Under the pieces are notes generated by a model. It was given only the letters and a program-made list of their open reading frames with translations, made no database searches and was not told where the DNA came from. A stretch of 64,000 nucleotides of DNA, from assembly GCF_034479515.1 (NCBI RefSeq), contig NZ_CP140152.1, positions 1,054,001 to 1,118,000 on the forward strand. Direction: 5' to 3'. Each line of letters begins with the position of its first letter. Position 1 is the stretch's first letter. Source of the DNA: Duganella zoogloeoides. Lineage in GTDB: Bacteria > Pseudomonadota > Gammaproteobacteria > Burkholderiales > Burkholderiaceae_D. The position numbers were made by a program, and so were the translations under genes. Shown here piece after piece: positions 1-64,000 of the stretch.

Positions 1-1
1 G

Positions 2-409
2 CTGGTATCGATTACCGCCGGCACCTTGTACCAGAAACGTTATTGCCCACAATTCGACTTGCGCACCGGCACGGTGATCCAGTTTACGGCGTCCACCATG
101 GTGATCTTGCCGCTGGCTATCATTTTTGAAGGGATGGGGCCGGACTTTGCTGCGGTGCAGTGGACGCCGCACTTTATCGGCGCGCTGGCCTGGGCGGTGC
201 TGGCGGTGTCGATCGGCGCGATCTTCCTGCTGTTCGCGCTGATCCGCCGCAGCGACGCCACTCAAGTGACCAGCTTGCTTTATCTGACGCCGCCGACCAC
301 CGCGCTGATGGCGTGGCTGATGTTCGGCGAAGCGTTCAACGCCCTCGGCATGGCTGGCATGGCGCTGGCCGTCGCCGGGGTATTCTTTGTTGTCAGTAAA
401 TCGAAATAA
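2..409 (+). CDS. EamA/DMT family transporter, C-terminal part
   Basis: The reading frame is open from base 2, so the gene starts outside the window and only the last 135 codons are present. Four hydrophobic segments alternate with short loops, and the last repeat carries the pattern LTPPTTALMAW followed by a glycine/alanine-rich helix, typical of the second EamA domain of drug/metabolite transporters. It should be an inner-membrane exporter of unknown substrate. The stop is followed at once by a ribosome site for the nitroreductase, so the two are probably co-transcribed. Confidence 0.85.
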   Translation: MVSITAGTLYQKRYCPQFDLRTGTVIQFTASTMVILPLAIIFEGMGPDFAAVQWTPHFIGALAWAVLAVSIGAIFLLFALIRRSDATQVTSLLYLTPPTTALMAWLMFGEAFNALGMAGMALAVAGVFFVVSKSK

Positions 410-422
410 GGAAAAACCAGTG

Positions 423-1112
423 ATGACTCCCGAACAACAGGCGGTGGACGCCGCCATCACGTCGCGCCGCTCGATCCGCGCCTACCTGCCGCAAGCGGTC
501 GCGCGCGAAGACATCGCCCACATCCTGCAGGTGGCGGGCAGGGCGCCGTCGGGCACCAATACCCAGCCGTGGAAAGTGTATGTGCTCGAAGGCGAGGCCA
601 AGCGGTCACTGTCGGATGCCATCCTGGCCCTGCATAACGACCCGGCGCAGGCGCGCCAGCACACCGAGGAATACGCCTACTATCCAACTGAGTGGAAGTC
701 GCCGTTCATCGACCGCCGCCGCAAGGTGGGCTGGGACCTGTACGCGCTGCTGGGCCTCACGCGCGACAACAAGGCCGGCATGGCCGCCCAACACGGCAAG
801 AATTACGACTTTTTCGGCGCGCCGGTGGGACTGATCTTTACCATCGACCGGGTGATGGCGCAGGGTTCGTGGCTCGACTACGGCATGTTCCTGCAAAGCG
901 TGATGGTCGCTGCGCGCGGCCGTGGGCTAGATACCTGTCCACAGGCCGCGTTTACCCAGTATCATCGGGTGATTGCCGCCCAGTTGGCGCTGCCCGACCA
1001 TGAAATGGTGGTCTGCGGCATGGCCCTTGGCTATGCCGATGTGAGCAAGGTCGAGAACACCTTGGTCACCGAGCGCATGGCGCTCGACGAATTTGTTAAA
1101 TTTATTTCGTGA
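423..1112 (+). CDS. nitroreductase family protein (FMN-dependent)
   Basis: 229 residues. The N-terminal RRSIRAYLP block and the APSGTNTQPW motif are FMN-binding signatures of the nitroreductase family; the C-terminal half holds the usual MALGYAD stretch. Such enzymes reduce nitroaromatics, quinones or related compounds with NAD(P)H in the cytoplasm; the substrate cannot be read from sequence. AAGG at 408-411 serves the start; GTG at 420 has 8-nt spacing and ATG at 423 has 11, so either could be used. It follows the EamA gene by 13 nt. Confidence 0.85.
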   Translation: MTPEQQAVDAAITSRRSIRAYLPQAVAREDIAHILQVAGRAPSGTNTQPWKVYVLEGEAKRSLSDAILALHNDPAQARQHTEEYAYYPTEWKSPFIDRRRKVGWDLYALLGLTRDNKAGMAAQHGKNYDFFGAPVGLIFTIDRVMAQGSWLDYGMFLQSVMVAARGRGLDTCPQAAFTQYHRVIAAQLALPDHEMVVCGMALGYADVSKVENTLVTERMALDEFVKFIS

Positions 1113-1260
1113 TATCTGTTTGAACACGCGTTGCGATTCGCATATGGCGGATCCGCAACCAATCTGGTCAGCAGGGAGAATTTTGCTTGCGCTGGCGCAG
1201 CATTTTGCTACACTGCAACGATCAATTTGTGACTTTTGTTTGTTCTTCCTGGGGAAATGA

Positions 1261-2340
1261 ATGTATAAACTAGCGCTCAGTGCCGTCATTTCGCTGATGT
1301 TTGCCTCCGCCGGCCTGACCACGGCCAGCATCGCTCACGCAGAAACTGCCACGCCCAAGAAGGCACAAGTCAAAAAAACCAAGGCGCGCCAGACCGTGCG
1401 CCTGTCCGCGCCCCGGGTGGAAGGCCGCGTGGTCAAGCGTATTACACGCGTCAATGGCCGCAAGAAAGTCAGCTACCAGCGCCTGATCACGGCCGCCCCG
1501 GCGTTTGCCACCATGGGCGACCTGGCCGGCCTGTCCGCCACCCGCGATCCGCTCGACCTGAAATCGAACGTGGCGCTGGTGCTCGACCAGGCCAATTCGG
1601 AAGTGCTGTTTGAAAAGAATTCCAACATCGCTTTGCCGATCGCCTCGATCACCAAGATGATGACCGGTCTGGTCGTGGTGGAAGCGAACCAGGACATGGA
1701 TGAAGTGCTGACCGTGACCGACGACGACGTCGATCGCGCCAAGTTCAGCAGCTCGCGCCTGCGCGTGGGCGCCCAGCTGACGCGCGCCAACATGCTGCAT
1801 ATCGCCTTGATGAGTTCGGAAAACCGCGCTGCGTCGGCACTGGGCCGCAACTATCCGGGTGGCAAGCCTGCGTTTGTCGAAGCCATGAACGCCAAGGCGC
1901 GCGAACTGGGCATGAGCGACACCCATTACGTCGATTCGAGCGGCCTGTCGAAAATGAATGTGGCCAGCGCGCGCGACCTGGCCAAGCTGGCGATTGCCGC
2001 TTATGAACACCCGATGCTGCGCCAGTTCTCCACCGACACCAACGCCATCGTCGAAGCGAATGGCCGTCCGATGCAATTCGGCACGACCAACCGCCTGGTG
2101 GCCAGCCCGGACTGGTCGATCGGTTTGCAGAAAACCGGTTTTATCAACGAAGCGGGCCGTTGCCTGCTGATGCAGGCGGTGATCGAAGGCCGTTCCGTGA
2201 TCATGGTGTTCCTCGATTCCAAGGGCACGCAGTCGCGGGTGGCCGATGCCGGCCGTATCCGCAAGTGGATCGAAGCACTGAAGCCGGCCGCGCTGAACAT
2301 CGGCGCCGGCGCCGCGCCGGTTTATTCCACCGGCATGTAA
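1261..2340 (+). CDS. pbpG: D-alanyl-D-alanine endopeptidase (PBP7/PbpG, peptidase S11)
   Basis: 359 residues with an N-terminal signal peptide ending near AHA at residue 27, then a basic linker. All three penicillin-binding motifs are present: SITK at 129-132 (nucleophile Ser129), SEN at 186-188 and KTG at 291-293. The family cleaves D-Ala-mDAP cross-links of peptidoglycan in the periplasm. The length and the missing C-terminal PBP5 domain favour PBP7 over DacA. GGGGAAATGA lies just before the ATG. The 3' end overlaps the convergent IclR gene by 19 bp. Confidence 0.9.
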   Translation: MYKLALSAVISLMFASAGLTTASIAHAETATPKKAQVKKTKARQTVRLSAPRVEGRVVKRITRVNGRKKVSYQRLITAAPAFATMGDLAGLSATRDPLDLKSNVALVLDQANSEVLFEKNSNIALPIASITKMMTGLVVVEANQDMDEVLTVTDDDVDRAKFSSSRLRVGAQLTRANMLHIALMSSENRAASALGRNYPGGKPAFVEAMNAKARELGMSDTHYVDSSGLSKMNVASARDLAKLAIAAYEHPMLRQFSTDTNAIVEANGRPMQFGTTNRLVASPDWSIGLQKTGFINEAGRCLLMQAVIEGRSVIMVFLDSKGTQSRVADAGRIRKWIEALKPAALNIGAGAAPVYSTGM

Positions 2341-3104
2341 CCGAGGGTGGCGGAGATCTGGTTGGCGGTAACGACCAGGTCTTCCAGCCAGTCTTCCTGC
2401 AAGCGATCGGCCGGCGCCGAGATCGACAGCCCGGCAATCAGTTTGCCGCTATCGTCGCGGATGCCGGCGGCCATGCAGCGCACGCCCAGTTCCAGTTCTT
2501 CATTGTCGCGCGCATAGCCGCGCGACTTCACCAGGCTCAGCTCGCGCTCGAGCTTGGACAAATCCGTGATCGAATTCTTGTTGTGGCCGGCCAGCCCGGT
2601 GCGCGTGGCATACGCGCGGATGGCCTTGGGCTCATCGACCGATAAAAACAGCTTGCCGGTGGAGGTGAGGTGCAGCGGCCCGCGGCCACCGATGGCGCGC
2701 ACCACCTGCATGCCCGAGCGCTCCGAGAACGCGCGGTCGATATAGACGATCTCGTCGCCCTGGCGTACCGACAGGTTGATGGTTTGCTGGGTTTTCTTGT
2801 GCAGCGCGCGCATGAAGTCCAGCGCCGCTTCGCGTACCGACAGCCGGCTCTTGACGACGTTGCCCAGCTCCAGCAGGCGCATGCCGAGCCGGTAAGTGCC
2901 CGGTTCGATGCGGTCAACGAACCGCGTGACCACCATGTCGTTGAGGATGCGGTGCGCGGTGGAAGGGTGCAACCCCGAGACCTTGGACAATTCCTTGAGG
3001 CTGACCGGATCCGGGTAGCGCGCCAGCGCGTCGAGCAACGCCATCATGCGGTCGATGACCTGGATCGTGGTCTTTTGCTCTGTCGGTGTCTCTGCTTTCA
3101 TCAT
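2322..3104 (-). CDS. IclR family transcriptional regulator
   Basis: 260 residues. The N-terminal winged helix-turn-helix (about residues 15-75, with SLKELSKVSGLHPSTAHRIL as recognition region) is followed by an IclR effector domain with GRGPLHLTSTGKLFL and the C-terminal AAGIRDDSGKLIAGLSIS block. These proteins usually control catabolic operons in response to aromatic or organic acid ligands. No catabolic operon is adjacent, so its target is unknown. A second Met follows the first. Confidence 0.9.
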   Translation of the reverse strand: MMKAETPTEQKTTIQVIDRMMALLDALARYPDPVSLKELSKVSGLHPSTAHRILNDMVVTRFVDRIEPGTYRLGMRLLELGNVVKSRLSVREAALDFMRALHKKTQQTINLSVRQGDEIVYIDRAFSERSGMQVVRAIGGRGPLHLTSTGKLFLSVDEPKAIRAYATRTGLAGHNKNSITDLSKLERELSLVKSRGYARDNEELELGVRCMAAGIRDDSGKLIAGLSISAPADRLQEDWLEDLVVTANQISATLGYMPVE

Positions 3105-3204
3105 ATGGTTGGTGCAATGCAGTAAAGTGATATTACTTTATACCATAATGTGAAAAAACGCAGCACTTGATGCATAATCTTATCTTTTTACACAGACCCC
3201 CAAC

Positions 3205-3588
3205 ATGGAACCAGTGAGCGAGTTCAAGAGCAAAAGCGGCCTGAAACGGATATTTTCGGCATTTTTCTACTCGATGGATGGCCTCAAGTCCGCCTGGCGC
3301 CATGAACACGCGTTTCGCCAGGAGCTGGTGCTGTTCGTCGTCGCCGCCGCCATCGCGCTGGCGCTGCGCATTTCGGCGTTTGAAAAACTGGTGCTGATCG
3401 CGGTGATGGTGCTGATCCTGATCGTGGAACTGATCAATTCGGCGATCGAAGCGGTGGTGGACCGGATTTCGCTCGAGCGCCATCCGCTGTCGAAAAACGC
3501 CAAGGATTTCGGTAGCGCAGCCGTATTGCTGGCTTGCCTGCTGGCGGCAGCGACCTGGGGCGTGGTGCTGTTCAATAGATTTTACTGA
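3205..3588 (+). CDS. dgkA: diacylglycerol kinase DgkA
   Basis: 127 residues, the usual size. Three transmembrane helices are visible (about 50-65, 68-90 and 110-126), and the signature ELINSAIEAVVDR carries the conserved Glu and Asp of the prokaryotic enzyme. It phosphorylates diacylglycerol to phosphatidate at the inner membrane, recycling lipid made during membrane-derived oligosaccharide or LPS modification. It is divergent from the IclR gene with a 100-bp AT-rich spacer. Confidence 0.92.
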   Translation: MEPVSEFKSKSGLKRIFSAFFYSMDGLKSAWRHEHAFRQELVLFVVAAAIALALRISAFEKLVLIAVMVLILIVELINSAIEAVVDRISLERHPLSKNAKDFGSAAVLLACLLAAATWGVVLFNRFY

Positions 3589-3705
3589 GCAGGAATCTTG
3601 CTGAAAAGTTCTATATAAGATTGCGGTATATTGAACTGCTAAAAGCTTAGTTCTCATTTATAAAGGACAGCAGTAATCTGGGGCCTTCACAACCAGGGGA
3701 TCACG

Positions 3706-4716
3706 ATGCTGTCCAAAAAAATTATTGCCGCTGCCATCCTGGCCGCGACCACTGTTGTTACCGCCGCGCCATCGTTCGCTGCAGATATTTCTTTGCTGAA
3801 CGTATCGTACGATCCCACGCGTGAGCTGTATGCCGACGTGAACGCCGCCTTTGCCAAGGACTGGAAAGCCAAGACTGGCGACAACGTCAAGATCAAGCAA
3901 TCGCACGGCGGCTCGGGCAAGCAGGGCCGCGCCGTGATCGACGGCCTGGAAGCGGACGTGGTGTCGCTGGCGCTGGCCTACGACATCGACGCCATCGCCG
4001 AGAAAAAACTGCTGGCGCCGGACTGGCAGAAAAAGCTGCCCCACAACAGCACCCCGTACACCTCCACCATCGTGTTCCTGGTCCGCAAGGGCAATCCTAA
4101 AGGCATCAAGGACTGGAACGACCTGGTCAAACCAGGGGTGGCCGTCATCACCCCGAATCCGAAAACCTCGGGCGGCGCCCGCTGGAACCACCTGGCCGCC
4201 TACGGCTACGCGCTGCGCCAGCCCGGCGGCACCGAAGCGTCCGCTAAAGATTTCCTCGGCAAGCTGTATAAAAACGTGCCGGTGCTGGACTCGGGCGCCC
4301 GTGGCGCTACCACCACTTTCGTTGAACGCGGCATCGGCGACGTGCTGATCGCGTGGGAAAACGAAGCGCTACTGGCGATCAAGGAACTGGGTCCGACCAA
4401 GTTCGACATCATCGCCCCATCGGTCTCGATCCTGGCCGAGCCGCCAGTGGCCGTGGTTGACAAGGTCGTGGACAAGCGCGGTACCCGCAAGGTGGCCGAG
4501 GCTTACCTGAACTTCCTGTACACCGATGCAGCGCAGGAAATCATCGCCAAGAACTATTACCGCCCCGCAGTGGAGAAGGAAGCGAAGAAATACGCCAGCC
4601 AGTTCCCGGCCGTCAAGCTGTTCACCATCGCCGATGTCGCCGGCGACTGGACCCGTGCCCAGAAGGTACACTTCTCGGATGGCGGCGTGTTCGACCAGAT
4701 TTATCAGCCTAAATAA
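3706..4716 (+). CDS. sbp: sulfate ABC transporter, periplasmic sulfate-binding protein
   Basis: 336 residues with a signal peptide cleaved near SFAADI (residues 22-27). Family signatures are [11 protein letters not shown] at the mature N terminus and the ligand-loop motifs [19 protein letters not shown] and GARGATTTF. It binds sulfate or thiosulfate in the periplasm and delivers it to CysT-CysW-CysA, encoded 2.3 kb downstream on the same strand. The AT-rich DNA before it (3600-3670) is a plausible CysB target, but no site could be defined by eye. Confidence 0.93.
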
Positions 4717-4738
4717 GCAACCGAGGTAATCAATCATC

Positions 4739-5302
4739 ATGGTCCACGCGCTTGCCGAATTCCGTGTCCTGATCGCGCCCGGTCTGCATAACAGCGGACC
4801 GGACCACTGGCAAAGCCGGTGGCAGCGTTTGTTCCCGGCCTTCGAGCGCGTGGAGCAGGATGACTGGGATGTGCCCGACCTGGCGCGGTGGTCGGCGCGC
4901 GTGGACCAGCTGCGCCAGCAGGGCAGCGATACCCGGCCCACGCTGATCGTGGCGCACAGCTTCGGCAGCCTGGCCACCGTGCACAGCCTGGCGCGCGATC
5001 CGTCCAACGTGGCGGGCGTGCTGCTGGTGGCGCCGGCCGATCCGGAAAAATTCGACGTGGTGGACCAGTTGCCGCTGGAACCACTGGCGCGACCTTCCGT
5101 CATGGTCGGCAGCACCAACGATCCCTGGATGGCGGCGCCGCGCGCGGCCTGCTGGGCAGAGCGCTGGCAGAGCCGGTTCGTCAACGGCGGACCGCTCGGC
5201 CATATCAACGCCGAGTCCGGCCTGGGCGACTGGCCCGAAGGACTGGAAATGTTGTATTTTTTGGCAGAACAAGCGCACAATACGCAATCCCGGACCCACT
5301 GA
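4739..5302 (+). CDS. RBBP9/YdeN-type alpha/beta hydrolase
   Basis: 187 residues, a compact alpha/beta hydrolase. The nucleophile elbow reads AHSFGS (Ser in the HSFGS context typical of the RBBP9/YdeN group), STNDPW carries the likely catalytic Asp and GPLGHIN the His. It is a cytoplasmic serine hydrolase whose natural substrate is not known. It starts 22 nt after sbp, so it is probably in the sulfate-linked transcript, though nothing in the protein points to sulfur. Confidence 0.85.
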   Translation: MVHALAEFRVLIAPGLHNSGPDHWQSRWQRLFPAFERVEQDDWDVPDLARWSARVDQLRQQGSDTRPTLIVAHSFGSLATVHSLARDPSNVAGVLLVAPADPEKFDVVDQLPLEPLARPSVMVGSTNDPWMAAPRAACWAERWQSRFVNGGPLGHINAESGLGDWPEGLEMLYFLAEQAHNTQSRTH

Positions 5303-5335
5303 TCCACCGATCGGGTCCTCTTTCAGGAGACCACT

Positions 5336-5974
5336 ATGACTTTACGACTGGGCGACGTCGCCCCTGATTTTGAACAGGATTCCTCGATTGGCAAGCTCAA
5401 GTTCCACGAGTGGGCGGGCGATTCCTGGGTGGTGCTGTTCTCGCACCCGGCCGACTTCACCCCGGTGTGCACCACCGAGCTTGGCCTGACCGCCAAGCTG
5501 AAACCGGAATTCGACAAGCGCAACGTCAAGGCGATCGCATTGTCGGTCGATCCGGCTGAAAAACACGCGGCCTGGATCAGCGACATCGAGCAGACGCAAG
5601 ACACCGTGGTCGGCTTCCCGATCATTGCCGACGAAGACCGCTCGGTGTCGTCGCTGTACGACATGATCCACCCGAATGCTTCGACCACCGCCACCGTGCG
5701 CACGCTGTTCGTGATCGACCCGGCCAAGAAAGTGCGCCTGTCGCTGACCTACCCGATGAGCACCGGCCGCAACTTCGACGAAGTGCTGCGCGTGATCGAC
5801 GCCCTGCAACTGACCGACGGCTACACCGTGGCCACGCCCGGCAACTGGAAAGACGGCGACGACGTCATCATCCCGCTGACCGTGCAAGATCCGGAAGTGC
5901 TGAAGCAAAAGTATCCAAAAGGCTTTACGGCTGCGCGCCCTTATCTGCGCGTGACACCGCAGCCGAACAAGTAA
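5336..5974 (+). CDS. 1-Cys peroxiredoxin (Prx6 type)
   Basis: 212 residues. The peroxidatic site is SHPADFTPVCTTELG with Cys45, and no other cysteine exists in the protein, so it is a 1-Cys Prx6-type enzyme. The extended C-terminal domain (about 160-212, with TPGNWKDGDDVIIP) is characteristic of this group. It reduces hydroperoxides using an external thiol. CAGGAG lies 8-10 nt before the ATG. It follows the hydrolase by 33 nt and is followed by a hairpin that may end the transcript. Confidence 0.92.
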   Translation: MTLRLGDVAPDFEQDSSIGKLKFHEWAGDSWVVLFSHPADFTPVCTTELGLTAKLKPEFDKRNVKAIALSVDPAEKHAAWISDIEQTQDTVVGFPIIADEDRSVSSLYDMIHPNASTTATVRTLFVIDPAKKVRLSLTYPMSTGRNFDEVLRVIDALQLTDGYTVATPGNWKDGDDVIIPLTVQDPEVLKQKYPKGFTAARPYLRVTPQPNK

Positions 5975-6041
5975 TGCATATCGGCGCGCACCAAGTACAG
6001 TAAGCGCATAAGCAAATAACGATGCTGTTGTTTGATAATTT

Positions 6042-6081
6042 CCCCGAAGTAGGTACTCTGCGGCCTACTTTGGGGATTTTT
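6042..6081 (+). terminator. intrinsic terminator/attenuator hairpin before the tauE-like gene
   Basis: CCCCGAAGTAGG (6042-6053) pairs with CCTACTTTGGGG (6064-6075), giving a 12-bp stem with one G-U pair and a 10-nt loop, followed by A and five T (6077-6081). It has the full form of a rho-independent terminator for the peroxiredoxin transcript. It ends only two bases before the ATG at 6084, and its right arm contains the GGGG that would serve as the ribosome site. Confidence 0.75.
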
Positions 6082-6083
6082 GC

Positions 6084-6863
6084 ATGGATGTATCTTTCGT
6101 TGTATCGGGTTTTGCGGTTGGCCTGCTGGTCGGCATGACCGGCGTTGGTGGCGGTTCATTGATGACGCCGCTGTTGACCCTGCTGTTTGGCGTGTCGCCG
6201 GCCGTGGCCGTGGGCACCGACCTCGCTTTTGCCTCGATCACCAAGGGTGTGGGCACGTTCACCCACCGCCTGCGCGGCACCGTGCACTGGGATATCGTGC
6301 GCCGCCTGTGCATCGGCGCCTTGCCGGCCGCGCTGCTGGCCAGTCTCTCGCTCAAGTATTTCGGCACCCTCAACCAGGACATCGGCCAGCTGATCCGTTA
6401 CATGATCGGCGGCTCGGTGCTGCTCACCGTGGTTGCCTTGCTGTTCAAGCGCAAGATGCTCGAGTGGATCACCGCGCATCCGGAACGCCAGCTGCAAGGC
6501 CGCTCGCTGGCGCTTGCGACCATCGTGTCCGGCGCCGTGCTGGGGGTGCTGGTCACCATTTCCTCGATCGGCGCCGGCGCCATTGGCGCAACCGTGCTGG
6601 TGCTGCTGTACCCGCGCCTGACCGCTGCCGAAGTGGCCGGGACCGACATTGCCTACGCGGTGCCGTTGACGGCGATTGCGGCCATCGGTCACTGGTGGCT
6701 CGGGTCCATCGACTGGAATCTGCTGCTGGCGCTGCTGGTCGGTTCGCTCCCGGGCATCACGCTTGGTTCCTACGTGGCGCGCGCGGTGCCCGAGAAGCTG
6801 CTGCGCGGCTTGCTGGCGGTGATCCTGGTAACGGTGGCCTTCAAACTGATTTTTAAAAGCTAG
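6084..6863 (+). CDS. sulfite exporter TauE/SafE family protein
   Basis: 259 residues, very hydrophobic, about eight membrane segments. The N-terminal repeat motif GLLVGMTGVGGGSLMTPLL is the family signature and the second half repeats it as SSIGAGAIGATVLVLL. The family exports sulfite, sulfoacetate or other organosulfonates across the inner membrane. Its place between sbp and cysTWA supports a sulfur-related role. It starts directly after a terminator-like hairpin that hides its ribosome site. Confidence 0.88.
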   Translation: MDVSFVVSGFAVGLLVGMTGVGGGSLMTPLLTLLFGVSPAVAVGTDLAFASITKGVGTFTHRLRGTVHWDIVRRLCIGALPAALLASLSLKYFGTLNQDIGQLIRYMIGGSVLLTVVALLFKRKMLEWITAHPERQLQGRSLALATIVSGAVLGVLVTISSIGAGAIGATVLVLLYPRLTAAEVAGTDIAYAVPLTAIAAIGHWWLGSIDWNLLLALLVGSLPGITLGSYVARAVPEKLLRGLLAVILVTVAFKLIFKS

Positions 6864-6982
6864 GAATGCTGGACTCGTTATAGCTGATTGATCTAACTAA
6901 ATAAAAATTGCTTCGTTTGTAGAATGAAGCACAAGTGAGACTATGCAGCCCTTATAGAAGTTTATGTAATAAGGGAGCGTAC

Positions 6983-7855
6983 ATGTCAGCAGTCTTAGCA
7001 GCGCCCGCCACGGCACCCGTTGCCGCACGGGGCGCGCCTTTCCGCGTGATGCCCGGTTTCCGGCTCTCGCTCGGGTTCACCATCTTTTACCTGGCGTTGA
7101 TCGTCCTGATCCCGCTGTCGGCGATTTTCCTCAAGACCTTTACCATGACCTGGGAAGGCTTTATTGCCGCTGTCACATCCGACCGCGTGATGGCCTCGTA
7201 TCGCCTGACGTTTGGCGCCTCGCTGATCGGCGCCTTCATCAACGTCATCTTTGGCGGCATCGTGGCCTGGGTGCTGGTGCGCTACGAGTTTCCGGGCAAG
7301 CGCATCGTCGATGCGCTGGTGGACCTGCCGTTCGCGCTGCCCACCGCCGTGGCCGGTATCACGCTGACCGCGCTGTACTCGGCCAACGGCTGGTTCGGCC
7401 AGTTCATCGAAGGCGTGCTCGGCATCAAGGTGGCGTTTACGCCGCTGGGCGTGGTGGTGGCGCTGACCTTTATCGGCTTGCCGTTCGTGGTGCGCACCGT
7501 GCAACCGGTGCTCGAGGACGCCGAACGCGAGCTGGAAGAGGCCGCCGCCAGCCTGGGCGCCAATGCGTTCCAGACCTTCAGCCGCGTGGTGTTCCCGACG
7601 ATTTTGCCATCGCTGATGACCGGTTTCGCGCTGGCGTTTGCGCGCGCCACCGGCGAGTTCGGTTCGGTGATTTTCATCGCCGGTAATATGCCGATGGTGT
7701 CGGAAATCACGCCGCTGTTCATCATCACCAAGCTCGAGCAGTACGACTACGCCGGCGCGACCGCAATCGCGGTGGTGATGCTGGTGGTGTCGTTCCTCAT
7801 GCTGTTGGCGATCAATCTCTTGCAAGCCTGGGCTCGCGGAAAGTCGGGTAAATAA
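6983..7855 (+). CDS. cysT: sulfate ABC transporter permease CysT (CysU)
   Basis: 290 residues from the ATG at 6983, chosen because AAGGGAG lies at 6971-6977; an upstream in-frame start has no such site. Six membrane segments are visible, and the binding-protein-dependent permease loop reads [21 protein letters not shown]. It is one of two membrane subunits of the sulfate/thiosulfate importer. Its stop overlaps the cysW start by one base (TAATG). Confidence 0.94.
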
Positions 7856-8745
7856 TGAGCGGTGTTAATACTCCTGCGCGTCGCGGCGAACTGCCGTCGG
7901 CCCCGCAAATCCTCGAGCCGCGCTGGGTGCGCAATGCGCTGATCGCGGTCGCGCTGCTGTTCCTGACCGTGTTCCTGTTCGTGCCGCTGGTTGCCGTGTT
8001 TGCCGAAGCGTTGCGCAAGGGTTGGGAAGCGTACGTGGCCGCCATCGTCGAGGAAGACGCGATCTCGGCCATCAAACTGACCCTGATCACGGCCGCGATT
8101 GCCGTGCCGCTGAACCTGGTATTCGGTATTGCGGCGTCGTGGTGTATCGCCAAGTTCGAGTTCCGTGGCAAAAGCTTTTTGCTCACGCTGATCGACTTGC
8201 CGTTCTCGGTGTCGCCGGTAATTTCGGGCCTGATTTACGTGCTGCTGTTCGGCGCCCAGGGCTGGTTCGGCGAGTGGCTGTACAAGCACGACATCAAGAT
8301 CCTGTTCGCGGTGCCGGGCATCGTGCTGGCGACCATTTTCGTGACGTTCCCGTTCGTGGCGCGCGAGCTGATCCCGCTGATGCAGGCGCAGGGTAGCGAG
8401 GAAGAAGAAGCGGCCATCGTCCTGGGCGCCTCGGGCTGGAATACCTTCCGCCGCGTGACGCTGCCCAACATCAAGTGGGGCCTGCTGTACGGCGTGATCT
8501 TGTGTAATGCCCGCGCGATGGGCGAGTTTGGCGCGGTGTCGGTGGTGTCCGGCCACATCCGTGGCGAGACCAACACCATGCCGCTGCAAGTGGAAATTCT
8601 CTACAACGAATACAACTTTGCCGCAGCCTTTGCCGTGGCGTCCCTGCTGGCCTTGCTGGCCCTGGTGACGCTGGCCCTGAAATCCTTTATCTCCTGGCGC
8701 CTGAACGAATCGCGCGTCGAAGATGCCCGTATCAAGGAGCAGTAA
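7855..8745 (+). CDS. cysW: sulfate ABC transporter permease CysW
   Basis: 296 residues, six membrane segments, with the permease coupling loop [22 protein letters not shown] and the typical CysW stretch [20 protein letters not shown]. It pairs with CysT in the inner membrane. It is translationally coupled to cysT and followed immediately by cysA. Confidence 0.95.
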
Positions 8746-8746
8746 C

Positions 8747-9826
8747 ATGTCGATCGAAGTTAAAAACATCAACAAGCGTTTCGGCGATTTCGTCGCCCTC
8801 AACAATGTTTCGCTCGACTTCCCGCAAGGCGAACTGACCGCGCTGCTGGGACCGTCCGGCTGCGGCAAGACCACCTTGTTGCGCATCATCGCCGGCCTCG
8901 AACATCCCGATTCGGGCCAGGTGCTGCTGGATAACGACGACGCCTCGCACCGCCATGTGCGCGAGCGCCAGGTGGGCTTCGTGTTCCAGCACTATGCGCT
9001 GTTCAAGCACATGACCGTGTTCGAGAACGTCGCCTTCGGCCTGCGTGTCAAACCGCGCGCCGAGCGGCCGTCCGAAGACCAGATCCGCCGTAAAGTAAAA
9101 GACTTGCTGGAGCTGGTGCAACTGGACTGGCTGGCCGACCGCTATCCGCCGCAACTGTCGGGCGGCCAACGCCAGCGTATCGCCCTGGCGCGCGCGCTGG
9201 CGGTGGAACCGCGCGTGCTGCTGCTCGACGAGCCGTTCGGCGCCTTGGACGCCAAGGTGCGCAAGGAACTGCGCCGCTGGCTGCGCCGCCTTCACGACGA
9301 CCTGCACGTGACCAGTATTTTCGTCACCCACGACCAGGAAGAAGCGCTGGAAGTGGCCGACCAGGTCGTGCTGATGAACAAGGGTAACGTTGAGCAGATC
9401 GGCGCGCCGGACCAGGTGTACAACCATCCCGCGTCGCCGTTCGTGTACGGCTTCCTTGGCAATGTGAACATGTTCCATGGCCGCGTGCAGGACGGCATCC
9501 TGGCCAGCGGCGACGCCAGCTTCCAGGTGCCGGGCCAGCAAAATGGCGAAGGCAAGAACGGCAAGGGCACGGCGTATGTGCGCCCGCACGACCTGGAAAT
9601 CGACCGCTACACGCCGGGCGCCGAAGGCATCGTGGTCAAGCTGCGCCGCGCGCACGCGATCGGCCCGCTGGCCCAGCTCGACCTCGAACGCGGCGACACG
9701 TCCGAGCTGATCGAGGCGGTGATGTCGAACGAACGTTTCACCAATTTGCAGCTCAAAGAAGGCGAGACCCTGGTCGTGCGGCCGAAGCGGCTGCATGTGT
9801 TTGTCGATGCAGGAGCGCCGTTATGA
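8747..9826 (+). CDS. cysA: sulfate ABC transporter ATP-binding protein CysA
   Basis: 359 residues from the ATG at 8747, preceded by AAGGAG. Walker A is GPSGCGKTT, the signature motif LSGGQRQR and Walker [12 protein letters not shown]; the H-loop lies in [14 protein letters not shown]. The C-terminal TOBE-like domain (about 240-359) is normal for the CysA/PotA class. It powers sulfate uptake. ATGA at 9823-9826 joins its stop to the next start, so the CysB-type regulator is translated from the same mRNA. Confidence 0.95.
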
Positions 9827-10752
9827 ACTTCCAGCAATTGCGCTCGATCCGCGAAGCGGCCCGGCGCGGCTATAACCTGACCGAAGTGGCCAACGCGCTG
9901 TTCACGTCGCAACCGGGCGTGAGCCGCCAGATCCGCGAGCTCGAGGACGAGTTGGGCGTGGTGATTTTCGAACGCAACGGCAAGCGCCTGACCGGCATGA
10001 CGGAGCCGGGCAAGGGCATCCTGAAAATCATCGACCGCCTGCTGATCGAGGCCGAAAACCTGCAGCAGGCCAGCCTCGAATACACGGGCCAGCAAAGCGG
10101 CACCCTGAGCGTGGCAGCTACCCACACCCAGGCCCGCTATGCGTTGCCGAAGGTGGTGCAGGGCTTCCGCGCCGCGTACCCGGACGTGCGCATCGCCTTG
10201 CAGCAGAGCGCGCCCGAGCACATTGCCGAATGGATTTTGTCGGGCAAGACCGATATCGGCATCGCCACCGAGGGCCTGTCGCAGTTCCCTGACCTGGTAT
10301 CGTTCCCGTGCTACCGCTGGAGCCACATCATCGTGGTGCCGGACGGCCACCCGCTGCTGTCGCGCAGTCCGATCCGGCTCGAAGACCTGGCGGAATTCCC
10401 GCTGATTACGTATGACGTGGGCTTTACCGGCCGCGGCCATATCGACGCGGCCTTCAACCAGGCCGGCCTCAAGCCCGACATCATGTTGACGGCGATGGAT
10501 TCGGACGTGATCAAGCAGTACGTGTCGCTGGGGCTGGGCGTGGGCATCGTGGCGTCGATGGCGTTCGACCACGGCCGTGACAAGGGCATGCGCGCGGTGG
10601 AAGCGTCGCACCTGTTCGCGTCGAACACGACGCGCCTCGCGGTGCGCCGTGGCGCTTACCTGCGCTCGTATGCGTACGACTTCATCCTGCAATTTGCGCC
10701 GGATCTGAAGCGGTCCGATATCGAGACCGCGTTGAATGGTGGCGGCGACTAG
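9823..10752 (+). CDS. cysB: CysB family LysR-type regulator
   Basis: 309 residues. The N terminus [23 protein letters not shown] plus [17 protein letters not shown] is the CysB/Cbl helix-turn-helix; the effector domain contains the [12 protein letters not shown] stretch that binds the inducer (acetylserine or sulfate-related ligand) in this subfamily. It should activate sulfur uptake and cysteine biosynthesis genes, including the upstream transporter. CysB rather than Cbl is favoured by being the last gene of the transporter operon, but both are possible. Confidence 0.85.
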
Positions 10753-10793
10753 CCACCACCGGTAGTGCTTATTGGGAGTGCTTACTGCGGTGA

Positions 10794-11837
10794 TTACTGG
10801 CCGGGGTTGGTGATGCGGGCGTGAATCGCATTCACCGCCTCGACCACCTCCGGCGACAGTTTTACTTCAAACGCATCGATATTTTCCTTCAACTGCGCCA
10901 GCGTGGTGGCGCCAATGATGGTCGAAGCCACGAACCAGCGCGAGTAGCACCACGCCAGCGCCAGCTGCGTCGGCGTCATGCCATTCTCGCGGGCGAGTTT
11001 GGTGTACTGCGCCACGGCCTCCAGCACCGATGGCCGCAGGTAGCGCGGGCTCCAGCTTGGCGGGAAGATGGTCAGGCGGCCGTGCGCCTTCGGATCGTCG
11101 TGGTACTTGCCCGTCAACTGGCCGAACGCCAGCGGGCTGTATGCCAGCAATCCCACGTTTTCACGGAAGCAGGTCTCGTCCAGCAGGCTGGTCTCGTAGT
11201 GGCGCGCGGTGAGGTTGTACAGGTTCTGGATCGACGCGATGCGCGGCAGGCCTTTCTCGGAGTGCTTGATGAACTCGCTCACACCCCAGCTCGATTCGTT
11301 CGACACGCCGATCGCCCCGATCTTGCCTTCTTTAATCAAATCGCCCAATGCCGCCAGCGTGTCTTCGATGGCCACGCAGTCGCGCTCGTTGTCGGGATTG
11401 AACACGGTGCTGCCGAAGATCGGCGTGTTGCGGCTGGGCCAGTGCAATTGGTATAAATCGATATGGTCGGTTTGCAGCCGCTGCAAGCTGGTCTCGACCG
11501 CTGCGCGCAGGCTGGCCGCGTCCAGGTTCTGCTTGCCGTCGCGTACCCAGGTCAGGTTGGGATTGGGCCCGGCCGCCTTGGTGGCCAGCACGACCTGGTC
11601 GCGCAAGCCGCTTTTCTTGAGCCAGGTGCCGATGTAGCGCTCGGTGGAACCTTGCGTCTCGGCGCGCGGCATCACCGGGTACATCTCGGCGGTATCGATG
11701 AAATTAATGCCGCGCTCGAAGGCGTAGTCGAGCTGGCTGTGCGCCTCGGCTTCGGTATTCTGCTCCCCGAAGGTCATGGTGCCGAGGCAGATTTTCGAGA
11801 CGTTCAGGCCGCTCGCGCCCAGTGCTGTTTTTTCCAT
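10794..11837 (-). CDS. tas: NADP(H)-dependent aldo-keto reductase, Tas-like
   Basis: 347 residues from the Met at 11837, which gives the expected N terminus for the Tas/Mgr group (GLGTMTFGEQN-type block near residue 20). The catalytic Asp and Tyr are in NFIDTAEMYP, Lys in ATKAAGP and His in LYQLHWP. It is a cytoplasmic TIM-barrel oxidoreductase of unknown substrate. It starts 10 nt after pyrD and is probably the last gene of that operon. Confidence 0.87.
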   Translation of the reverse strand: MEKTALGASGLNVSKICLGTMTFGEQNTEAEAHSQLDYAFERGINFIDTAEMYPVMPRAETQGSTERYIGTWLKKSGLRDQVVLATKAAGPNPNLTWVRDGKQNLDAASLRAAVETSLQRLQTDHIDLYQLHWPSRNTPIFGSTVFNPDNERDCVAIEDTLAALGDLIKEGKIGAIGVSNESSWGVSEFIKHSEKGLPRIASIQNLYNLTARHYETSLLDETCFRENVGLLAYSPLAFGQLTGKYHDDPKAHGRLTIFPPSWSPRYLRPSVLEAVAQYTKLARENGMTPTQLALAWCYSRWFVASTIIGATTLAQLKENIDAFEVKLSPEVVEAVNAIHARITNPGQ

Positions 11838-11847
11838 GTCGTTTCCT

Positions 11848-12888
11848 TTATTTGCCACGCACAGCGTCGGCGCAGTCGCGCACCAGGGCCGGGCCGGCAT
11901 AAATCAAGCCGCTGTACAGTTGCACCAGTTGCGCGCCGCAGTCCATTTTTACTTTCGCGTCCGCCCCGCGCATGATGCCGCCCACGCCGATGATCGGCAG
12001 CGCGTCGCCCAGTTCCGCCTTGAGCAGCTTGATGACAGTGTTCGACAGCGCGAACACGGGCGCGCCCGACAGGCCGCCGGCTTCGGCGCCGTGCCGCATG
12101 CCGGTCACCGCGTCGCGGCTCAGGGTGGTGTTGGTAGCGATCACGCCATCGATCCGGTGGCGCACCAGCGCGTCGGCAATGTTCTTGACCTGGTCGCCGT
12201 CCATGTCCGGTGCGATTTTCAGGGCCAGCGGCACGTAGCGCTTGTGCTGGTCAGCCAGGCGCAACTGGGCCTCTTTCAAGGTGCCCAGCAGGCCGTCGAG
12301 CTCGGAGCCGCCTTGCAGCTGACGCAGGTTCTTGGTGTTGGGCGACGAGATGTTGACGGTGACATAGCTGGCGTACGGATAAACTTTTTGCAGGCAGTGC
12401 AGATAGTCGTCGGTGGCGCGTTCGATCGGGGTGTCGGCGTTCTTGCCGATATTGAGGCCCAGCACGCCGGCCTTGTCCTGGTAAAAGCGCGACGACTGCA
12501 CATTGGCCACGAAGGCATCGACACCGCCGTTATTAAACCCCATGCGGTTGATGATGCCGTGCGCCTCGGGCAGGCGGAACATGCGCGGCTTGGGATTGCC
12601 GGCCTGCGCACGCGGCGTGACGGTGCCCACTTCGATCGAACCGAAACCGAGGTCGGCCAGCGCGTCGATATAGGCGCCGTCCTTGTCGAGGCCAGCCGCC
12701 AGGCCCACCGGGTTCTTGAACGTGATGCCCATCACCGTGCGCGGATCGGCCGCCGGTTGTTTGACCAGCTTGGTCAGGCCAAGCGCGGCAGCGCGCTTGA
12801 GCGCGGGCAGGGTGGTGTGGTGGGCTTGCTCGGCGTCCATGGAGAACAGCAGCGGACGGGCCAGGGAGTACAGGAAGTTTTGGGACAT
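11848..12888 (-). CDS. pyrD: quinone-dependent dihydroorotate dehydrogenase
   Basis: 346 residues from the ATG at 12888; longer in-frame extensions run into the bpt region and are not homologous. Class 2 features are the N-terminal amphipathic helix ([19 protein letters not shown]), [17 protein letters not shown], the catalytic Ser region [13 protein letters not shown] and the FMN phosphate site GVGGI. It oxidises dihydroorotate to orotate at the inner membrane with ubiquinone, in pyrimidine biosynthesis. The bpt gene ends 34 nt upstream. Confidence 0.95.
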
Positions 12889-12922
12889 GAGGGCGCTCTG
12901 GATGTTGTTCGCCCGTATTTTA

Positions 12923-13651
12923 TCAGTCGCCCAGTACACTCCACACGCCTTTGATGCGCGCTTCCAGCGGTTTGAAGTTGGTTTTATAGGACATTTTCTG
13001 GCTTTCCTTGATCCAATAGCCAAGATATACGTAGGGCAGCTTCAATTCGCGCGCCTGCGAGATTTGCCAAAGGATGTTGAACGTGCCGTACGACGCGCCT
13101 TCGACGTCGGGATCGAAAAACGTGTACACCGACGACAGGCCATCGGACAGCACGTCGATGATGCTGACCATGCGCAGCACGCCGCCCGGTTCGCGAAACT
13201 CCACCAGCCGCGTGTTGACCCGGCTTTGCAGCAGGAACTGGGCATACTGGTCGCGGCTGTCCTGGTCCATGCCGCCACCGGCATGGCGCTTGCTCTGGTA
13301 GCGCAGGTACAAATCGTAATGTTCGTCGGAGAAGGACAGCGTGGCCACGCCCGCGATCAGGTCGCCATGGCGTGCCCACGCACGGCGCTGGCCTCGGCTG
13401 GGCAGGAATTGATCGACCACCACCCGCACCGGGATGCAGGCCTGGCAACCGTCGCAATACGGGCGGTAAGTAAAGATGCCGCTGCGCCGGAAGCCGTTCT
13501 TGACCAGTTCCGAATACACATCGGCATTGATCAGGTGCGACGGGGTGGCGACTTGCGAGCGTGCCTGGCGCCCGTCGAGATACGAGCACGGGTAGGGCGC
13601 GGTGGTATAAAACTGCAGCGTCGCAAAAGGCAGTTCGTTCAGGTGCGTCAT
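12923..13651 (-). CDS. bpt: aspartate/glutamate leucyltransferase Bpt
   Basis: 242 residues from the Met at 13651, supported by AGGA about 8 nt upstream; an earlier Met at 13675 is less likely. The N-terminal cysteine set [12 protein letters not shown] and the C-terminal [19 protein letters not shown] block are hallmarks of the ATE/Bpt family. It transfers leucine from Leu-tRNA to proteins with N-terminal Asp or Glu, marking them for ClpS-ClpAP. Its partner Aat is the next gene upstream. Confidence 0.93.
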
Positions 13652-13757
13652 GCCGGTCCTAGTTCGGTGCCCCATACTTGGTGTATGACCGGGCGGTTGT
13701 TCTTTTGACCAATAATAGCGTTAATCAAGGAACCGTGTCGCAGGATTTTGCTCCAGC

Positions 13758-14492
13758 TTAACGGCGCGGAGCCAGCGGCGCAATCGGTTCCCAGTCCTTG
13801 ATTTGAGGTAAGCCAATATTGTTGCGCAAGTGTACTAAAAAGCGCTCACGCGGAATCGGTGCGGCGCCCAGCGAGGCCAGGTGGTTAGTTTCCTGTTGGC
13901 AATCAATCATCTGGACGCCATGGTCTTGCAAGAACCGCACCAGGTAAGCCAGGGCGATCTTGGAGCCGTCCGTCACGCGGGCAAACATCGATTCGCCATA
14001 GAACATGCGCCCGATCGAGACGCCGTACGCGCCCCCGACCAGTTCGCCATCAAGCCATACCTCGGCGCTGTGTGCGTAGCCCAGCCGGTGCAAGCCGGTG
14101 TAGCCGGCAATGATGTCTTCCGAAATCCAGGTGCCGGGGCCGTCGCGGCGCGGTGCGGCGCACGCGCGCATGACCTGCTCGAATGCACTATCGAAGCGCA
14201 CCTGCCACCGTCCGCCGTCCGGGTTGGTGCGTTCACGCTCCACTTTGCGCAAGGTCTTGCGCAGGCTGTCGCTGACCCGGAACTGGTCGGTCATCAAGAC
14301 CATGCGCGGATCGGTGCTCCACCACAGGATGGGCTGGCCTTCGGAAAACCACGGGAAGATGCCGTGCCGGTAAGCCGTCAACAGCCGCTGCGGCGACAGG
14401 TCGGCGCCGGCGGCCAGCAGCCCCGGCGCCTCGCGGGTGAGCGCGGTCGAGACATCGGGGAAGGGGGTATCGGTGTCGAGCCAAGGGATCAC
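13758..14492 (-). CDS. aat: leucyl/phenylalanyl-tRNA--protein transferase Aat
   Basis: 244 residues. The signatures [49 protein letters not shown] and the C-terminal [17 protein letters not shown] are all present. It adds Leu or Phe to proteins starting with Lys or Arg, producing N-degrons. Its start overlaps the end of the Nudix gene by 4 nt, so the two are coupled; bpt follows after 106 nt. Confidence 0.95.
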
Positions 14493-15076
14493 GTGGCATC
14501 GTCCGAACGCATGGCCCGGTGGATATCGTGTTCATGGAAACCGTAGTCGTCCCGGGTACCCGCTTCGCGCATGCGGGCACGGTCGGCAAAGAACAGTTCG
14601 AGCGTGGCGCGGATGGTGGGGAAGGCCAGGTCGTCCCACGGAATCTCCGCCTCGCTGAACAATTGCACGTCCAGGCTTTCGATGCCGGGCGCAAAATCGA
14701 GGTCGAGCAGGGTGGCCAGGTAAAACATGTGCACCTGCTGTACGCGCACCACGTTCAGCATCGAAAACAGCTTGCCGAGTGCGATGTGGGCGCCGGCTTC
14801 CTCCTCGGTTTCGCGGATCGCCGCCTGGGCCGTGGTTTCGCCGTTTTCCATGAAGCCGGCAGGCAGGGTCCAGTAGCCATGACGCGGTTCGATCGCGCGC
14901 TTGCACAACAGCACCTTGAGTTCGCCGTCGCGCTCCCAGACCGGGATCGAACCCAGCACCATTTTCGGATTTTGATAGTGGATCGTGCCGCAGTTGGTGC
15001 AGACAAAACGGGGGCGGTTATCGCCAGCGGGGATCGTCAGGGTGACGGCGGCGGCGCATTCGGAACAATATTTCAT
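14489..15076 (-). CDS. Nudix hydrolase with N-terminal zinc ribbon
   Basis: 195 residues. Four cysteines in CSEC (residues 4-7) and CTNC form a zinc ribbon; the Nudix box runs from GFMENGE to ETEEEAGA with the REtEEE catalytic core, preceded by the typical YWTLPAG. The domain layout resembles NudC-like NADH pyrophosphatases but lacks their long N-terminal domain, so the substrate (a nucleotide or NADH-like diphosphate) is open. First gene of the Nudix-aat cluster. Confidence 0.9.
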
Positions 15077-15207
15077 AGGCAGATGCTGACTGGTCGGGAT
15101 GGTTTGTTCATTTGCCTACTTTACACCGATTGCGGCACGCGGACATGCCCGTTGAAAGGGGCTCTGCGGATTTATTCGGCCTATCGGCAATCATTTCGGG
15201 ATTAATA

Positions 15208-15236
15208 TTGCCTAATCCCCTGAACTGCCCTATAAT
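15208..15236 (+). promoter_or_regulatory. sigma-70-type promoter of tRNA-fMet
   Basis: The -35 box TTGCCT (15208-15213) is separated by exactly 17 nt from a perfect -10 TATAAT (15231-15236). The tRNA begins 14 nt after the -10 box, as expected for a stable RNA promoter. Confidence 0.85.
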
Positions 15237-15249
15237 ACATCCATACAGA

Positions 15250-15326
15250 CGCGGGGTGGAGCAGTCTGGCAGCTCGTCGGGCTCATAACCCGAAGGTCAC
15301 AGGTTCAAATCCTGTCCCCGCAACCA
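15250..15326 (+). tRNA. initiator tRNA-Met (fMet, anticodon CAT)
   Basis: 77 nt with encoded CCA. It has the initiator features: C1 facing A72 (unpaired acceptor end), three G-C pairs in the anticodon stem (GGG/CCC around CTCATAA) and GTTCAAATC in the T arm. The anticodon CAT is at 15284-15286. It is a single-gene transcript with its own promoter and terminator. Confidence 0.97.
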
Positions 15327-15332
15327 AATACT

Positions 15333-15368
15333 AAAAACGCTGATTTCGAAAGAAGTCAGCGTTTTTTT
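15333..15368 (+). terminator. rho-independent terminator of tRNA-fMet
   Basis: AACGCTGA pairs with TCAGCGTT across a 12-nt spacer and is followed by a T tract reaching 15368. It starts 7 nt after the CCA end. The A tract on the other side may let it act also on the minus strand. Confidence 0.88.
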
Positions 15369-15386
15369 CATTTGCGCCGTGATTTT

Positions 15387-16337
15387 TTACTCATCGCTGA
15401 CGGGCGGATGCAAACTCGCCCACAAGTGCGCCGCCGCCATGGTCCGGTGCGGGGCATAGCGTGCCAACAGTTGTTCGGTGCGCGCCATGGCGGGCTTGGC
15501 GTCTTCGCCGAGCAGCGCCTGCAGAGCGGCGCGGATGGCGACGTCCCCGTGCAGCGAACAGTCGGCATGGCCGTAGCCGCGCAGCAGGCCGTAATTGACG
15601 GTCCACGGGCCGATACCCTTGATCGCCAGCAGCGCCGCCGAAATCTGTTCGATGCTGTTGGTGGGCGAAGGCTCGAGATCGAGCGCGCCGCTGTGCACCA
15701 GTTGCGCCAGCCGCAGCAAGGTCTCCGCTTTGGCACGCGAAAATTTGCGGGCCAGCAGTGCGTCGAGTTCCAGCACCGCCACGTCCCCTGGTCCCGGGTA
15801 ACACCACAAGCCGCTGCTGTGGCGGCGCCCGGCCAGCTCGATCAGGGTGCGGCGCAGCGCGATGGCGAACGACAGGTTGATCTGCTGGCCGATCACGGCC
15901 CAGGTCAACGCCTCGAACACGGTGGCCGACTGCACGATCAGCAGGCCCGGTTGCGCGCGCACCAGCGCCCCCAGCAGCGGATCGTCGGCAGCAAATGCGC
16001 AAAACGGCGCCGGATCGATGCGCAGGCCGAGGATGTTGAGCGCGGCGTCATGCGCTTGCACTTCCAGGCGGCGGCGCGTGGCAGCGGACATCTTGCCGTC
16101 GGCGTGCACCGTGCAGGTCGCGCGTCCTGGCAGGCTGGCGCTGCCGTATCGATCAACGGCCAGGCCCTCGAAGGCCACGTCCAGCAGCACCGGCACGCCG
16201 CCCAGCATCACGCCCTTGCGCAGCCGGGTTTCACTGACCTGCTCGGCCACCGCCTCGGTATCGCGGCGGTGGAAGGCCAGCACGTCGTGCAGGCGATAGC
16301 CGGGCGCCAGCTCGAACGTGAAGGTGGGGCCGGCCAT
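15387..16337 (-). CDS. alkA: DNA-3-methyladenine glycosylase II (AlkA-type)
   Basis: 316 residues from the ATG at 16337. An N-terminal AlkA-like domain (about 1-110) is followed by the HhH-GPD domain: QQINLSFAIALRRTL, the helix-hairpin-helix IKGIGPWTVNYG, and the catalytic Asp in HGDVAI. It removes alkylated bases in base excision repair. Its start overlaps the stop of the upstream EamA gene by one base, so they share an mRNA. The longer frame upstream is the complement of the EamA gene and was rejected. Confidence 0.88.
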   Translation of the reverse strand: MAGPTFTFELAPGYRLHDVLAFHRRDTEAVAEQVSETRLRKGVMLGGVPVLLDVAFEGLAVDRYGSASLPGRATCTVHADGKMSAATRRRLEVQAHDAALNILGLRIDPAPFCAFAADDPLLGALVRAQPGLLIVQSATVFEALTWAVIGQQINLSFAIALRRTLIELAGRRHSSGLWCYPGPGDVAVLELDALLARKFSRAKAETLLRLAQLVHSGALDLEPSPTNSIEQISAALLAIKGIGPWTVNYGLLRGYGHADCSLHGDVAIRAALQALLGEDAKPAMARTEQLLARYAPHRTMAAAHLWASLHPPVSDE

Positions 16338-17233
16338 CAGGCGCGGGCCTTGCGCAGCGCGCCGAATTTCGGACGGAAGCCCGTCACCAGTGCAGTGCCC
16401 ACGACCACGATGCCGGCGCCGGCGACCGTGTACCAATGGATCGTTTCGTCGGCGAACAGCACGCCCCACAGGATGCCGAACAGGGGACTGAGGAACGTCA
16501 CGGTCAGCGCCGACGACGGCCCCACGTCCTGGATCAGGCGGAAGTAGATCAGGTAGGCCACGCCGCTGCACAGCACCCCCAGCGCGATCACCGCGCCCAT
16601 CACGCCGATGGTGGGCGTGGCCGGCGCCGGGAAGAACGGCACCACCGGCAGCACCAGCAGCACCGAGGCCCACATCGAACCGTGGGCGTTGGCGAACGGT
16701 TCCACGCCTTGCGCACTGGCCGCGCTGCTCGTGTAGTTACTGGCCACGCCATACATGAACGAGGCGCACAGCACGGCCACGATGGCGATGCCGGCGCCGG
16801 GCTTGGACGTCACGTGGTCGAAGCCGACCAGCAGCGCCACCCCGCACGCCCCTAACAGCAGGCCGATCGCCACCTTGGGCGTGATCGGGTGACGCGACCA
16901 CACCGCTGCGATCAAGGTGCCCCACAGCGGCGTGCTGGCGTTGAGCACCGCCATCAGCGACACCGACAGCGTGCGCGCGGCAAACGCGAACAGGAGAAAC
17001 GGCAGCGCGGAATTGACCAGGCCCAGGATCAGGTAGTGTTTCCAGTGCTGGCGCAGGGCCAGCGGCTTTTTCAGCACCAGCGCCATCACGGCCAGGAACA
17101 GCGCGGCAAACAGCACGCGGTATTCGATCAGCACCGGCGCACCGAGCACGGGCGCGGCGATGCGCATGAAGAGGAAAGAGCCGCCCCAGATGGCGGCGAG
17201 GAAAATCAGGCGGAGGAGGTTGGCTGTGCTCAT
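16337..17233 (-). CDS. EamA/DMT family transporter
   Basis: 298 residues from the Met at 17233, which gives a normal EamA N terminus (LLRLIFLAAIWGGSFLFMRIA). Ten membrane segments in two EamA repeats are visible; the second repeat has SGVAYLIYFRLIQDVGPSSAL and LSPLFGILWGVLFADE. It is probably an inner-membrane exporter of a small metabolite. It is coupled to alkA. Confidence 0.9.
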   Translation of the reverse strand: MSTANLLRLIFLAAIWGGSFLFMRIAAPVLGAPVLIEYRVLFAALFLAVMALVLKKPLALRQHWKHYLILGLVNSALPFLLFAFAARTLSVSLMAVLNASTPLWGTLIAAVWSRHPITPKVAIGLLLGACGVALLVGFDHVTSKPGAGIAIVAVLCASFMYGVASNYTSSAASAQGVEPFANAHGSMWASVLLVLPVVPFFPAPATPTIGVMGAVIALGVLCSGVAYLIYFRLIQDVGPSSALTVTFLSPLFGILWGVLFADETIHWYTVAGAGIVVVGTALVTGFRPKFGALRKARA

Positions 17234-17361
17234 GGTGCCATTGTCCCGCAGCGCGCAGGGGAATACCAGCCGGTTCTTGCTTTTATCCTGCACGGCTTGG
17301 CGCGGTGGCCGAACCCGGAAGGGACCCGGCGTCCCCGCCCGGCCCCCTTTGGGCTTTCAGA

Positions 17362-18384
17362 CTAAACAGCGCCGGTCTCCACCACGCACACATCGGCACC
17401 CGGCGCAGTGGGTGCCGCCGCGTGCGGCACCAGCATCCCTGTCGGCACGCCGTTCTTGGTCGCGGTCAGTTCGGCCAGGATCGAGATGGCGATTTCCGAC
17501 GGCGTCTTGCTGCCGATGTAGAGGCCGATCGGCCCGTGCAGCCGTGCCAGTTGGGCCGGCGTCAGGTCGAATTGCAGCAGCCGCTCGCGGCGCTTGCTGT
17601 TGTTCAGGCGCGAGCCGATCGCGCCGACATAAAACGCGTCGGACTTCAGCGCTTCCATCAGCGCCAGGTCGTCGAGCTTGGGATCGTGGGTGAGCGCGAC
17701 CACAGCGCTGCGATGGTCGAGCCGCATGGCGGTGACCGTATCGTCGGGCATGTCGTGCACCAGCTGCACGCCGTCCACGTGCCAGCCGGCGCGGTATTCC
17801 TCGCGCGGGTCGCACACGATCACGTGATAGTCCATGGCGGTGGCGATCTGCGCCAGGAAGCGCGACAACTGGCCGGCGCCGATGATCAGCAACCGCCAGC
17901 GCGGACCGTGCAGCGTGACCATGGCGCGGTCGCTGACCTGCATCTGCGCGCCGGGCGGCGCCACCGACAGTTCCACCGCACCGGTGTGCAGGTCGAGCCG
18001 GCGCTGCACCAGTTCGTGGCGTTCGAGCCGTTCGAGCAGCTCGGCGATGCGGCTGTGCTGTGCCAGCGGTTCGATTGCCAGTTCGATGGTGCCGCCGCAG
18101 GGCAGGCCGAAACGGTGCGCCTCGTCGGCGGTGATGCCGTAGCTGACGATTTCGGGCGCCGTGCGGCTGATGCCATGATCGCGCACGCGTGCGATCAGGT
18201 CGTCCTCGATACAGCCGCCCGAGACCGAGCCGATCACGGTGCCATCGTCGCAGATGGCCAGGGTGGCGCCGATCGGACGCGGGCTGCTGCCCCAGGTCTT
18301 GATGACGGTGATGAGTTCACAGCGGCGCCCGGAGGCGATCCACGCGGCGCTGGTTTTGAGTACTTCGAGATCGATGCTGTCCAT
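17362..18384 (-). CDS. XdhC/CoxI family molybdoenzyme maturation protein
   Basis: 340 residues. The N-terminal XdhC-CoxI domain holds GSSPRPIGATLAI and GSVSGGCIEDDL; the C-terminal Rossmann-like domain begins with LLIIGAGQLSRFLAQIA. These proteins deliver sulfurated molybdenum cofactor to xanthine dehydrogenase-like enzymes. No such enzyme gene is in the window, although Mo-cofactor genes are present at 46.9-50.1 kb. Confidence 0.9.
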   Translation of the reverse strand: MDSIDLEVLKTSAAWIASGRRCELITVIKTWGSSPRPIGATLAICDDGTVIGSVSGGCIEDDLIARVRDHGISRTAPEIVSYGITADEAHRFGLPCGGTIELAIEPLAQHSRIAELLERLERHELVQRRLDLHTGAVELSVAPPGAQMQVSDRAMVTLHGPRWRLLIIGAGQLSRFLAQIATAMDYHVIVCDPREEYRAGWHVDGVQLVHDMPDDTVTAMRLDHRSAVVALTHDPKLDDLALMEALKSDAFYVGAIGSRLNNSKRRERLLQFDLTPAQLARLHGPIGLYIGSKTPSEIAISILAELTATKNGVPTGMLVPHAAAPTAPGADVCVVETGAV

Positions 18385-18426
18385 GGTTGGAATATACTAT
18401 GCCTCTCCGAACCGTGCAGGCACGCC

Positions 18427-18591
18427 ATGACCGAACCGAATCATTACGAAGACAGGGAGGACGACTACGACGATGAAGACGCTCCGAAATTCGGCCGCCT
18501 GCTGCTGGTGCTGGTCGGCGTGGTGCTGCTGTGCGGCGCGCTCACGTGGCTGATGGCCACCGTGTTCCCGGACTTCCCGAATTTCACCTGA
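18427..18591 (+). CDS. small acidic single-pass membrane protein, hypothetical
   Basis: 54 residues. The first 22 are strongly acidic and rich in Asp, Glu and Tyr (EDREDDYDDEDAP), then one transmembrane helix (about 25-46, LLLVLVGVVLLCGALTWLMA) and a short tail. No family is recognised. The ATG is the only plausible start; it lies 42 nt from the divergent xdhC start. The gene ends just before repeat element A. Confidence 0.6.
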   Translation: MTEPNHYEDREDDYDDEDAPKFGRLLLVLVGVVLLCGALTWLMATVFPDFPNFT

Positions 18592-18602
18592 CGATGTTAG
18601 AT

Positions 18603-18697
18603 CGACTGGCAAAGCTTACAGAGCAAGGCGCAGCGACGAAGACGGTACGAGCGTACGGCGAGGAGCTGCAACGCAGCTCTGGAGGCTTTGCCAGGCG
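18603..18697. repeat. 95-bp dispersed palindromic element, copy A
   Basis: The segment aligns end to end with the reverse complement of 58926-59020, with the core GAGCAAGGCGCAGCGACGAA identical. Its ends form a perfect 10-bp inverted repeat (CTGGCAAAGC at 18606-18615, GCTTTGCCAG at 18685-18694). It fills the gap between two convergent genes and stops 2 nt short of the stop codon of the minus-strand gene. Confidence 0.85.
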
Positions 18698-18699
18698 AT

Positions 18700-19110
18700 C
18701 TACGGCTTGCAGACGATGGCCAGTGCATTGTCATACGGGCTGTCAGGGACGATATCTTCCGCCGTGAATTTCTCGTACTTGTAGGTTTCCAGCGCCTCGC
18801 CTTTGCCCATGGCTTCCGGGTAAAACACCTGCGAGAGCAGGACAGTGGTGCGGTCTTCGCAAGAATACAGGTGCAGCGCCTTCACCGATTTGTACGGCTT
18901 GCCTTCGGGCGAATTCTGCGCGCGCGCGAACGAGTGCAGCGACCACACCTTGCGCGTTTTTTCCTTCTTGATCACGCTGGCGCGGTCGATGTAATAGACA
19001 TTGCCGGCGCCGCCCGAGGCGCCGCCCACCTTGGCCCATTGCGCGGCCTGGGCGCCGCCCGCTGCCGCAAACAACAGGCACACCACGACCGACAGGGTGG
19101 ACTTGTTCAT
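18700..19110 (-). CDS. surface-adhesin E-like periplasmic protein
   Basis: 136 residues with a signal peptide cleaved after AQA (residue about 22). The mature part, starting AQWAKVGG, has the YYIDRASV and VWSLHSFARAQ strands and two cysteines (in YSCED and AIVCKP), matching the small surface-adhesin E domain seen in many proteobacterial exported proteins. The function is not established. It lies 9 nt after the M48-like lipoprotein gene. Confidence 0.65.
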   Translation of the reverse strand: MNKSTLSVVVCLLFAAAGGAQAAQWAKVGGASGGAGNVYYIDRASVIKKEKTRKVWSLHSFARAQNSPEGKPYKSVKALHLYSCEDRTTVLLSQVFYPEAMGKGEALETYKYEKFTAEDIVPDSPYDNALAIVCKP

Positions 19111-19119
19111 CGATGACTC

Positions 19120-20217
19120 CTACGGCACCAGCGGTTTGTTGGAAGACTGCTTGCTGCGGATTTCGGCGACGGTCTTGTCGATCACCGACAGGCGATAGTT
19201 CACCGAAGGGTGATTGGCGGTGTAGCCGTTGAGGACCGTGGCCGGATACTGCGTGGTCAGGCGCTGCCAGAAGGCGCGGGCGCCGGCCGTGCTGTAGCCG
19301 GCGCGTGCCACCATGTAGAGCGACAGGCGGTCGGCGGCGCCATCGAGCTCCTGCGGCATCGGCTTCACGCCGGCGCTGCCGATCAGCATGGAGGTGTCGG
19401 GACGAATGGTGACCAGGTTGTCGATGATGCTGGCCACCGTGTAGGCCGAACGCGTGGTGGCGGCATGGCCGAGGATGTTGTGGGCCATGTCCTTGGCCAG
19501 CACGTAGGCAATCGCTTCGTCGGACTGGGCGAAATTGACCATGCCGCGCGTGATCAGCACGCGCTGGCCGTCGGCGTAGGCGTTGATGTTGTCGACATTG
19601 CCGATGTCGATTTTAAAGGCGCAGGCGCGCGTGACGGGCACCTTGAGCGGCACGTTGACGTTCTTGCGCTCGACCATCAGGTTCAGGGTTTTGTTGCTGG
19701 ACGCGAGCGGGCCTAGAATGCCGGCCGCTTGCGTTTCGGCGTTGGCGCCACGCGGCAGTTCCTTGCCTTCGGCGGCCAGCAGGATGTCGCCTTGTTTGAG
19801 GCCGGCCTTGGCGGCGCCGCTGCCGGCGAGCACGCTGGCCACTTCCAGGCGGTCGCCATAGTTGAGCACTGCGGTGGCGGCGTCGACGTATTCGCCCGAG
19901 TAAGAGTAGCGGTTCTTGGCGGTAAAGCCCAGCAGGTTGCGCGCCTGCGAGCGGCACAGGTCGGCGTTATTGATCAGGAGCGGGGCGGCAATGCGGTACA
20001 GGCGGTCTTGCAGCGCCACCATCTGGCCCAGTTCTTCGCGGGCCGCCGCCATCTTGGCGGTGACCACCGGCTGGTCCTGGTCGATGGTGCGGACCACGGC
20101 AGGCTCGGACGCGCCGTCCGTGGGGCGCACCGTGTAGGTGGTGCAGGCGGTGAGCAGGCTGGCTGCCGCGACCAGAGACCATGAAGCGAGTGTTGTCGAA
20201 GTGTGCTGCCGAACCAT
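19120..20217 (-). CDS. M48-like lipoprotein with PDZ domain and degenerate metal site
   Basis: 365 residues. The signal peptide ends in a lipobox (LLTAC, Cys25). A PDZ-like segment lies near 118-185 (VLAGSGAAKAGLKQGDILLAAEGKELP). The M48 region is recognisable, but the zinc motif HExxH reads KDMAH at 242-246, and the ExxAD glutamate position reads Asp292. Normal catalysis is therefore unlikely and it may be a binding or chaperone protein. It follows dut by 18 nt. Confidence 0.75.
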   Translation of the reverse strand: MVRQHTSTTLASWSLVAAASLLTACTTYTVRPTDGASEPAVVRTIDQDQPVVTAKMAAAREELGQMVALQDRLYRIAAPLLINNADLCRSQARNLLGFTAKNRYSYSGEYVDAATAVLNYGDRLEVASVLAGSGAAKAGLKQGDILLAAEGKELPRGANAETQAAGILGPLASSNKTLNLMVERKNVNVPLKVPVTRACAFKIDIGNVDNINAYADGQRVLITRGMVNFAQSDEAIAYVLAKDMAHNILGHAATTRSAYTVASIIDNLVTIRPDTSMLIGSAGVKPMPQELDGAADRLSLYMVARAGYSTAGARAFWQRLTTQYPATVLNGYTANHPSVNYRLSVIDKTVAEIRSKQSSNKPLVP

Positions 20218-20235
20218 CCGGATGTCTCCTGCTCG

Positions 20236-20685
20236 TTATTGTACGCCCGTGCTGCCGAAGCCTCCGGCGCCACGTTCGGTGCTGTCAAATTCATCCACCA
20301 CGTTGAAGCCCACTTGCAGCACCGGCACGATAATCAGTTGCGCCAGCCGTTCCATCGGGTTCAGGGTGAAGGTGCTATGGCCGCGATTCCAGGTCGAAAT
20401 CATCAGTTGGCCCTGGTAATCGGAGTCGATCAAGCCTACCAGATTCCCGAGCACGATGCCGTTCTTGTGTCCCATGCCGCTGCGCGGCAGGATCATGGCG
20501 GCGTAGCCGGGATTGGCCACGTGGATCGCCAGCCCGGTGGGAATCAGGACGGTCTGGCCGGCTTCGATGACCATCGGCGCATCGATGCAGGCGCGCAGGT
20601 CGAGACCGGCGGAGCCCGGGGTGGCGTAGGCCGGCAACTGGTCTTTCATGCGCGGGTCGAGGATTTTGACGTCGATAGTGTTCAT
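20236..20685 (-). CDS. dut: dUTP diphosphatase
   Basis: 149 residues, with the trimeric dUTPase motifs in order: [39 protein letters not shown] and the C-terminal lid [11 protein letters not shown]. It hydrolyses dUTP to dUMP and keeps uracil out of DNA. It begins one base after coaBC ends, as in many proteobacteria. Confidence 0.96.
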
Positions 20686-20686
20686 G

Positions 20687-21910
20687 TTATTTGTCGAAGA
20701 GCGAATGCTGGGTAATGCGTTTGGAAATTTCGGAAATCAGCTGGCGCGCCAGCGTGAGCTTGTCGGCGCGCGGCAGGATGGTGTGGCCGTTTTCGTCGAA
20801 CAGGATGATGGTGTTGTCGTCCTGGCCGAAGGTGTGGTGGCCGATATTACCGACCAGCAGTGGAATACCCTTTTTCTCACGCTTGTCGGCGCCGAACTGG
20901 ATCAGGTTTTCCGACTCGGCGGCAAAGCCCACGCAATACGGATGGCCGGCCAGCGACGTGCGCGCTGCCACCGTGGCCAGGATGTCCGGGTTCTGCTCGA
21001 ATTTCAGGTCGGGCACCGAGCCGTCCGGGTTCTTTTTCAGTTTCTGTTCGCTGGCATTCGAGATGCGCCAGTCGGCCACCGCCGCCACCGCGATGAAGAT
21101 GTGCTGGTGATCGACATTGGCCAGCACCGCGTCGTGCATCTGCATCGCGCTTTGCACATTGATGCGCTGCACGCCGAACGGCGCCGGCAGCGCCGTGGGG
21201 CCGGACACCAGCACCACTTCGGCGCCGGCTTCGCGCGCAGCGCGCGCCACCGCATAACCCATCTTGCCCGACGACAGATTGGTGATGCCGCGCACCGGGT
21301 CGATGGCCTCAAACGTCGGCCCGGCCGTGATCAGGATGCGCTTACCAGCCAGTACTTTCGGCTGGAACGAGGCGATCAATTCTTCCAGCAGTTGCGCCGG
21401 TTCGAGCATGCGGCCCATGCCCACTTCGCCGCAGGCCTGGTCGCCCGCTGCGGGGCCGAAGATGACGATGCCGTCGTCTTCGAGCTGGCGGGCGTTGCGG
21501 CCGGTGGCGGGGTTCTGCCACATTTCCACGTTCATGGCCGGCGCGACCAGGAGCGGCACGTGGCGCGGGCGCGCCAGGCACATGGTCGAGAGCAGGTCGT
21601 CGCACACGCCGTGCGCCAGCTTGGCCATGAAGTCGGCCGAGCATGGCGCGATCATGATCGCGTCCGCGTGGCGCGTGACGTCGATGTGGGCCATGTTGTT
21701 GTCCACGCGCGGGTCCCACTGGCTCGAATACACCTTGTTACCGGATAGCGCCTGCATGGTCACGGCCGTGATGAAGTGTTCGGCGGCGTCGGTCATGACC
21801 ACCTGCACCGAGGCGCCGGCGCGGGTCAGCGCGCGGCACAATTCCGCCGCCTTGTAGCACGCCACGCCGCCGGACAGGCCCAGCACGATTTTCTTGCCGC
21901 TTAATTCCAT
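20687..21910 (-). CDS. coaBC: bifunctional CoaBC (PPC decarboxylase / PPC synthetase)
   Basis: 407 residues. The N-terminal flavoprotein domain (1-190) has [47 protein letters not shown] and the active Cys in [13 protein letters not shown]. The CoaB domain starts at [19 protein letters not shown] and includes the NLSSGKMG loop. It converts phosphopantothenate to phosphopantetheine in coenzyme A synthesis. It lies between lspA (13 nt) and dut (1 nt). Confidence 0.96.
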
Positions 21911-21923
21911 GATGCTCTCCGCT

Positions 21924-22427
21924 TTATTTGTTTACCCGGCGCAGCTCATCGAGGATGAACAGCGCGGCGCCGACGCAGATCGCCGCATCGGCGACATTGA
22001 ACGCCGGGAAGTGGCCCAGGCCCTCCCAGTGGAAATCGAGGAAGTCCACGACATGGCCGTACACCACGCGGTCGATCACGTTGCCGAGCGCGCCGCCGAG
22101 CACCAGCGTCAGCGCCCACGAGAACATGCGCTGGCCGCCGTGCTTTTTCAGCAGGTAGATGATGTACGCCGCCGCCGCCAGGCCGATCGCGGTAAAGAAG
22201 TGGCGCTGCCAGCCGCCGGCGTCGTGCAGGAAGCTGAAGGCAGCACCCTTGTTATACGCCAGCACCAGGTTGAAGAACGACGTGATGAACTTCTCTTCAC
22301 CGAGCGCGAACGTGCGGGTGATGGTGATCTTGGTCAGCTGGTCGATCAGGATGATGATGAAGGCGATGCCCAGCCACGGCGTCAGGCTGGCCGAGGATTT
22401 GGAAGAGATGATTTTTTTGGTGGCCAT
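21924..22427 (-). CDS. lspA: lipoprotein signal peptidase
   Basis: 167 residues with four membrane helices. The catalytic Asp residues are in [10 protein letters not shown] and FNVADAAI, and NKGAAFSFL is also conserved. It cleaves prolipoproteins after diacylglyceryl transfer at the inner membrane. It normally follows ileS directly; here 190 nt with an inverted repeat separate them. Confidence 0.95.
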
Positions 22428-22477
22428 TATGATTCAGCGAGAAATACGGTGTCAGGAGTATCCAAAGGTGCCGATGT

Positions 22478-22571
22478 CGTCATCCCGCTTCGGCGGACCG
22501 CCGCGTACGCGGGGATCCATGCTGATGACGTATCACGCTCAGCATGGATTCCCGCCTGCGCGGGAATGACG
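22478..22571. repeat. GTCATTCCCGC-type inverted repeat between ileS and lspA
   Basis: Two half-elements face each other: CGTCATCCCGC...GCGGGGATCCATGCTGA on the left and TCAGCATGGATTCCCGC...GCGGGAATGACG on the right. Each half is itself CCCGC/GCGGG symmetric. This is the kind of REP- or MITE-like dispersed repeat common in proteobacterial intergenic DNA. It can form a large hairpin in the ileS-lspA mRNA. Confidence 0.8.
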
Positions 22572-22617
22572 GATTATGCGTTAGCGACTAAGCGGCTAGC
22601 TTTGGCGCGCACACAGT

Positions 22618-25500
22618 TTAAGCGAACTTGCGCTGTTCGCCCGCACCGAACAAGTTGCTGTAGCAGCGGCCGCACAGGGTAGGGTGGTCGGCGTGGGCGC
22701 CCACGTCGGCGCGGTAGTGCCAGCAGCGCTCGCACTTTTCAGCCGTCGATGCGGCAACTGCCACCACTTCTTCCGCTTCGGTCGATACTTCCGCCACCTC
22801 GGCGGCCGACGTGATGAACACGAATTTCAGATCGTCGTCCAGGCTGGCCAGCAACTTGTACTTGTCGCCCGATGCCTTGATCGACAGTTCCGCCTGCAGC
22901 GACGAGCCGATCGCGCCCGACGTGCGCAGGTCTTCGAGCTGCTTGGTCACGTCTGCGCGCACCGTGCGCAGCGCCGTGTACTTGGCCAGCAGCGCGCCGG
23001 CGTCGGCCTGCTGCGGCAACTGCCACCAGGTTTGCGTGAAGATGGTCTCGTCGCTGGCGGCGTATGCTTCCTCGCCGGCGAAGATGGCCCAGGCTTCTTC
23101 CGCCGTGAACGACAGCGCCGGGGACATTACGCGCAGCAGGCTTTGCGTGATGTGCCACAGCGCGGTCTGCGCCGAGCGGCGTGCCGGCGAATCGATGGCC
23201 GAGGTGTACAGGCGGTCCTTGAGGATGTCGAGGTAGAAGCCGCCCAGGTCTTCCGAGCAGTAGTTCTGCAGCTTCGAGTACACCGGCTGGAATTCGTAGC
23301 GGGTGTAGTGCTGGGCGATTTCTTCCTGCAGCGCGGCCATGTTGGCGATCGCGTAGCGGTCGATTTCCAGCATCTGCTCCAGCGGTACCGCGTGCTGCGC
23401 CTGGTTGAAGTCGGACGTGTTGGCCAGCAGGAAGCGCAGCGTATTGCGGATGCGGCGATATGCCTCGGTCACGCGCTTGAGGATCTCGTCGGAGATCGAC
23501 AGCTCGCCGGTGTAGTCGGTGGACGCGATCCACAGGCGCAGGATGTCGGCGCCCAGGGTGTCGGAGATCTTTTGCGGCGCCAGCGTGTTGCCGAGCGACT
23601 TCGACATCTTCTTGCCTTCGCCATCGACCGTGAAGCCGTGGGTCAGCAGCGCCTTGTACGGCGGTTTGCCGTCCAGCATGGACGCGGTCAGCAGCGACGA
23701 GTGGAACCAGCCGCGGTGCTGGTCCGAGCCTTCCAGGTACAGGTCGGCCGGGAAGGCCAGTTGCTCCTTGTGCGAGCCGCGCAGCACGGTCTGGTGGGTG
23801 ACGCCGGAATCGAACCACACGTCCAGCGTGTCCTTGTTCTTTTCGTAGCTGGCTGCTTCGTCGCCGATCAGTTCCTTCAGGTCGAGCGCCAGCCAGGCGT
23901 CGATGCCGCCCTGCTCGATGCGCTGGGCGACTTGTTCGATCAGTTCCGGCGTGCGCGGATGCAGTGCGCCGGTTTCCTTGTGGACGACGAAGGCCATCGG
24001 CACGCCCCACTGGCGCTGGCGCGACAGGGTCCAGTCCGGACGGTTGGCGATCATGCCGTGCAGGCGCGCTTTGCCCCAGTCCGGGAAGAATTCGGTTTGT
24101 TCGATGCCGGCCAGCGCGGTCTCGCGCAGGGTGGCGCCGCCGTCGGCAGGCGTGACGTCCATGCCCGCAAACCACTGCGACGTGGCGCGGTAGATGATCG
24201 GGGTTTTATGGCGCCAGCAGTGCATATAGCTGTGGGCGAACATCTTGAGTTCGAACAGCGCGCCCGCGTCGCGCAGCGCGTCGCAGATCGGTTTCGAGGC
24301 TTCCCAGATGGTCAGGCCGCCGAACAGCGGCAGCGTGGACGCGAATTTGCCGTCGCCCATCACAGGCGTCAACATCTGCTCGTCCTTCAGGCCATGCGCG
24401 CGGCACGAGATAAAGTCGTCGAGGCCATAGGCCGGCGCCGAGTGCACCACGCCGGTACCGCTCTCGGTGGTCACGTAGTCGGCCAGGTACACGGGCGACA
24501 GGCGGTCGAAGAACGGATCGGCTGCGTGCAGCGGATGGCGGAAGCTGATGTTTTCCAGCGCCGCGCCGAGCGTGGTGGCAATCGTGGTGCCTTCGAGCTT
24601 GAAGCGCGCCAGCGACGATTCCACCAGGTCCTGCGCCAGGATCAAGAGCAGCGGCTGGCCGTCACGCTCGCTTTGTACCAGCGCGTAGGTCACTTCCGGG
24701 TTGACGTTCAACGCCTGGTTGGACGGGATGGTCCACGGGGTGGTGGTCCAGATGACGATGAAGCCGTTTTCGGTCGGCAGCTGCGGCAGGTTGAAGGCCG
24801 CTGCCAGCGCGTCGAACTGGGCGAACTTGAAGCCGACGTCGATCGCCGGATCGCGCTTTTCCTGGTATTCCACTTCCGCCTCGGCCAGCGCCGACTGGCA
24901 GTCGAAGCACCAGTTCACCGGTTTCAGGCCACGATAGACATAACCCTTTTCCAGCAGCTTGCCGAGCGCGCGCAGCTCGTCCGCCTCGTTCGAGTAGTTC
25001 ATGGTGAGATATGGATTCTGCCATTCACCGAGCACGCCCAGGCGGATGAAGTCCTTGCGCTGGCGGTCCACCTGCTCGAGCGCGTAGGTGCGGGCCTTGG
25101 TCAGCACTTCGGCGGTCGGCAGGTTTTTGCCGTACAGCTTTTCGATCTGGATTTCGATCGGCATGCCGTGGCAGTCCCAGCCCGGCACATACGGTGCGTC
25201 GAATCCGGCCAGCGAGCGCGATTTGATCACCATGTCCTTGAGGATCTTGTTGACCGCGTGGCCCAGGTGGATGTCGCCGTTGGCGTATGGCGGGCCGTCG
25301 TGCAGGATGAACTTCGGCCGGCCAGCGGCAGCCTTGCGCACGCGCTCGTAGATCTTCTTGTCCTGCCATTGCTGCACCCACGTCGGCTCGCGCTTGGCCA
25401 TGTCGCCGCGCATCGGGAACGGGGTTTCGGTCATGTTGACCGGGTATTTGCTCTCTGGCTTCTTGCTGTTTTTAGGATTGTCGGATTTTGGATTGGACAT
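22618..25500 (-). CDS. ileS: isoleucyl-tRNA synthetase
   Basis: 960 residues, the normal length for bacterial type 1 IleRS. Signatures are the HIGH-type motif in [26 protein letters not shown], the editing domain ([13 protein letters not shown]), KMSKS in [10 protein letters not shown], and a C-terminal zinc finger CERCWHY...[11 protein letters not shown]. It charges tRNA-Ile and edits valine. It lies 63 nt after ribF and upstream of lspA. Confidence 0.97.
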
Positions 25501-25563
25501 GGGATTTCTTCAATAGGATTTCGGGGAATTCGGGGTAGCCGGCGCGCGTAGCTGGTCGCGCGC

Positions 25564-26547
25564 TCAAATTCGGTCGGTGGCCGACGTTGCGCCATCTTTG
25601 ACACCAGCGCGCTGCGCGAAGTACGCGCGGGCGATGTCGGCATCGCGGTCGATGGCGGCAGTGAGCGTGGGCAGGTCGATGTACTTTTCTTCGTCGCGGA
25701 TCTTTTGCAGGAATTCCACCCGCACCTGCTTGCCGTAGCAATTCTGCGCAAAGTCGAAGATATGCACTTCCAGCAGCACGCGGCCGCTGTCATCCACGGT
25801 GGGACGCACACCGAGGCTGGCCACGGCCGGCAGCGGCTGGTCCGCCAGGCCATGCACCTGGACGATGAAGATGCCCATCAGGGCAGGGCGGTGCGGCACC
25901 CGCAGGTTCAAGGTGGGGAAGCCCAGCGTGCGGCCCAGCTTCTGGCCGTGGATCACGTGGCCGGACATGGCGTACGGGTGGCCCAGCAGCGCCTCGGCGC
26001 GGATAAAATCGCCTTCGGCCAGCGCGGTGCGCACGGCCGACGACGAGATGCGGGTGGAGCCGTTCATCACGGTGGGCAGGGTTTCGACGTGGAAGCCGTA
26101 ACGCTCGCCGGCTTCCTGCAGCATCTGCACATTGCCGGCGCGGCGCGCGCCGTAGCAAAAGTCGTCGCCGACCATCAGCCACTTGACGTGCAAGCCTTCG
26201 ACCAGCACTTTCTCGGTAAATTCCTGCGGGGTAAGGGCGGCAAACGAGGACGAAAAGTGTTCGACGATCACGCGGTCGATGCCATTGTCGGACAGCGATT
26301 GCAGCTTGTCGCGCAGGTTGGCGATGCGCGCCGGCGCGCGCGACAGGTCGCCCGATTTTTGCGCGAAGAATTCGCGCGGGTGCGGCTCGAACGTCATCAC
26401 GGCCGCCTCGAGCCCGAGATCGCCGGCAGCTTCGCGCACGCGGGCCAGCAACGCCTGGTGGCCCAGGTGGACACCGTCGAAATTGCCGATCGTGAGCGCA
26501 CACGGCGCACGCGATGCCGCGTTGGGAAGACCTCGAAATACCTTCAT
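25564..26547 (-). CDS. ribF: bifunctional riboflavin kinase/FAD synthetase
   Basis: 327 residues from the ATG at 26547; the longer frame to 26715 runs back through a terminator and is not coding. The N-terminal nucleotidyltransferase domain has ALTIGNFDGVHLGHQALL and FCYGARRAGN; the C-terminal kinase domain has MSGHVIHGQKLGRTLGFPTLNL. It makes FMN and FAD from riboflavin. The ribF-ileS-lspA order is conserved in many bacteria. Confidence 0.95.
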   Translation of the reverse strand: MKVFRGLPNAASRAPCALTIGNFDGVHLGHQALLARVREAAGDLGLEAAVMTFEPHPREFFAQKSGDLSRAPARIANLRDKLQSLSDNGIDRVIVEHFSSSFAALTPQEFTEKVLVEGLHVKWLMVGDDFCYGARRAGNVQMLQEAGERYGFHVETLPTVMNGSTRISSSAVRTALAEGDFIRAEALLGHPYAMSGHVIHGQKLGRTLGFPTLNLRVPHRPALMGIFIVQVHGLADQPLPAVASLGVRPTVDDSGRVLLEVHIFDFAQNCYGKQVRVEFLQKIRDEEKYIDLPTLTAAIDRDADIARAYFAQRAGVKDGATSATDRI

Positions 26548-26613
26548 GGGATTGTGCTGGAAACTAACGCTAAATGAAAGATTATACGTGAGCGGGGGAG
26601 AGGGTGGAAAAGA

Positions 26614-26655
26614 TGAAAAAAAAGCGCTGTTTGCCGGAGCAAACAGCGCTTTTTT
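26614..26655 (-). terminator. bidirectional rho-independent terminator
   Basis: AAGCGCTGTTTGC and GCAAACAGCGCTT form a 13-bp perfect stem with a 4-nt loop, flanked by an A tract at 26616-26623 and a T tract at 26650-26655. On the minus strand it ends the TonB/Exb/TPR transcript before ribF starts. Confidence 0.9.
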
Positions 26656-26661
26656 GTATGT

Positions 26662-26783
26662 AAAGGAACCTCTAAAACCGTAGCGAGCGGCCGGATATCG
26701 TCTTGAGTAGCGCAAGCGTACTTCGGTACGCTGCGCTTTGCTCCGGCGACAGGCGGCCGCGCAGTAGGTTTTAGAGTTCCTTT
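26662..26783. repeat. 122-bp palindromic element after the TPR gene (element C)
   Basis: The ends AAAGGAACCTCTAAAACC (26662-26679) and GGTTTTAGAGTTCCTTT (26767-26783) are inverted copies with one extra base. The centre holds a second hairpin, GCGCAAGCGTAC with a TTCG loop and GTACGCTGCGC. The right end overlaps the first two bases of the TPR gene's stop codon. The inner part (GAGCAAAGCGCAGCG on the minus strand) resembles elements A and B. Confidence 0.75.
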
Positions 26784-28002
26784 ATGCGTGGTTCAGGCTG
26801 ATGGTCCAGTAACGGGCCAGGTCGGCGGTGCCGTCCGTGCCTTTAACCGTCTTGAAGGTGGACAGCGCAGCAGCTTTCTTGCCGGCGATCGACTGGGCGA
26901 TACCGTAGTGCAGCTTGATGGCTTCCGGATTGCGGCCCGTGCCCAGCTTGACAGCTTGATCCATCAGCGCCAGGCCCTTGTCGGCTTTACCGGACGATAC
27001 CAGGGCGTAACCGAGGTTGGCCAGCGCGTCGGCATCCTTGGCCTTGGTCGCTTCGGCTTCGGCCGCAGCCAGCTTGCCGTCGAACTCAGCCTGGGTTTTG
27101 GTCGCTAGGTCTTTCAGGCGCTGGTGGCGCGGCGCGTCGGAACCGGTGCCCAGGGCGCCTTTCTTGTAGCCTTCGTTGATGATTTTCAGTGCTTCAGCTG
27201 GATTGCCGGTTTGCAGCGACAGCTGGCTCATTTCCATGTATTCGGAAGGCTTGGTCAGCAGGCCGTTGGCCAGGCGCAGGCGCAGCACGTCGAGCGACAG
27301 CGTGGACGAGTAGCCAGGCTTGGTCTGCACGCGTTGCAGCAGATCGGCCCAGGTTTGTGGCTTCGGATAGCTGGCAGCCATGCGTTCCAGGGTCTGGACG
27401 TAGCCGGTTTTGTCGTTCTGCTTGAGCTGGATGTTGGCCAGCATGCCCAGTTGGGCTTCGTTCAGGGTCTTCTGCGACGACAGTTCCTTGGCTGCTTCAG
27501 CGTACTTGCCGCTGATGTAGTAGGTCTGGATCAGCAGTTCTTTCATGGCGCCGTCGCTCGGATTATCCTTGAGCGCGCGCTGGATCCAGGTAATCGCTTT
27601 CGGATAGTCCTTGATGCGGTAGTAGATACCGGCCAGGGCCTGGGTGAATTTTGGTTGTTCGGCAGCGGACAGCTTGCCGGAGTTGATCACGCTTTCGAAC
27701 GCCTTGGCGGCGGTGTCGAAGTCGCCTGCGGCCGACGCGGCGGAGGCGCGCGTGCGTTCGATCAGGTACGTGTCGTTGGCGGATTTATTACCGACCGAGT
27801 CGGTTTCACGCAATTTTGCGAGTGCTTCCTTGTTCTTTCCTGCCGCAGCCAGTTTCTGTGCTTCCTGCAATGGTTTGCCGATTTCAGCGCGCACTGTTTC
27901 GGCTGCGAAGGCAACCGACGAAAAACCTGCCAGGGGAGCTGCTGCAGTAAAACCAATAGCGGCCATTACCAGGCCGAGATGAGCGAGACGAAACTTGGTC
28001 AT
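26782..28002 (-). CDS. exported tetratricopeptide-repeat protein of the TonB/Exb cluster
   Basis: 406 residues from the Met at 28002. A signal peptide ends near AFAAE (residue about 34). The rest is alpha-helical with TPR-like repeats (ALAGIYYRIKDYPKAITWIQRALKDNPSDGAMK; TYYISGKYAEAAKEL; NLGYALVSSGKADKGLALMDQAVKLG is the last). No enzyme motif is seen. It starts 71 nt after an exbD gene and ends at element C, so it is probably a periplasmic partner of this energy-transduction system; that role is an inference. Confidence 0.75.
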   Translation of the reverse strand: MTKFRLAHLGLVMAAIGFTAAAPLAGFSSVAFAAETVRAEIGKPLQEAQKLAAAGKNKEALAKLRETDSVGNKSANDTYLIERTRASAASAAGDFDTAAKAFESVINSGKLSAAEQPKFTQALAGIYYRIKDYPKAITWIQRALKDNPSDGAMKELLIQTYYISGKYAEAAKELSSQKTLNEAQLGMLANIQLKQNDKTGYVQTLERMAASYPKPQTWADLLQRVQTKPGYSSTLSLDVLRLRLANGLLTKPSEYMEMSQLSLQTGNPAEALKIINEGYKKGALGTGSDAPRHQRLKDLATKTQAEFDGKLAAAEAEATKAKDADALANLGYALVSSGKADKGLALMDQAVKLGTGRNPEAIKLHYGIAQSIAGKKAAALSTFKTVKGTDGTADLARYWTISLNHA

Positions 28003-28073
28003 GGGTAAGTTTTCTTTCTTCAAAATGCGAAATAGGCAGGAATGGTCCTGCCTATCGTTGAACATAGAACTAA

Positions 28074-28502
28074 TTATTGGAACTGCTCGTTGCCAACCAG
28101 GCCAATCTTGGTCACACCGAGACGCTGAGCCGAAGCCATGACTTGTGCCACGACTTTGTACTCAACCAGCTTGTTCGGACGCAGATGCACTTCCGGCTGG
28201 TCAGCTTGCGCTGCGACATCGGCCAGTTTCGCTTCCAGGGTACCGCGGTCAGGAATGACGTTGTTATCCCACAGAATCGTACCGTCGAAATCGACGTCAA
28301 TCGTGATGACCACTGGTTCCTTGGTCGATGGCGGCGGCGTACCGACCGGCATGTTCAAGTTGACCGAGTGGTTGGCTTTCGGAATCGTAATGATCAGCAT
28401 GATAATCAGCACCAACATCACATCGATGAGGGGCGTCATATTCATTTCCATCATTGGTTCCGGATCCGCGCCTGCGGATGGGGAGCCGACATTCATACTC
28501 AT
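28074..28502 (-). CDS. exbD: biopolymer transport protein ExbD (second copy)
   Basis: 142 residues. One N-terminal transmembrane helix (MTPLIDVMLVLIIMLIITIP, with the essential Asp in the membrane) and a periplasmic domain ending GLVGNEQFQ. It works with ExbB to feed proton-motive force to TonB. It is a close but clearly different paralogue of the preceding gene, 58 nt away. Confidence 0.9.
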   Translation of the reverse strand: MSMNVGSPSAGADPEPMMEMNMTPLIDVMLVLIIMLIITIPKANHSVNLNMPVGTPPPSTKEPVVITIDVDFDGTILWDNNVIPDRGTLEAKLADVAAQADQPEVHLRPNKLVEYKVVAQVMASAQRLGVTKIGLVGNEQFQ

Positions 28503-28560
28503 GATGTTTCCTTTTTAGAAGGGCAGGCCTGGAGACCAGGCCTGCGGTGCACGGGTGGGT

Positions 28561-28989
28561 TTAACCCCGGTCAGGCGGTTCGGTGATGAAACCGACCTTC
28601 TGAATACCAGCGCGCTGGGTCGTGTAGATTACTTTGCCGATCGCTTCGTAGCGTGTTTCTTGGTCGCCACGAACGTGAACTTCCGGCTGCGGCAATTTCA
28701 CGGCCTCCACCTTCAGAAAATCGAACAACTCATTCGTGTCCCGCATTTTCTTCTGATTCCAGTAGATGTCGCCATCCTTGCTTACCACAATGTTGACATC
28801 TTCCGGTTTGGTCTGAATAACCTGGTTGTTTTCTTCTGGCAGCTTGATCTTGATCAGCTTCAGAACAACCGGGCTCGTGATCAGGAAGATAATCAGCAGA
28901 ACCAACATGATGTCCACGAGGGGCGTCGTGTTGATTTCTGACATGACTTGATCTTCGTCTCCGCTATCGGAGCCTACGGACATCGACAT
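28561..28989 (-). CDS. exbD: biopolymer transport protein ExbD (first copy)
   Basis: 142 residues. The helix reads INTTPLVDIMLVLLIIFLITSPVV with the conserved Asp, followed by a periplasmic domain with VSKDGDIYWNQKKM. It lies 6 nt after exbB. Tandem exbD genes after exbB also occur in Xanthomonas, where one copy is dispensable for iron uptake but needed for other functions. Confidence 0.92.
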   Translation of the reverse strand: MSMSVGSDSGDEDQVMSEINTTPLVDIMLVLLIIFLITSPVVLKLIKIKLPEENNQVIQTKPEDVNIVVSKDGDIYWNQKKMRDTNELFDFLKVEAVKLPQPEVHVRGDQETRYEAIGKVIYTTQRAGIQKVGFITEPPDRG

Positions 28990-28995
28990 GATTAA

Positions 28996-29934
28996 TTACC
29001 CAATCTTTTTAGCGGCCATACGGGCAGCGTCGGAGGTGGACATTGCGCCCGAGATCAGCACGGAGTGAACGTCAGCCGAGAACGAACGGACATCTTCCAT
29101 CGCGGTTTTGTTACGACGTACCAGCCAGTTGTAACCCAGAACAGCAGGAACCGCCACGAACAGACCGAAAGCGGTCATGATCAGTGCTTCACCAACTGGA
29201 CCTGCAACCTTGTCGATCGATGCGTTACCCGACATGCCGATGGCGATCAGTGCATTGTAAATACCCCAAACGGTACCGAACAGACCGATGAACGGTGCGG
29301 TCGAACCAACGGTTGCCAGGAACGACAGACCGTCTTGCAGACGCGATTGAACTTTGTCAACAGCGCGCTGGATCGACATGGTCACCCAGGTCGACAGGTC
29401 GATTTGTTCCAGCAGGGCGCCGTCGTGGTGCACGGTAGCCTTGGTGCCGGTTTCAGCGATGAAGCGGAATGGCGAGCCTTCTTTCAGCGAAGCCGAACCT
29501 GCAGCGATCGACGAAGCTTTCCAGAACTTGGCGCTGGTTTCTTTCGATTGCTTGAAGATCTTCTGTTGGTCGATCAGCTTGACGATGATGATGTACCACG
29601 AACCCATCGACATGATGGTCAGGATAATCAGGGTAGCGCGCGATACGAAGCCGCCGTCCCAAACTGCCTTGAAGCCGTATGGGTTCTCAACTTCTTCGTG
29701 GCCAGCGGCGGCGCCGTGGGCTGGAGCTGCGTCTGCTGCTGGAGCTGCTGCGTCGGCGGCTGGTGCTGGTGCTGCTGCATCCGCTGCTGGTGCTGCTGCC
29801 GCATCCGCTGCTGGTGCCGAGGCTGCAGGGGCAGTCTCTTGTGCGTAAGCTGGAGCGCTGACCAGGGCGGCAGTTGCCGTCATGGAGAACATTACAGCGG
29901 CCAGTACAGCGGACAAACGGGTATTCTTAAACAT
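28996..29934 (-). CDS. exbB: ExbB/TolQ-type proton channel with signal peptide and Ala-rich N-terminal extension
   Basis: 312 residues from the Met at 29934. A signal peptide (cleavage near AYAQE) is followed by about 55 residues of almost only Ala, Pro and Asp, then a MotA/TolQ/ExbB domain with three membrane helices. The core motifs are QDGLSFLATVGSTAPFIGLFGTVWGIYNAL and GPVGEALIMTAFGLFVAVPAVLGYNWL. It forms the stator channel that drives TonB. The extension is much longer than in E. coli ExbB. Confidence 0.92.
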   Translation of the reverse strand: MFKNTRLSAVLAAVMFSMTATAALVSAPAYAQETAPAASAPAADAAAAPAADAAAPAPAADAAAPAADAAPAHGAAAGHEEVENPYGFKAVWDGGFVSRATLIILTIMSMGSWYIIIVKLIDQQKIFKQSKETSAKFWKASSIAAGSASLKEGSPFRFIAETGTKATVHHDGALLEQIDLSTWVTMSIQRAVDKVQSRLQDGLSFLATVGSTAPFIGLFGTVWGIYNALIAIGMSGNASIDKVAGPVGEALIMTAFGLFVAVPAVLGYNWLVRRNKTAMEDVRSFSADVHSVLISGAMSTSDAARMAAKKIG

Positions 29935-30022
29935 GCTTCCTCCAAATTGATAAATAATCAGATCGCTGAACGTAATTGACAACGAAACTTACTTAAGTTG
30001 AGACGGTGTTGCTGCCTCGCTT

Positions 30023-30688
30023 TTACTCCAGCTTCCAGACATATTGCATCTGCATCCACGCTTCCGTCGGCTTGCCGTCCGTCAGACCCGGTTTGAATTT
30101 GCACTTGCTGATGCCTACAACCGCTGCTTTGTCCAGATCGCGGAAACCCGAGGTTTTCACGATTTTGGAGTCGGCGACGCGACCATCGGCAGCGATCAGG
30201 AACGACAACGTCACCGTACCCGTTTCTTCGTTACGCAGCGACGATTTCGGCCACTCTGGCAATGCGCAGGTGGAGAAGTCGGCTACTGCTGCCACGTTGG
30301 GGGGACCCGTACGTGCAGGTGGGGCTGGCGGCGCCGGTTGTGCTGGCGGCGCTTTCTGGATCTCCGTCGTCGCAGGCTTGACGTTGGTCGCGTTGGCGAT
30401 CGTGTTCTGCGGCGGCGGCGGTTGCTGCACGTTCACCTCGACTGGCGGGATGAATGGTGGCGGTGGAGCCTTCATCTCTGGCGGCGGTGGTGGTGGTGGG
30501 AGTTCCTTCGGAGGAGGAGGTGCTACTTCCTCGATGATCTTGGTCTCCACCGGAGCAACAAGCTTGGCGACCAAGCGCGTGCCCAAGCCCGAAATGATCC
30601 CCCAAGCAACCAGGGCGTGCAACAAAACGACAATGGTAATGCCTGTAAAGTTCTTCCCGGTACTTTTTTCGTTGTGCGTGAAATTCAT
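30023..30688 (-). CDS. tonB: energy transducer TonB
   Basis: 221 residues from the Met at 30688. One N-terminal membrane anchor (ITIVVLLHALVAWGIISG, about 17-34), a periplasmic Pro-rich spacer (PPPPKELPPPPPPPEMKAPP and further prolines) and a C-terminal TonB domain (EETGTVTLSFLIAADGRVADSKIVKTSG...). It transmits energy to outer-membrane receptors. First gene of the tonB-exbB-exbD-exbD-TPR operon; a promoter is visible upstream. Confidence 0.92.
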   Translation of the reverse strand: MNFTHNEKSTGKNFTGITIVVLLHALVAWGIISGLGTRLVAKLVAPVETKIIEEVAPPPPKELPPPPPPPEMKAPPPPFIPPVEVNVQQPPPPQNTIANATNVKPATTEIQKAPPAQPAPPAPPARTGPPNVAAVADFSTCALPEWPKSSLRNEETGTVTLSFLIAADGRVADSKIVKTSGFRDLDKAAVVGISKCKFKPGLTDGKPTEAWMQMQYVWKLE

Positions 30689-30777
30689 GCCTGCTTTCTC
30701 CAATACCAACTCTTTTTGTTGCTACTAAACCCCAAAATGGCGACATAAAACAACAGCCGCATCCGGGACGTCGGCGA

Positions 30778-30805
30778 ATTATACATACGAATTCTTGATT
30801 TTACA
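30778..30805 (-). promoter_or_regulatory. probable tonB promoter
   Basis: On the minus strand a perfect -10 TATAAT (30783-30778) is preceded after 16 nt by a weak -35-like TGTAAA. It points at tonB, whose start is about 90 nt downstream. Confidence 0.5.
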
Positions 30806-31101
30806 TAGAATTTTCATCCCTAAAACCGGTTAAATTTCGTCGGCTTTTCCTGTGTGTTAGCGCTCCCTTTGCACCAATATGGTACACGCGAGCGCCTCTT
30901 GCAGTGCACAATTGGGGCAAGTCCCTCAGTGACATTACTTAGTTCTCCCTTAAGGACATTTGCGGAATTTTATGCGTGTAACTTTACTACGCGCAGTTGA
31001 TAATTCGGTCGCAGGTGTTTCTCAAGTGAAACTGCAAGTTACCAGGTACTACAAAATGGTGCAGAAAGATATTGACTTCTTTCTGCGGCCATGCATTCCC
31101 T

Positions 31102-31143
31102 AAAAAAGAAACCGGGCATCGAAGCTTTCGCTTCTGAACCCGG
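31102..31143 (-). terminator. rho-independent terminator of the prkA-yeaH-spoVR operon
   Basis: On the minus strand ACCGGG...CCCGGT encloses a second stem GAAGC-GAAA-GCTTC, followed by TTCTTTTTTA. It lies about 90 nt after the spoVR stop. Confidence 0.8.
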
Positions 31144-31233
31144 TCTTGTTCCATGCAAGAGCCGTGCCTGTTTTAGGGGCCCGTTCATGCCTAGCATAAC
31201 AAGCACACTACAGGGATGTCCTGCAGTTGTCAG

Positions 31234-32808
31234 TCAAAAGCGTGAGCGTTTCTCGCGTTTAACTTCCATCGCGCTGATTACTTCGCCGTTGGGCCCCGTT
31301 GTCTCGAGGTGGACATCGAAGCCCCACAGCCGCGCTACGTGCTTGAGTACCTCGCCGGCCTGCTGGTTGAGCGGCCGGCGCTGGAATTGCGTATGGCGTA
31401 ACGTCAATGCCCGGTCGTCCCGGGTGTTGACCGACCATACCTGGATATTCGGTTCTCTATTGCCGAGATTATATTGTTCTGCCAGCTGCTGGCGCACGTA
31501 ACGATAGCCGAGGTCGTCGTGGATGGCGGAGATGGCCAGTTTCTCGTTGTGATCGTCATCGAGCACGGCAAAAAAGTGGAATTCCCGTATCAGCTTGGGC
31601 GACAGGTACTGGGCAATGAAGCTCTCGTCCTTGAAATTGCGCATGGCAAAGTCCAGCGTCTTGCGCCAGTCGCTGCCCGCTATGTCGGGGAACCAGGCGC
31701 GGTCCTCGGCAGTGGGGTGCTCGCAGATGCGGCGGATGTCGGTCATCATGGCAAAGCCCAGCGCGTACGGGTTGATGCCGTTGTAATAGGGGCTGTGCAC
31801 CGGCGGCTGGTACACCACGTTGGTATGGCTCTTGAGAAATTCCATCATGAAGCCGTCGCCGATCACGCCCTCGTCGTACAACTGGTTGAGGATGGTGTAG
31901 TGCCAGAAGGTGGCCCAGCCCTCGTTCATCACCTGGGTTTGCCGCTGCGGATAGAAATACTGACTGATCTTGCGCACGATACGCACCATTTCGCGCTGCC
32001 AGGGTTCCAATAATGGTGCATATTTTTCGATAAAGTAGAGCAGGTTCTCTTCCGGCTCGGGCGGAAAGCGCTTGGCCGACTTGTTGACTTCCTCTTCCTC
32101 GCGCCGTGGCAGGGTACGCCATAGCTCGTTGATCTGCGACTGCACGTAGGCTTCGCGCTCTTTCTGGCGCGCCCGCTCCTGTGCCAGCGACAGCTTGGCC
32201 GGCCGCTTGTAGCGATCGACGCCGTAGTTCTGGATCGCGTGGCACGAATCGAGCAGCAGCTCGACCTCGTCGATGCCATAGCGCTGCTCGCACTCGGCGA
32301 TGTAATTCTTGGCGAACACCATGTAATCGACGATGGCCTCGGCGTCGGTCCAGGTGCGGAACAGGTAGTTGCCTTTAAAGAAAGAGTTGTGGCCGTACGC
32401 CGCGTGGGCGATTACCAGCGCCTGCATGGTCAGGCTGTTTTCCTCCATTAAATAGGCAATGCAGGGATCGGAGTTGATGACGATCTCGTATGCCAGGCCC
32501 ATCTGTCCGCGCTTGTAACCTTTCTCGGTGCTCAGGAAATGCTTGCCGAACGACCAGTGGTTGTACGAGACCGGCATGCCCACCGAGGTGTAGGCGTCCA
32601 TCATCTGCTCGGCGGTGATGATCTCGAGCTGGTTGGGGTAAGTGTCGAGGCCGAAGTTTTCCGCCACCCGGCGGATTTCGGCGTGGATTTGTTCGATCAG
32701 CTCGAACGTCCATTCCGATTGCTCGGGCAGGGCGTTCGGATGGCGCGACGCTGGTTCGCGGTCGCGCGGGCCCGGCGTGGGCGTGGCGGGGTGCGTCATA
32801 TCGTTCAT
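31234..32808 (-). CDS. SpoVR family protein (YcgB type)
   Basis: 524 residues, full length for the family. Signatures are the N-terminal WTFELIEQIHAEIRRVAENFGLDTYPNQ, HWSFGKHFLSTEKGYKRGQMGLAYEIVINSDPCIAYLMEEN, HAAYGHNSFFKGNYLF and NEGWATFWHYTILN. Many His and Glu residues suggest a metal-bound fold, but the biochemical role is not known. Its start overlaps the yeaH stop by 4 nt. It is the last gene of the conserved PrkA-YeaH-SpoVR stress trio. Confidence 0.93.
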   Translation of the reverse strand: MNDMTHPATPTPGPRDREPASRHPNALPEQSEWTFELIEQIHAEIRRVAENFGLDTYPNQLEIITAEQMMDAYTSVGMPVSYNHWSFGKHFLSTEKGYKRGQMGLAYEIVINSDPCIAYLMEENSLTMQALVIAHAAYGHNSFFKGNYLFRTWTDAEAIVDYMVFAKNYIAECEQRYGIDEVELLLDSCHAIQNYGVDRYKRPAKLSLAQERARQKEREAYVQSQINELWRTLPRREEEEVNKSAKRFPPEPEENLLYFIEKYAPLLEPWQREMVRIVRKISQYFYPQRQTQVMNEGWATFWHYTILNQLYDEGVIGDGFMMEFLKSHTNVVYQPPVHSPYYNGINPYALGFAMMTDIRRICEHPTAEDRAWFPDIAGSDWRKTLDFAMRNFKDESFIAQYLSPKLIREFHFFAVLDDDHNEKLAISAIHDDLGYRYVRQQLAEQYNLGNREPNIQVWSVNTRDDRALTLRHTQFQRRPLNQQAGEVLKHVARLWGFDVHLETTGPNGEVISAMEVKREKRSRF

Positions 32809-34082
32809 GATTTTGCCTGCTTTTTAAACAGTTCGCGAAATACCGGGTAAATATCGGCCGGCGTGACGATTTTTTGCATGGCAAAGTGGGGATGGTGATC
32901 GGGTACCTGCGAATACTGTTCCCACAGGTTCTGTGGCGGCCCGTCGGTGATCTCCACGTAGGTGTAATACTGTACCTTGGGCATGATGGTGTTGGTGAGC
33001 AACTGCCGGCACAACACCGAGTCGTTGTCCCAGTTGTCGCCGTCCGATGCCTGCGCCACGTAGCTGTTCCAGCTGCCGGCGGCGTAGCGCTCGTCGATGA
33101 CCTTGTCGAGCAGGTGCAGCGCCGACGACACCACCGTGCCGCCCGACTCGCGCGAATGGAAAAATTCTTCCTCGTCCACCTCGGACGCGGCCGTATGGTG
33201 GCGGATGAATACCACCTCGATCTTGTCGTACACGCGCTTCAAGAACAGGTACAGCAGGATGAAGAAGCGCTTGGCCGTGTCCTTGCGGGTTTCGTCCATC
33301 GAACCGGAAACGTCCATGATGCAGAACATCACCGCCTGCGTCATCGGCTTGGGGACCTTGATGCGGTTGCTGTAGCGCAGGTCGAACGGGTCGATGTACG
33401 GAATCGCCGCCAGCCGCGTGTGCAGATGGTGGATCAGCTTGCGCAGCTCGGCCACCAGGATCGAATCCTCCAGGTCGGGCACCGGCTTGTCGAGCAGCGC
33501 CTGCAGTTCCTCCTGCGCTTCGGCCAGGCGCTTGCGCGAGCTGCCGCCGACGGCAATGCGCCGGCCCAGTGCACCGCGCAACGAGCGCAGCACGTGGATA
33601 TTGGAGGGCGTGCCGGAAATGTTGTAGCCGGCGCGCTGGTTCTTGAACTCGGTGGTGGCGGTCAGCTGGGTCTTGACCAGGTTCGGCAGTTCAAGATCCT
33701 CGAAGAAATAATTCATGAATTCTTCGCGCGACAGCTCGAAGATGAAATCGTCTTCGGTCATCTGGTCGCTATTGCCGGCCTTGCCACGGCCGGCGCCCCC
33801 GCCGCCCTTGGGCCGGGTAATCTGGTCGCCCTTCTGATATTCCTGGTTGCCGGGGCTGATGGTTTCCCACACCCCGCCATGGGCGTGGCCGAACGAGGGT
33901 TCGCCCACATCCTTGACGGGAATGGAAACTTTCTCGCCGCTTTCGATGTCGGTGATGGAGCGCCCCTTGATGGCGCGCCCCACCGCATCCTTGATCTGCG
34001 ATTTGTAACGGCGCAGGAAACGCTCGCGGTTGACTGCGGATTTGTTTTTGCCCTGCAAACGTCGGTCGATGAGGTGACTCAA
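32805..34082 (-). CDS. yeaH: YeaH/YhbH family protein (DUF444, VWA domain), TTG start
   Basis: 425 residues from a TTG at 34082. No ATG lies near, and the choice rests on AAGGGGG six nt upstream and on the family N terminus HLIDRRLQGKNKSAVNRERFLRRYK. The C-terminal half has a von Willebrand-like MIDAS motif, MDVSGSMDE, and an acidic HHTAASEVDEEEFF segment. It is thought to act with the PrkA kinase in stress and stationary-phase responses. The longer frame to 34247 overlaps prkA and is not credible. Confidence 0.9.
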   Translation of the reverse strand: MSHLIDRRLQGKNKSAVNRERFLRRYKSQIKDAVGRAIKGRSITDIESGEKVSIPVKDVGEPSFGHAHGGVWETISPGNQEYQKGDQITRPKGGGGAGRGKAGNSDQMTEDDFIFELSREEFMNYFFEDLELPNLVKTQLTATTEFKNQRAGYNISGTPSNIHVLRSLRGALGRRIAVGGSSRKRLAEAQEELQALLDKPVPDLEDSILVAELRKLIHHLHTRLAAIPYIDPFDLRYSNRIKVPKPMTQAVMFCIMDVSGSMDETRKDTAKRFFILLYLFLKRVYDKIEVVFIRHHTAASEVDEEEFFHSRESGGTVVSSALHLLDKVIDERYAAGSWNSYVAQASDGDNWDNDSVLCRQLLTNTIMPKVQYYTYVEITDGPPQNLWEQYSQVPDHHPHFAMQKIVTPADIYPVFRELFKKQAKS

Positions 34083-34116
34083 AAGATACCCCCTTGTGTG
34101 TGTGGGCTCCGCCGTG

Positions 34117-36039
34117 TTACGACGACTTACGTACCCGCAAGTACCATTCGCACAGCAGGCGAACCTGCTTGGCCGTATACCCTTTTTCCACCATGCGCGC
34201 GACGAAGTCCGCGTGCTTGTTGGCGTCCTCGGCGCTGGCCTTGGCATTGAACGAGATCACCGGCAGCAGTTCCTCCGTGTTCGAGAACATTTTCTTCTCG
34301 ATCACGGTACGGAATTTCTCGTAGCTGGTCCATGCCGGGTTCTTGCCTCCATTATTAGCGCGCGCACGCAGCCCGAAGTTGACAATCTCGTTGCGGAAGT
34401 CTTTCGGGTTCGAGATGCCGGCCGGCTTTTCGATCTTTTCCAGCTCATTGTTCAGCGCTTCGCGGTCGAAACTCTCACCGGTATCGGGATCGCGGAATTC
34501 CTGGTCCTGGATCCAGAAGTCGGCAAACGTCACGTAGCGGTCGAAAATGTTCTGGCCGTACTCGGAATAGCTCTCCAGGTACGCAGTCTGTATCTCTTTG
34601 CCGATAAATTCGACATAGCGCTGCGCCAGGTGTTCCTTGATATATGACAGATATTTTTGCTCGGTCTCCGGCGGGAACTGCTCGCGTTCCACCTGTTGCT
34701 CCAGCACATACAGCAGGTGGACCGGGTTGGCCGCCACTTCGGTGTTGTCAAAGTTAAAGACCTTGGACAGGATCTTGAAGGCAAACCGCGTGGACAGCCC
34801 GTTCATGCCTTCGTCCACGCCTGCGTAATCGACGTACTCGTGCATGGACTTGGCCTTGGGATCGGTGTCCTTGAGGTTTTCGCCGTCGTACACCAGCATC
34901 TTGCTGTAGATACTGGAGTTTTCCGGGTCTTTCAGGCGTGACAGGATGGCGAACTGCGACATCATGCGCAAGGTGCCGGGCGCGCATGGCGCGGCAGCCA
35001 GCGACGAGTTGGCCAGCAGCTTGTCATAAATCTTGATTTCGTCGGTAATGCGCAGGCAGTACGGCACCTTGACGATGTAAATCCGGTCGAGGAAGGCCTC
35101 GTTGTTGCGGTTGTTGCGGAAGGTTTTCCATTCCGACTCGTTCGAGTGGGCCAGGATAATGCCGTCGAACGGAATCGCGCCAAAGCCCTCGGTACCCTTG
35201 TAGTTGCCTTCCTGCGTGGCCGTCAACAACGGGTGGAGCACCTTGATCGGCGCCTTGAACATCTCGACGAATTCCATCAAGCCCTGGTTGGCCAGGCACA
35301 GGCCGCCCGAGTAGCTGTAGGCATCGGGATCGTCCTGCGAGTAATCCTCGAGCTTGCGGATATCGACCTTGCCGACCAGCGACGAAATATCCTGGTTGTT
35401 TTCATCGCCCGGCTCGGTCTTGGAGATGGCGATCTGTTTCAGTACGGACGGGTAGCGCTTGACCACGCGGAACTGGTTGATGTCACCGTTGAACTCGTGC
35501 AGGCGCTTGACCGCCCACGGGCTCGGGATGTTGCGCAGGTAGCGGCGCGGAATGCCGTAGTCTTCTTCGAGCAGGGTGCCGTCTTCGTCCTCGTTGAACA
35601 GGCCCAGCGGCGATTCGTTGACCGGCGAACCTTTCAGGCAATAGAACGGCACGTGCTCCATCAGCGACTTGAGCTTTTCCGCGATCGACGATTTACCGCC
35701 GCCAACCGGACCCAGCAGATACAGGATCTGCTTGCGCTCCTCGAGGCCCTGGGCCGCGTGGCGGAAGTAGGAGACCACTTGTTCGATCACTTCCTCGGTG
35801 CCATAGAATTCACGGAAGGCCGGGTAAATCTTGATGACCTTGTTGGCGAAGATGCGCGAGAGCCGGGTGTCGTTGCGGGTATCGACCAGGGTCGGTTCAC
35901 CGATGGCAGCGAGCATGCGTTCGGGCGCGCTGGCGTAGGTGAGTCGATCTTTCTTGCACAGGTCGAGATATTCCTTCATGGACATCTCTTCCTCTTTGGT
36001 CCGTTCATACCGTGCAGCGTAGTTGTCAAAAATGGTCAT
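34117..36039 (-). CDS. prkA: PrkA family serine protein kinase (YeaG)
   Basis: 640 residues from the Met at 36039 (MTIFDNYAARYE), close to the 644 of E. coli YeaG. The N-terminal AAA-like domain has the P-loop LLGPVGGGKSSIAEKLK and the Walker B-like region; the C-terminal PrkA domain carries RNEIVNFGLRARANN. It phosphorylates proteins during nutrient stress. First gene of the prkA-yeaH-spoVR operon; yeaH starts 34 nt later. Confidence 0.94.
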   Translation of the reverse strand: MTIFDNYAARYERTKEEEMSMKEYLDLCKKDRLTYASAPERMLAAIGEPTLVDTRNDTRLSRIFANKVIKIYPAFREFYGTEEVIEQVVSYFRHAAQGLEERKQILYLLGPVGGGKSSIAEKLKSLMEHVPFYCLKGSPVNESPLGLFNEDEDGTLLEEDYGIPRRYLRNIPSPWAVKRLHEFNGDINQFRVVKRYPSVLKQIAISKTEPGDENNQDISSLVGKVDIRKLEDYSQDDPDAYSYSGGLCLANQGLMEFVEMFKAPIKVLHPLLTATQEGNYKGTEGFGAIPFDGIILAHSNESEWKTFRNNRNNEAFLDRIYIVKVPYCLRITDEIKIYDKLLANSSLAAAPCAPGTLRMMSQFAILSRLKDPENSSIYSKMLVYDGENLKDTDPKAKSMHEYVDYAGVDEGMNGLSTRFAFKILSKVFNFDNTEVAANPVHLLYVLEQQVEREQFPPETEQKYLSYIKEHLAQRYVEFIGKEIQTAYLESYSEYGQNIFDRYVTFADFWIQDQEFRDPDTGESFDREALNNELEKIEKPAGISNPKDFRNEIVNFGLRARANNGGKNPAWTSYEKFRTVIEKKMFSNTEELLPVISFNAKASAEDANKHADFVARMVEKGYTAKQVRLLCEWYLRVRKSS

Positions 36040-37500
<1,461 letters not shown>

Positions 37501-37506
37501 AACAAC

Positions 37507-40044
37507 ATGATCAAACTCGCCCTGAGCATGACCGCGCGCGACTGGCGCGCCGGCCAATTGCGCTTCCTGCTGATCGCCCTGACGGTGGCCGTCGCGGCCC
37601 TGTCCGCTACCGGCTTCTTTATCGATCGCCTGCGTAGCGGCCTGGACCGTGATGCCCACCAGTTGCTGGGCGCCGACGTGGTGGTCAGCACCGACTTGCC
37701 GGTACGCCCCGAGTGGCGGGCCGAAGCGCTCCGGCGCGGGCTGGTGGTGACCGACACCGTGGTTTTCCCCAGCATGGCCACGGCAGGCGAGGGCGAGCAG
37801 TCGCAATCGATGCTGGCCTCGCTCAAGGCGGTCGGCCCCGGCTACCCGCTGCGCGGCCGGCTCAAGCTCACCACCGATGCCGCCCAGGCCGAGCAAAGCG
37901 AAGGCGCGGGCGCCGACGGCATCCCCGCGCCGGGCACGGTCTGGCTCGATGCCGGCCTCCTGGGCAGCCTGGGCACCAGCGTGGGCGGCCAGGTCAAGCT
38001 CGGCGACAAGACATTCACGGTCGCGCAACTGATCGCGTCCGAACCCGATCGCGGCGCCAACTTCCTGGCGTTCGCGCCGCGCGTGATGCTGGCGCTGGCC
38101 GACCTCGAAGCGACCAACCTGATCCAGCCCGGCTCGCGCGTGACGTACCGCCTGCTGGTAGCGGCGCCGCCATCGTCGAAAAATACCGCAGCCGAAGCGG
38201 CTGCGTTCCAGCAATGGATGCAGGACACCATCAAACAGGCCAATCTCAAGGGCGTGCGGGTCGAGTCGCTGGAAAATGGCCGCCCCGAAATGCGCAACAC
38301 GCTTGACCGCGCGGACCGTTTCCTGTCGCTGGTCGGCTTGCTGTCGGCCATGCTGGCGGCGGTGGCCGTGGCCATGGCCGCGCGCCGCTTCATGCAGCGC
38401 CACCTCGATGCCTGCGCCATGCTGCGCTGCCTGGGCCTGACGCAAAACCAGGTCACCGCGATGTATCTGTACGAATTCCTGCTGGTCGGCCTGGCCGGTA
38501 GCGCCATGGGTGTGGCGGTCGGCTTCGGCGCCCACTACGTGCTGCTGGAAGTGCTGGGCAAGCTGGTGGCCGCCAACTTGCCTGGTCCCACCATCTGGCC
38601 GGCTCTGCAAGGCCTGGCCACCGGCATCCTGCTGCTGGCCGCGTTTGCGCTGCCGCCGATTTTGCAACTGCGCAAGGTGCCGCACAACCGCGTGATCCGC
38701 CGCGAGCAGGACGCACCGCAGGTGGCGGCGTTGGCCACCTACGGCCTCGGTTTCGCCGGGTTTGCATCGCTGCTGTTGTGGCAGGCGGGCGACGCCATGC
38801 TGGCGCTGTACACGGCGCTCGGTTTTGTGGCCGCCTTCGGCGTGTTCGCGCTGGTGGCGTGGCTGGGCCTGAAAGCGCTCAAGCCGCTGCGCGGCGCCAT
38901 CGACCATCAAAGCTGGCGCTTCGCCATCACCTCGCTGCAACGCCGCCCGGGCGCGACCATCGTGCAGGTGGTGTCGCTGGCGCTGGGCATGATGGCGCTG
39001 CTGGTGCTCACCGTGGTGCGCGAAGACCTGATGACGGCCTGGCGCAATGCTACGCCGCCCGATGCGCCCAACCGCTTCATCATCAACATCCAGCCCGAGC
39101 AAAAAGACCAGATCGCCGCGCGCCTGAAGTCTGCTGGCGTGGCCTATGCGCCGCAGTATCCGATGATCCGTGGCCGGCTGGCCGCCGTCAACGGCCAGCC
39201 GGTCACGGCCGAGACGTACACCGAGGACCGCGCGCGCGGCCTGGCCGACCGCGAATTCAACCTCTCCACCATGGCCACCATGCAGGCCGAGAACGAGATC
39301 GTGGCCGGCAAGTGGTTTACCGACGCTCCCGGCGTCGCCGAAGCGTCGGTGGAGGAGGGCATTGCCAAGACCCTGCGCTGGAAGGTGGGCGACAAGCTCA
39401 ACTTCAATATCGCCGGTTCGCCGGTCGAGGTGACGATTACCAGCTTGCGCAAGCTCGAATGGGGCTCGATGCGGGTCAATTTCTTCGTCATCATCAACCC
39501 GGCGGCGCTCACCGAAGTGTCGCAAAGCTGGATCACGGCGTTCCACCTGCCGGGCCAGCAGGGACCGGTGATGAACGCCCTCACGCGCGACTTCCCGAAC
39601 CTGACGATCGTCGATGTCGGCGGCTTGCTGCGCCAGGTGCAGGCCGTGCTCGACCAGGTGGTCACCGCGATCGAATTCCTGTTCATCTTCACGCTGGCCT
39701 CCGGCTTGCTGGTGCTGTACGCCGCGCTGATGGGTTCGCAGGACGAGCGTACCCGCGAATCGGGCCTGCTGCGCGCGCTGGGCGCCACCCGGCGCCAGTT
39801 GTCGCAGGCGCAACTGATCGAATTCACGCTGGTGGGGGCGCTGGCCGGGGTGCTGGCCGCCACCGGCGCCGCCGTGATGGGCTGGGCGCTGGCCACGTAC
39901 CAGTTCAAGTTTGCCTGGGCCTTCTCGCCGTCGGTGTGGATGGTGGGCTTGCTCGCTGGCGCCGTGTGCGCGATTGCCGGCGGCTGGCTCGGTTTGCGCA
40001 GCGTGCTGCGCCAGCCGCCGCTGCAAACCTTGCGCGAAGGCTGA
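37507..40044 (+). CDS. large FtsX-like ABC transporter permease (YbbP type)
   Basis: 845 residues. A first membrane helix near 17-35, a large periplasmic region, then FtsX-type helix groups near 280-460, and a second FtsX domain near 715-840 (FLFIFTLASGLLVLYAALMGSQDERTRESGLLRALGATRRQ). The duplicated FtsX layout is that of YbbP/LolE-like permeases. The usual ATPase and esterase partners are not adjacent. It starts 6 nt after the deaminase gene. Confidence 0.85.
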   Translation: MIKLALSMTARDWRAGQLRFLLIALTVAVAALSATGFFIDRLRSGLDRDAHQLLGADVVVSTDLPVRPEWRAEALRRGLVVTDTVVFPSMATAGEGEQSQSMLASLKAVGPGYPLRGRLKLTTDAAQAEQSEGAGADGIPAPGTVWLDAGLLGSLGTSVGGQVKLGDKTFTVAQLIASEPDRGANFLAFAPRVMLALADLEATNLIQPGSRVTYRLLVAAPPSSKNTAAEAAAFQQWMQDTIKQANLKGVRVESLENGRPEMRNTLDRADRFLSLVGLLSAMLAAVAVAMAARRFMQRHLDACAMLRCLGLTQNQVTAMYLYEFLLVGLAGSAMGVAVGFGAHYVLLEVLGKLVAANLPGPTIWPALQGLATGILLLAAFALPPILQLRKVPHNRVIRREQDAPQVAALATYGLGFAGFASLLLWQAGDAMLALYTALGFVAAFGVFALVAWLGLKALKPLRGAIDHQSWRFAITSLQRRPGATIVQVVSLALGMMALLVLTVVREDLMTAWRNATPPDAPNRFIINIQPEQKDQIAARLKSAGVAYAPQYPMIRGRLAAVNGQPVTAETYTEDRARGLADREFNLSTMATMQAENEIVAGKWFTDAPGVAEASVEEGIAKTLRWKVGDKLNFNIAGSPVEVTITSLRKLEWGSMRVNFFVIINPAALTEVSQSWITAFHLPGQQGPVMNALTRDFPNLTIVDVGGLLRQVQAVLDQVVTAIEFLFIFTLASGLLVLYAALMGSQDERTRESGLLRALGATRRQLSQAQLIEFTLVGALAGVLAATGAAVMGWALATYQFKFAWAFSPSVWMVGLLAGAVCAIAGGWLGLRSVLRQPPLQTLREG

Positions 40045-40184
40045 CGCAGGCGCATTGACTGGGCAGGGGGCAGGCGCCTCCTGCCTTGCGCGCCGGCGCT
40101 GGGAAGTATTGTAGAATCGGCCCACCAACAGGATGCCCCGCCCCCGCTTCCTTTCTTTAGCCCTGAGAAGCGACTGTCCACCCC

Positions 40185-41291
40185 ATGTTTGATTCCATCT
40201 GCGCGACCTACACCGGATCTGACGGCGAGCTCAATCGTGACCTGTTCAGCAGTTCTGTCGATTGCATTAAAATTCTCGACCTGCAAGGAAGATTGGGTCA
40301 GCTTAATCCGGGCGGCGTGGTGGCGCTTGAGTTGAGTGCACCGGAACAGATACTTGGCAAGACCTGGTGGGAATTCTGGCCAGAAGACGGCCGCATGCTG
40401 GCACAAAACGCTTTCGAAAGCGCCAAAAACGGCAAGGTCAGCAAGTTCAACGCCTTCTGTCCCACCGCCCAGGGTACGCCGCGCTGGTGGGACGTGGTGG
40501 CCAACCCGGTGTTCGGCGCCGACGGCCAGGTGCGCGAAGTGATGGTGGTGTCGCGCGACATGACCGAGCTGTTCATGGCGCGCCAGGCGCTGCACGACGC
40601 TGACCTGCGCAAGGACGCCTTCCTGGCCACCGTGGCGCACGAGTTGCGCAACCCCATCTCGGCTGCGCACAACGCCACCGAATTGCTGAAACTCAAGGCC
40701 TTCGACCACGTCCGCACCGCCGAACTGGCGCAAATGGTGCAGCGCCAACTGGGCCACATGAGCCGGGTGGCCGAGGACTTGCTCGATACGACGCGCATCC
40801 GCCGTGGCGAAATCCGCCTGAGCCTGGTCCGGCTCGACATGCGCGCCGTGGTGTACGACACCGTGGAGCAGTTGCAGTCGGCGGTGCAGGCCAAGCAGCA
40901 TCGCCTGACGGTCGATATCGATGCCGCTGCTTGCCTGGTAATGGGCGACCACACGCGGCTGGTACAGGCGGTGGGCAATGTACTGGGCAACGCGGTGCGC
41001 TACACGCCCGAGGGTGGCGTCATCACGCTGGCGCTGCGCCGCGCCGGCGACATCATCACCGTGCGCATCACCGACAATGGCATGGGCATCCCGGCCGAGC
41101 GCCTGGCGACCATCTTCGACATCTACAGCCAGGTCCACAAGTCCACCGAGCGCAAGAGCGACGGCCTGGGACTGGGCCTGTCGCTGGTACGGGCGCTGGT
41201 GGAACTGCATGGCGGTACCGTGGCTGCCGCCAGCGCTGGCGTGGCGTCAGGGAGTTGTTTCACGATCACGCTGCCGGCCGCGCCGCGTTGA
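40185..41291 (+). CDS. soluble PAS-domain sensor histidine kinase
   Basis: 368 residues, no membrane helix. A PAS domain covers about 20-130 (KILDLQGRLGQLNPGG; GTPRWWDVVANPVFG). The H box is TVAHELRNPIS with His152; the N box is LGNAVRYTPEG; the G boxes are DNGMGIP and GLGLGLSLVRALVELHGG. It has no receiver domain of its own. Its last 45 bp overlap the 3' end of the convergent response-regulator gene of the Jqs-type system, so a functional link is possible but not shown. Confidence 0.9.
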   Translation: MFDSICATYTGSDGELNRDLFSSSVDCIKILDLQGRLGQLNPGGVVALELSAPEQILGKTWWEFWPEDGRMLAQNAFESAKNGKVSKFNAFCPTAQGTPRWWDVVANPVFGADGQVREVMVVSRDMTELFMARQALHDADLRKDAFLATVAHELRNPISAAHNATELLKLKAFDHVRTAELAQMVQRQLGHMSRVAEDLLDTTRIRRGEIRLSLVRLDMRAVVYDTVEQLQSAVQAKQHRLTVDIDAAACLVMGDHTRLVQAVGNVLGNAVRYTPEGGVITLALRRAGDIITVRITDNGMGIPAERLATIFDIYSQVHKSTERKSDGLGLGLSLVRALVELHGGTVAAASAGVASGSCFTITLPAAPR

Positions 41292-42323
41292 TGTGACGCT
41301 GGCCGCCGCGTTGGCCAGTTCGCGCTCCTGGCGCAGGAACTCGGTATAGGCCAGCGGCGGCTGCGCGTAATAATGCGGCGGCAGGTCGAACAGCGCCCAG
41401 TAATAGGTTTCGCGGCCCCGGCATACTTGGGGCGTGGCGCAATAGCGGTGCCAGTTGTCGCCCATGTGGCGCGCATACATGCCGTCGCCATCCACATCCG
41501 AAAAGAACGGCAGCACGCGCCGCGCACCCAGGGCGTCGAGCAGCGATTGCGGCGCGTCGCTGTCGCACGCCATCTCGTATTGCGCCGCCATGCCTTGCTC
41601 GGTTTCGATCATCATCAGCCGGGTGCGGCCAAATTTATCCAGGAACACGATGCCGGTGGGATTGGCGAACAGGTAGTGCTCGATGAAGCCCAGGTCCTGC
41701 TTGAGCCGCTGCACCTGCAAGGCCAGCACCGGGTCGTCGAGGAAGTGGTAATTGTGCAGCAGCACCAGCTCGCGCAAGGTTTCCGACTGGTCGGCGAAAT
41801 AGCGCCGTTGCAGCGTGGTGATTTCCAGTTCCAGGATGTCGAGCGCATGGTCGTCGCTTTTCTGGATGTAGCGGTCGATCAGGCCGCGGTTGAAGGCGCT
41901 CACCGCGATTTTCTCGTCGGCGGCACCGGTAAATAAAATCTTCTTGCACGGCAGGTCGCTCACCAGCTCGCAAAATTCCAGCCCATTCATTTGCGGCATC
42001 GAGTAATCGACCACCAGCACCGACGGCGTGGCAAAGCGCTGCGGCTGGCCGGCGATGCGGTAAATTGCATCGACGTCGAGCGCCACGTTGAACTGGTCGC
42101 CCGGCTGGTTCTGGGTATCGAAATTCATGTGCAGCGGCGTGAGCGGCGGCGTGCCGCGCCGGCCTTGCTCGCCGTGGCGCAACCAGTGCAGCGCCGTGGT
42201 GGTGTCGTGAAAAGTCTTGCTGGCGTGGATGGGGTCGAGCTGGAACGACAGGCTGCGCAGGAAGGAGTCGCTGTCATCGACCAGCACGGTCAGGGTGGGG
42301 TGGGTGTAGAGAGGGAGTGACAT
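41247..42323 (-). CDS. jqsR: response regulator of the alpha-hydroxyketone signalling system (JqsR/LqsR type)
   Basis: 358 residues from the ATG at 42323. The receiver domain has the acidic pair Asp16-Asp17 (LVDDSDSFLRS), phospho-acceptor Asp106 (VVDYSMPQMNGLEF), Thr in LFTGAADEK and the Lys of RYIQKSDD. About 45 extra residues lie between the first strands and Asp106. The C-terminal 170 residues have no recognised DNA-binding motif, as in Legionella LqsR. It begins 2 nt after jqsS ends. Symbol by analogy with the Janthinobacterium jqs locus. Confidence 0.75.
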   Translation of the reverse strand: MSLPLYTHPTLTVLVDDSDSFLRSLSFQLDPIHASKTFHDTTTALHWLRHGEQGRRGTPPLTPLHMNFDTQNQPGDQFNVALDVDAIYRIAGQPQRFATPSVLVVDYSMPQMNGLEFCELVSDLPCKKILFTGAADEKIAVSAFNRGLIDRYIQKSDDHALDILELEITTLQRRYFADQSETLRELVLLHNYHFLDDPVLALQVQRLKQDLGFIEHYLFANPTGIVFLDKFGRTRLMMIETEQGMAAQYEMACDSDAPQSLLDALGARRVLPFFSDVDGDGMYARHMGDNWHRYCATPQVCRGRETYYWALFDLPPHYYAQPPLAYTEFLRQERELANAAASVTSTRRGRQRDRETTP

Positions 42324-42325
42324 GA

Positions 42326-43606
42326 TTATTTTGCCAGTGAGGCCTGCTGGGGGAATTCGAGGATGAAAATGGCGTAGGCGCTTTCGCGCGACACGCATTC
42401 GATGGTGGCGCTCCAGGCATCCATGATTTCCTGGCACAGCGCCAGGCCGATGCCGGCGCCGTTGTGCGGCGGGAATGAATAAAAGCGGTGGAAGATCAGC
42501 GGCATCTGCTGCGCCGGAATGCCGCAGCCGGTGTCGATGAACAGCAGGCGCGGCGGCGCATGGCCGCCATCGACCACGATCCGCACCCGGCCCTTGCCGG
42601 CGCGCTGGATGGCTTTCAGCGCATTCCTCAGCAGGTTCAGCAGGATCACCACCGACAGCTCGGACTGGCCGGCGAAACTGAAATTGCGGCGCACCTCCAG
42701 CGCCACCAGCTTTTGCTGGCCGGCGTTGACGAACGGGTAGCGCTTGAGCACCGCCGCCACCACTGCTTCCATCGATACCGTCTCGATCGGCCGCAGGCTG
42801 CGCCGTACCGCCGTGGCGCTGAGCAGGAACAGGTCGATCATGTGGTTCATATGGCGCACCTCGAACTGGATCCGCGCCAGCGCGTCGACGGTGCCCACGC
42901 GGTCGGCCGGCAGCGGCCCCGCACCTTCCGAGCACATGCGCAGCAGGCCGCGCACATTGGCGTCCACGCTGGTGAGCGGCGTGCGCAGTTCGTGCGCCAC
43001 GGTGGCCAGTCCGGCGCCCAGTCCGGCCAGTTTTTCCTGCGCCAGTACCTCGCGGCTGATCTTGGCAGCAGCGAGCACGGCAATCGTGAACCAGTGGATC
43101 GGCAATTGCTGCAATACCAACCGGCTGCCGAGGACGTCGGTGTCTCCCACCATGGCCACCGCTGTCACCGCCACCGCCGTGCCGATCAGGTAAGCCTTGA
43201 CGGCCACGCTGGTGTCGAAATGGAACAGCACGATCAGGCCGATCAGCAGCGACTCGCTCCACACGCCGGACGCATGATTCATCAGGAACATAAAGGTGAA
43301 GAAGAACGGAAAGATGTAGCTGAGCGTGACCAGCAGGTACAGGTCCATCATGCGGCGGCTGAACTGGCGCGCAAACAGGCCGATCGCGCACAGCACGATG
43401 CCAACCAGCCGCAGCGGCAGGCTCTCGTATTCCTGCGGGAAAAAATGCTGCCAGATCACGTAGTACAGCGGCATGGCGACCGTGCCGATGCAGGCCAGCA
43501 GCAATATGCGCACGGTGGCATGGTCTTCGCGGCCATGGTATTGGAGCAGCGACTGCAGCACGCTCGTCTTCCAACGCTTGAAGGATTCTTGCAGTGGTTG
43601 CTTCAT
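42326..43606 (-). CDS. jqsS: membrane sensor histidine kinase for alpha-hydroxyketone signal (CqsS/LqsS/JqsS type)
   Basis: 426 residues. Six hydrophobic segments occupy about 33-180, with little periplasmic sequence, as in CqsS and LqsS. The H box is ATVAHELRTPLTS with His205; the N box LLRNALKAI; the G boxes DTGCGIP and HNGAGIGLALCQEIM. There is no C-terminal receiver (unlike Vibrio CqsS, like LqsS). It is divergent from the autoinducer synthase gene and pairs with the response regulator just downstream. Confidence 0.82.
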   Translation of the reverse strand: MKQPLQESFKRWKTSVLQSLLQYHGREDHATVRILLLACIGTVAMPLYYVIWQHFFPQEYESLPLRLVGIVLCAIGLFARQFSRRMMDLYLLVTLSYIFPFFFTFMFLMNHASGVWSESLLIGLIVLFHFDTSVAVKAYLIGTAVAVTAVAMVGDTDVLGSRLVLQQLPIHWFTIAVLAAAKISREVLAQEKLAGLGAGLATVAHELRTPLTSVDANVRGLLRMCSEGAGPLPADRVGTVDALARIQFEVRHMNHMIDLFLLSATAVRRSLRPIETVSMEAVVAAVLKRYPFVNAGQQKLVALEVRRNFSFAGQSELSVVILLNLLRNALKAIQRAGKGRVRIVVDGGHAPPRLLFIDTGCGIPAQQMPLIFHRFYSFPPHNGAGIGLALCQEIMDAWSATIECVSRESAYAIFILEFPQQASLAK

Positions 43607-43679
43607 GGCAAGGATTTACTTGTCTGTGAGACTTATCATCGCCCGGATTTGCAACGCACTCTGGCATATCAAATAGGTC

Positions 43680-43695
43680 GTTGATTTTGATCAAC
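43680..43695. promoter_or_regulatory. perfect FNR/CRP-family box between jqsS and cqsA
   Basis: TTGATTTTGATCAA (43681-43694) matches the FNR consensus TTGAT-N4-ATCAA exactly, and the palindrome extends one base each side. It lies 79 nt before the synthase ATG and about 75 nt before the kinase ATG, so it could serve either gene. A binding site for an oxygen- or NO-responsive regulator is an inference from the consensus. Confidence 0.65.
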
Positions 43696-43772
43696 TGGTT
43701 TGGGATTTTTATGCATCAAGGTGCGAAATAGTTTCATAAAAAAACACAACCATTTCAAAATAGGAAAATATC

Positions 43773-45032
43773 ATGACCAACGTTAATATTTGCCAAAATA
43801 CCTTGTTTCACACTTCGCTGCTTGCTGCCGAACACCTGATGCCGGATTACGTGCGCCGGCGCATGGATGCGCACCACGTGACGCGGATTGAACAGTTGCT
43901 CGGCGGCGAGCACCCGCATGCCTGGCAACCGCTTCAGGCGGGCTCGGTATTTTTGGCCGGTAACGATTACCTGTGCCTGGCCGGCGAGCCGGCGCTGGTG
44001 CGGGCCCAGGTCAACGCCTTGCAAGGTAGTGAAGGCGAGCAGCTGATGTCGGCGGTGTACCTGCAAGAGGGCAGTGAGCAGCACCGGCTCGAACAGAAGT
44101 TCGCGCGCTTCATGGGCGCCGAGGATGCCATCCTGGCGCAGTCGGGCTGGGCTGCCAACGTCGGGCTAGTACAAACGCTGGCTGAGCCCGGCCTGCCGGT
44201 GTACCTCGACATGCAGGCCCACGCCTCGCTGTGGGAGGGCGTGCAGTCGGCGGGCGCCGTGCCGATCTCGTTCCGCCACAACGACCTCGAGCATTTGCAG
44301 CGGCAGGTGGCGCGCCACGGACACGGTGTGATCGCGGTCGATGCGCTCTACAGCACCAACGGCAGCGTGGCGCCGTTGCCGGCACTGGTCGATCTGGCCT
44401 GGGCGACCGGCTGCGTGCTGATCGTCGATGAGTCGCATTCGCTGGGCACCCACGGCCCGCGCGGCGCCGGGCTGGTGGCCGCGCTGGGCTTGCAGGACCG
44501 CGTGCATTTCCGCACGGCGTCGCTGGCCAAGGCGTTTGCCGGACGCGCCGGCGTTATCACGTGCTCCAGCAAATTCAAGGGCTACTTCCTGTCCGAGTCG
44601 CGACCGGCCATCTTCAGTTCCTGCCTGCTGCGGCACGAGCTGGCGTGGTTCGATGCCGCCATCGACTTTGTCGCGGCAGCCGACGAGCGGCGCGTGGCCT
44701 TGCACATCAAGGCCTGCGCGCTGCGCGAGGAACTCGGTGCGCTCGGCTACAACGTCAGCGACGGCACCGAGCAGATCATCGCCCTGGAAGCGGGTCCGGA
44801 GCCGAAAACGCTGGCGCTGCGCAAGCTGCTCGAGGCGCGCGGCGTGGTGGGCGCCATGTTCTGTGCACCGGCCACGCCGAAGAACCGCTCGCTGGTGCGC
44901 CTGACCCTTAACAGCGGCCTTGATCGCAGCCAGCTGCGGCGCATCGTCGAAGCCTGCGACGATATCCGCAGCCTGGCCGATGTCGAGGGCTGGACGTCCA
45001 CGCGGCGCCTGCACAAGCTGGCGCTGGTGTGA
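43773..45032 (+). CDS. cqsA: alpha-hydroxyketone quorum-sensing autoinducer synthase (CqsA/LqsA/JqsA)
   Basis: 419 residues, a PLP-dependent alpha-oxoamine synthase relative. The cofactor Lys253 is in RTASLAKAFAGRAG, with Asp219 and His222 in VDESHSLGTHG and the glycine-rich GSEGEQLMSAVYLQEGS at 85-101. The SLAKAFAGRAG and DESHSLGTHGPRGAG blocks set it apart from BioF, Kbl and HemA. CqsA and LqsA make CAI-1 and LAI-1 type hydroxyketones; the Janthinobacterium relative is JqsA. AGGAAA precedes the ATG. The acyl chain of the product cannot be predicted. Confidence 0.92.
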   Translation: MTNVNICQNTLFHTSLLAAEHLMPDYVRRRMDAHHVTRIEQLLGGEHPHAWQPLQAGSVFLAGNDYLCLAGEPALVRAQVNALQGSEGEQLMSAVYLQEGSEQHRLEQKFARFMGAEDAILAQSGWAANVGLVQTLAEPGLPVYLDMQAHASLWEGVQSAGAVPISFRHNDLEHLQRQVARHGHGVIAVDALYSTNGSVAPLPALVDLAWATGCVLIVDESHSLGTHGPRGAGLVAALGLQDRVHFRTASLAKAFAGRAGVITCSSKFKGYFLSESRPAIFSSCLLRHELAWFDAAIDFVAAADERRVALHIKACALREELGALGYNVSDGTEQIIALEAGPEPKTLALRKLLEARGVVGAMFCAPATPKNRSLVRLTLNSGLDRSQLRRIVEACDDIRSLADVEGWTSTRRLHKLALV

Positions 45033-45063
45033 AGGCGCACGAGGGGAAGCGCGGTACGCTATC

Positions 45064-45465
45064 ATGGCGGCTATGACCGAAGAATCGAAAACCCTCTATG
45101 AAGTGATCGGCGGCGAGGCGCGCGTGCGCGCGATGGTTGACCGTTTTTATGACCTGATGGAACTCGAGCCCGAGTTCCAGCTGCTGCGCTCCGTGCACGG
45201 TCCGTCGCTTGAAAACGCCAACGCCCGCCTGTTCATGTTCCTGAGCGGCTGGATGGGCGGCCCCGACCTGTACCAGCAAGCGCATGGCCATCCGCGCCTG
45301 CGCATGCGCCACATGCCGTTCGCCATCGGCACCCAGGAGCGCGACCAGTGGCTGCGCTGCATGGCGTGGGCGATGGAAGACGTGGGCATCGATACCGAAC
45401 TGCGCGTGCGGCTGATGAACTCCTTCTTCCAGACCGCCGACTGGATGCGCAACAAGCCCGATTAA
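45064..45465 (+). CDS. group II truncated hemoglobin
   Basis: 133 residues from ATG 45064; ATG 45073 gives a better family N terminus (MTEESKTLYEVIGGE) and may be the true start. The 2/2 globin fold shows VDRFYDLME, the distal region LFMFLSGWMGGPDLYQQAHGHPRLRMRHMPF with the proximal His, and the Trp of WLRCMAWAM at the G8 position that defines group II. It binds O2 or NO in the cytoplasm. It follows cqsA by 31 nt and may share its transcript. Confidence 0.9.
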   Translation: MAAMTEESKTLYEVIGGEARVRAMVDRFYDLMELEPEFQLLRSVHGPSLENANARLFMFLSGWMGGPDLYQQAHGHPRLRMRHMPFAIGTQERDQWLRCMAWAMEDVGIDTELRVRLMNSFFQTADWMRNKPD

Positions 45466-45471
45466 GATTCC

Positions 45472-46803
45472 ATGACCGATACCCACTTCTATGTGTTGCT
45501 GGCGCTGGTGCTCGCAGCGATCGTGCTGCTGGTCCTCGTGCTCTTGCGCCCGCGCGGCAGTGCCGGTCTCGATGGCGCAACGCTGGCATCCCTGTCCAAC
45601 CTGGCCGAACGTATCGAACGCGTGGAGCGCGAGGTGCGGGTGCAACTGCAAACCACGGCGCAGTCGAGTCACGCGGCCACGGTGCAGCAGTTCGACGGCA
45701 TGCGGCGCCAGCTCGAAACGCAAGGACTGGTCGCGCGCGACGAGCAGACCCGCAACCTCAAGCTGTTCGCCGACAGCATGAACCAGACCCTCGCCCGCCT
45801 GACCGAATCGAACGCCGCCCGCATGGGCGAGGTGCGCGCCACGCTGGAAGCGAAGATCAAGGACCTGCAAGCCGATAATGGCGCGCGCCTGGAAGAGATG
45901 CGCAAGACCGTGGACGAGAAGCTGCACGCCACGCTCGAATCGCGCCTGTCGGCGTCGTTCCAGCAGGTGTCCGAACGCCTCGAGCGCGTGCACCAGGGCC
46001 TGGGCGAAATGCAGCAGCTGGCGCTGGGCGTGGGCGACCTCAAACGCGTGCTCACCAACGTCAAGACGCGCGGCACCTGGGGCGAGGTGCAGCTGGAAAT
46101 GCTGCTCGAACAGGTGCTCACCCCGGAGCAGTACGCCAAGAACGTCGAGACCATTGCCGGCAGCGGCGCGCGGGTGGAGTTTGCGCTCAAGCTGCCGGGC
46201 CAGGTGGAGGGCGGATCTCCGGTGTGGATGCCGATCGACGCCAAGTTCCCCAAGGAGCAGTACGAGCGCCTGCTGGAAGCGGCCGACCGCGCCGACGCCG
46301 ATGGCGTGGCGCAGGCCGGGCGCGAACTGGAACGGGCGGTGCGCGGCGAGGCCAGGACCATTTCTGAAAAATACGTGTCGCCGCCGCACACGACCGACTT
46401 TGCGATCCTGTTCCTGCCCACCGAAGGGCTGTACGCGGAAGTGATGCGGCGCCCGGGCCTGGCTGACGAGCTGCAGCGGCTGCACCGCATCAGCATTGCC
46501 GGGCCATCGACCTTGAGTGCGCTGCTCAACAGCCTGCAAATGGGCTTCCGCACGCTGGCGCTGGAAAAGCGCTCGTCGGAAGTGTGGCAGGTGCTGGGCG
46601 CGGTGAAGACGGAATTCGCCAAGTTCGGCGACGTGCTGGCCGCCACCAAGCTGACGCTGGAGCGCGCCGCCAAGAATATCGAATCGGCCGAAACCCGCAG
46701 CCGCCAGATGGCGCGCAAGCTCAAGTCGGTGGAGGCGCTGCCGAGCGAGGCGGCGCAGCTGTTACTGGGGCCGGAGATCGACCAGGCCGACGGCGACAGT
46801 TGA
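45472..46803 (+). CDS. rmuC: DNA recombination protein RmuC
   Basis: 443 residues. One N-terminal membrane helix (7-24), a coiled-coil region (about 45-175), then the RmuC domain with RGTWGEVQLEMLLEQVLTPEQYAKN, PVWMPIDAKFPKEQYERLLEA and FAILFLPTEGLYAEVMRRPGL. RmuC limits recombination at inverted repeats; the fold suggests a nuclease. It starts 6 nt after the hemoglobin gene. Confidence 0.93.
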   Translation: MTDTHFYVLLALVLAAIVLLVLVLLRPRGSAGLDGATLASLSNLAERIERVEREVRVQLQTTAQSSHAATVQQFDGMRRQLETQGLVARDEQTRNLKLFADSMNQTLARLTESNAARMGEVRATLEAKIKDLQADNGARLEEMRKTVDEKLHATLESRLSASFQQVSERLERVHQGLGEMQQLALGVGDLKRVLTNVKTRGTWGEVQLEMLLEQVLTPEQYAKNVETIAGSGARVEFALKLPGQVEGGSPVWMPIDAKFPKEQYERLLEAADRADADGVAQAGRELERAVRGEARTISEKYVSPPHTTDFAILFLPTEGLYAEVMRRPGLADELQRLHRISIAGPSTLSALLNSLQMGFRTLALEKRSSEVWQVLGAVKTEFAKFGDVLAATKLTLERAAKNIESAETRSRQMARKLKSVEALPSEAAQLLLGPEIDQADGDS

Positions 46804-46872
46804 AAGCCGGCTTTGCGCCCGGTGCGACAGTGCGCCGGTACGGCGGTTCACTGCGGCGACGGCCTGCCGATG

Positions 46873-46890
46873 CGGCATGACGCCATGCCG
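46873..46890. terminator. hairpin between convergent rmuC and mobA-moeA
   Basis: CGGCATG-ACGC-CATGCCG is a perfect 7-bp stem with a 4-nt loop in the 100-bp gap between two convergent genes. There is no T tract on either side, so its role as a terminator is weakly supported. Confidence 0.35.
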
Positions 46891-46903
46891 GCGAACGATC
46901 AGA

Positions 46904-49000
46904 TCAGATCAGGCCATCGAACGGCAAAATATCGACCATATCGCCAGCAGCGACATTGCCCTGGCCGTGTGCCAGCACCACGATGCAGTTGGCGGCCGTC
47001 ATCGAGCTGAGGATGCCCGAACCCTGGGCGCCGGTGAGCCGCACTTGCGGTGCACCGTCCGGTCCGGGGGCGACGATGCCGCGCTGGTACTCGGTGCGGC
47101 CCGGGCGCTTGCGCATTGCCGTTGCGGCCCGCGCGCGCAGCAGCAGCGGGCGCGCCGCCACTGCCGTGGCGCCCATCATGCGCAGCAATGCCGGCCGCGC
47201 GAACAGATAAAACGACACCATCACCGCCACCGGGTTGCCGGGCAGGCCGAACAGCCACGCGCTGGCGTCGCCATCGCTGACCTTGCCGAAGGCAAGCGGG
47301 CGGCCGGGGCGCATGGCCAGCTTCCAGAACGCCACGTCGCCCAGCAGCGCCATGATGTCGCGCGTGTAGTCGGCCGCGCCCTCGGAGACGCCGCCCGAGG
47401 TGATGATGGCGTCGGCATCGCGGCAGGCCGTGCGCAGCGCGGCCTCCAGCGCCACCGGGTCGTCGCGCACGATACCCAGATCGATCACCTCGCACCCGAG
47501 CCGCGCCAGCATGCCGAACAGCGTGTAGCGGTTGCTGTCATAGACGCAGCCGTCGTCGAGCGGCTGGCCCAGCGCGCGCAGTTCGTCGCCGGTGGAGAAG
47601 AACGCCACCCGCAGGCGGCGCCGCACCGTCACCTCGGCGATGCCGAGCGAGGCCACCAGCCCCAGGTCGGCAGGACGCAGCACTTTGCCGGCGGCCAGCG
47701 CCACGCCGCCCAGCGCCAGGTCTTCGCCGGCAAAGCGGCGGTTGGCGCCAGGCGCGATCACGCCGGCGGCGATGGTGACGCTGTCGCTGTCGCTGCCGAT
47801 GGCGGCGGCAAGCTCCTGCGGCAGCACGCTGTCGCAGCCGGCCGGCATCGCCGCTCCGGTCATGATGCGCACGCACTGGCCTTGTTCAACCTTGCCGGCG
47901 AAGGCGCGGCCGGCGTAGGCGATGCCGGCAACCGTCAGCGTTACCGCGCCGGCATCCGGATGTGCCCCCGACTCCACATTCGGCAAATCGGCGCCGCGCA
48001 GCGCGTAGCCGTCCATGGCCGAGTTGTCGTAGGCGGGCACGTTGATCGGCGAGATGATGTCGGTTGCCAGCACGCGGTCGAGCGCGGCGCACAGCCCCAC
48101 GGTTTCGGTCTCCGCCACCGGCGCCACGCGGGCGGCGATCAGGCGCAGCGCCTGGTCCACCGGCAGTGGATTGTTGTCGTCACCATTCCCGGCCGCAGCC
48201 CCGGCCCCAGTCCCGGCACCAGCCCCAGTCGCAGTCACAGCGCCTACCCCGGCTCCAGCTTCGGCTTCGGATCCGCTCCCGGCTCCGGTCCCGGTTCCAG
48301 TCGCGGACTTGGGCCCGGTTGCCATCGGTGCGGAGGTAGCCGCAGTGGCCTCGGGCGCATGGCGTTGCAGTTCTTCGAGCGTGTTGATATTGCGGAAGGC
48401 GGCGGCATCGTCGAACAGCACTTCGGCCACGCTCAGGGTGTGATACCAGCCTTCCATGCGCCGCGCGCCGGTGGCCAGCCAGGCTTCCAGTTGCGGCAGC
48501 AGGTTGGCCCTGATCAGGCTGAACACGGGATGGCGCTGGCGGTAGGGGGCTGCGTTGGCATTTTCCGGATCGGTTTCCATGGTCACTGCCAGCGCCACGT
48601 CGGCGTCGTTCGCCACGAGCGCGGCATGCAGGCGTGCGGCCAGGTCCGGCGGCAGGAAAGGCGAGTCGCATGGCGCGGTGAGCACGAGCGCGGTGTCGCC
48701 TTGCGCGGTGCAGTGGGCCGAACAATACAGCAGGGCGGTTTGCAGACCGGCCAGCGGGCCTTCGAAGCCGCCGATGTGATCGGCGACAACGGCGACATCG
48801 GGGCCGGCAAGCGCCTGGTACTGCGTCAGGTTGCGGTTGGCGTTGATGGCGATGGCGCCCACCTGTGGCCGGAGGCGCGCCAGCACGTGGCCGGCCATGG
48901 TGGTGTCGCCCAGCGGTTGCAGTCCCTTGTCCACGCGGCCCATGCGCGTGCCGCGGCCGCCGGCCAGTATCCATCCGGTGATGGCGTTCGCAGGTGCCAT
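46904..49000 (-). CDS. fused molybdenum cofactor protein MobA-MoeA
   Basis: 698 residues in one frame from the ATG at 49000. Residues 1-213 are MobA, the Mo-cofactor guanylyltransferase (GTP loop LAGGRGTRMGRVDKG; APCDSPFLP). Residues 214-275 are a linker of nearly only Ala, Gly, Thr and Ser. Residues 276-698 are MoeA, the molybdenum insertase (PAYDNSAMDGYALRG, RIMTGAAMPAG, STGDEL, SGGVSEGAADY, LPGNPVAVMV). The two steps are consecutive in bis-MGD synthesis. It begins one nt after moaA. Confidence 0.92.
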   Translation of the reverse strand: MAPANAITGWILAGGRGTRMGRVDKGLQPLGDTTMAGHVLARLRPQVGAIAINANRNLTQYQALAGPDVAVVADHIGGFEGPLAGLQTALLYCSAHCTAQGDTALVLTAPCDSPFLPPDLAARLHAALVANDADVALAVTMETDPENANAAPYRQRHPVFSLIRANLLPQLEAWLATGARRMEGWYHTLSVAEVLFDDAAAFRNINTLEELQRHAPEATAATSAPMATGPKSATGTGTGAGSGSEAEAGAGVGAVTATGAGAGTGAGAAAGNGDDNNPLPVDQALRLIAARVAPVAETETVGLCAALDRVLATDIISPINVPAYDNSAMDGYALRGADLPNVESGAHPDAGAVTLTVAGIAYAGRAFAGKVEQGQCVRIMTGAAMPAGCDSVLPQELAAAIGSDSDSVTIAAGVIAPGANRRFAGEDLALGGVALAAGKVLRPADLGLVASLGIAEVTVRRRLRVAFFSTGDELRALGQPLDDGCVYDSNRYTLFGMLARLGCEVIDLGIVRDDPVALEAALRTACRDADAIITSGGVSEGAADYTRDIMALLGDVAFWKLAMRPGRPLAFGKVSDGDASAWLFGLPGNPVAVMVSFYLFARPALLRMMGATAVAARPLLLRARAATAMRKRPGRTEYQRGIVAPGPDGAPQVRLTGAQGSGILSSMTAANCIVVLAHGQGNVAAGDMVDILPFDGLI

Positions 49001-49001
49001 G

Positions 49002-50108
49002 TCAGCCTCCGATATAGGACATCTCGACCCTGGCGCCGCGCGCCAGGCCGTCGGTATCATTGGTGCGCAGCTCGGAATAGCGGTCGCCACGGGCGCGCCA
49101 CAGGTGCGCGAGCGCGGTGCTGATCTCGGCGTCGTTGCGGCCCGCGCGCAACAGCGCGCGCAGGTCGTAGCCGCCGCTGGCGAACAGGCACGTATATACC
49201 TTGCCCTCGGTGGACAGGCGCGCGCGCGAGCAGTCGCTGCAAAACGCCTGGGTGACGCTGGAAATGAGGCCGATCTCGCCGCTGCCGTCCGCATACCGCC
49301 AGCGCGCGGCGGTCTCGCCGCTGTAGTTGGCGGCCACCGGCGCCAGGGGCAGTTCGGCGCCGATGCGGCGTACCACCTCCGACGATGGAATCACTTCATC
49401 CATTTTCCAGCCGTTGGAGGCGCCCACGTCCATGTATTCGATAAAGCGCAGGATGTACGGTGTGTCCTTGAAGTAGCGCGCCATCGGCAGGATTTCCTGG
49501 TCGTTCATGCCACCCTTGACCACCATATTGATCTTGATCGGCCCCAGGCCCACCTGGTGCGCCACGTCGATCCCTTTCAAGACGTCGTCCACCGTGAAAT
49601 CGACATCGTTCATGCGTTGGAAGGTGGCGTTGTCGAGCGCATCGAGCGAGACGGTGACCCGTTGCAGCCCGGCGTCCCTGAGCGACTGCGCCTTGCGCGC
49701 CAGCAGAGAGGCATTGGTGGTGAGCGTGAGGTCGAGCGGCTTGCCGCTGACGGTTTTCAGTTCGGCCAGCATGCCAATCAGGCGTTCGAGATTCTTGCGC
49801 AGCAGCGGTTCGCCGCCGGTCAGGCGGATTTTTTCGACGCCGTGGGCAATGAAGATGCGGGCGATACGGGTAATTTCCTCGAACGACAGCAGCGCGGTAT
49901 GCGGCAGGTACTGGTAATCGTTGTTGAACACCGCCTTGGGCATGCAGTACACGCAGCGGAAATTGCAGCGGTCGGTGACCGAGATGCGCAGGTCGTGCAG
50001 CGGCCGCGCCAGGCGGTCGGCAAGCAATCCGGTGGGCGCTTCGAGCGGGAAGGGGATGGCCGGCGCGCTGGCGCGCTGCGCGGTCATCATGATGACTTTC
50101 TCTGACAT
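49002..50108 (-). CDS. moaA: GTP 3',8-cyclase MoaA
   Basis: 368 residues. The radical-SAM cysteines are in [23 protein letters not shown] is the SAM-binding motif; the C-terminal 4Fe-4S set includes [11 protein letters not shown] and TCLF; the protein ends in the conserved Gly-Gly. It converts GTP to 3',8-cyclo-dihydro-GTP, the first step of molybdopterin synthesis. It is followed directly by the MobA-MoeA gene. Confidence 0.95.
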
Positions 50109-50270
50109 GACTCGTGGTCTGAACTCTAAACTTGCTGGGATTGAAAGGTAGTTCCGCGCTGTACTGACTGCGCCATGTGCTTACGATACCACGAGCGGGC
50201 GTTGCTCGTAGCCATACACCCGGCCAGGGCAACCGTGCCCGATGAGCTTTTGCCGGCTGCGACAGTGCAT

Positions 50271-50299
50271 AAAAAAAGGGAAGCGCGAGGCTTCCCTTT
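50271..50299 (-). terminator. rho-independent terminator of rne
   Basis: AAAGGGAAGC (50275-50284) pairs with GCTTCCCTTT (50290-50299) over a 5-nt loop; on the minus strand the stem is followed by a seven-T run. It starts 20 nt after the rne stop codon. Confidence 0.9.
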
Positions 50300-50318
50300 G
50301 ATCAGCTCACCGCAACGA

Positions 50319-53300
50319 TCAGCGGCGCGTGTCGATCTGCACCATCGGCTCGTCGTTCTGCGGCGGCAGCGGCTTGCGCTCGCGTGGCACGCGGACCGGC
50401 GCTACCACCTTGGCGGCAGCTTCCTGCGCGGCGCGCAGTTTTTCCGGATCGGTGGCCGCCAGGGTCAGGCCGGCGGAGCCGAGCACGGCTTGCAGGTCGG
50501 CCGGGGTCGCTGCTGCCACAGGTGCAGGCGCTGCGGTTGGGGCAGGTGCTGCGACTGGTGCTGGTGCCGGAGTTGCCACTGGAGCAGGGGCCGGAGCCTC
50601 CACCGCAGCAGGAGCAGCAGTCGCTACTGGAGCAGAAGCCGCCACTGGTGCAGGGACTGGCGCCTCTGCAACTGGTGCTGGCGCTGCTTCGGCAACCGCC
50701 GGTGCTGCTACAGGGGCTGCTACCACAGCGGCTTCGGCTACAGGCGCTGCGGCCACCGCTGCTGGCGCAACGGGCGCAACTGGCGCTTCCACCTCGGCTG
50801 CTGCCACCGGCGCTGGCGCGGCTTCTGCCACGGCCGGCGCTGCTGGTGCAACCTGCTCAGCAGGCGCAGCAGGTGCCAGTGGTGCTTCAGTGGCAGTTGC
50901 CACCGGTGCTGCTGGCGCTTGCGCTGCGGTCGGTGCTGCTACCGATACCACTGGCGCTGCTGCGGCCACCGGAGCGGCCGGCTCTGCTACTGCTGGTGCT
51001 GTTTCACTGGCGACTTCCACTGTTGCCGGGGCTGGCGCCTTGGCAACAACTGGCGCGGCCGGGGCGACGTCCGCTGCCGGCGTGGCTGCTGCCACGACAG
51101 GCTCGGCAACTGGTGCCGGCGCTTGTTCGGCGGCAGGAGCAGCCTCAACTGCGGCGGCTGCGGCTGCTGCCGGTGCTGCAACGGCTGCGACTTGCGCACC
51201 ATCGTGCTCGGCGTAGCCTTGCTCGCCATCGGCGCCCTCACTGCCTTCGCCTGCCTCGTTGTCCTGGCCTTCGCCATCACGATCACGGCGGTTACGGTTG
51301 CGGCCGCCACGACGACGGCGACGACGCGGCTCATCGCCTTCGCCTGCCAGGTCTTGCGCTTCGCCTTCCGGACCGGCATTCGGTGCGGTTTTCAGGATGC
51401 TGGTGGCTTCGGCTTCAGGACCCGTCGCAGGGGCCAACACGCCTGCTGCGAAGGTGCCCGAGGCGGCAACCGACGCTGCGGCAACCGGTGCTCCTGCGCC
51501 CAGTGCCAGCTCATCAACCTTGGCTTCCACCGGCGCCTTGTCGGCACGTGGTTCACGTGGTGGACGCGGTTCGCGTGGCGGACGCTCACCACGTTCCGGA
51601 CGCTCGCCGCGCTCGGGACGTTCCGCGCGTTCAGGACGCTCGGCGCGTTCAGTGCGTTCGCGTGGCGGCTGGCCGTCTGCTGGTGCATTGTCGCGGCCTT
51701 CGCGTGGCTCACGGCCTTCACGCGGTTCGCGTGGTGGACGCGGTGGACGGGCCGGGCGGCCGGCGTCGGCGGCCTTGGTCTCGTCCGATACCGGACGGGC
51801 GGCGCCTGGTTCGCGCTCTTCGCGTTCCGGACGGCCATTCTTGCCGGTGCGGGTACGGCCGCGGGGGCCACGGGTGGCGTTGCGGTCGGCATTACGGTCC
51901 GGCGACGGCGCCTTGACCACGATGGTCGGCTGCTGCGGCAGGACCGGTTTCGCCGGTTCCGGGCTCAGGAAGCTGAACAGCTTGGCAAAGAAACCTTTCG
52001 GCGCTGGCGCCGGCACCGGGGCCGGGGCTGGCGTGATGACGGTTTCGGCCGGCTTGCGCTCGACCAGCGGTGCTGGCTGGTCAGGGGTGATGGTCTTGAC
52101 CATGGCTTCCTGGCGTGGCTTGGCTTCTTCCTTCTGGCGCTTGCTGTAGGCCATGTCGGTTTCCGCTTGCTCGGCCAGGTTGTAGCTGGCCTGGCTGTCC
52201 TCCAGGCGCGGATCGTCATGCTTGATGCGCTCAAGCTTGTAGTGCGGCGTGTCGAGGTGCTTGTTCGGGATCAGAATCACGGAAATGCGGTGACGGTTCT
52301 CGATTTTCAGCACTTCGCCGCGTTTTTCGTTGAGCAGGAACGCTGCCACATCGACGGGCACTTGCACGTGGATGGTGGCCGAGTTTTCCTTCATCGCCTC
52401 TTCCTGGATGATGCGCAGGACTTGCAGGGCCGACGATTCGGTATCACGGATGTGGCCGGTGCCGGAGCAGCGCGGGCAGGTCACGTGCGAACCTTCCGAC
52501 AGCGACGGACGCAGGCGCTGGCGCGACAGTTCCATCAGGCCGAAGCGCGAAATCTTGCCCATCTGGACACGGGCACGGTCGTGGTGCAGCGCATCCTTGA
52601 GGCGTTGTTCGACCTCGCGCTGGTTCTTGGCCACTTCCATGTCGATGAAGTCGATCACGATCAGGCCGCCCAGGTCGCGCAGGCGCAGCTGGCGGGCCAC
52701 TTCTTCGGCCGCTTCGCAGTTGGTGTTGAAGGCGGTGGTTTCGATGTCGGAACCGCGGGTGGCGCGGGCCGAGTTGACGTCAACGGACACCAGGGCTTCG
52801 GTGTGGTCGATGACGATGGCGCCGCCCGATGGCAGCGGCACGGTGCGGCTGTAGGCGGTTTCGATCTGGTGTTCGATCTGGAAGCGCGAGAACAGCGGCA
52901 CGTCGTCGCTGTAACGCTTTACACGGTGCACCATGTCGGGCATCACGTGGCTCATGAACTGGTGTGCCTGCTCGTAAATCTCGTCGGTATCGATCAGGAT
53001 CTCGCCGATATCGGGCTGGAAGTAATCGCGGATGGCACGGATCACCAGCGACGACTCCTGGTAGATCAGGAAGGCGCCGGAAGCCGACTTGCCAGCGCCT
53101 TCGATCGCGCGCCACAGTTGCATCAGGTAGTTCAAGTCCCATTGCAGTTCATCGACGTTGCGGCCGATGCCGGCGGTGCGGGCGATGACCGACATGCCTG
53201 CTGGCAGGTCGAGCTTGTCCATGGTCTCGCGCAGTTCCTGGCGCTCTTCACCTTCGACGCGACGCGAAACACCACCACCGCGCGGGTTGTTCGGCATCAG

Positions 53301-53681
53301 GACCAGGTAGCGACCGGCCAGCGACACGAAAGAGGTCAGGGCGGCGCCTTTATTGCCGCGCTCTTCCTTTTCGACCTGGACCATGATTTCCTGGCCTTCG
53401 CGCAATGCTTCCTTGACGGACGCGTTGCGAACATCGACGCCTTCCTTGAAATAAGTTCGCGCTACTTCTTTGAATGGGAGGAAACCGTGGCGATCTTCGC
53501 CGTAGCTGACGAAGCAAGCTTCGAGCGATGGTTCGATGCGGGTGATCACGCCTTTGTAGATGTTGGACTTGCGCTGTTCGCGTCCGGCGGTTTCGATATC
53601 GATATCGATCAGTTTCTGACCATCGACAATCGCTACGCGCAGCTCTTCTTGCTGCGTAGCATTAAACAACATGCGTTTCAT
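50319..53681 (-). CDS. rne: ribonuclease E
   Basis: 1120 residues. The catalytic half (1-about 520) has the S1 domain (NIYKGVITRIEPSLEACFVSYG), the DNase I-like domain with the metal Asp residues in SVDVNSARATRG and LIVIDFIDM, and the zinc link CPRCSGTGH. The C-terminal half is disordered: an Arg/Glu/Pro-rich tract with repeats of ERPER and PREPR, then over 250 residues of Ala, Pro and Val. It starts RNA decay and processes rRNA and tRNA; the basic tract probably binds RNA and degradosome partners. Confidence 0.95.
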   Translation of the reverse strand: MKRMLFNATQQEELRVAIVDGQKLIDIDIETAGREQRKSNIYKGVITRIEPSLEACFVSYGEDRHGFLPFKEVARTYFKEGVDVRNASVKEALREGQEIMVQVEKEERGNKGAALTSFVSLAGRYLVLMPNNPRGGGVSRRVEGEERQELRETMDKLDLPAGMSVIARTAGIGRNVDELQWDLNYLMQLWRAIEGAGKSASGAFLIYQESSLVIRAIRDYFQPDIGEILIDTDEIYEQAHQFMSHVMPDMVHRVKRYSDDVPLFSRFQIEHQIETAYSRTVPLPSGGAIVIDHTEALVSVDVNSARATRGSDIETTAFNTNCEAAEEVARQLRLRDLGGLIVIDFIDMEVAKNQREVEQRLKDALHHDRARVQMGKISRFGLMELSRQRLRPSLSEGSHVTCPRCSGTGHIRDTESSALQVLRIIQEEAMKENSATIHVQVPVDVAAFLLNEKRGEVLKIENRHRISVILIPNKHLDTPHYKLERIKHDDPRLEDSQASYNLAEQAETDMAYSKRQKEEAKPRQEAMVKTITPDQPAPLVERKPAETVITPAPAPVPAPAPKGFFAKLFSFLSPEPAKPVLPQQPTIVVKAPSPDRNADRNATRGPRGRTRTGKNGRPEREEREPGAARPVSDETKAADAGRPARPPRPPREPREGREPREGRDNAPADGQPPRERTERAERPERAERPERGERPERGERPPREPRPPREPRADKAPVEAKVDELALGAGAPVAAASVAASGTFAAGVLAPATGPEAEATSILKTAPNAGPEGEAQDLAGEGDEPRRRRRRGGRNRNRRDRDGEGQDNEAGEGSEGADGEQGYAEHDGAQVAAVAAPAAAAAAAVEAAPAAEQAPAPVAEPVVAAATPAADVAPAAPVVAKAPAPATVEVASETAPAVAEPAAPVAAAAPVVSVAAPTAAQAPAAPVATATEAPLAPAAPAEQVAPAAPAVAEAAPAPVAAAEVEAPVAPVAPAAVAAAPVAEAAVVAAPVAAPAVAEAAPAPVAEAPVPAPVAASAPVATAAPAAVEAPAPAPVATPAPAPVAAPAPTAAPAPVAAATPADLQAVLGSAGLTLAATDPEKLRAAQEAAAKVVAPVRVPRERKPLPPQNDEPMVQIDTRR

Positions 53682-54395
53682 TTTTTTAACTCCGCGACCC
53701 GTAGGCCAGCTCTATGCCGTCGGCTCGTGGAAGCCGGCGACGAAGGTTTTGGGGTATACGCGAAGAGTCAGAACGATTGCGGGGGGTATTGCCCATTCTG
53801 TGCGGAGCAGCAGCGCGGGAGGTAACCGGCGCTGCGGACGCAACTGGGCGCTGAGAGGCTGAACGTCAGGCCGCGGGCTCGCATCACCTGTACACCTCCA
53901 TGCGGCCCATAAGGACGGCAGAGAAATACAGGCGGTGAGCAGCAACGTTGAGAGCCAAATCCTCAAGCTTACATACTACAAGTAATCAATATCGCAGCGA
54001 CGACAGTGTGCCGGGCTGAAATGTTACAGGGCTGGTGACAGCCATCCGTTGAGCTTGCAGCAAAGCATGGGGTCCGGCGGAAACGGCAAGCGTTATCAAC
54101 TTCATCAATCGGCCAGCCGACTCTTGACCGGCTGGCCGCACTTTATCCTTACAATACTATCATTCTGATCCTGCCTCCCTGCCACTAACCGATTACAACA
54201 ACGGTGCAACCTTGATATCGGCAAGGGTGGTGCGTATACGTATTTCCCCCTGAATTTGCAATTAGGCGAGGCCAGGTAGGACGCCCCTGTGTAAAATATG
54301 CTTTTCTTCTTACACCAGCCGCAGTGTATGCCGCAGCGAAATGATTATATATTCAAAATGAAGGACTTAGAGAGATTTCTGGGAAGACAGCTTAA
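53682..54395. other. 714-bp gene-free region holding the rne leader and the rluC promoter region
   Basis: No protein gene is convincing here. It sits between the divergent rne and rluC starts, an arrangement known from other proteobacteria in which rne has a long autoregulated leader. A 10-bp hairpin lies at 54110-54138. The rluC-proximal 150 bp are AT-rich (AAAATATG, TATATATTC), fitting a promoter, but no pair of boxes was assigned. Confidence 0.6.
54110..54138 (-). other. perfect 10-bp hairpin in the presumed rne leader
   Basis: CGGCCAGCCG and CGGCTGGCCG pair across a 9-nt loop (ACTCTTGAC). No T tract follows on either strand, so it is unlikely to be an intrinsic terminator. Its place about 430 nt before rne fits a leader structure, which is an inference. 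Confidence 0.5.
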
Positions 54396-55409
54396 ATGAA
54401 GATGCAAAATGATGTTGTCCCCCCGTCACATTCCGCGACCACCGGCGCAGTACCCTCGTCGCAAGTCCCGCTGCAGGCGCAGTTCGTCACTATTTCCGAA
54501 GAAGACGCTGGACAAAGGATCGATAATTACCTGTTGCGAATTTGCAAAGGTGTACCGAAGAGTCACGTCTATCGCATCCTGCGTTCGGGCGAGGTGCGCG
54601 TCAACAAGGGGCGTATCGACCAGTTGTATCGCCTGGTCGAAGGCGATATGGTCCGCATTCCGCCAATCCGCATCGCGGAAAAAGCCGACGCCACCCACGT
54701 ACCAGCCGCCGAATTCAAGGTGATTTTCGAAGACAGCCACCTCCTGGTGATCGACAAGCCGGCCGGCGTGGCCGTGCATGGCGGCTCCGGCGTGTCGTTC
54801 GGCGTGATCGAACAATTGCGCGCCTCGCGCCCCGACGCCAAGTTCCTGGAACTGGTACACCGGCTCGACCGCGACACCTCGGGTTTGCTGTTGCTGGCCA
54901 AAAAGCGGTCGGCACTGACCAATCTGCACGAGCAGATGCGCGATGGCGACACCGACAAGCGTTATCTCACCATGGTGGCGGGCGACTGGAAAAATGCGCG
55001 GCAGCACGTCAAACTGGCGCTGCACAAGTATTCCACCGCCGAGGGCGAGCGCCGCGTAGCGGTCAATCCAGACGGGATGCCGTCGCATACCGTGTTTTCG
55101 CTGCTGAAAAAGTTCGCAGGCTTCGCCTTGTTGGAGGCGGAACTGAAAACCGGCCGCACGCACCAGATCCGCGTGCACCTGTCGGCGTCCGGTTTCCCGA
55201 TCCTCGGCGACGACAAGTACGGCGATTTCGCCCTCAACCGCGCGCTATTGAAAGCCGATGCGCAGCGCGGCGCGCTCAAGCGAATGTTCCTGCATGCGCA
55301 TCAAATTACGTTCACCCATCCGGACTCCGGAAAAATCATGACGCTGAACGCACCTTTAGCCGCCGAATGTGAGCGATTCTTGGTAAGCTTGGGCAAACCA
55401 ATTAACTAA
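54396..55409 (+). CDS. rluC: 23S rRNA pseudouridine synthase RluC
   Basis: 337 residues. An N-terminal S4 domain (about 30-95, GQRIDNYLLRICKGVPKSHVYRIL) precedes the RluA-class catalytic domain with ELVHRLDRDTSGLLLLAKK (catalytic Asp) and LKTGRTHQIRVHL. RluC modifies 23S rRNA positions 955, 2504 and 2580. The divergent position next to rne supports RluC over RluD. Confidence 0.92.
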   Translation: MKMQNDVVPPSHSATTGAVPSSQVPLQAQFVTISEEDAGQRIDNYLLRICKGVPKSHVYRILRSGEVRVNKGRIDQLYRLVEGDMVRIPPIRIAEKADATHVPAAEFKVIFEDSHLLVIDKPAGVAVHGGSGVSFGVIEQLRASRPDAKFLELVHRLDRDTSGLLLLAKKRSALTNLHEQMRDGDTDKRYLTMVAGDWKNARQHVKLALHKYSTAEGERRVAVNPDGMPSHTVFSLLKKFAGFALLEAELKTGRTHQIRVHLSASGFPILGDDKYGDFALNRALLKADAQRGALKRMFLHAHQITFTHPDSGKIMTLNAPLAAECERFLVSLGKPIN

Positions 55410-55451
55410 TCGCAAATATTTAGGGGCGCGCTGCGTGCAGCGGCTGAATTC

Positions 55452-56111
55452 ATGGCAAGAAAGCAATTTGATTTGATCGTGTTCGATTGGGACGGCACGT
55501 TGATGGACTCGACGGCCACCATTGTCCGTTGCATCCAGGCAGCGGCGCGCGACCTCGGCCTGCCGGTGCCGCGCGACGACAAGGCTGCCCACGTGATCGG
55601 CCTCGGCCTGCACGAGGCGATGCAGGCCGTGTTGCCCGATATCGACCCCACCTGGTACCCGCGCATGGTGGAGCGCTACCGCTATCACTTCCTCTCGCGC
55701 GACCACGAACTGGTGCTGTTCCCCGGCGTACGCGACATGTTGCAGGAACTTTCGCAGGAAGGTTACTTTCTGGCAGTAGCCACCGGCAAAAGCCGGGTAG
55801 GTCTGAACCGCGCCATGAACGACGTCAAGGTGCTGTCGCTGTTCGACGCCACCCGGTGCGCCGACGAAACGTTTTCCAAGCCGCATCCGGCCATGTTGCA
55901 GGAACTGACCAGGGAGTTGGGCCAGGATATGCGGCGTACGGTGATGATCGGCGATACGTCGCACGATTTGCTCATGGCGAACAATGCTGGTGCGGCCGGG
56001 GTGGCAGTGCAATATGGCGCCCACCCGGTCGAACAGCTGACCGCCTGCAATCCGGTGTATTCGGCTGCGACGGTGGCCGAATTGCACCAATGGCTGAGCG
56101 AGAACGCGTGA
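55452..56111 (+). CDS. HAD family hydrolase (phosphoglycolate phosphatase-like)
   Basis: 219 residues. HAD motif I is VFDWDGTLMDST (nucleophile Asp), motif II AVATGKSR, motif III with Lys in FSKPHPAM and motif IV GDTSHDLLMANNAGA; a small alpha-helical cap lies between. It is a cytoplasmic phosphatase of uncertain substrate. It follows rluC by 42 nt and its stop overlaps the next start by one base. Confidence 0.9.
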   Translation: MARKQFDLIVFDWDGTLMDSTATIVRCIQAAARDLGLPVPRDDKAAHVIGLGLHEAMQAVLPDIDPTWYPRMVERYRYHFLSRDHELVLFPGVRDMLQELSQEGYFLAVATGKSRVGLNRAMNDVKVLSLFDATRCADETFSKPHPAMLQELTRELGQDMRRTVMIGDTSHDLLMANNAGAAGVAVQYGAHPVEQLTACNPVYSAATVAELHQWLSENA

Positions 56112-56476
56112 TGGACGAGATCCTGGTCTGCGCCACCGCTGACGTGGAAGATGGCGGCAAGGGCGTACGTTTCGCCGTGAACGCCGACGGCACGGCCGGC
56201 ACCGGCTTCGTCGTGCGCTACGATGGCGCGCCATATGCCTACCTGAACCGCTGCGCCCATATGCCGATCGAACTCGATTGGGCGGAAGGCGAATTCTTCG
56301 AGTCCGGCGGCGCGTACCTGATGTGCGCCACGCACGGCGCCATCTATGCCCCCGACACCGGCGTATGCGCGGGCGGGCCCTGCCGGGGCGGCCGCCTGCG
56401 GCCGATCGCCGTCGTCGAGCGCGACCAGCAGATTTTCTGGCAACCGGACGACTACGTGCGGCCGCCAGCGGCCTGA
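56111..56476 (+). CDS. Rieske [2Fe-2S] domain protein
   Basis: 121 residues. The cluster ligands are Cys48 and His50 (RCAHMP) and Cys72 and His75 (CATHGAIY), spaced as in small Rieske ferredoxins; the CxH pair is followed by IELDW. No membrane helix is present, so it is a soluble electron-transfer protein or a ferredoxin-like partner. It is translated from the same mRNA as the HAD gene and sppA. Confidence 0.9.
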   Translation: MDEILVCATADVEDGGKGVRFAVNADGTAGTGFVVRYDGAPYAYLNRCAHMPIELDWAEGEFFESGGAYLMCATHGAIYAPDTGVCAGGPCRGGRLRPIAVVERDQQIFWQPDDYVRPPAA

Positions 56477-56496
56477 CTATCCAACTTAAGTAATCC

Positions 56497-57531
56497 ATGA
56501 GCGACCACCACATTCCCAAGTCCGGCGACAGCGACGCCGGCGGCGTCAATCCGCCACCTGCCACCCCTGTGCCGCCCGCAGCGTCGGCTGCTGCCGGCAA
56601 CTGGGAGCGCGCCGTGCTGGAAAAGCTGGTGTTTGCCACGCTCAAGGAGCAAAAATCGGCGCGCCGCTGGGGCATCTTCTTCAAATCCGTCACCTTGCTG
56701 GTGATCGTGGTGGCGCTGGCCACCTACATGGACGTCAACTGGACCGGCTCCGAGGAAACCCTGGGCCGCCATACCGCGCTGATCGAGATCGAGGGCGCCA
56801 TCGAATCCGAGGGCAGCGGGGCTGCAGCTATCGTGATCCCGGCGCTGAACAAGGCGTTTTCCGACAGCGGCTCGGTGGCCGTGGTGTTGCACATCAATAG
56901 CCCGGGCGGCAGCCCGGTCCAGGCCGGCATGATCGTGGACGAGATGCGGCGCCTGCGCACCGGCTATCCGTCGAAGCCGCTGTACGTGGTGGTGGACGAG
57001 ATTTGCGCCTCGGGCTGCTATTACATCGCCGCCGGCGCCGACCGCATATATGTCAACAAGGCCAGCATCGTCGGTTCGATCGGGGTGCTGATGGACGGTT
57101 TCGGCTTTTCTGGCGCCATGGAAAAAGTGGGCGTCGAACGGCGACTGCTGACGGCCGGTGAAAACAAGGGATTCATGGACCCGTTCAGCCCGCTGACCGA
57201 CAAGCACCGCCAGTATGCCCAGGCCATGCTCGATGAAATCCACCAGCAATTCATCGACGTCGTGCGTGCCGGTCGTGGCAAACGTCTCAAGGAAACCCCT
57301 GAGATGTTCTCGGGATTATTCTGGACCGGCGCCCGCTCGATCGACTTGGGCCTGGCAGACGCCTACGGCACCGTGGACAGCGTGGCGCGCGACGTGGTGC
57401 GGGCCGAGGACATCATCGACTACACCACCCACGAGGGACTGCCGGAGCGGGTGCTGAAGAAATTCGGCGCTGCCATGGGCGCGGGCGCCATCAAATCGGC
57501 GGTGGAGAGTGTCAAACCGACCTTGCGTTGA
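56497..57531 (+). CDS. sppA: signal peptide peptidase SppA (peptidase S49)
   Basis: 344 residues, the short form. One membrane helix near 67-84, then an S49 domain: HINSPGGSPVQAG, the nucleophile region CASGCYYIAAGAD (Ser, with Gly replaced by Cys after it), SIVGSIGVLMDGFG and the Lys general base in TAGENKGFMDPF. It degrades leftover signal peptides in the inner membrane. It starts 20 nt after the Rieske gene. Confidence 0.93.
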   Translation: MSDHHIPKSGDSDAGGVNPPPATPVPPAASAAAGNWERAVLEKLVFATLKEQKSARRWGIFFKSVTLLVIVVALATYMDVNWTGSEETLGRHTALIEIEGAIESEGSGAAAIVIPALNKAFSDSGSVAVVLHINSPGGSPVQAGMIVDEMRRLRTGYPSKPLYVVVDEICASGCYYIAAGADRIYVNKASIVGSIGVLMDGFGFSGAMEKVGVERRLLTAGENKGFMDPFSPLTDKHRQYAQAMLDEIHQQFIDVVRAGRGKRLKETPEMFSGLFWTGARSIDLGLADAYGTVDSVARDVVRAEDIIDYTTHEGLPERVLKKFGAAMGAGAIKSAVESVKPTLR

Positions 57532-57596
57532 GCGGCGAGATACCGGGTTTGCTGTCGCTCAAGGCAAACCGATTAACATTATCAATACCGACTTGC

Positions 57597-57624
57597 TTGC
57601 ATCTGCTACCAGTTCGGCTATAGT
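57597..57624 (+). promoter_or_regulatory. candidate promoter of the structured RNA
   Basis: TTGCAT (57597-57602) and TATAGT (57619-57624) are separated by 16 nt. The predicted start, near 57631, coincides with the first base of the GTAGTTC arm of the RNA structure described next. Confidence 0.5.
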
Positions 57625-57630
57625 GGTGGT

Positions 57631-57831
57631 GTAGTTCTTTCCAAGGGAGGTCGATATAAACTGTTTATCTCGTTGTCAGCAGAAAGTGAAGCAGAAGTTG
57701 AAGCTTAGCTTGATCCACCAAGAATGAACTACCTTACCGCATCTCGCATGCGGACTTGAGAGAATTGTGATTCCTCGTCAGCACCCGTACAGGGTGCTGG
57801 AAACAGCGGCGCAATGCCGCTGTTTCCTATT
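57631..57831 (+). ncRNA. candidate structured non-coding RNA downstream of sppA
   Basis: About 200 nt with at least five pairings: GTAGTTC (57631-57637) with GAACTAC (57726-57732); TAAA-CTG-TTTA near 57657-57667; CCGCAT/ATGCGG (57737-57753); CAGCACCC/GGGTGCTG (57779-57799); and GGAAACAGCGGC/GCCGCTGTTTCC (57799-57827), the last like a terminator though with a poor T tract. A promoter-like pair lies directly upstream. AAGGGAGG at 57643-57650 has no usable start codon behind it. It matches no RNA family I recognise. Confidence 0.45.
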
Positions 57832-58061
57832 GTGCTCGCAGATTCCTGCGTCATGCCACCGCCGTCCAGCCAGTCCAGAAACAGTTGCTGCTGCCGCGCA
57901 TACCACGCGGCTTGCGCGCTGCTGGTCAGCGCGCCGGTGGCTGGCGCCTGGCTTTCCGGCGCAGGCAGGCAACCGTAGCGGCAACGGCTGATCAGGAGCT
58001 GGGTGCGGTGGGTGGCGGCGTGGGAGCGGGCCAGCAAGGTGCGGATATAGGTGGTGGACAT
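57729..58061 (-). CDS. hypothetical protein, 110 residues
   Basis: The ATG at 58061 is preceded at good spacing by AGGAAG, which supports a real start. The middle has a plausible folded part (SAQAAWYARQQQLFLDWLDGG). The last 35 codons run through the perfect hairpins of the structured RNA on the other strand, so the C terminus is unusual and the gene may be shorter in function or spurious. No family is recognised. Confidence 0.4.
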   Translation of the reverse strand: MSTTYIRTLLARSHAATHRTQLLISRCRYGCLPAPESQAPATGALTSSAQAAWYARQQQLFLDWLDGGGMTQESASTIGNSGIAPLFPAPCTGADEESQFSQVRMRDAVR

Positions 58062-58145
58062 GGCGACTTCCTGCTGAGTATTTCCTAATGCGTTAGGCGA
58101 ATTCCTAATGCGGTTTGAAGTCTAACCCCGCAAACATTGGTGAAC

Positions 58146-58159
58146 TTGATGTATATCAA
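58146..58159. promoter_or_regulatory. perfect FNR-type box upstream of rsuA
   Basis: TTGATGTATATCAA fits TTGAT-N4-ATCAA exactly. It lies 50 nt before the rsuA ATG and 85 nt from the divergent small gene. Regulation by an FNR/Anr-type factor is inferred from the consensus only. Confidence 0.5.
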
Positions 58160-58209
58160 TAATGCGCGCCCCCCTCACAAGCGTACAGCCATCCTGTAAA
58201 ATTCGTGCC

Positions 58210-58932
58210 ATGAGCAAATTATCCCTGGACCGCATCCTGCAATCGCAGGGTTTCGGCACCCGCAAGTACTGCCGCGCCCTCATCGAAGATGGCGAAGTAA
58301 GCATCGCCGGTGTCGTACACGACAAATACAAAGAAACGCTTGAAACCGACGGCCTGGTGCTGACCGTGTTCGAGGAAGAATGGGTCGTGCGCGAACACGT
58401 GTACATCGCCCTGTATAAGCCCGCCAACTTCGAGTGTTCGCGCAAGCCCAGCCACCATCCCGGCGTGCTGACCTTGTTGCCCGAGCAATTCACGTGGCGC
58501 GAAGTACAGCCGGTCGGACGGCTCGATCACGACACCACCGGCATGCTGCTGATGTCGGACGATGGGCCGTTTATCCATGCCCAATCGTCGCCGAAGCGCC
58601 ATGTTCCAAAAATTTACCAGGCCACCACGCAAGACCCGGTCACCGATGATCTGGTGGCGCAATTGCTGGGCGGCGTGCAACTGCACGACGAGCCGGCGCC
58701 GCTGGCAGCGCAAACCTGCGTCAAGCGCGGCGAGCACCAGCTCGAAATCGTGCTCGAGCAGGGCAAATACCACCAGGTCAAACGCATGCTGGCCGCCGCC
58801 GGCAACCATTGCAGCGCCTTGCACCGTTCCGCCATTGGGACCCTGACCCTCGAAGAGCTGGGCCTCGAAGAGGGCGAATGGTGCTTCCTGACCCCCGAAC
58901 ACATGGCCAAGCTCGCACCCGCCAGCGCCTGA
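58210..58932 (+). CDS. rsuA: 16S rRNA pseudouridine synthase, RsuA type
   Basis: 240 residues from the ATG at 58210. An S4 domain (about 1-60, LDRILQSQGFGTRKYCRALIEDGEV) is followed by the RsuA-class catalytic motif PVGRLDHDTTGMLLMSDDG and the LEQGKYHQVKRMLAAAGNHC block. The HDTTG form suits RsuA, which modifies U516 of 16S rRNA, but RluE-like specificity is not excluded. The stop codon lies inside repeat element B. Confidence 0.85.
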   Translation: MSKLSLDRILQSQGFGTRKYCRALIEDGEVSIAGVVHDKYKETLETDGLVLTVFEEEWVVREHVYIALYKPANFECSRKPSHHPGVLTLLPEQFTWREVQPVGRLDHDTTGMLLMSDDGPFIHAQSSPKRHVPKIYQATTQDPVTDDLVAQLLGGVQLHDEPAPLAAQTCVKRGEHQLEIVLEQGKYHQVKRMLAAAGNHCSALHRSAIGTLTLEELGLEEGEWCFLTPEHMAKLAPASA

Positions 58933-59020
58933 CAAAACCTCCAGAGCGGTGTTGCAGCTCCTCGCCGTACGTTCGTACTGTCTTCGTCGCTGCGCCTTGC
59001 TCTGAAGGCTATGTCAGGCG
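58926..59020. repeat. 95-bp dispersed palindromic element, copy B
   Basis: Reverse-oriented copy of 18603-18697, same length, with the core GAGCAAGGCGCAGCGACGAA conserved (on the minus strand). The ends are CGCCTGAC and GTCAGGCG. Where copy A has CTGGCAAAGC/GCTTTGCCAG, this copy has changed bases on both arms and still pairs. The rsuA stop codon is part of its left end. Confidence 0.85.
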
Positions 59021-59141
59021 CTCTTAATTTCCGCACGGAATCACTGATCTGGCACGGAAAACCTGCCGTATTCCACCGATGGTCCGATGTTGCCGCACTC
59101 GATAATGGCAACATCGAAATAAACCATGCGGCAGACACACC

Positions 59142-60328
59142 ATGTCAGACAGCAGCGACGCAGAAAAGACCGAAGCAGCGTCACCGAAGCGCCTCGAGCA
59201 GGCGCGTGAGGAAGGCGACATTCCGCGTTCGCGCGAAGTGGCCACGTTTACCGTGTTGATGGCGGCCGGCGTCGGCCTGTGGACCTTTGGCGACAGCCTG
59301 ATCCGCCAACTCAATTCCGCGCTGGTCTCTGGCCTGACCCTGGACCAGGAGCAAATCTTCAATTCCAACGTCCTGCTGCACCGCGTGGCGCTCGACGTCA
59401 GCCGCGTGCTGATCGCCTGCCTGCCGCTAGGCCTGGCGCTGATGTTCGTGGCGGTGATCTCGCCGATCCTGATCGGCGGCTGGCTGTTCAGCGCCAAGGC
59501 CTTCGTGCCCAAGTTCAGCAAGCTCAACCCCGTCAACGGCATCAGCAATATGTTCTCCAAGAACGCGCTGGTGGAACTGTTCAAGGCCATCGCCAAGGCG
59601 ACCGTGGTGGGCGTGGTGGCGTGGATGGTAATGATGAAGCAGCAGGACGCCGTCATCGGCCTGGCAGTGGAGCCGCTGCGCCTGGGCACCACCCACATGC
59701 TCAATATGCTGGGCAGCAGCTTTTTGTACATCGTCGGCGCGCTGGGCCTGATCGCAGCCATCGACGCGCCGTACCAGCTGTGGCACTACGCCGACAAGCT
59801 CAAGATGACGCGCCAGGAAGTGATCCAGGAGTCGAAAGAATCGGATGGTAATCCGCAAATCAAGGGCAAGATCCGCCAGTTGCAGCGCGAGATGGCCAAG
59901 CGCCGCATGATGGCCGATGTGCCGACCGCCGACGTGGTGGTCACCAATCCTACCCACTACGCGGTGGCGCTGAAATACAACGATGGCATGCGCGGCGCAC
60001 CGAAAGTGATCGCCAAGGGCACCGACGAAACCGCCGCCAAGATCCGCGAAATCGCCCGCGAAAACAAGGTCATCATGCTCGAAGCGCCGGCCCTGGCGCG
60101 GGCGCTGTACAAGCATGCCGAGATTGGCGACGAGATTCCTGCCACGCTGTACGCAGCGGTGGCCGAAGTGCTGGCCTACGTATTCCAGCTGCGCATGTAC
60201 AGCAAGGGCGGCGCGCCACGGCCGACCGAACCGAAGGTACTCGACGTGCCGCCGGAACTCGATCCGCACAACCCGGCTTACGTGGACAAATTCGGCAACA
60301 AACCAAACATGAATAACGGAGCACCCGC

Positions 60329-60332
<4 letters not shown>
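59142..60332 (+). CDS. flhB: flagellar export apparatus protein FlhB
   Basis: 396 residues. Four membrane helices occupy about 30-215. The cytoplasmic domain has the autocleavage motif NPTH at 269-272, the same numbering as in E. coli, followed by YAVALKYN. FlhB switches the flagellar type III secretion system from rod/hook to filament substrates. The N terminus, SDAEKTEAASPKRLEQAREEG, is typical. Its stop overlaps the flhA start (ATGA). Confidence 0.96.
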
Positions 60333-62464
<2,132 letters not shown>

Positions 62465-62484
62465 TCTCGCACCGTCCGGCGCGC

Positions 62485-62502
62485 GTTTGATCTGTATCAA
62501 AC
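62485..62502. promoter_or_regulatory. perfect FNR-type box upstream of the rpn gene
   Basis: GTTTGAT-CTGT-ATCAAAC is an 18-nt palindrome containing a perfect TTGAT-N4-ATCAA (62487-62500). It is centred about 40 nt before the ATG of the downstream gene and 29 nt after flhA. Confidence 0.55.
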
Positions 62503-62511
62503 CGCGCCCTG

Positions 62512-62532
62512 TGCCAAGTCTAAAACTTGGCA
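62512..62532 (+). other. perfect 8-bp hairpin abutting the rpn start codon
   Basis: TGCCAAGT-CTAAA-ACTTGGCA forms a perfect stem that ends one base before the ATG at 62534. No Shine-Dalgarno sequence exists upstream of that ATG, so the hairpin occupies the ribosome binding region. Confidence 0.6.
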
Positions 62533-62533
62533 T

Positions 62534-63526
62534 ATGAGCGACGACTATGATTCGCCATGGAAGGAAGTGGTCATGCACCACTTTCCGGAATTCATGGCTT
62601 TCTACTTTCCCCAGGCGCATGCGCAAATCGACTGGTCGCTGCCGCACGTATTTCTCGACCAGGAGCTGGCCGCATTGTCGGCTGATGCCGAGCTCGGCAA
62701 ACGCTTGTTGGACAAGCTGGTCAGTGTGCGCAAGCTCGATGGCGACGAGCAGTGGGTACTGGTGCATCTGGAAGTGCAGGGTTGGCGCGATGCCGATTTT
62801 GCCGAGCGCATGTTCATTTATAACTACCGCGTGTATGACCGCTACCGCCGTCCGGTGGCCAGCATGGCGTTGCTGACCGACGAGAACCGCCACTGGCGTC
62901 CGACCGGCTTCGGCTGGCAGCAGCTTGGCTGCACGATGCAGCTTGATTTCCCGATCGCAAAAATGCAGGATTACGGATACGTGATCCCGGACCTGGCGAG
63001 CCAGGAAAACGCGTTCGCGCTGGTCAGCGCAGCGCATTTGCTGGCTCAGAGTACCCGTAACGATGCGCATCGACGCCGCATCGCAAAGTGGAAGCTCACC
63101 AAGATGTTGTATGAGCGTGACTGGGACCGGCAGCGTATCATCGATCTCTATCGGGTGATGGACTGGATCATGTACTTGCCGCCAGCGCTGGAGCAGCGCC
63201 TGCGATCAGGGATTGTTCAACTGGAAAGGAGGAGTGACATGACATACTTGTCTTCTATCGAACGTATAGGTATGGAAAACGGGATCAAGAAAGGCATGGA
63301 GCAAGGCCTGCAACAAGGTCTGGAACAAGGTCTGGAACAAGGTCTGGAGCAAGGGCAGCGGCGCGGTTCTGCTGACTTGCTGTCCCTGATGCTTAGAGCC
63401 CGGTTCGGCCCGTTAAGTTTGCCGGTGCAAATCATGCTGGAAGATGCACCTGCCGACCTGCTCAATCAGTGGGCAAAAAACTTTGTCCACGCCGATTCGC
63501 TCGACGCCGTTTTTCGTACCGAATGA
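62534..63526 (+). CDS. Rpn family recombination-promoting nuclease/putative transposase (PD-(D/E)XK)
   Basis: 330 residues. The nuclease core is visible as SVRKLDGDEQWVLVHLEVQGWRD, where the E-x-Q of HLEVQ is the family's version of the catalytic motif, followed by ERMFIYNYRVYDRYRRPVASMALLTDE. The C terminus has the EQGL repeat (256-275) common in these proteins. Relatives promote RecA-independent recombination or act as toxins/defence nucleases. It sits alone inside the flagellar operon between flhA and flhF. Confidence 0.85.
   Translation: MSDDYDSPWKEVVMHHFPEFMAFYFPQAHAQIDWSLPHVFLDQELAALSADAELGKRLLDKLVSVRKLDGDEQWVLVHLEVQGWRDADFAERMFIYNYRVYDRYRRPVASMALLTDENRHWRPTGFGWQQLGCTMQLDFPIAKMQDYGYVIPDLASQENAFALVSAAHLLAQSTRNDAHRRRIAKWKLTKMLYERDWDRQRIIDLYRVMDWIMYLPPALEQRLRSGIVQLERRSDMTYLSSIERIGMENGIKKGMEQGLQQGLEQGLEQGLEQGQRRGSADLLSLMLRARFGPLSLPVQIMLEDAPADLLNQWAKNFVHADSLDAVFRTE
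63299..63358 (+). repeat. 12-bp tandem repeat, five copies, inside the rpn gene
   Basis: Five in-frame 12-mers close to GAACAAGGTCTG encode EQGL, QQGL, EQGL, EQGL, EQGQ. Copies 3 and 4 are identical. Copy number change would lengthen or shorten the protein by four residues without a frameshift. Confidence 0.9.
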
Positions 63527-63547
63527 CCAAGCCTGACCACTCCACGC

Positions 63548-63567
63548 GGCCGCATTGAAATGCGGCC
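63548..63567 (+). terminator. hairpin after the rpn gene
   Basis: GGCCGCAT-TGAA-ATGCGGCC is a perfect stem with one more closing pair, 21 nt after the rpn stop, followed by C, C and ATTTCCCC. The T tract is short, so termination is possible but not certain. Confidence 0.5.
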
Positions 63568-63683
63568 CATTTCCCCGCCTGTTCATCAGATCGTTTCCTG
63601 AGTGCATCGTCAATAATGGCACTGTCCGAGTGATAGAAGCGTCGCAGCCGCGCGATGCATCGCTCAAGCTACAGGAGTCATCG

Positions 63684-63740
63684 ATGGCCTACATTACCTT
63701 GCAACCCCGCATCAGCCAGTTCCTGGGGAGCCGGCCATGA
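63684..63740 (+). CDS. 18-codon ORF coupled to flhF
   Basis: It encodes MAYITLQPRISQFLGSRP. AGGAG at 63673-63677 stands 6 nt before the ATG, a near-ideal ribosome site, and its stop overlaps the flhF start as ATGA (63737-63740). It could be a leader peptide that couples translation into flhF or a chance ORF; no homologue is known to me. Confidence 0.4.
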   Translation: MAYITLQPRISQFLGSRP

Positions 63741-64000
63741 ACGTGAAAAAATTCACCGCGCCCACGTCGCGCGAGGCATTGCGCAAGGTTCGCGAAGCGC
63801 TGGGGCCTGACGCCGTGATCCTGTCCAACCGCCAGGCAGACGGCATGGTGGAAATCCTGGCCCTGGCCAACGACGACGCCGCTTCGCTGGCGATGCCGGC
63901 GCCGCACTCGCCGATGGCCGAGCCGGCCCCGTCGCTCGACTTCGACGCCGCCATCGCGCAACGTAGCCAGCGCCTCGATGCGCGCCTCGAGCCCCATTTC
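63737..64000 (+). CDS. flhF: flagellar biosynthesis GTPase FlhF, N-terminal part
   Basis: 88 codons are present before the window ends. The N terminus MNVKKFTAPTSREALRKVRE, followed by ALGPDAVILSNRQ, is the conserved FlhF opening, before the SRP-type GTPase domain that lies outside the window. FlhF sets flagellar number and polar position. GGGGAG lies 6 nt before the ATG. Confidence 0.92.
   Translation, partial: MNVKKFTAPTSREALRKVREALGPDAVILSNRQADGMVEILALANDDAASLAMPAPHSPMAEPAPSLDFDAAIAQRSQRLDARLEPHF

Follow-up and report, generated by a model that had tools for sequence, protein, structure and literature searches.

A 64,000-nucleotide stretch of the Duganella zoogloeoides genome (the window) carries a jqs-type quorum-sensing system, and the explanation in which we place considerable confidence is that of an ordinary complete jqs locus with an Fnr-type box between its divergent genes, a PAS kinase and a globin as bystanders, and a probable single loss of the synthase in a related clade. 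The five genes at 40185–45465 named in the first-pass annotation, i.e. a PAS kinase, an LqsR-type regulator, a six-helix kinase, a CqsA/LqsA-type synthase and a truncated globin, are all borne out. The site is flanked on the left, with and without jqs genes, by an FtsX-like ABC transporter permease (37507–40044, forward strand; MacB_PCD and FtsX by Pfam) and on the right by rmuC (45472–46803, forward strand; PF02646). Synthase, receptor and regulator indeed lie in one block; because these three central genes correspond to the published jqsA-jqsS-jqsR system of Janthinobacterium/Duganella, as described in the accessible text of PMC3566124 and PMC5080296, the core is not new.

The synthase gene jqsA (43773–45032, forward strand, 419 aa) stands divergently to jqsSR. 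Its product scores 533.5 bits against NF005526, the model for alpha-hydroxyketone autoinducer synthases (cut-off 428), and 225.9 bits against the bioF model, well under the cut-off of 426; its scores for the Kbl and Spt models are under their cut-offs as well. These profile scores rule out a BioF/Kbl identity and confirm the initial assignment to the CqsA/LqsA type. The nearest solved structures are entries named CAI-1 autoinducer synthase (3hqt, 2wk8), and the SLAK motif of JqsA aligns with that of 3hqt; we take its Lys253 to be the PLP lysine. No second synthase of this type occurs in the whole genome, where the three other matches reach only 25–28% identity. JqsA would make an alpha-hydroxyketone.

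The sensor histidine kinase gene jqsS (42326–43606, reverse strand, 426 aa) lies 2 bp before jqsR and encodes HisKA and HATPase_c domains, no receiver domain, and six hydrophobic segments within residues 34–179; a seventh segment (317–333) beside the ATPase domain is taken as soluble. The catalytic His is intact in the window protein, and at E <= 1e-60 the genome yields no other JqsS-like match. This six-helix membrane kinase would sense the hydroxyketone. The product of jqsR (41247–42323, reverse strand, 358 aa) is an LqsR-family response regulator according to Pfam, NCBIfam and a match at 2e-40, over residues 2–276, to PDB 6sy9 ('Response regulator'), which is presumably LqsR. Receiver Asp106 and Lys are conserved in 98 of 98 rows, and neither Pfam nor NCBIfam finds a DNA-binding domain; a structure was predicted with a mean pLDDT of 78.7, and our conclusions are drawn without it. 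By analogy with Lqs, from which both the chemistry and its order are borrowed, JqsS and JqsR would exchange phosphate on His205 and Asp106.

For the comparison of sites, states are written with R for regulator, H for kinase, S for synthase and P for PAS kinase: the 116 rows comprise RHS (66), PRHS (3), RH (20), R (9) and empty sites (18). The 79 named loci were retrieved by synthase similarity and for this reason all bear a synthase; further loci were picked from the tallies, i.e. 20 of the 165 globin genomes (among them G117 and G186, which carry jqs elsewhere), then 20, 20 and 11 stretches. Since the loci were selected, counts over the 116 rows are not frequencies; the frequencies are the whole-genome tallies, with the synthase in 45 of 74 genomes of the genus and 46 of 195 of the family, and JqsS in 65 of 74 and 52 of 195, respectively. 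Eight of the nine genus genomes without JqsS were fetched, and G248, with no globin match, was left out. For the tree, the duplicate rows L114, L118 and L119 were dropped, and L068 and L150, probably one genome, were both kept. Full loci, loci without synthase, loci with the regulator only and empty ones form a graded series at a single chromosomal position, which amounts to a natural experiment on an orphaned receptor.

The state without synthase, in which jqsS-jqsR is kept, is found in 20 of the 74 genus genomes and likely goes back to one ancestral loss, after which jqsS and then jqsR would have decayed further in some lines; we found no account of this receptor-only state of the related species in the searchable literature. 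Such species could still sense the hydroxyketones of their neighbors. The JqsS frame is open and retains His205, the N-box Asn and the G2 glycines in 20/20 cases, the receiver Asp of JqsR is likewise present in 20/20, and the sensor evolves with a dN/dS below 1 (0.26 in independent pairs). Yet W52, F103 and K182 of the sensor, present in 69/69 synthase-bearing rows, occur in 0/20 receptor-only ones; the sensor/kinase dN ratio is 2.81 in nine independent receptor-only pairs versus 1.32 in 33 pairs with synthase; and much of the sensor is missing from the L093 kinase. We therefore regard eavesdropping as rather doubtful. In the G1 box, Gly360 is replaced by Ala in 13/20 receptor-only proteins and also in 12/66 full loci. 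The pairs exclude L093 and L143, whose N-termini are altered, and one of 34 synthase-bearing pairs that was unusable; figures from independent pairs are preferred over an earlier set of non-independent pairs.

Between jqsS and jqsA, at 43681–43694, lies the exact palindrome TTGAT-N4-ATCAA (TTGATTTTGATCAA; no strand assigned). A box of the form TTGAN6/7TCAA is present at the site in 65/66 RHS, 3/3 PRHS, 20/20 RH and 9/9 R rows and in 0/18 empty ones, at a dinucleotide-shuffle expectation of 0.4–3.3%; its median distance to the start of the left gene is 74 bp in RHS and 73 bp in RH. The same palindrome is found elsewhere. Upstream of ccoN, a standard Fnr target, TTGAYN4RTCAA occurs in 29 of 30 family genomes (330 bp scanned) and in 17 of 20 more (stretches of about 700–850 bp), with reversed-box controls at 0/30 and 0/20; 14 of the first 30 carry the strict form TTGATN4ATCAA. 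Strict boxes number 3099 against 129 reversed controls across the 195 genomes. In the 143 genomes that lack both the synthase and JqsS, the corresponding numbers are 1601 and 107; this set is defined by these two tallies, and jqsR is present in some of its members (G070, G108) and perhaps others. Boxes outnumber controls in 138 of these 143, so that the box is not restricted to jqs genomes as delimited by synthase and JqsS, jqsR being outside the tally.

In the window's own genome, one such box lies upstream of ccoN and another upstream of a Crp/Fnr-family gene; several others precede genes without an obvious connection to oxygen (dnaG, mscL, adenylate kinase), and 6 of 28 either fall within a called gene or are not closely followed by one. 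This genome has ten HTH_Crp_2 matches above the cut-off. Three Crp/Fnr-type proteins possess an E-x2-SR recognition helix, and two of them N-terminal Cys clusters, features which we read as marks of Fnr-type regulators; L192, the sole regulator scanned, scores 112.5 bits with each of the FixK and Fnr models, below their cut-offs. In the receptor-only clade, the box before ccoN is absent in three of four tested genomes.

The accessible text of PMC5080296 reports a TTGAN6TCAA box upstream of jqsA as the 'JAI-1 motif', and that of PMC8552646 names the same motif after jqsR; in the same form, TTGAN6TCAA, putative Fnr sites are written in the available part of PMC4065386. On comparison of the sequences, the published motif and the box recognized by Fnr-type oxygen/NO regulators are one and the same. 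The published motif, in the part of the description available, also permits a 7-base spacer, which is a misfit for an Fnr box. From the presence of the box before ccoN and its enrichment in genomes without synthase and JqsS, we infer that transcription of jqs is probably linked to oxygen or NO: an Fnr-type (Crp/Fnr-family) regulator at the box would let low oxygen or NO set transcription of the locus, above all of jqsSR. In the searchable literature, at the level of listings, we found no account describing the jqs-locus box as Fnr-type. If the JAI-1 motif is an Fnr box, genes called quorum-regulated may be regulated by oxygen or NO, or by both, which alters how the published JAI-1 regulon is to be interpreted.

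A more far-reaching version, to which we lean a little less than to its opposite, holds that an oxygen/NO regulon underlies the JAI-1 regulon of Oxalobacteraceae – the motif being an Fnr box, jqs being gated by an Fnr-type regulator, and JAI-1 acting on motif-bearing genes via or together with that regulator – and that the receptor-only pair has been turned to another input. In that pair the box now directly precedes the globin gene, 25–33 bp before its start in 19 loci (19/20 measured). That Fnr controls the globin independently of jqs is unsupported at this site, where empty sites have no box.

The palindrome could instead be an operator of JqsR, or one specific to JAI-1, with JqsR acting on DNA and the likeness to an Fnr box being convergent. 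The box accompanies jqsR in 97/98 site loci and occurs at none of the 18 sites without jqsR; in the accessible text of the published work, the motif occurs at genes changed in the jqsA mutant and is named for JAI-1 or jqsR, and a 49-bp deletion holding it lowers vioA promoter activity by 75–90% (PMC5080296). However, Pfam and NCBIfam find no DNA-binding domain in JqsR, whose residues 2–276 match 6sy9, and the box is enriched where synthase and JqsS are absent and stands before ccoN. A jqs system can also do without the box, as 14 of 21 jqs loci that lie elsewhere or are cut by contig ends have none. We therefore consider it unlikely that JqsR binds the box and give the operator only a small chance.

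Coming back to the ordinary jqs locus, the two outer genes look like neighbors rather than partners. The PAS kinase gene (40185–41291, forward strand; PAS_4, HisKA, HATPase_c) was correctly described as convergent with the regulator, its end overlapping that of jqsR by 45 bp (41247–41291). The predicted protein is soluble, with no hydrophobic segment, and the intact gene is under purifying selection (dN/dS 0.22–0.28). Only three of the 116 loci, all of one clade (the window, L001 and L002), have it here, and it was apparently inserted between the FtsX permease gene and jqsR in this small Duganella clade.

The 2-on-2 (truncated) hemoglobin gene behind the synthase (45073–45465, forward strand, 130 aa; alternative start 45064) matches PF01152 at 3.7e-41. 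Its assignment to group II, already proposed initially, agrees with the similarity to HbO-type solved structures and is in part our presumption from general knowledge; heme binding is predicted. Of the 195 family genomes, 165 have a globin homolog, and 120 of these have no synthase; in the genus the count is 73 of 74. Among the 22 fetched loci that contain no jqs genes, 18 keep the globin gene next to the FtsX permease and rmuC. The gap from jqsA to the globin is at most 152 bp in 50 of 68 on-site loci, and the two may be co-transcribed where it is short, that is, in most compared loci; other genes lie between the two in Janthinobacterium sp. LM6. The globin thus appears to be an old neighbor associated with rmuC and the FtsX permease, evolutionarily untied to jqsA.

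Because the PAS kinase is so rare and the globin independent of the synthase, the neighbors form no conserved unit with jqsA, and the single five-gene pathway of the first-pass annotation – the PAS kinase giving JqsR a second input, comparable to LqsT in Legionella, the globin as output or oxygen/NO sensor – is very improbable despite the constraint on the overlapping kinase gene, the short gap and the box before the receptor-only globin, LqsT being an LqsS homolog in the available literature whereas here a PAS domain replaces the membrane sensor.

Among known systems, the closest is the JQS of Janthinobacterium/Duganella sp. HH01 and HH102, for which the accessible text of PMC3566124 and PMC5080296 gives the same genes, with the synthase by the kinase and the regulator beyond, and PMC5080296 the same TTGAN6TCAA box upstream of jqsA. 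The window's clade differs in the PAS kinase beside jqsR, and the box is here identified as Fnr-type. The Lqs system of Legionella pneumophila likewise comprises synthase, sensor kinase and LqsR-type regulator, and LqsS is not known to carry a receiver domain. Its order is lqsA-lqsR-hdeD-lqsS with an unlinked lqsT (PMC5289986, accessible text), whereas the window has no hdeD between the genes and its genome a single JqsS-like match. Vibrio CqsA/CqsS shares the homologous synthase (3hqt, 2wk8), but the V. cholerae cluster, according to the available part of PMC3566124, has no LqsR homolog. With the Fnr/Anr regulon the locus shares the TTGAT-N4-ATCAA palindrome that stands before ccoN and the Crp/Fnr-family gene. 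Finally, Ralstonia PhcX, a member of the LqsR family retained without lqsA in the accessible account of PMC10653808, resembles the receptor-only clade in that an LqsR-type regulator outlasts the hydroxyketone synthase; here, unlike there, the kinase jqsS is retained as well, in 20 genomes and at the ancestral site.

The jqs locus lies in a genome of 6.32 Mb on a single contig, and at this site the named relative closest to it is Duganella phyllosphaerae T54, with 97% across the joined flank proteins. From left to right, the genes are an FtsX-type permease, a PAS kinase, jqsR and jqsS (both reverse), jqsA, a globin and rmuC. The jqsS end and the jqsR start are 2 bp apart, the 3' ends of the PAS kinase gene and jqsR share 45 bp, and the divergent genes jqsS and jqsA have 166 bp between them. 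The observation of the first-pass annotation on the locus as a whole is confirmed: the five genes from PAS kinase to globin are all present in the arrangement it described, and domain and structure matches assign them to their families. The synthase is of the CqsA/LqsA type, as proposed; it exceeds the NCBIfam equivalog cut-off for alpha-hydroxyketone autoinducer synthases (533.5 bits vs 428), its closest solved structures are CAI-1 autoinducer synthase entries, and its scores for the BioF, Kbl and serine palmitoyltransferase models are all under the cut-offs. Six hydrophobic segments mark the N-terminal part of the jqsS product, which also has HisKA and HATPase_c domains; a Pfam search found no receiver domain in this protein. 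The regulator has Pfam and NCBIfam matches only in the receiver region (residues 96-191), while residues 2-276 match PDB 6sy9 ('Response regulator'), which we take to be LqsR, at 2e-40. The globin resembles 2-on-2 haemoglobins, and no hydrophobic segment was found in the PAS kinase.

The further proposal that these five genes form one pathway is not supported, because the PAS kinase lies beside jqsR in one clade and the synthase is absent from 120 of the 165 genomes with globin. The 79 named loci were chosen by similarity of their synthase, and just two of them, L001 and L002, have the PAS kinase next to jqsR; in the flank-protein tree (116 rows), the three loci with PAS kinase group as a single clade (support 100). 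The kinase is intact and constrained (dN/dS 0.22-0.28), and its next relatives are found in seven further family genomes (38-50% identity), on contigs other than that of the globin. Across the family, the globin occurs in 165 of 195 genomes and the synthase in 46; in these 46, the globin lies within 1 kb of the synthase in 22, at 2.3-2.5 kb in 11, and is elsewhere, unlisted or absent in 13. Hence, neighbourhood comparison reveals no conserved association of PAS kinase and globin with the synthase. The globin stays with the permease and rmuC: of the fetched globin loci that carry no jqs gene, 18 of 22 have all three together, the exceptions missing either the permease (L109, L128, L129) or rmuC (L131) there. 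In Janthinobacterium sp. LM6, ORFs that read as MarR-regulator-like and MFS-transporter-like separate synthase and globin.

The jqs genes themselves form a graded series at this one site. With thresholds of E <= 1e-60 for synthase and for JqsS, 74 genomes of the genus contain the synthase in 45 cases, JqsS in 65 and the globin in 73. None of the 74 has a synthase without JqsS, and 20 have JqsS without a synthase; in all 20 of these receptor-only genomes, the fetched and aligned loci read permease-jqsR-jqsS-globin-rmuC at the ancestral site. Nine genomes of the genus lack JqsS, seven with jqsR alone at the site and one empty (G248 was left out), and two further jqsR-only loci (L097, L099) belong to another genus of the family. 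In the flank tree, inferred by FastTree and with support below 80 on 28 of its 113 inner branches, 31 rows of this group that have no synthase at the site (20 with jqsS and jqsR, seven jqsR-only, four empty) form one clade with support 99. The order of this clade, the synthase-bearing Duganella/Rugamonas clade and the Janthinobacterium clade is left open at their fork; the full Massilia loci fall outside all three. Over the whole tree, the state changes number four for the synthase and five each for JqsS and JqsR. The tree alone cannot separate gain from loss; the simplest history would be one synthase loss in the group, followed by more decay.

Three of the four empty loci come from genomes with a more distant jqsA-S-R set elsewhere (G226, G214 and G240, with L147, L148 and L149; synthase 63-65%, kinase 51-52%), and these genomes look as if the jqs system had been lost and then regained. 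A frame search located one in-frame stop in the aligned synthase stretch of the otherwise full G200, and one in jqsS of the otherwise full G236, G215, G220, G218, G206, G227 and G250.

Receptor-only species might still listen unchanged to the same signal. Their signalling residues are preserved: all 20 receptor-only JqsS retain His205, the N-box Asn, the G1-box Asp and second Gly, and the three G2 glycines, and all 98 rows retain the JqsR Asp and Lys; the G1-box Gly360 is Ala in 13 of the 20 loci, and in 12 of 66 full loci too. Measured against conservation in full Duganella and Janthinobacterium loci, mean retention at 107 kinase columns is 93% in receptor-only loci and 91% in full Massilia loci, and at 37 sensor columns 74% and 83%, respectively. 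Sensor residues W52, F103 and K182 are kept in 69/69 synthase-bearing rows and in 0/20 receptor-only ones; the kinase part, too, carries fixed changes (L207 to M, F248 to Y). In nine independent receptor-only pairs, the median sensor/kinase dN ratio is 2.81 (> 1 in 9/9), vs 1.32 in 33 pairs with synthase (> 1 in 24; Mann-Whitney p = 4e-5). Judged from sequence, the phosphorelay is maintained in receptor-only species, and the sensor either has changed or is under weaker constraint, which speaks against unchanged listening. In L093 (G106) and L143 (G204), the N-terminal sensor part of the receptor-only jqsS is shortened or altered, an apparent further step of decay.

Between jqsS and jqsA lies a palindromic box (TTGATTTTGATCAA, 43681-43694). 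The motif TTGAN6/7TCAA is named JAI-1 motif in passages of PMC5080296 and jqsR motif in passages of PMC8552646; a putative Fnr site is written TTGAN6TCAA in a passage of PMC4065386. The main text of PMC5080296 contains no word starting with Fnr, Crp or anaerob, and no paper linking JAI-1 or jqsA with FNR, or FNR with violacein or Oxalobacteraceae, is among the open-access matches listed. At the site, the motif is present in 65/66 full loci, 3/3 with PAS kinase, 20/20 receptor-only, 9/9 regulator-only and 0/18 empty ones; it is missing in 14 of 21 jqs loci located elsewhere or cut by contig ends. While the half-sites are set by the search pattern itself, position 5 is T and position 10 is A in all 19 receptor-only boxes measured, matching the Fnr box; in 111 boxes of full loci, 77 have this T and 84 this A. 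The distance to the jqsS start has a median of 74 bp (quartiles 73-74, range 17-117, 64 full loci). From the conservation of the box and its distance to the jqsS start, we infer that it probably acts on jqs.

TTGAYN4RTCAA occurs 28 times in the window's genome vs nine for the reversed pattern. Downstream genes include ccoN (TIGR00780, 770.8 bits), a Crp/Fnr-family gene, an OmpW gene, a Rieske protein and a PAS chemoreceptor; for others that follow a box (dnaG, mscL, adenylate kinase), no link to oxygen is evident. Of the 28 boxes, six either fall within a called gene or are not closely followed by one. The strict box (TTGATN4ATCAA) is found 3099 times vs 129 reversed in 195 family genomes, and 1601 vs 107 in the 143 genomes without synthase or JqsS. 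The form TTGAYN4RTCAA precedes ccoN in 29/30 loci and in 17/20 more, and the reversed control gives no match in the two sets; the box is absent there in three of four receptor-only genomes tested. At least three Crp/Fnr proteins of the window's genome carry an E-x2-SR recognition helix, which presumably reads TTGAT. From the ccoN placement, the enrichment that includes genomes without synthase or JqsS, and these proteins, we conclude that the JAI-1/jqsR motif is most probably an Fnr-type box.

Twelve genomes of family group g6 hold 798 strict boxes vs three controls (median 9.2 per Mb; other groups compared 2.5-2.7). Two further exact boxes lie in the window, one at 58146-58159, 3 bp upstream of an ORF whose product has an RNA pseudouridylate synthase domain and whose start may be further downstream, the other at 62487-62500, 34 bp upstream of an ORF of 330 aa with no Pfam match. 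Elsewhere in this genome (1886864-1886921), two boxes separate a Crp/Fnr-family gene from a divergent PAS-GGDEF-EAL gene and suggest autoregulation coupled to c-di-GMP turnover.

The three-gene jqs core is a known system: jqsA, jqsS and jqsR of the same organisation are described for Janthinobacterium and Duganella in passages of PMC3566124 and PMC5080296, in whose main texts the word 'globin' is absent. In Ralstonia, according to a passage of PMC10653808, an LqsR-family regulator is retained without lqsA. The putative Fnr-type box and the receptor-only clade go beyond the original finding and are, as facts of sequence, well supported.
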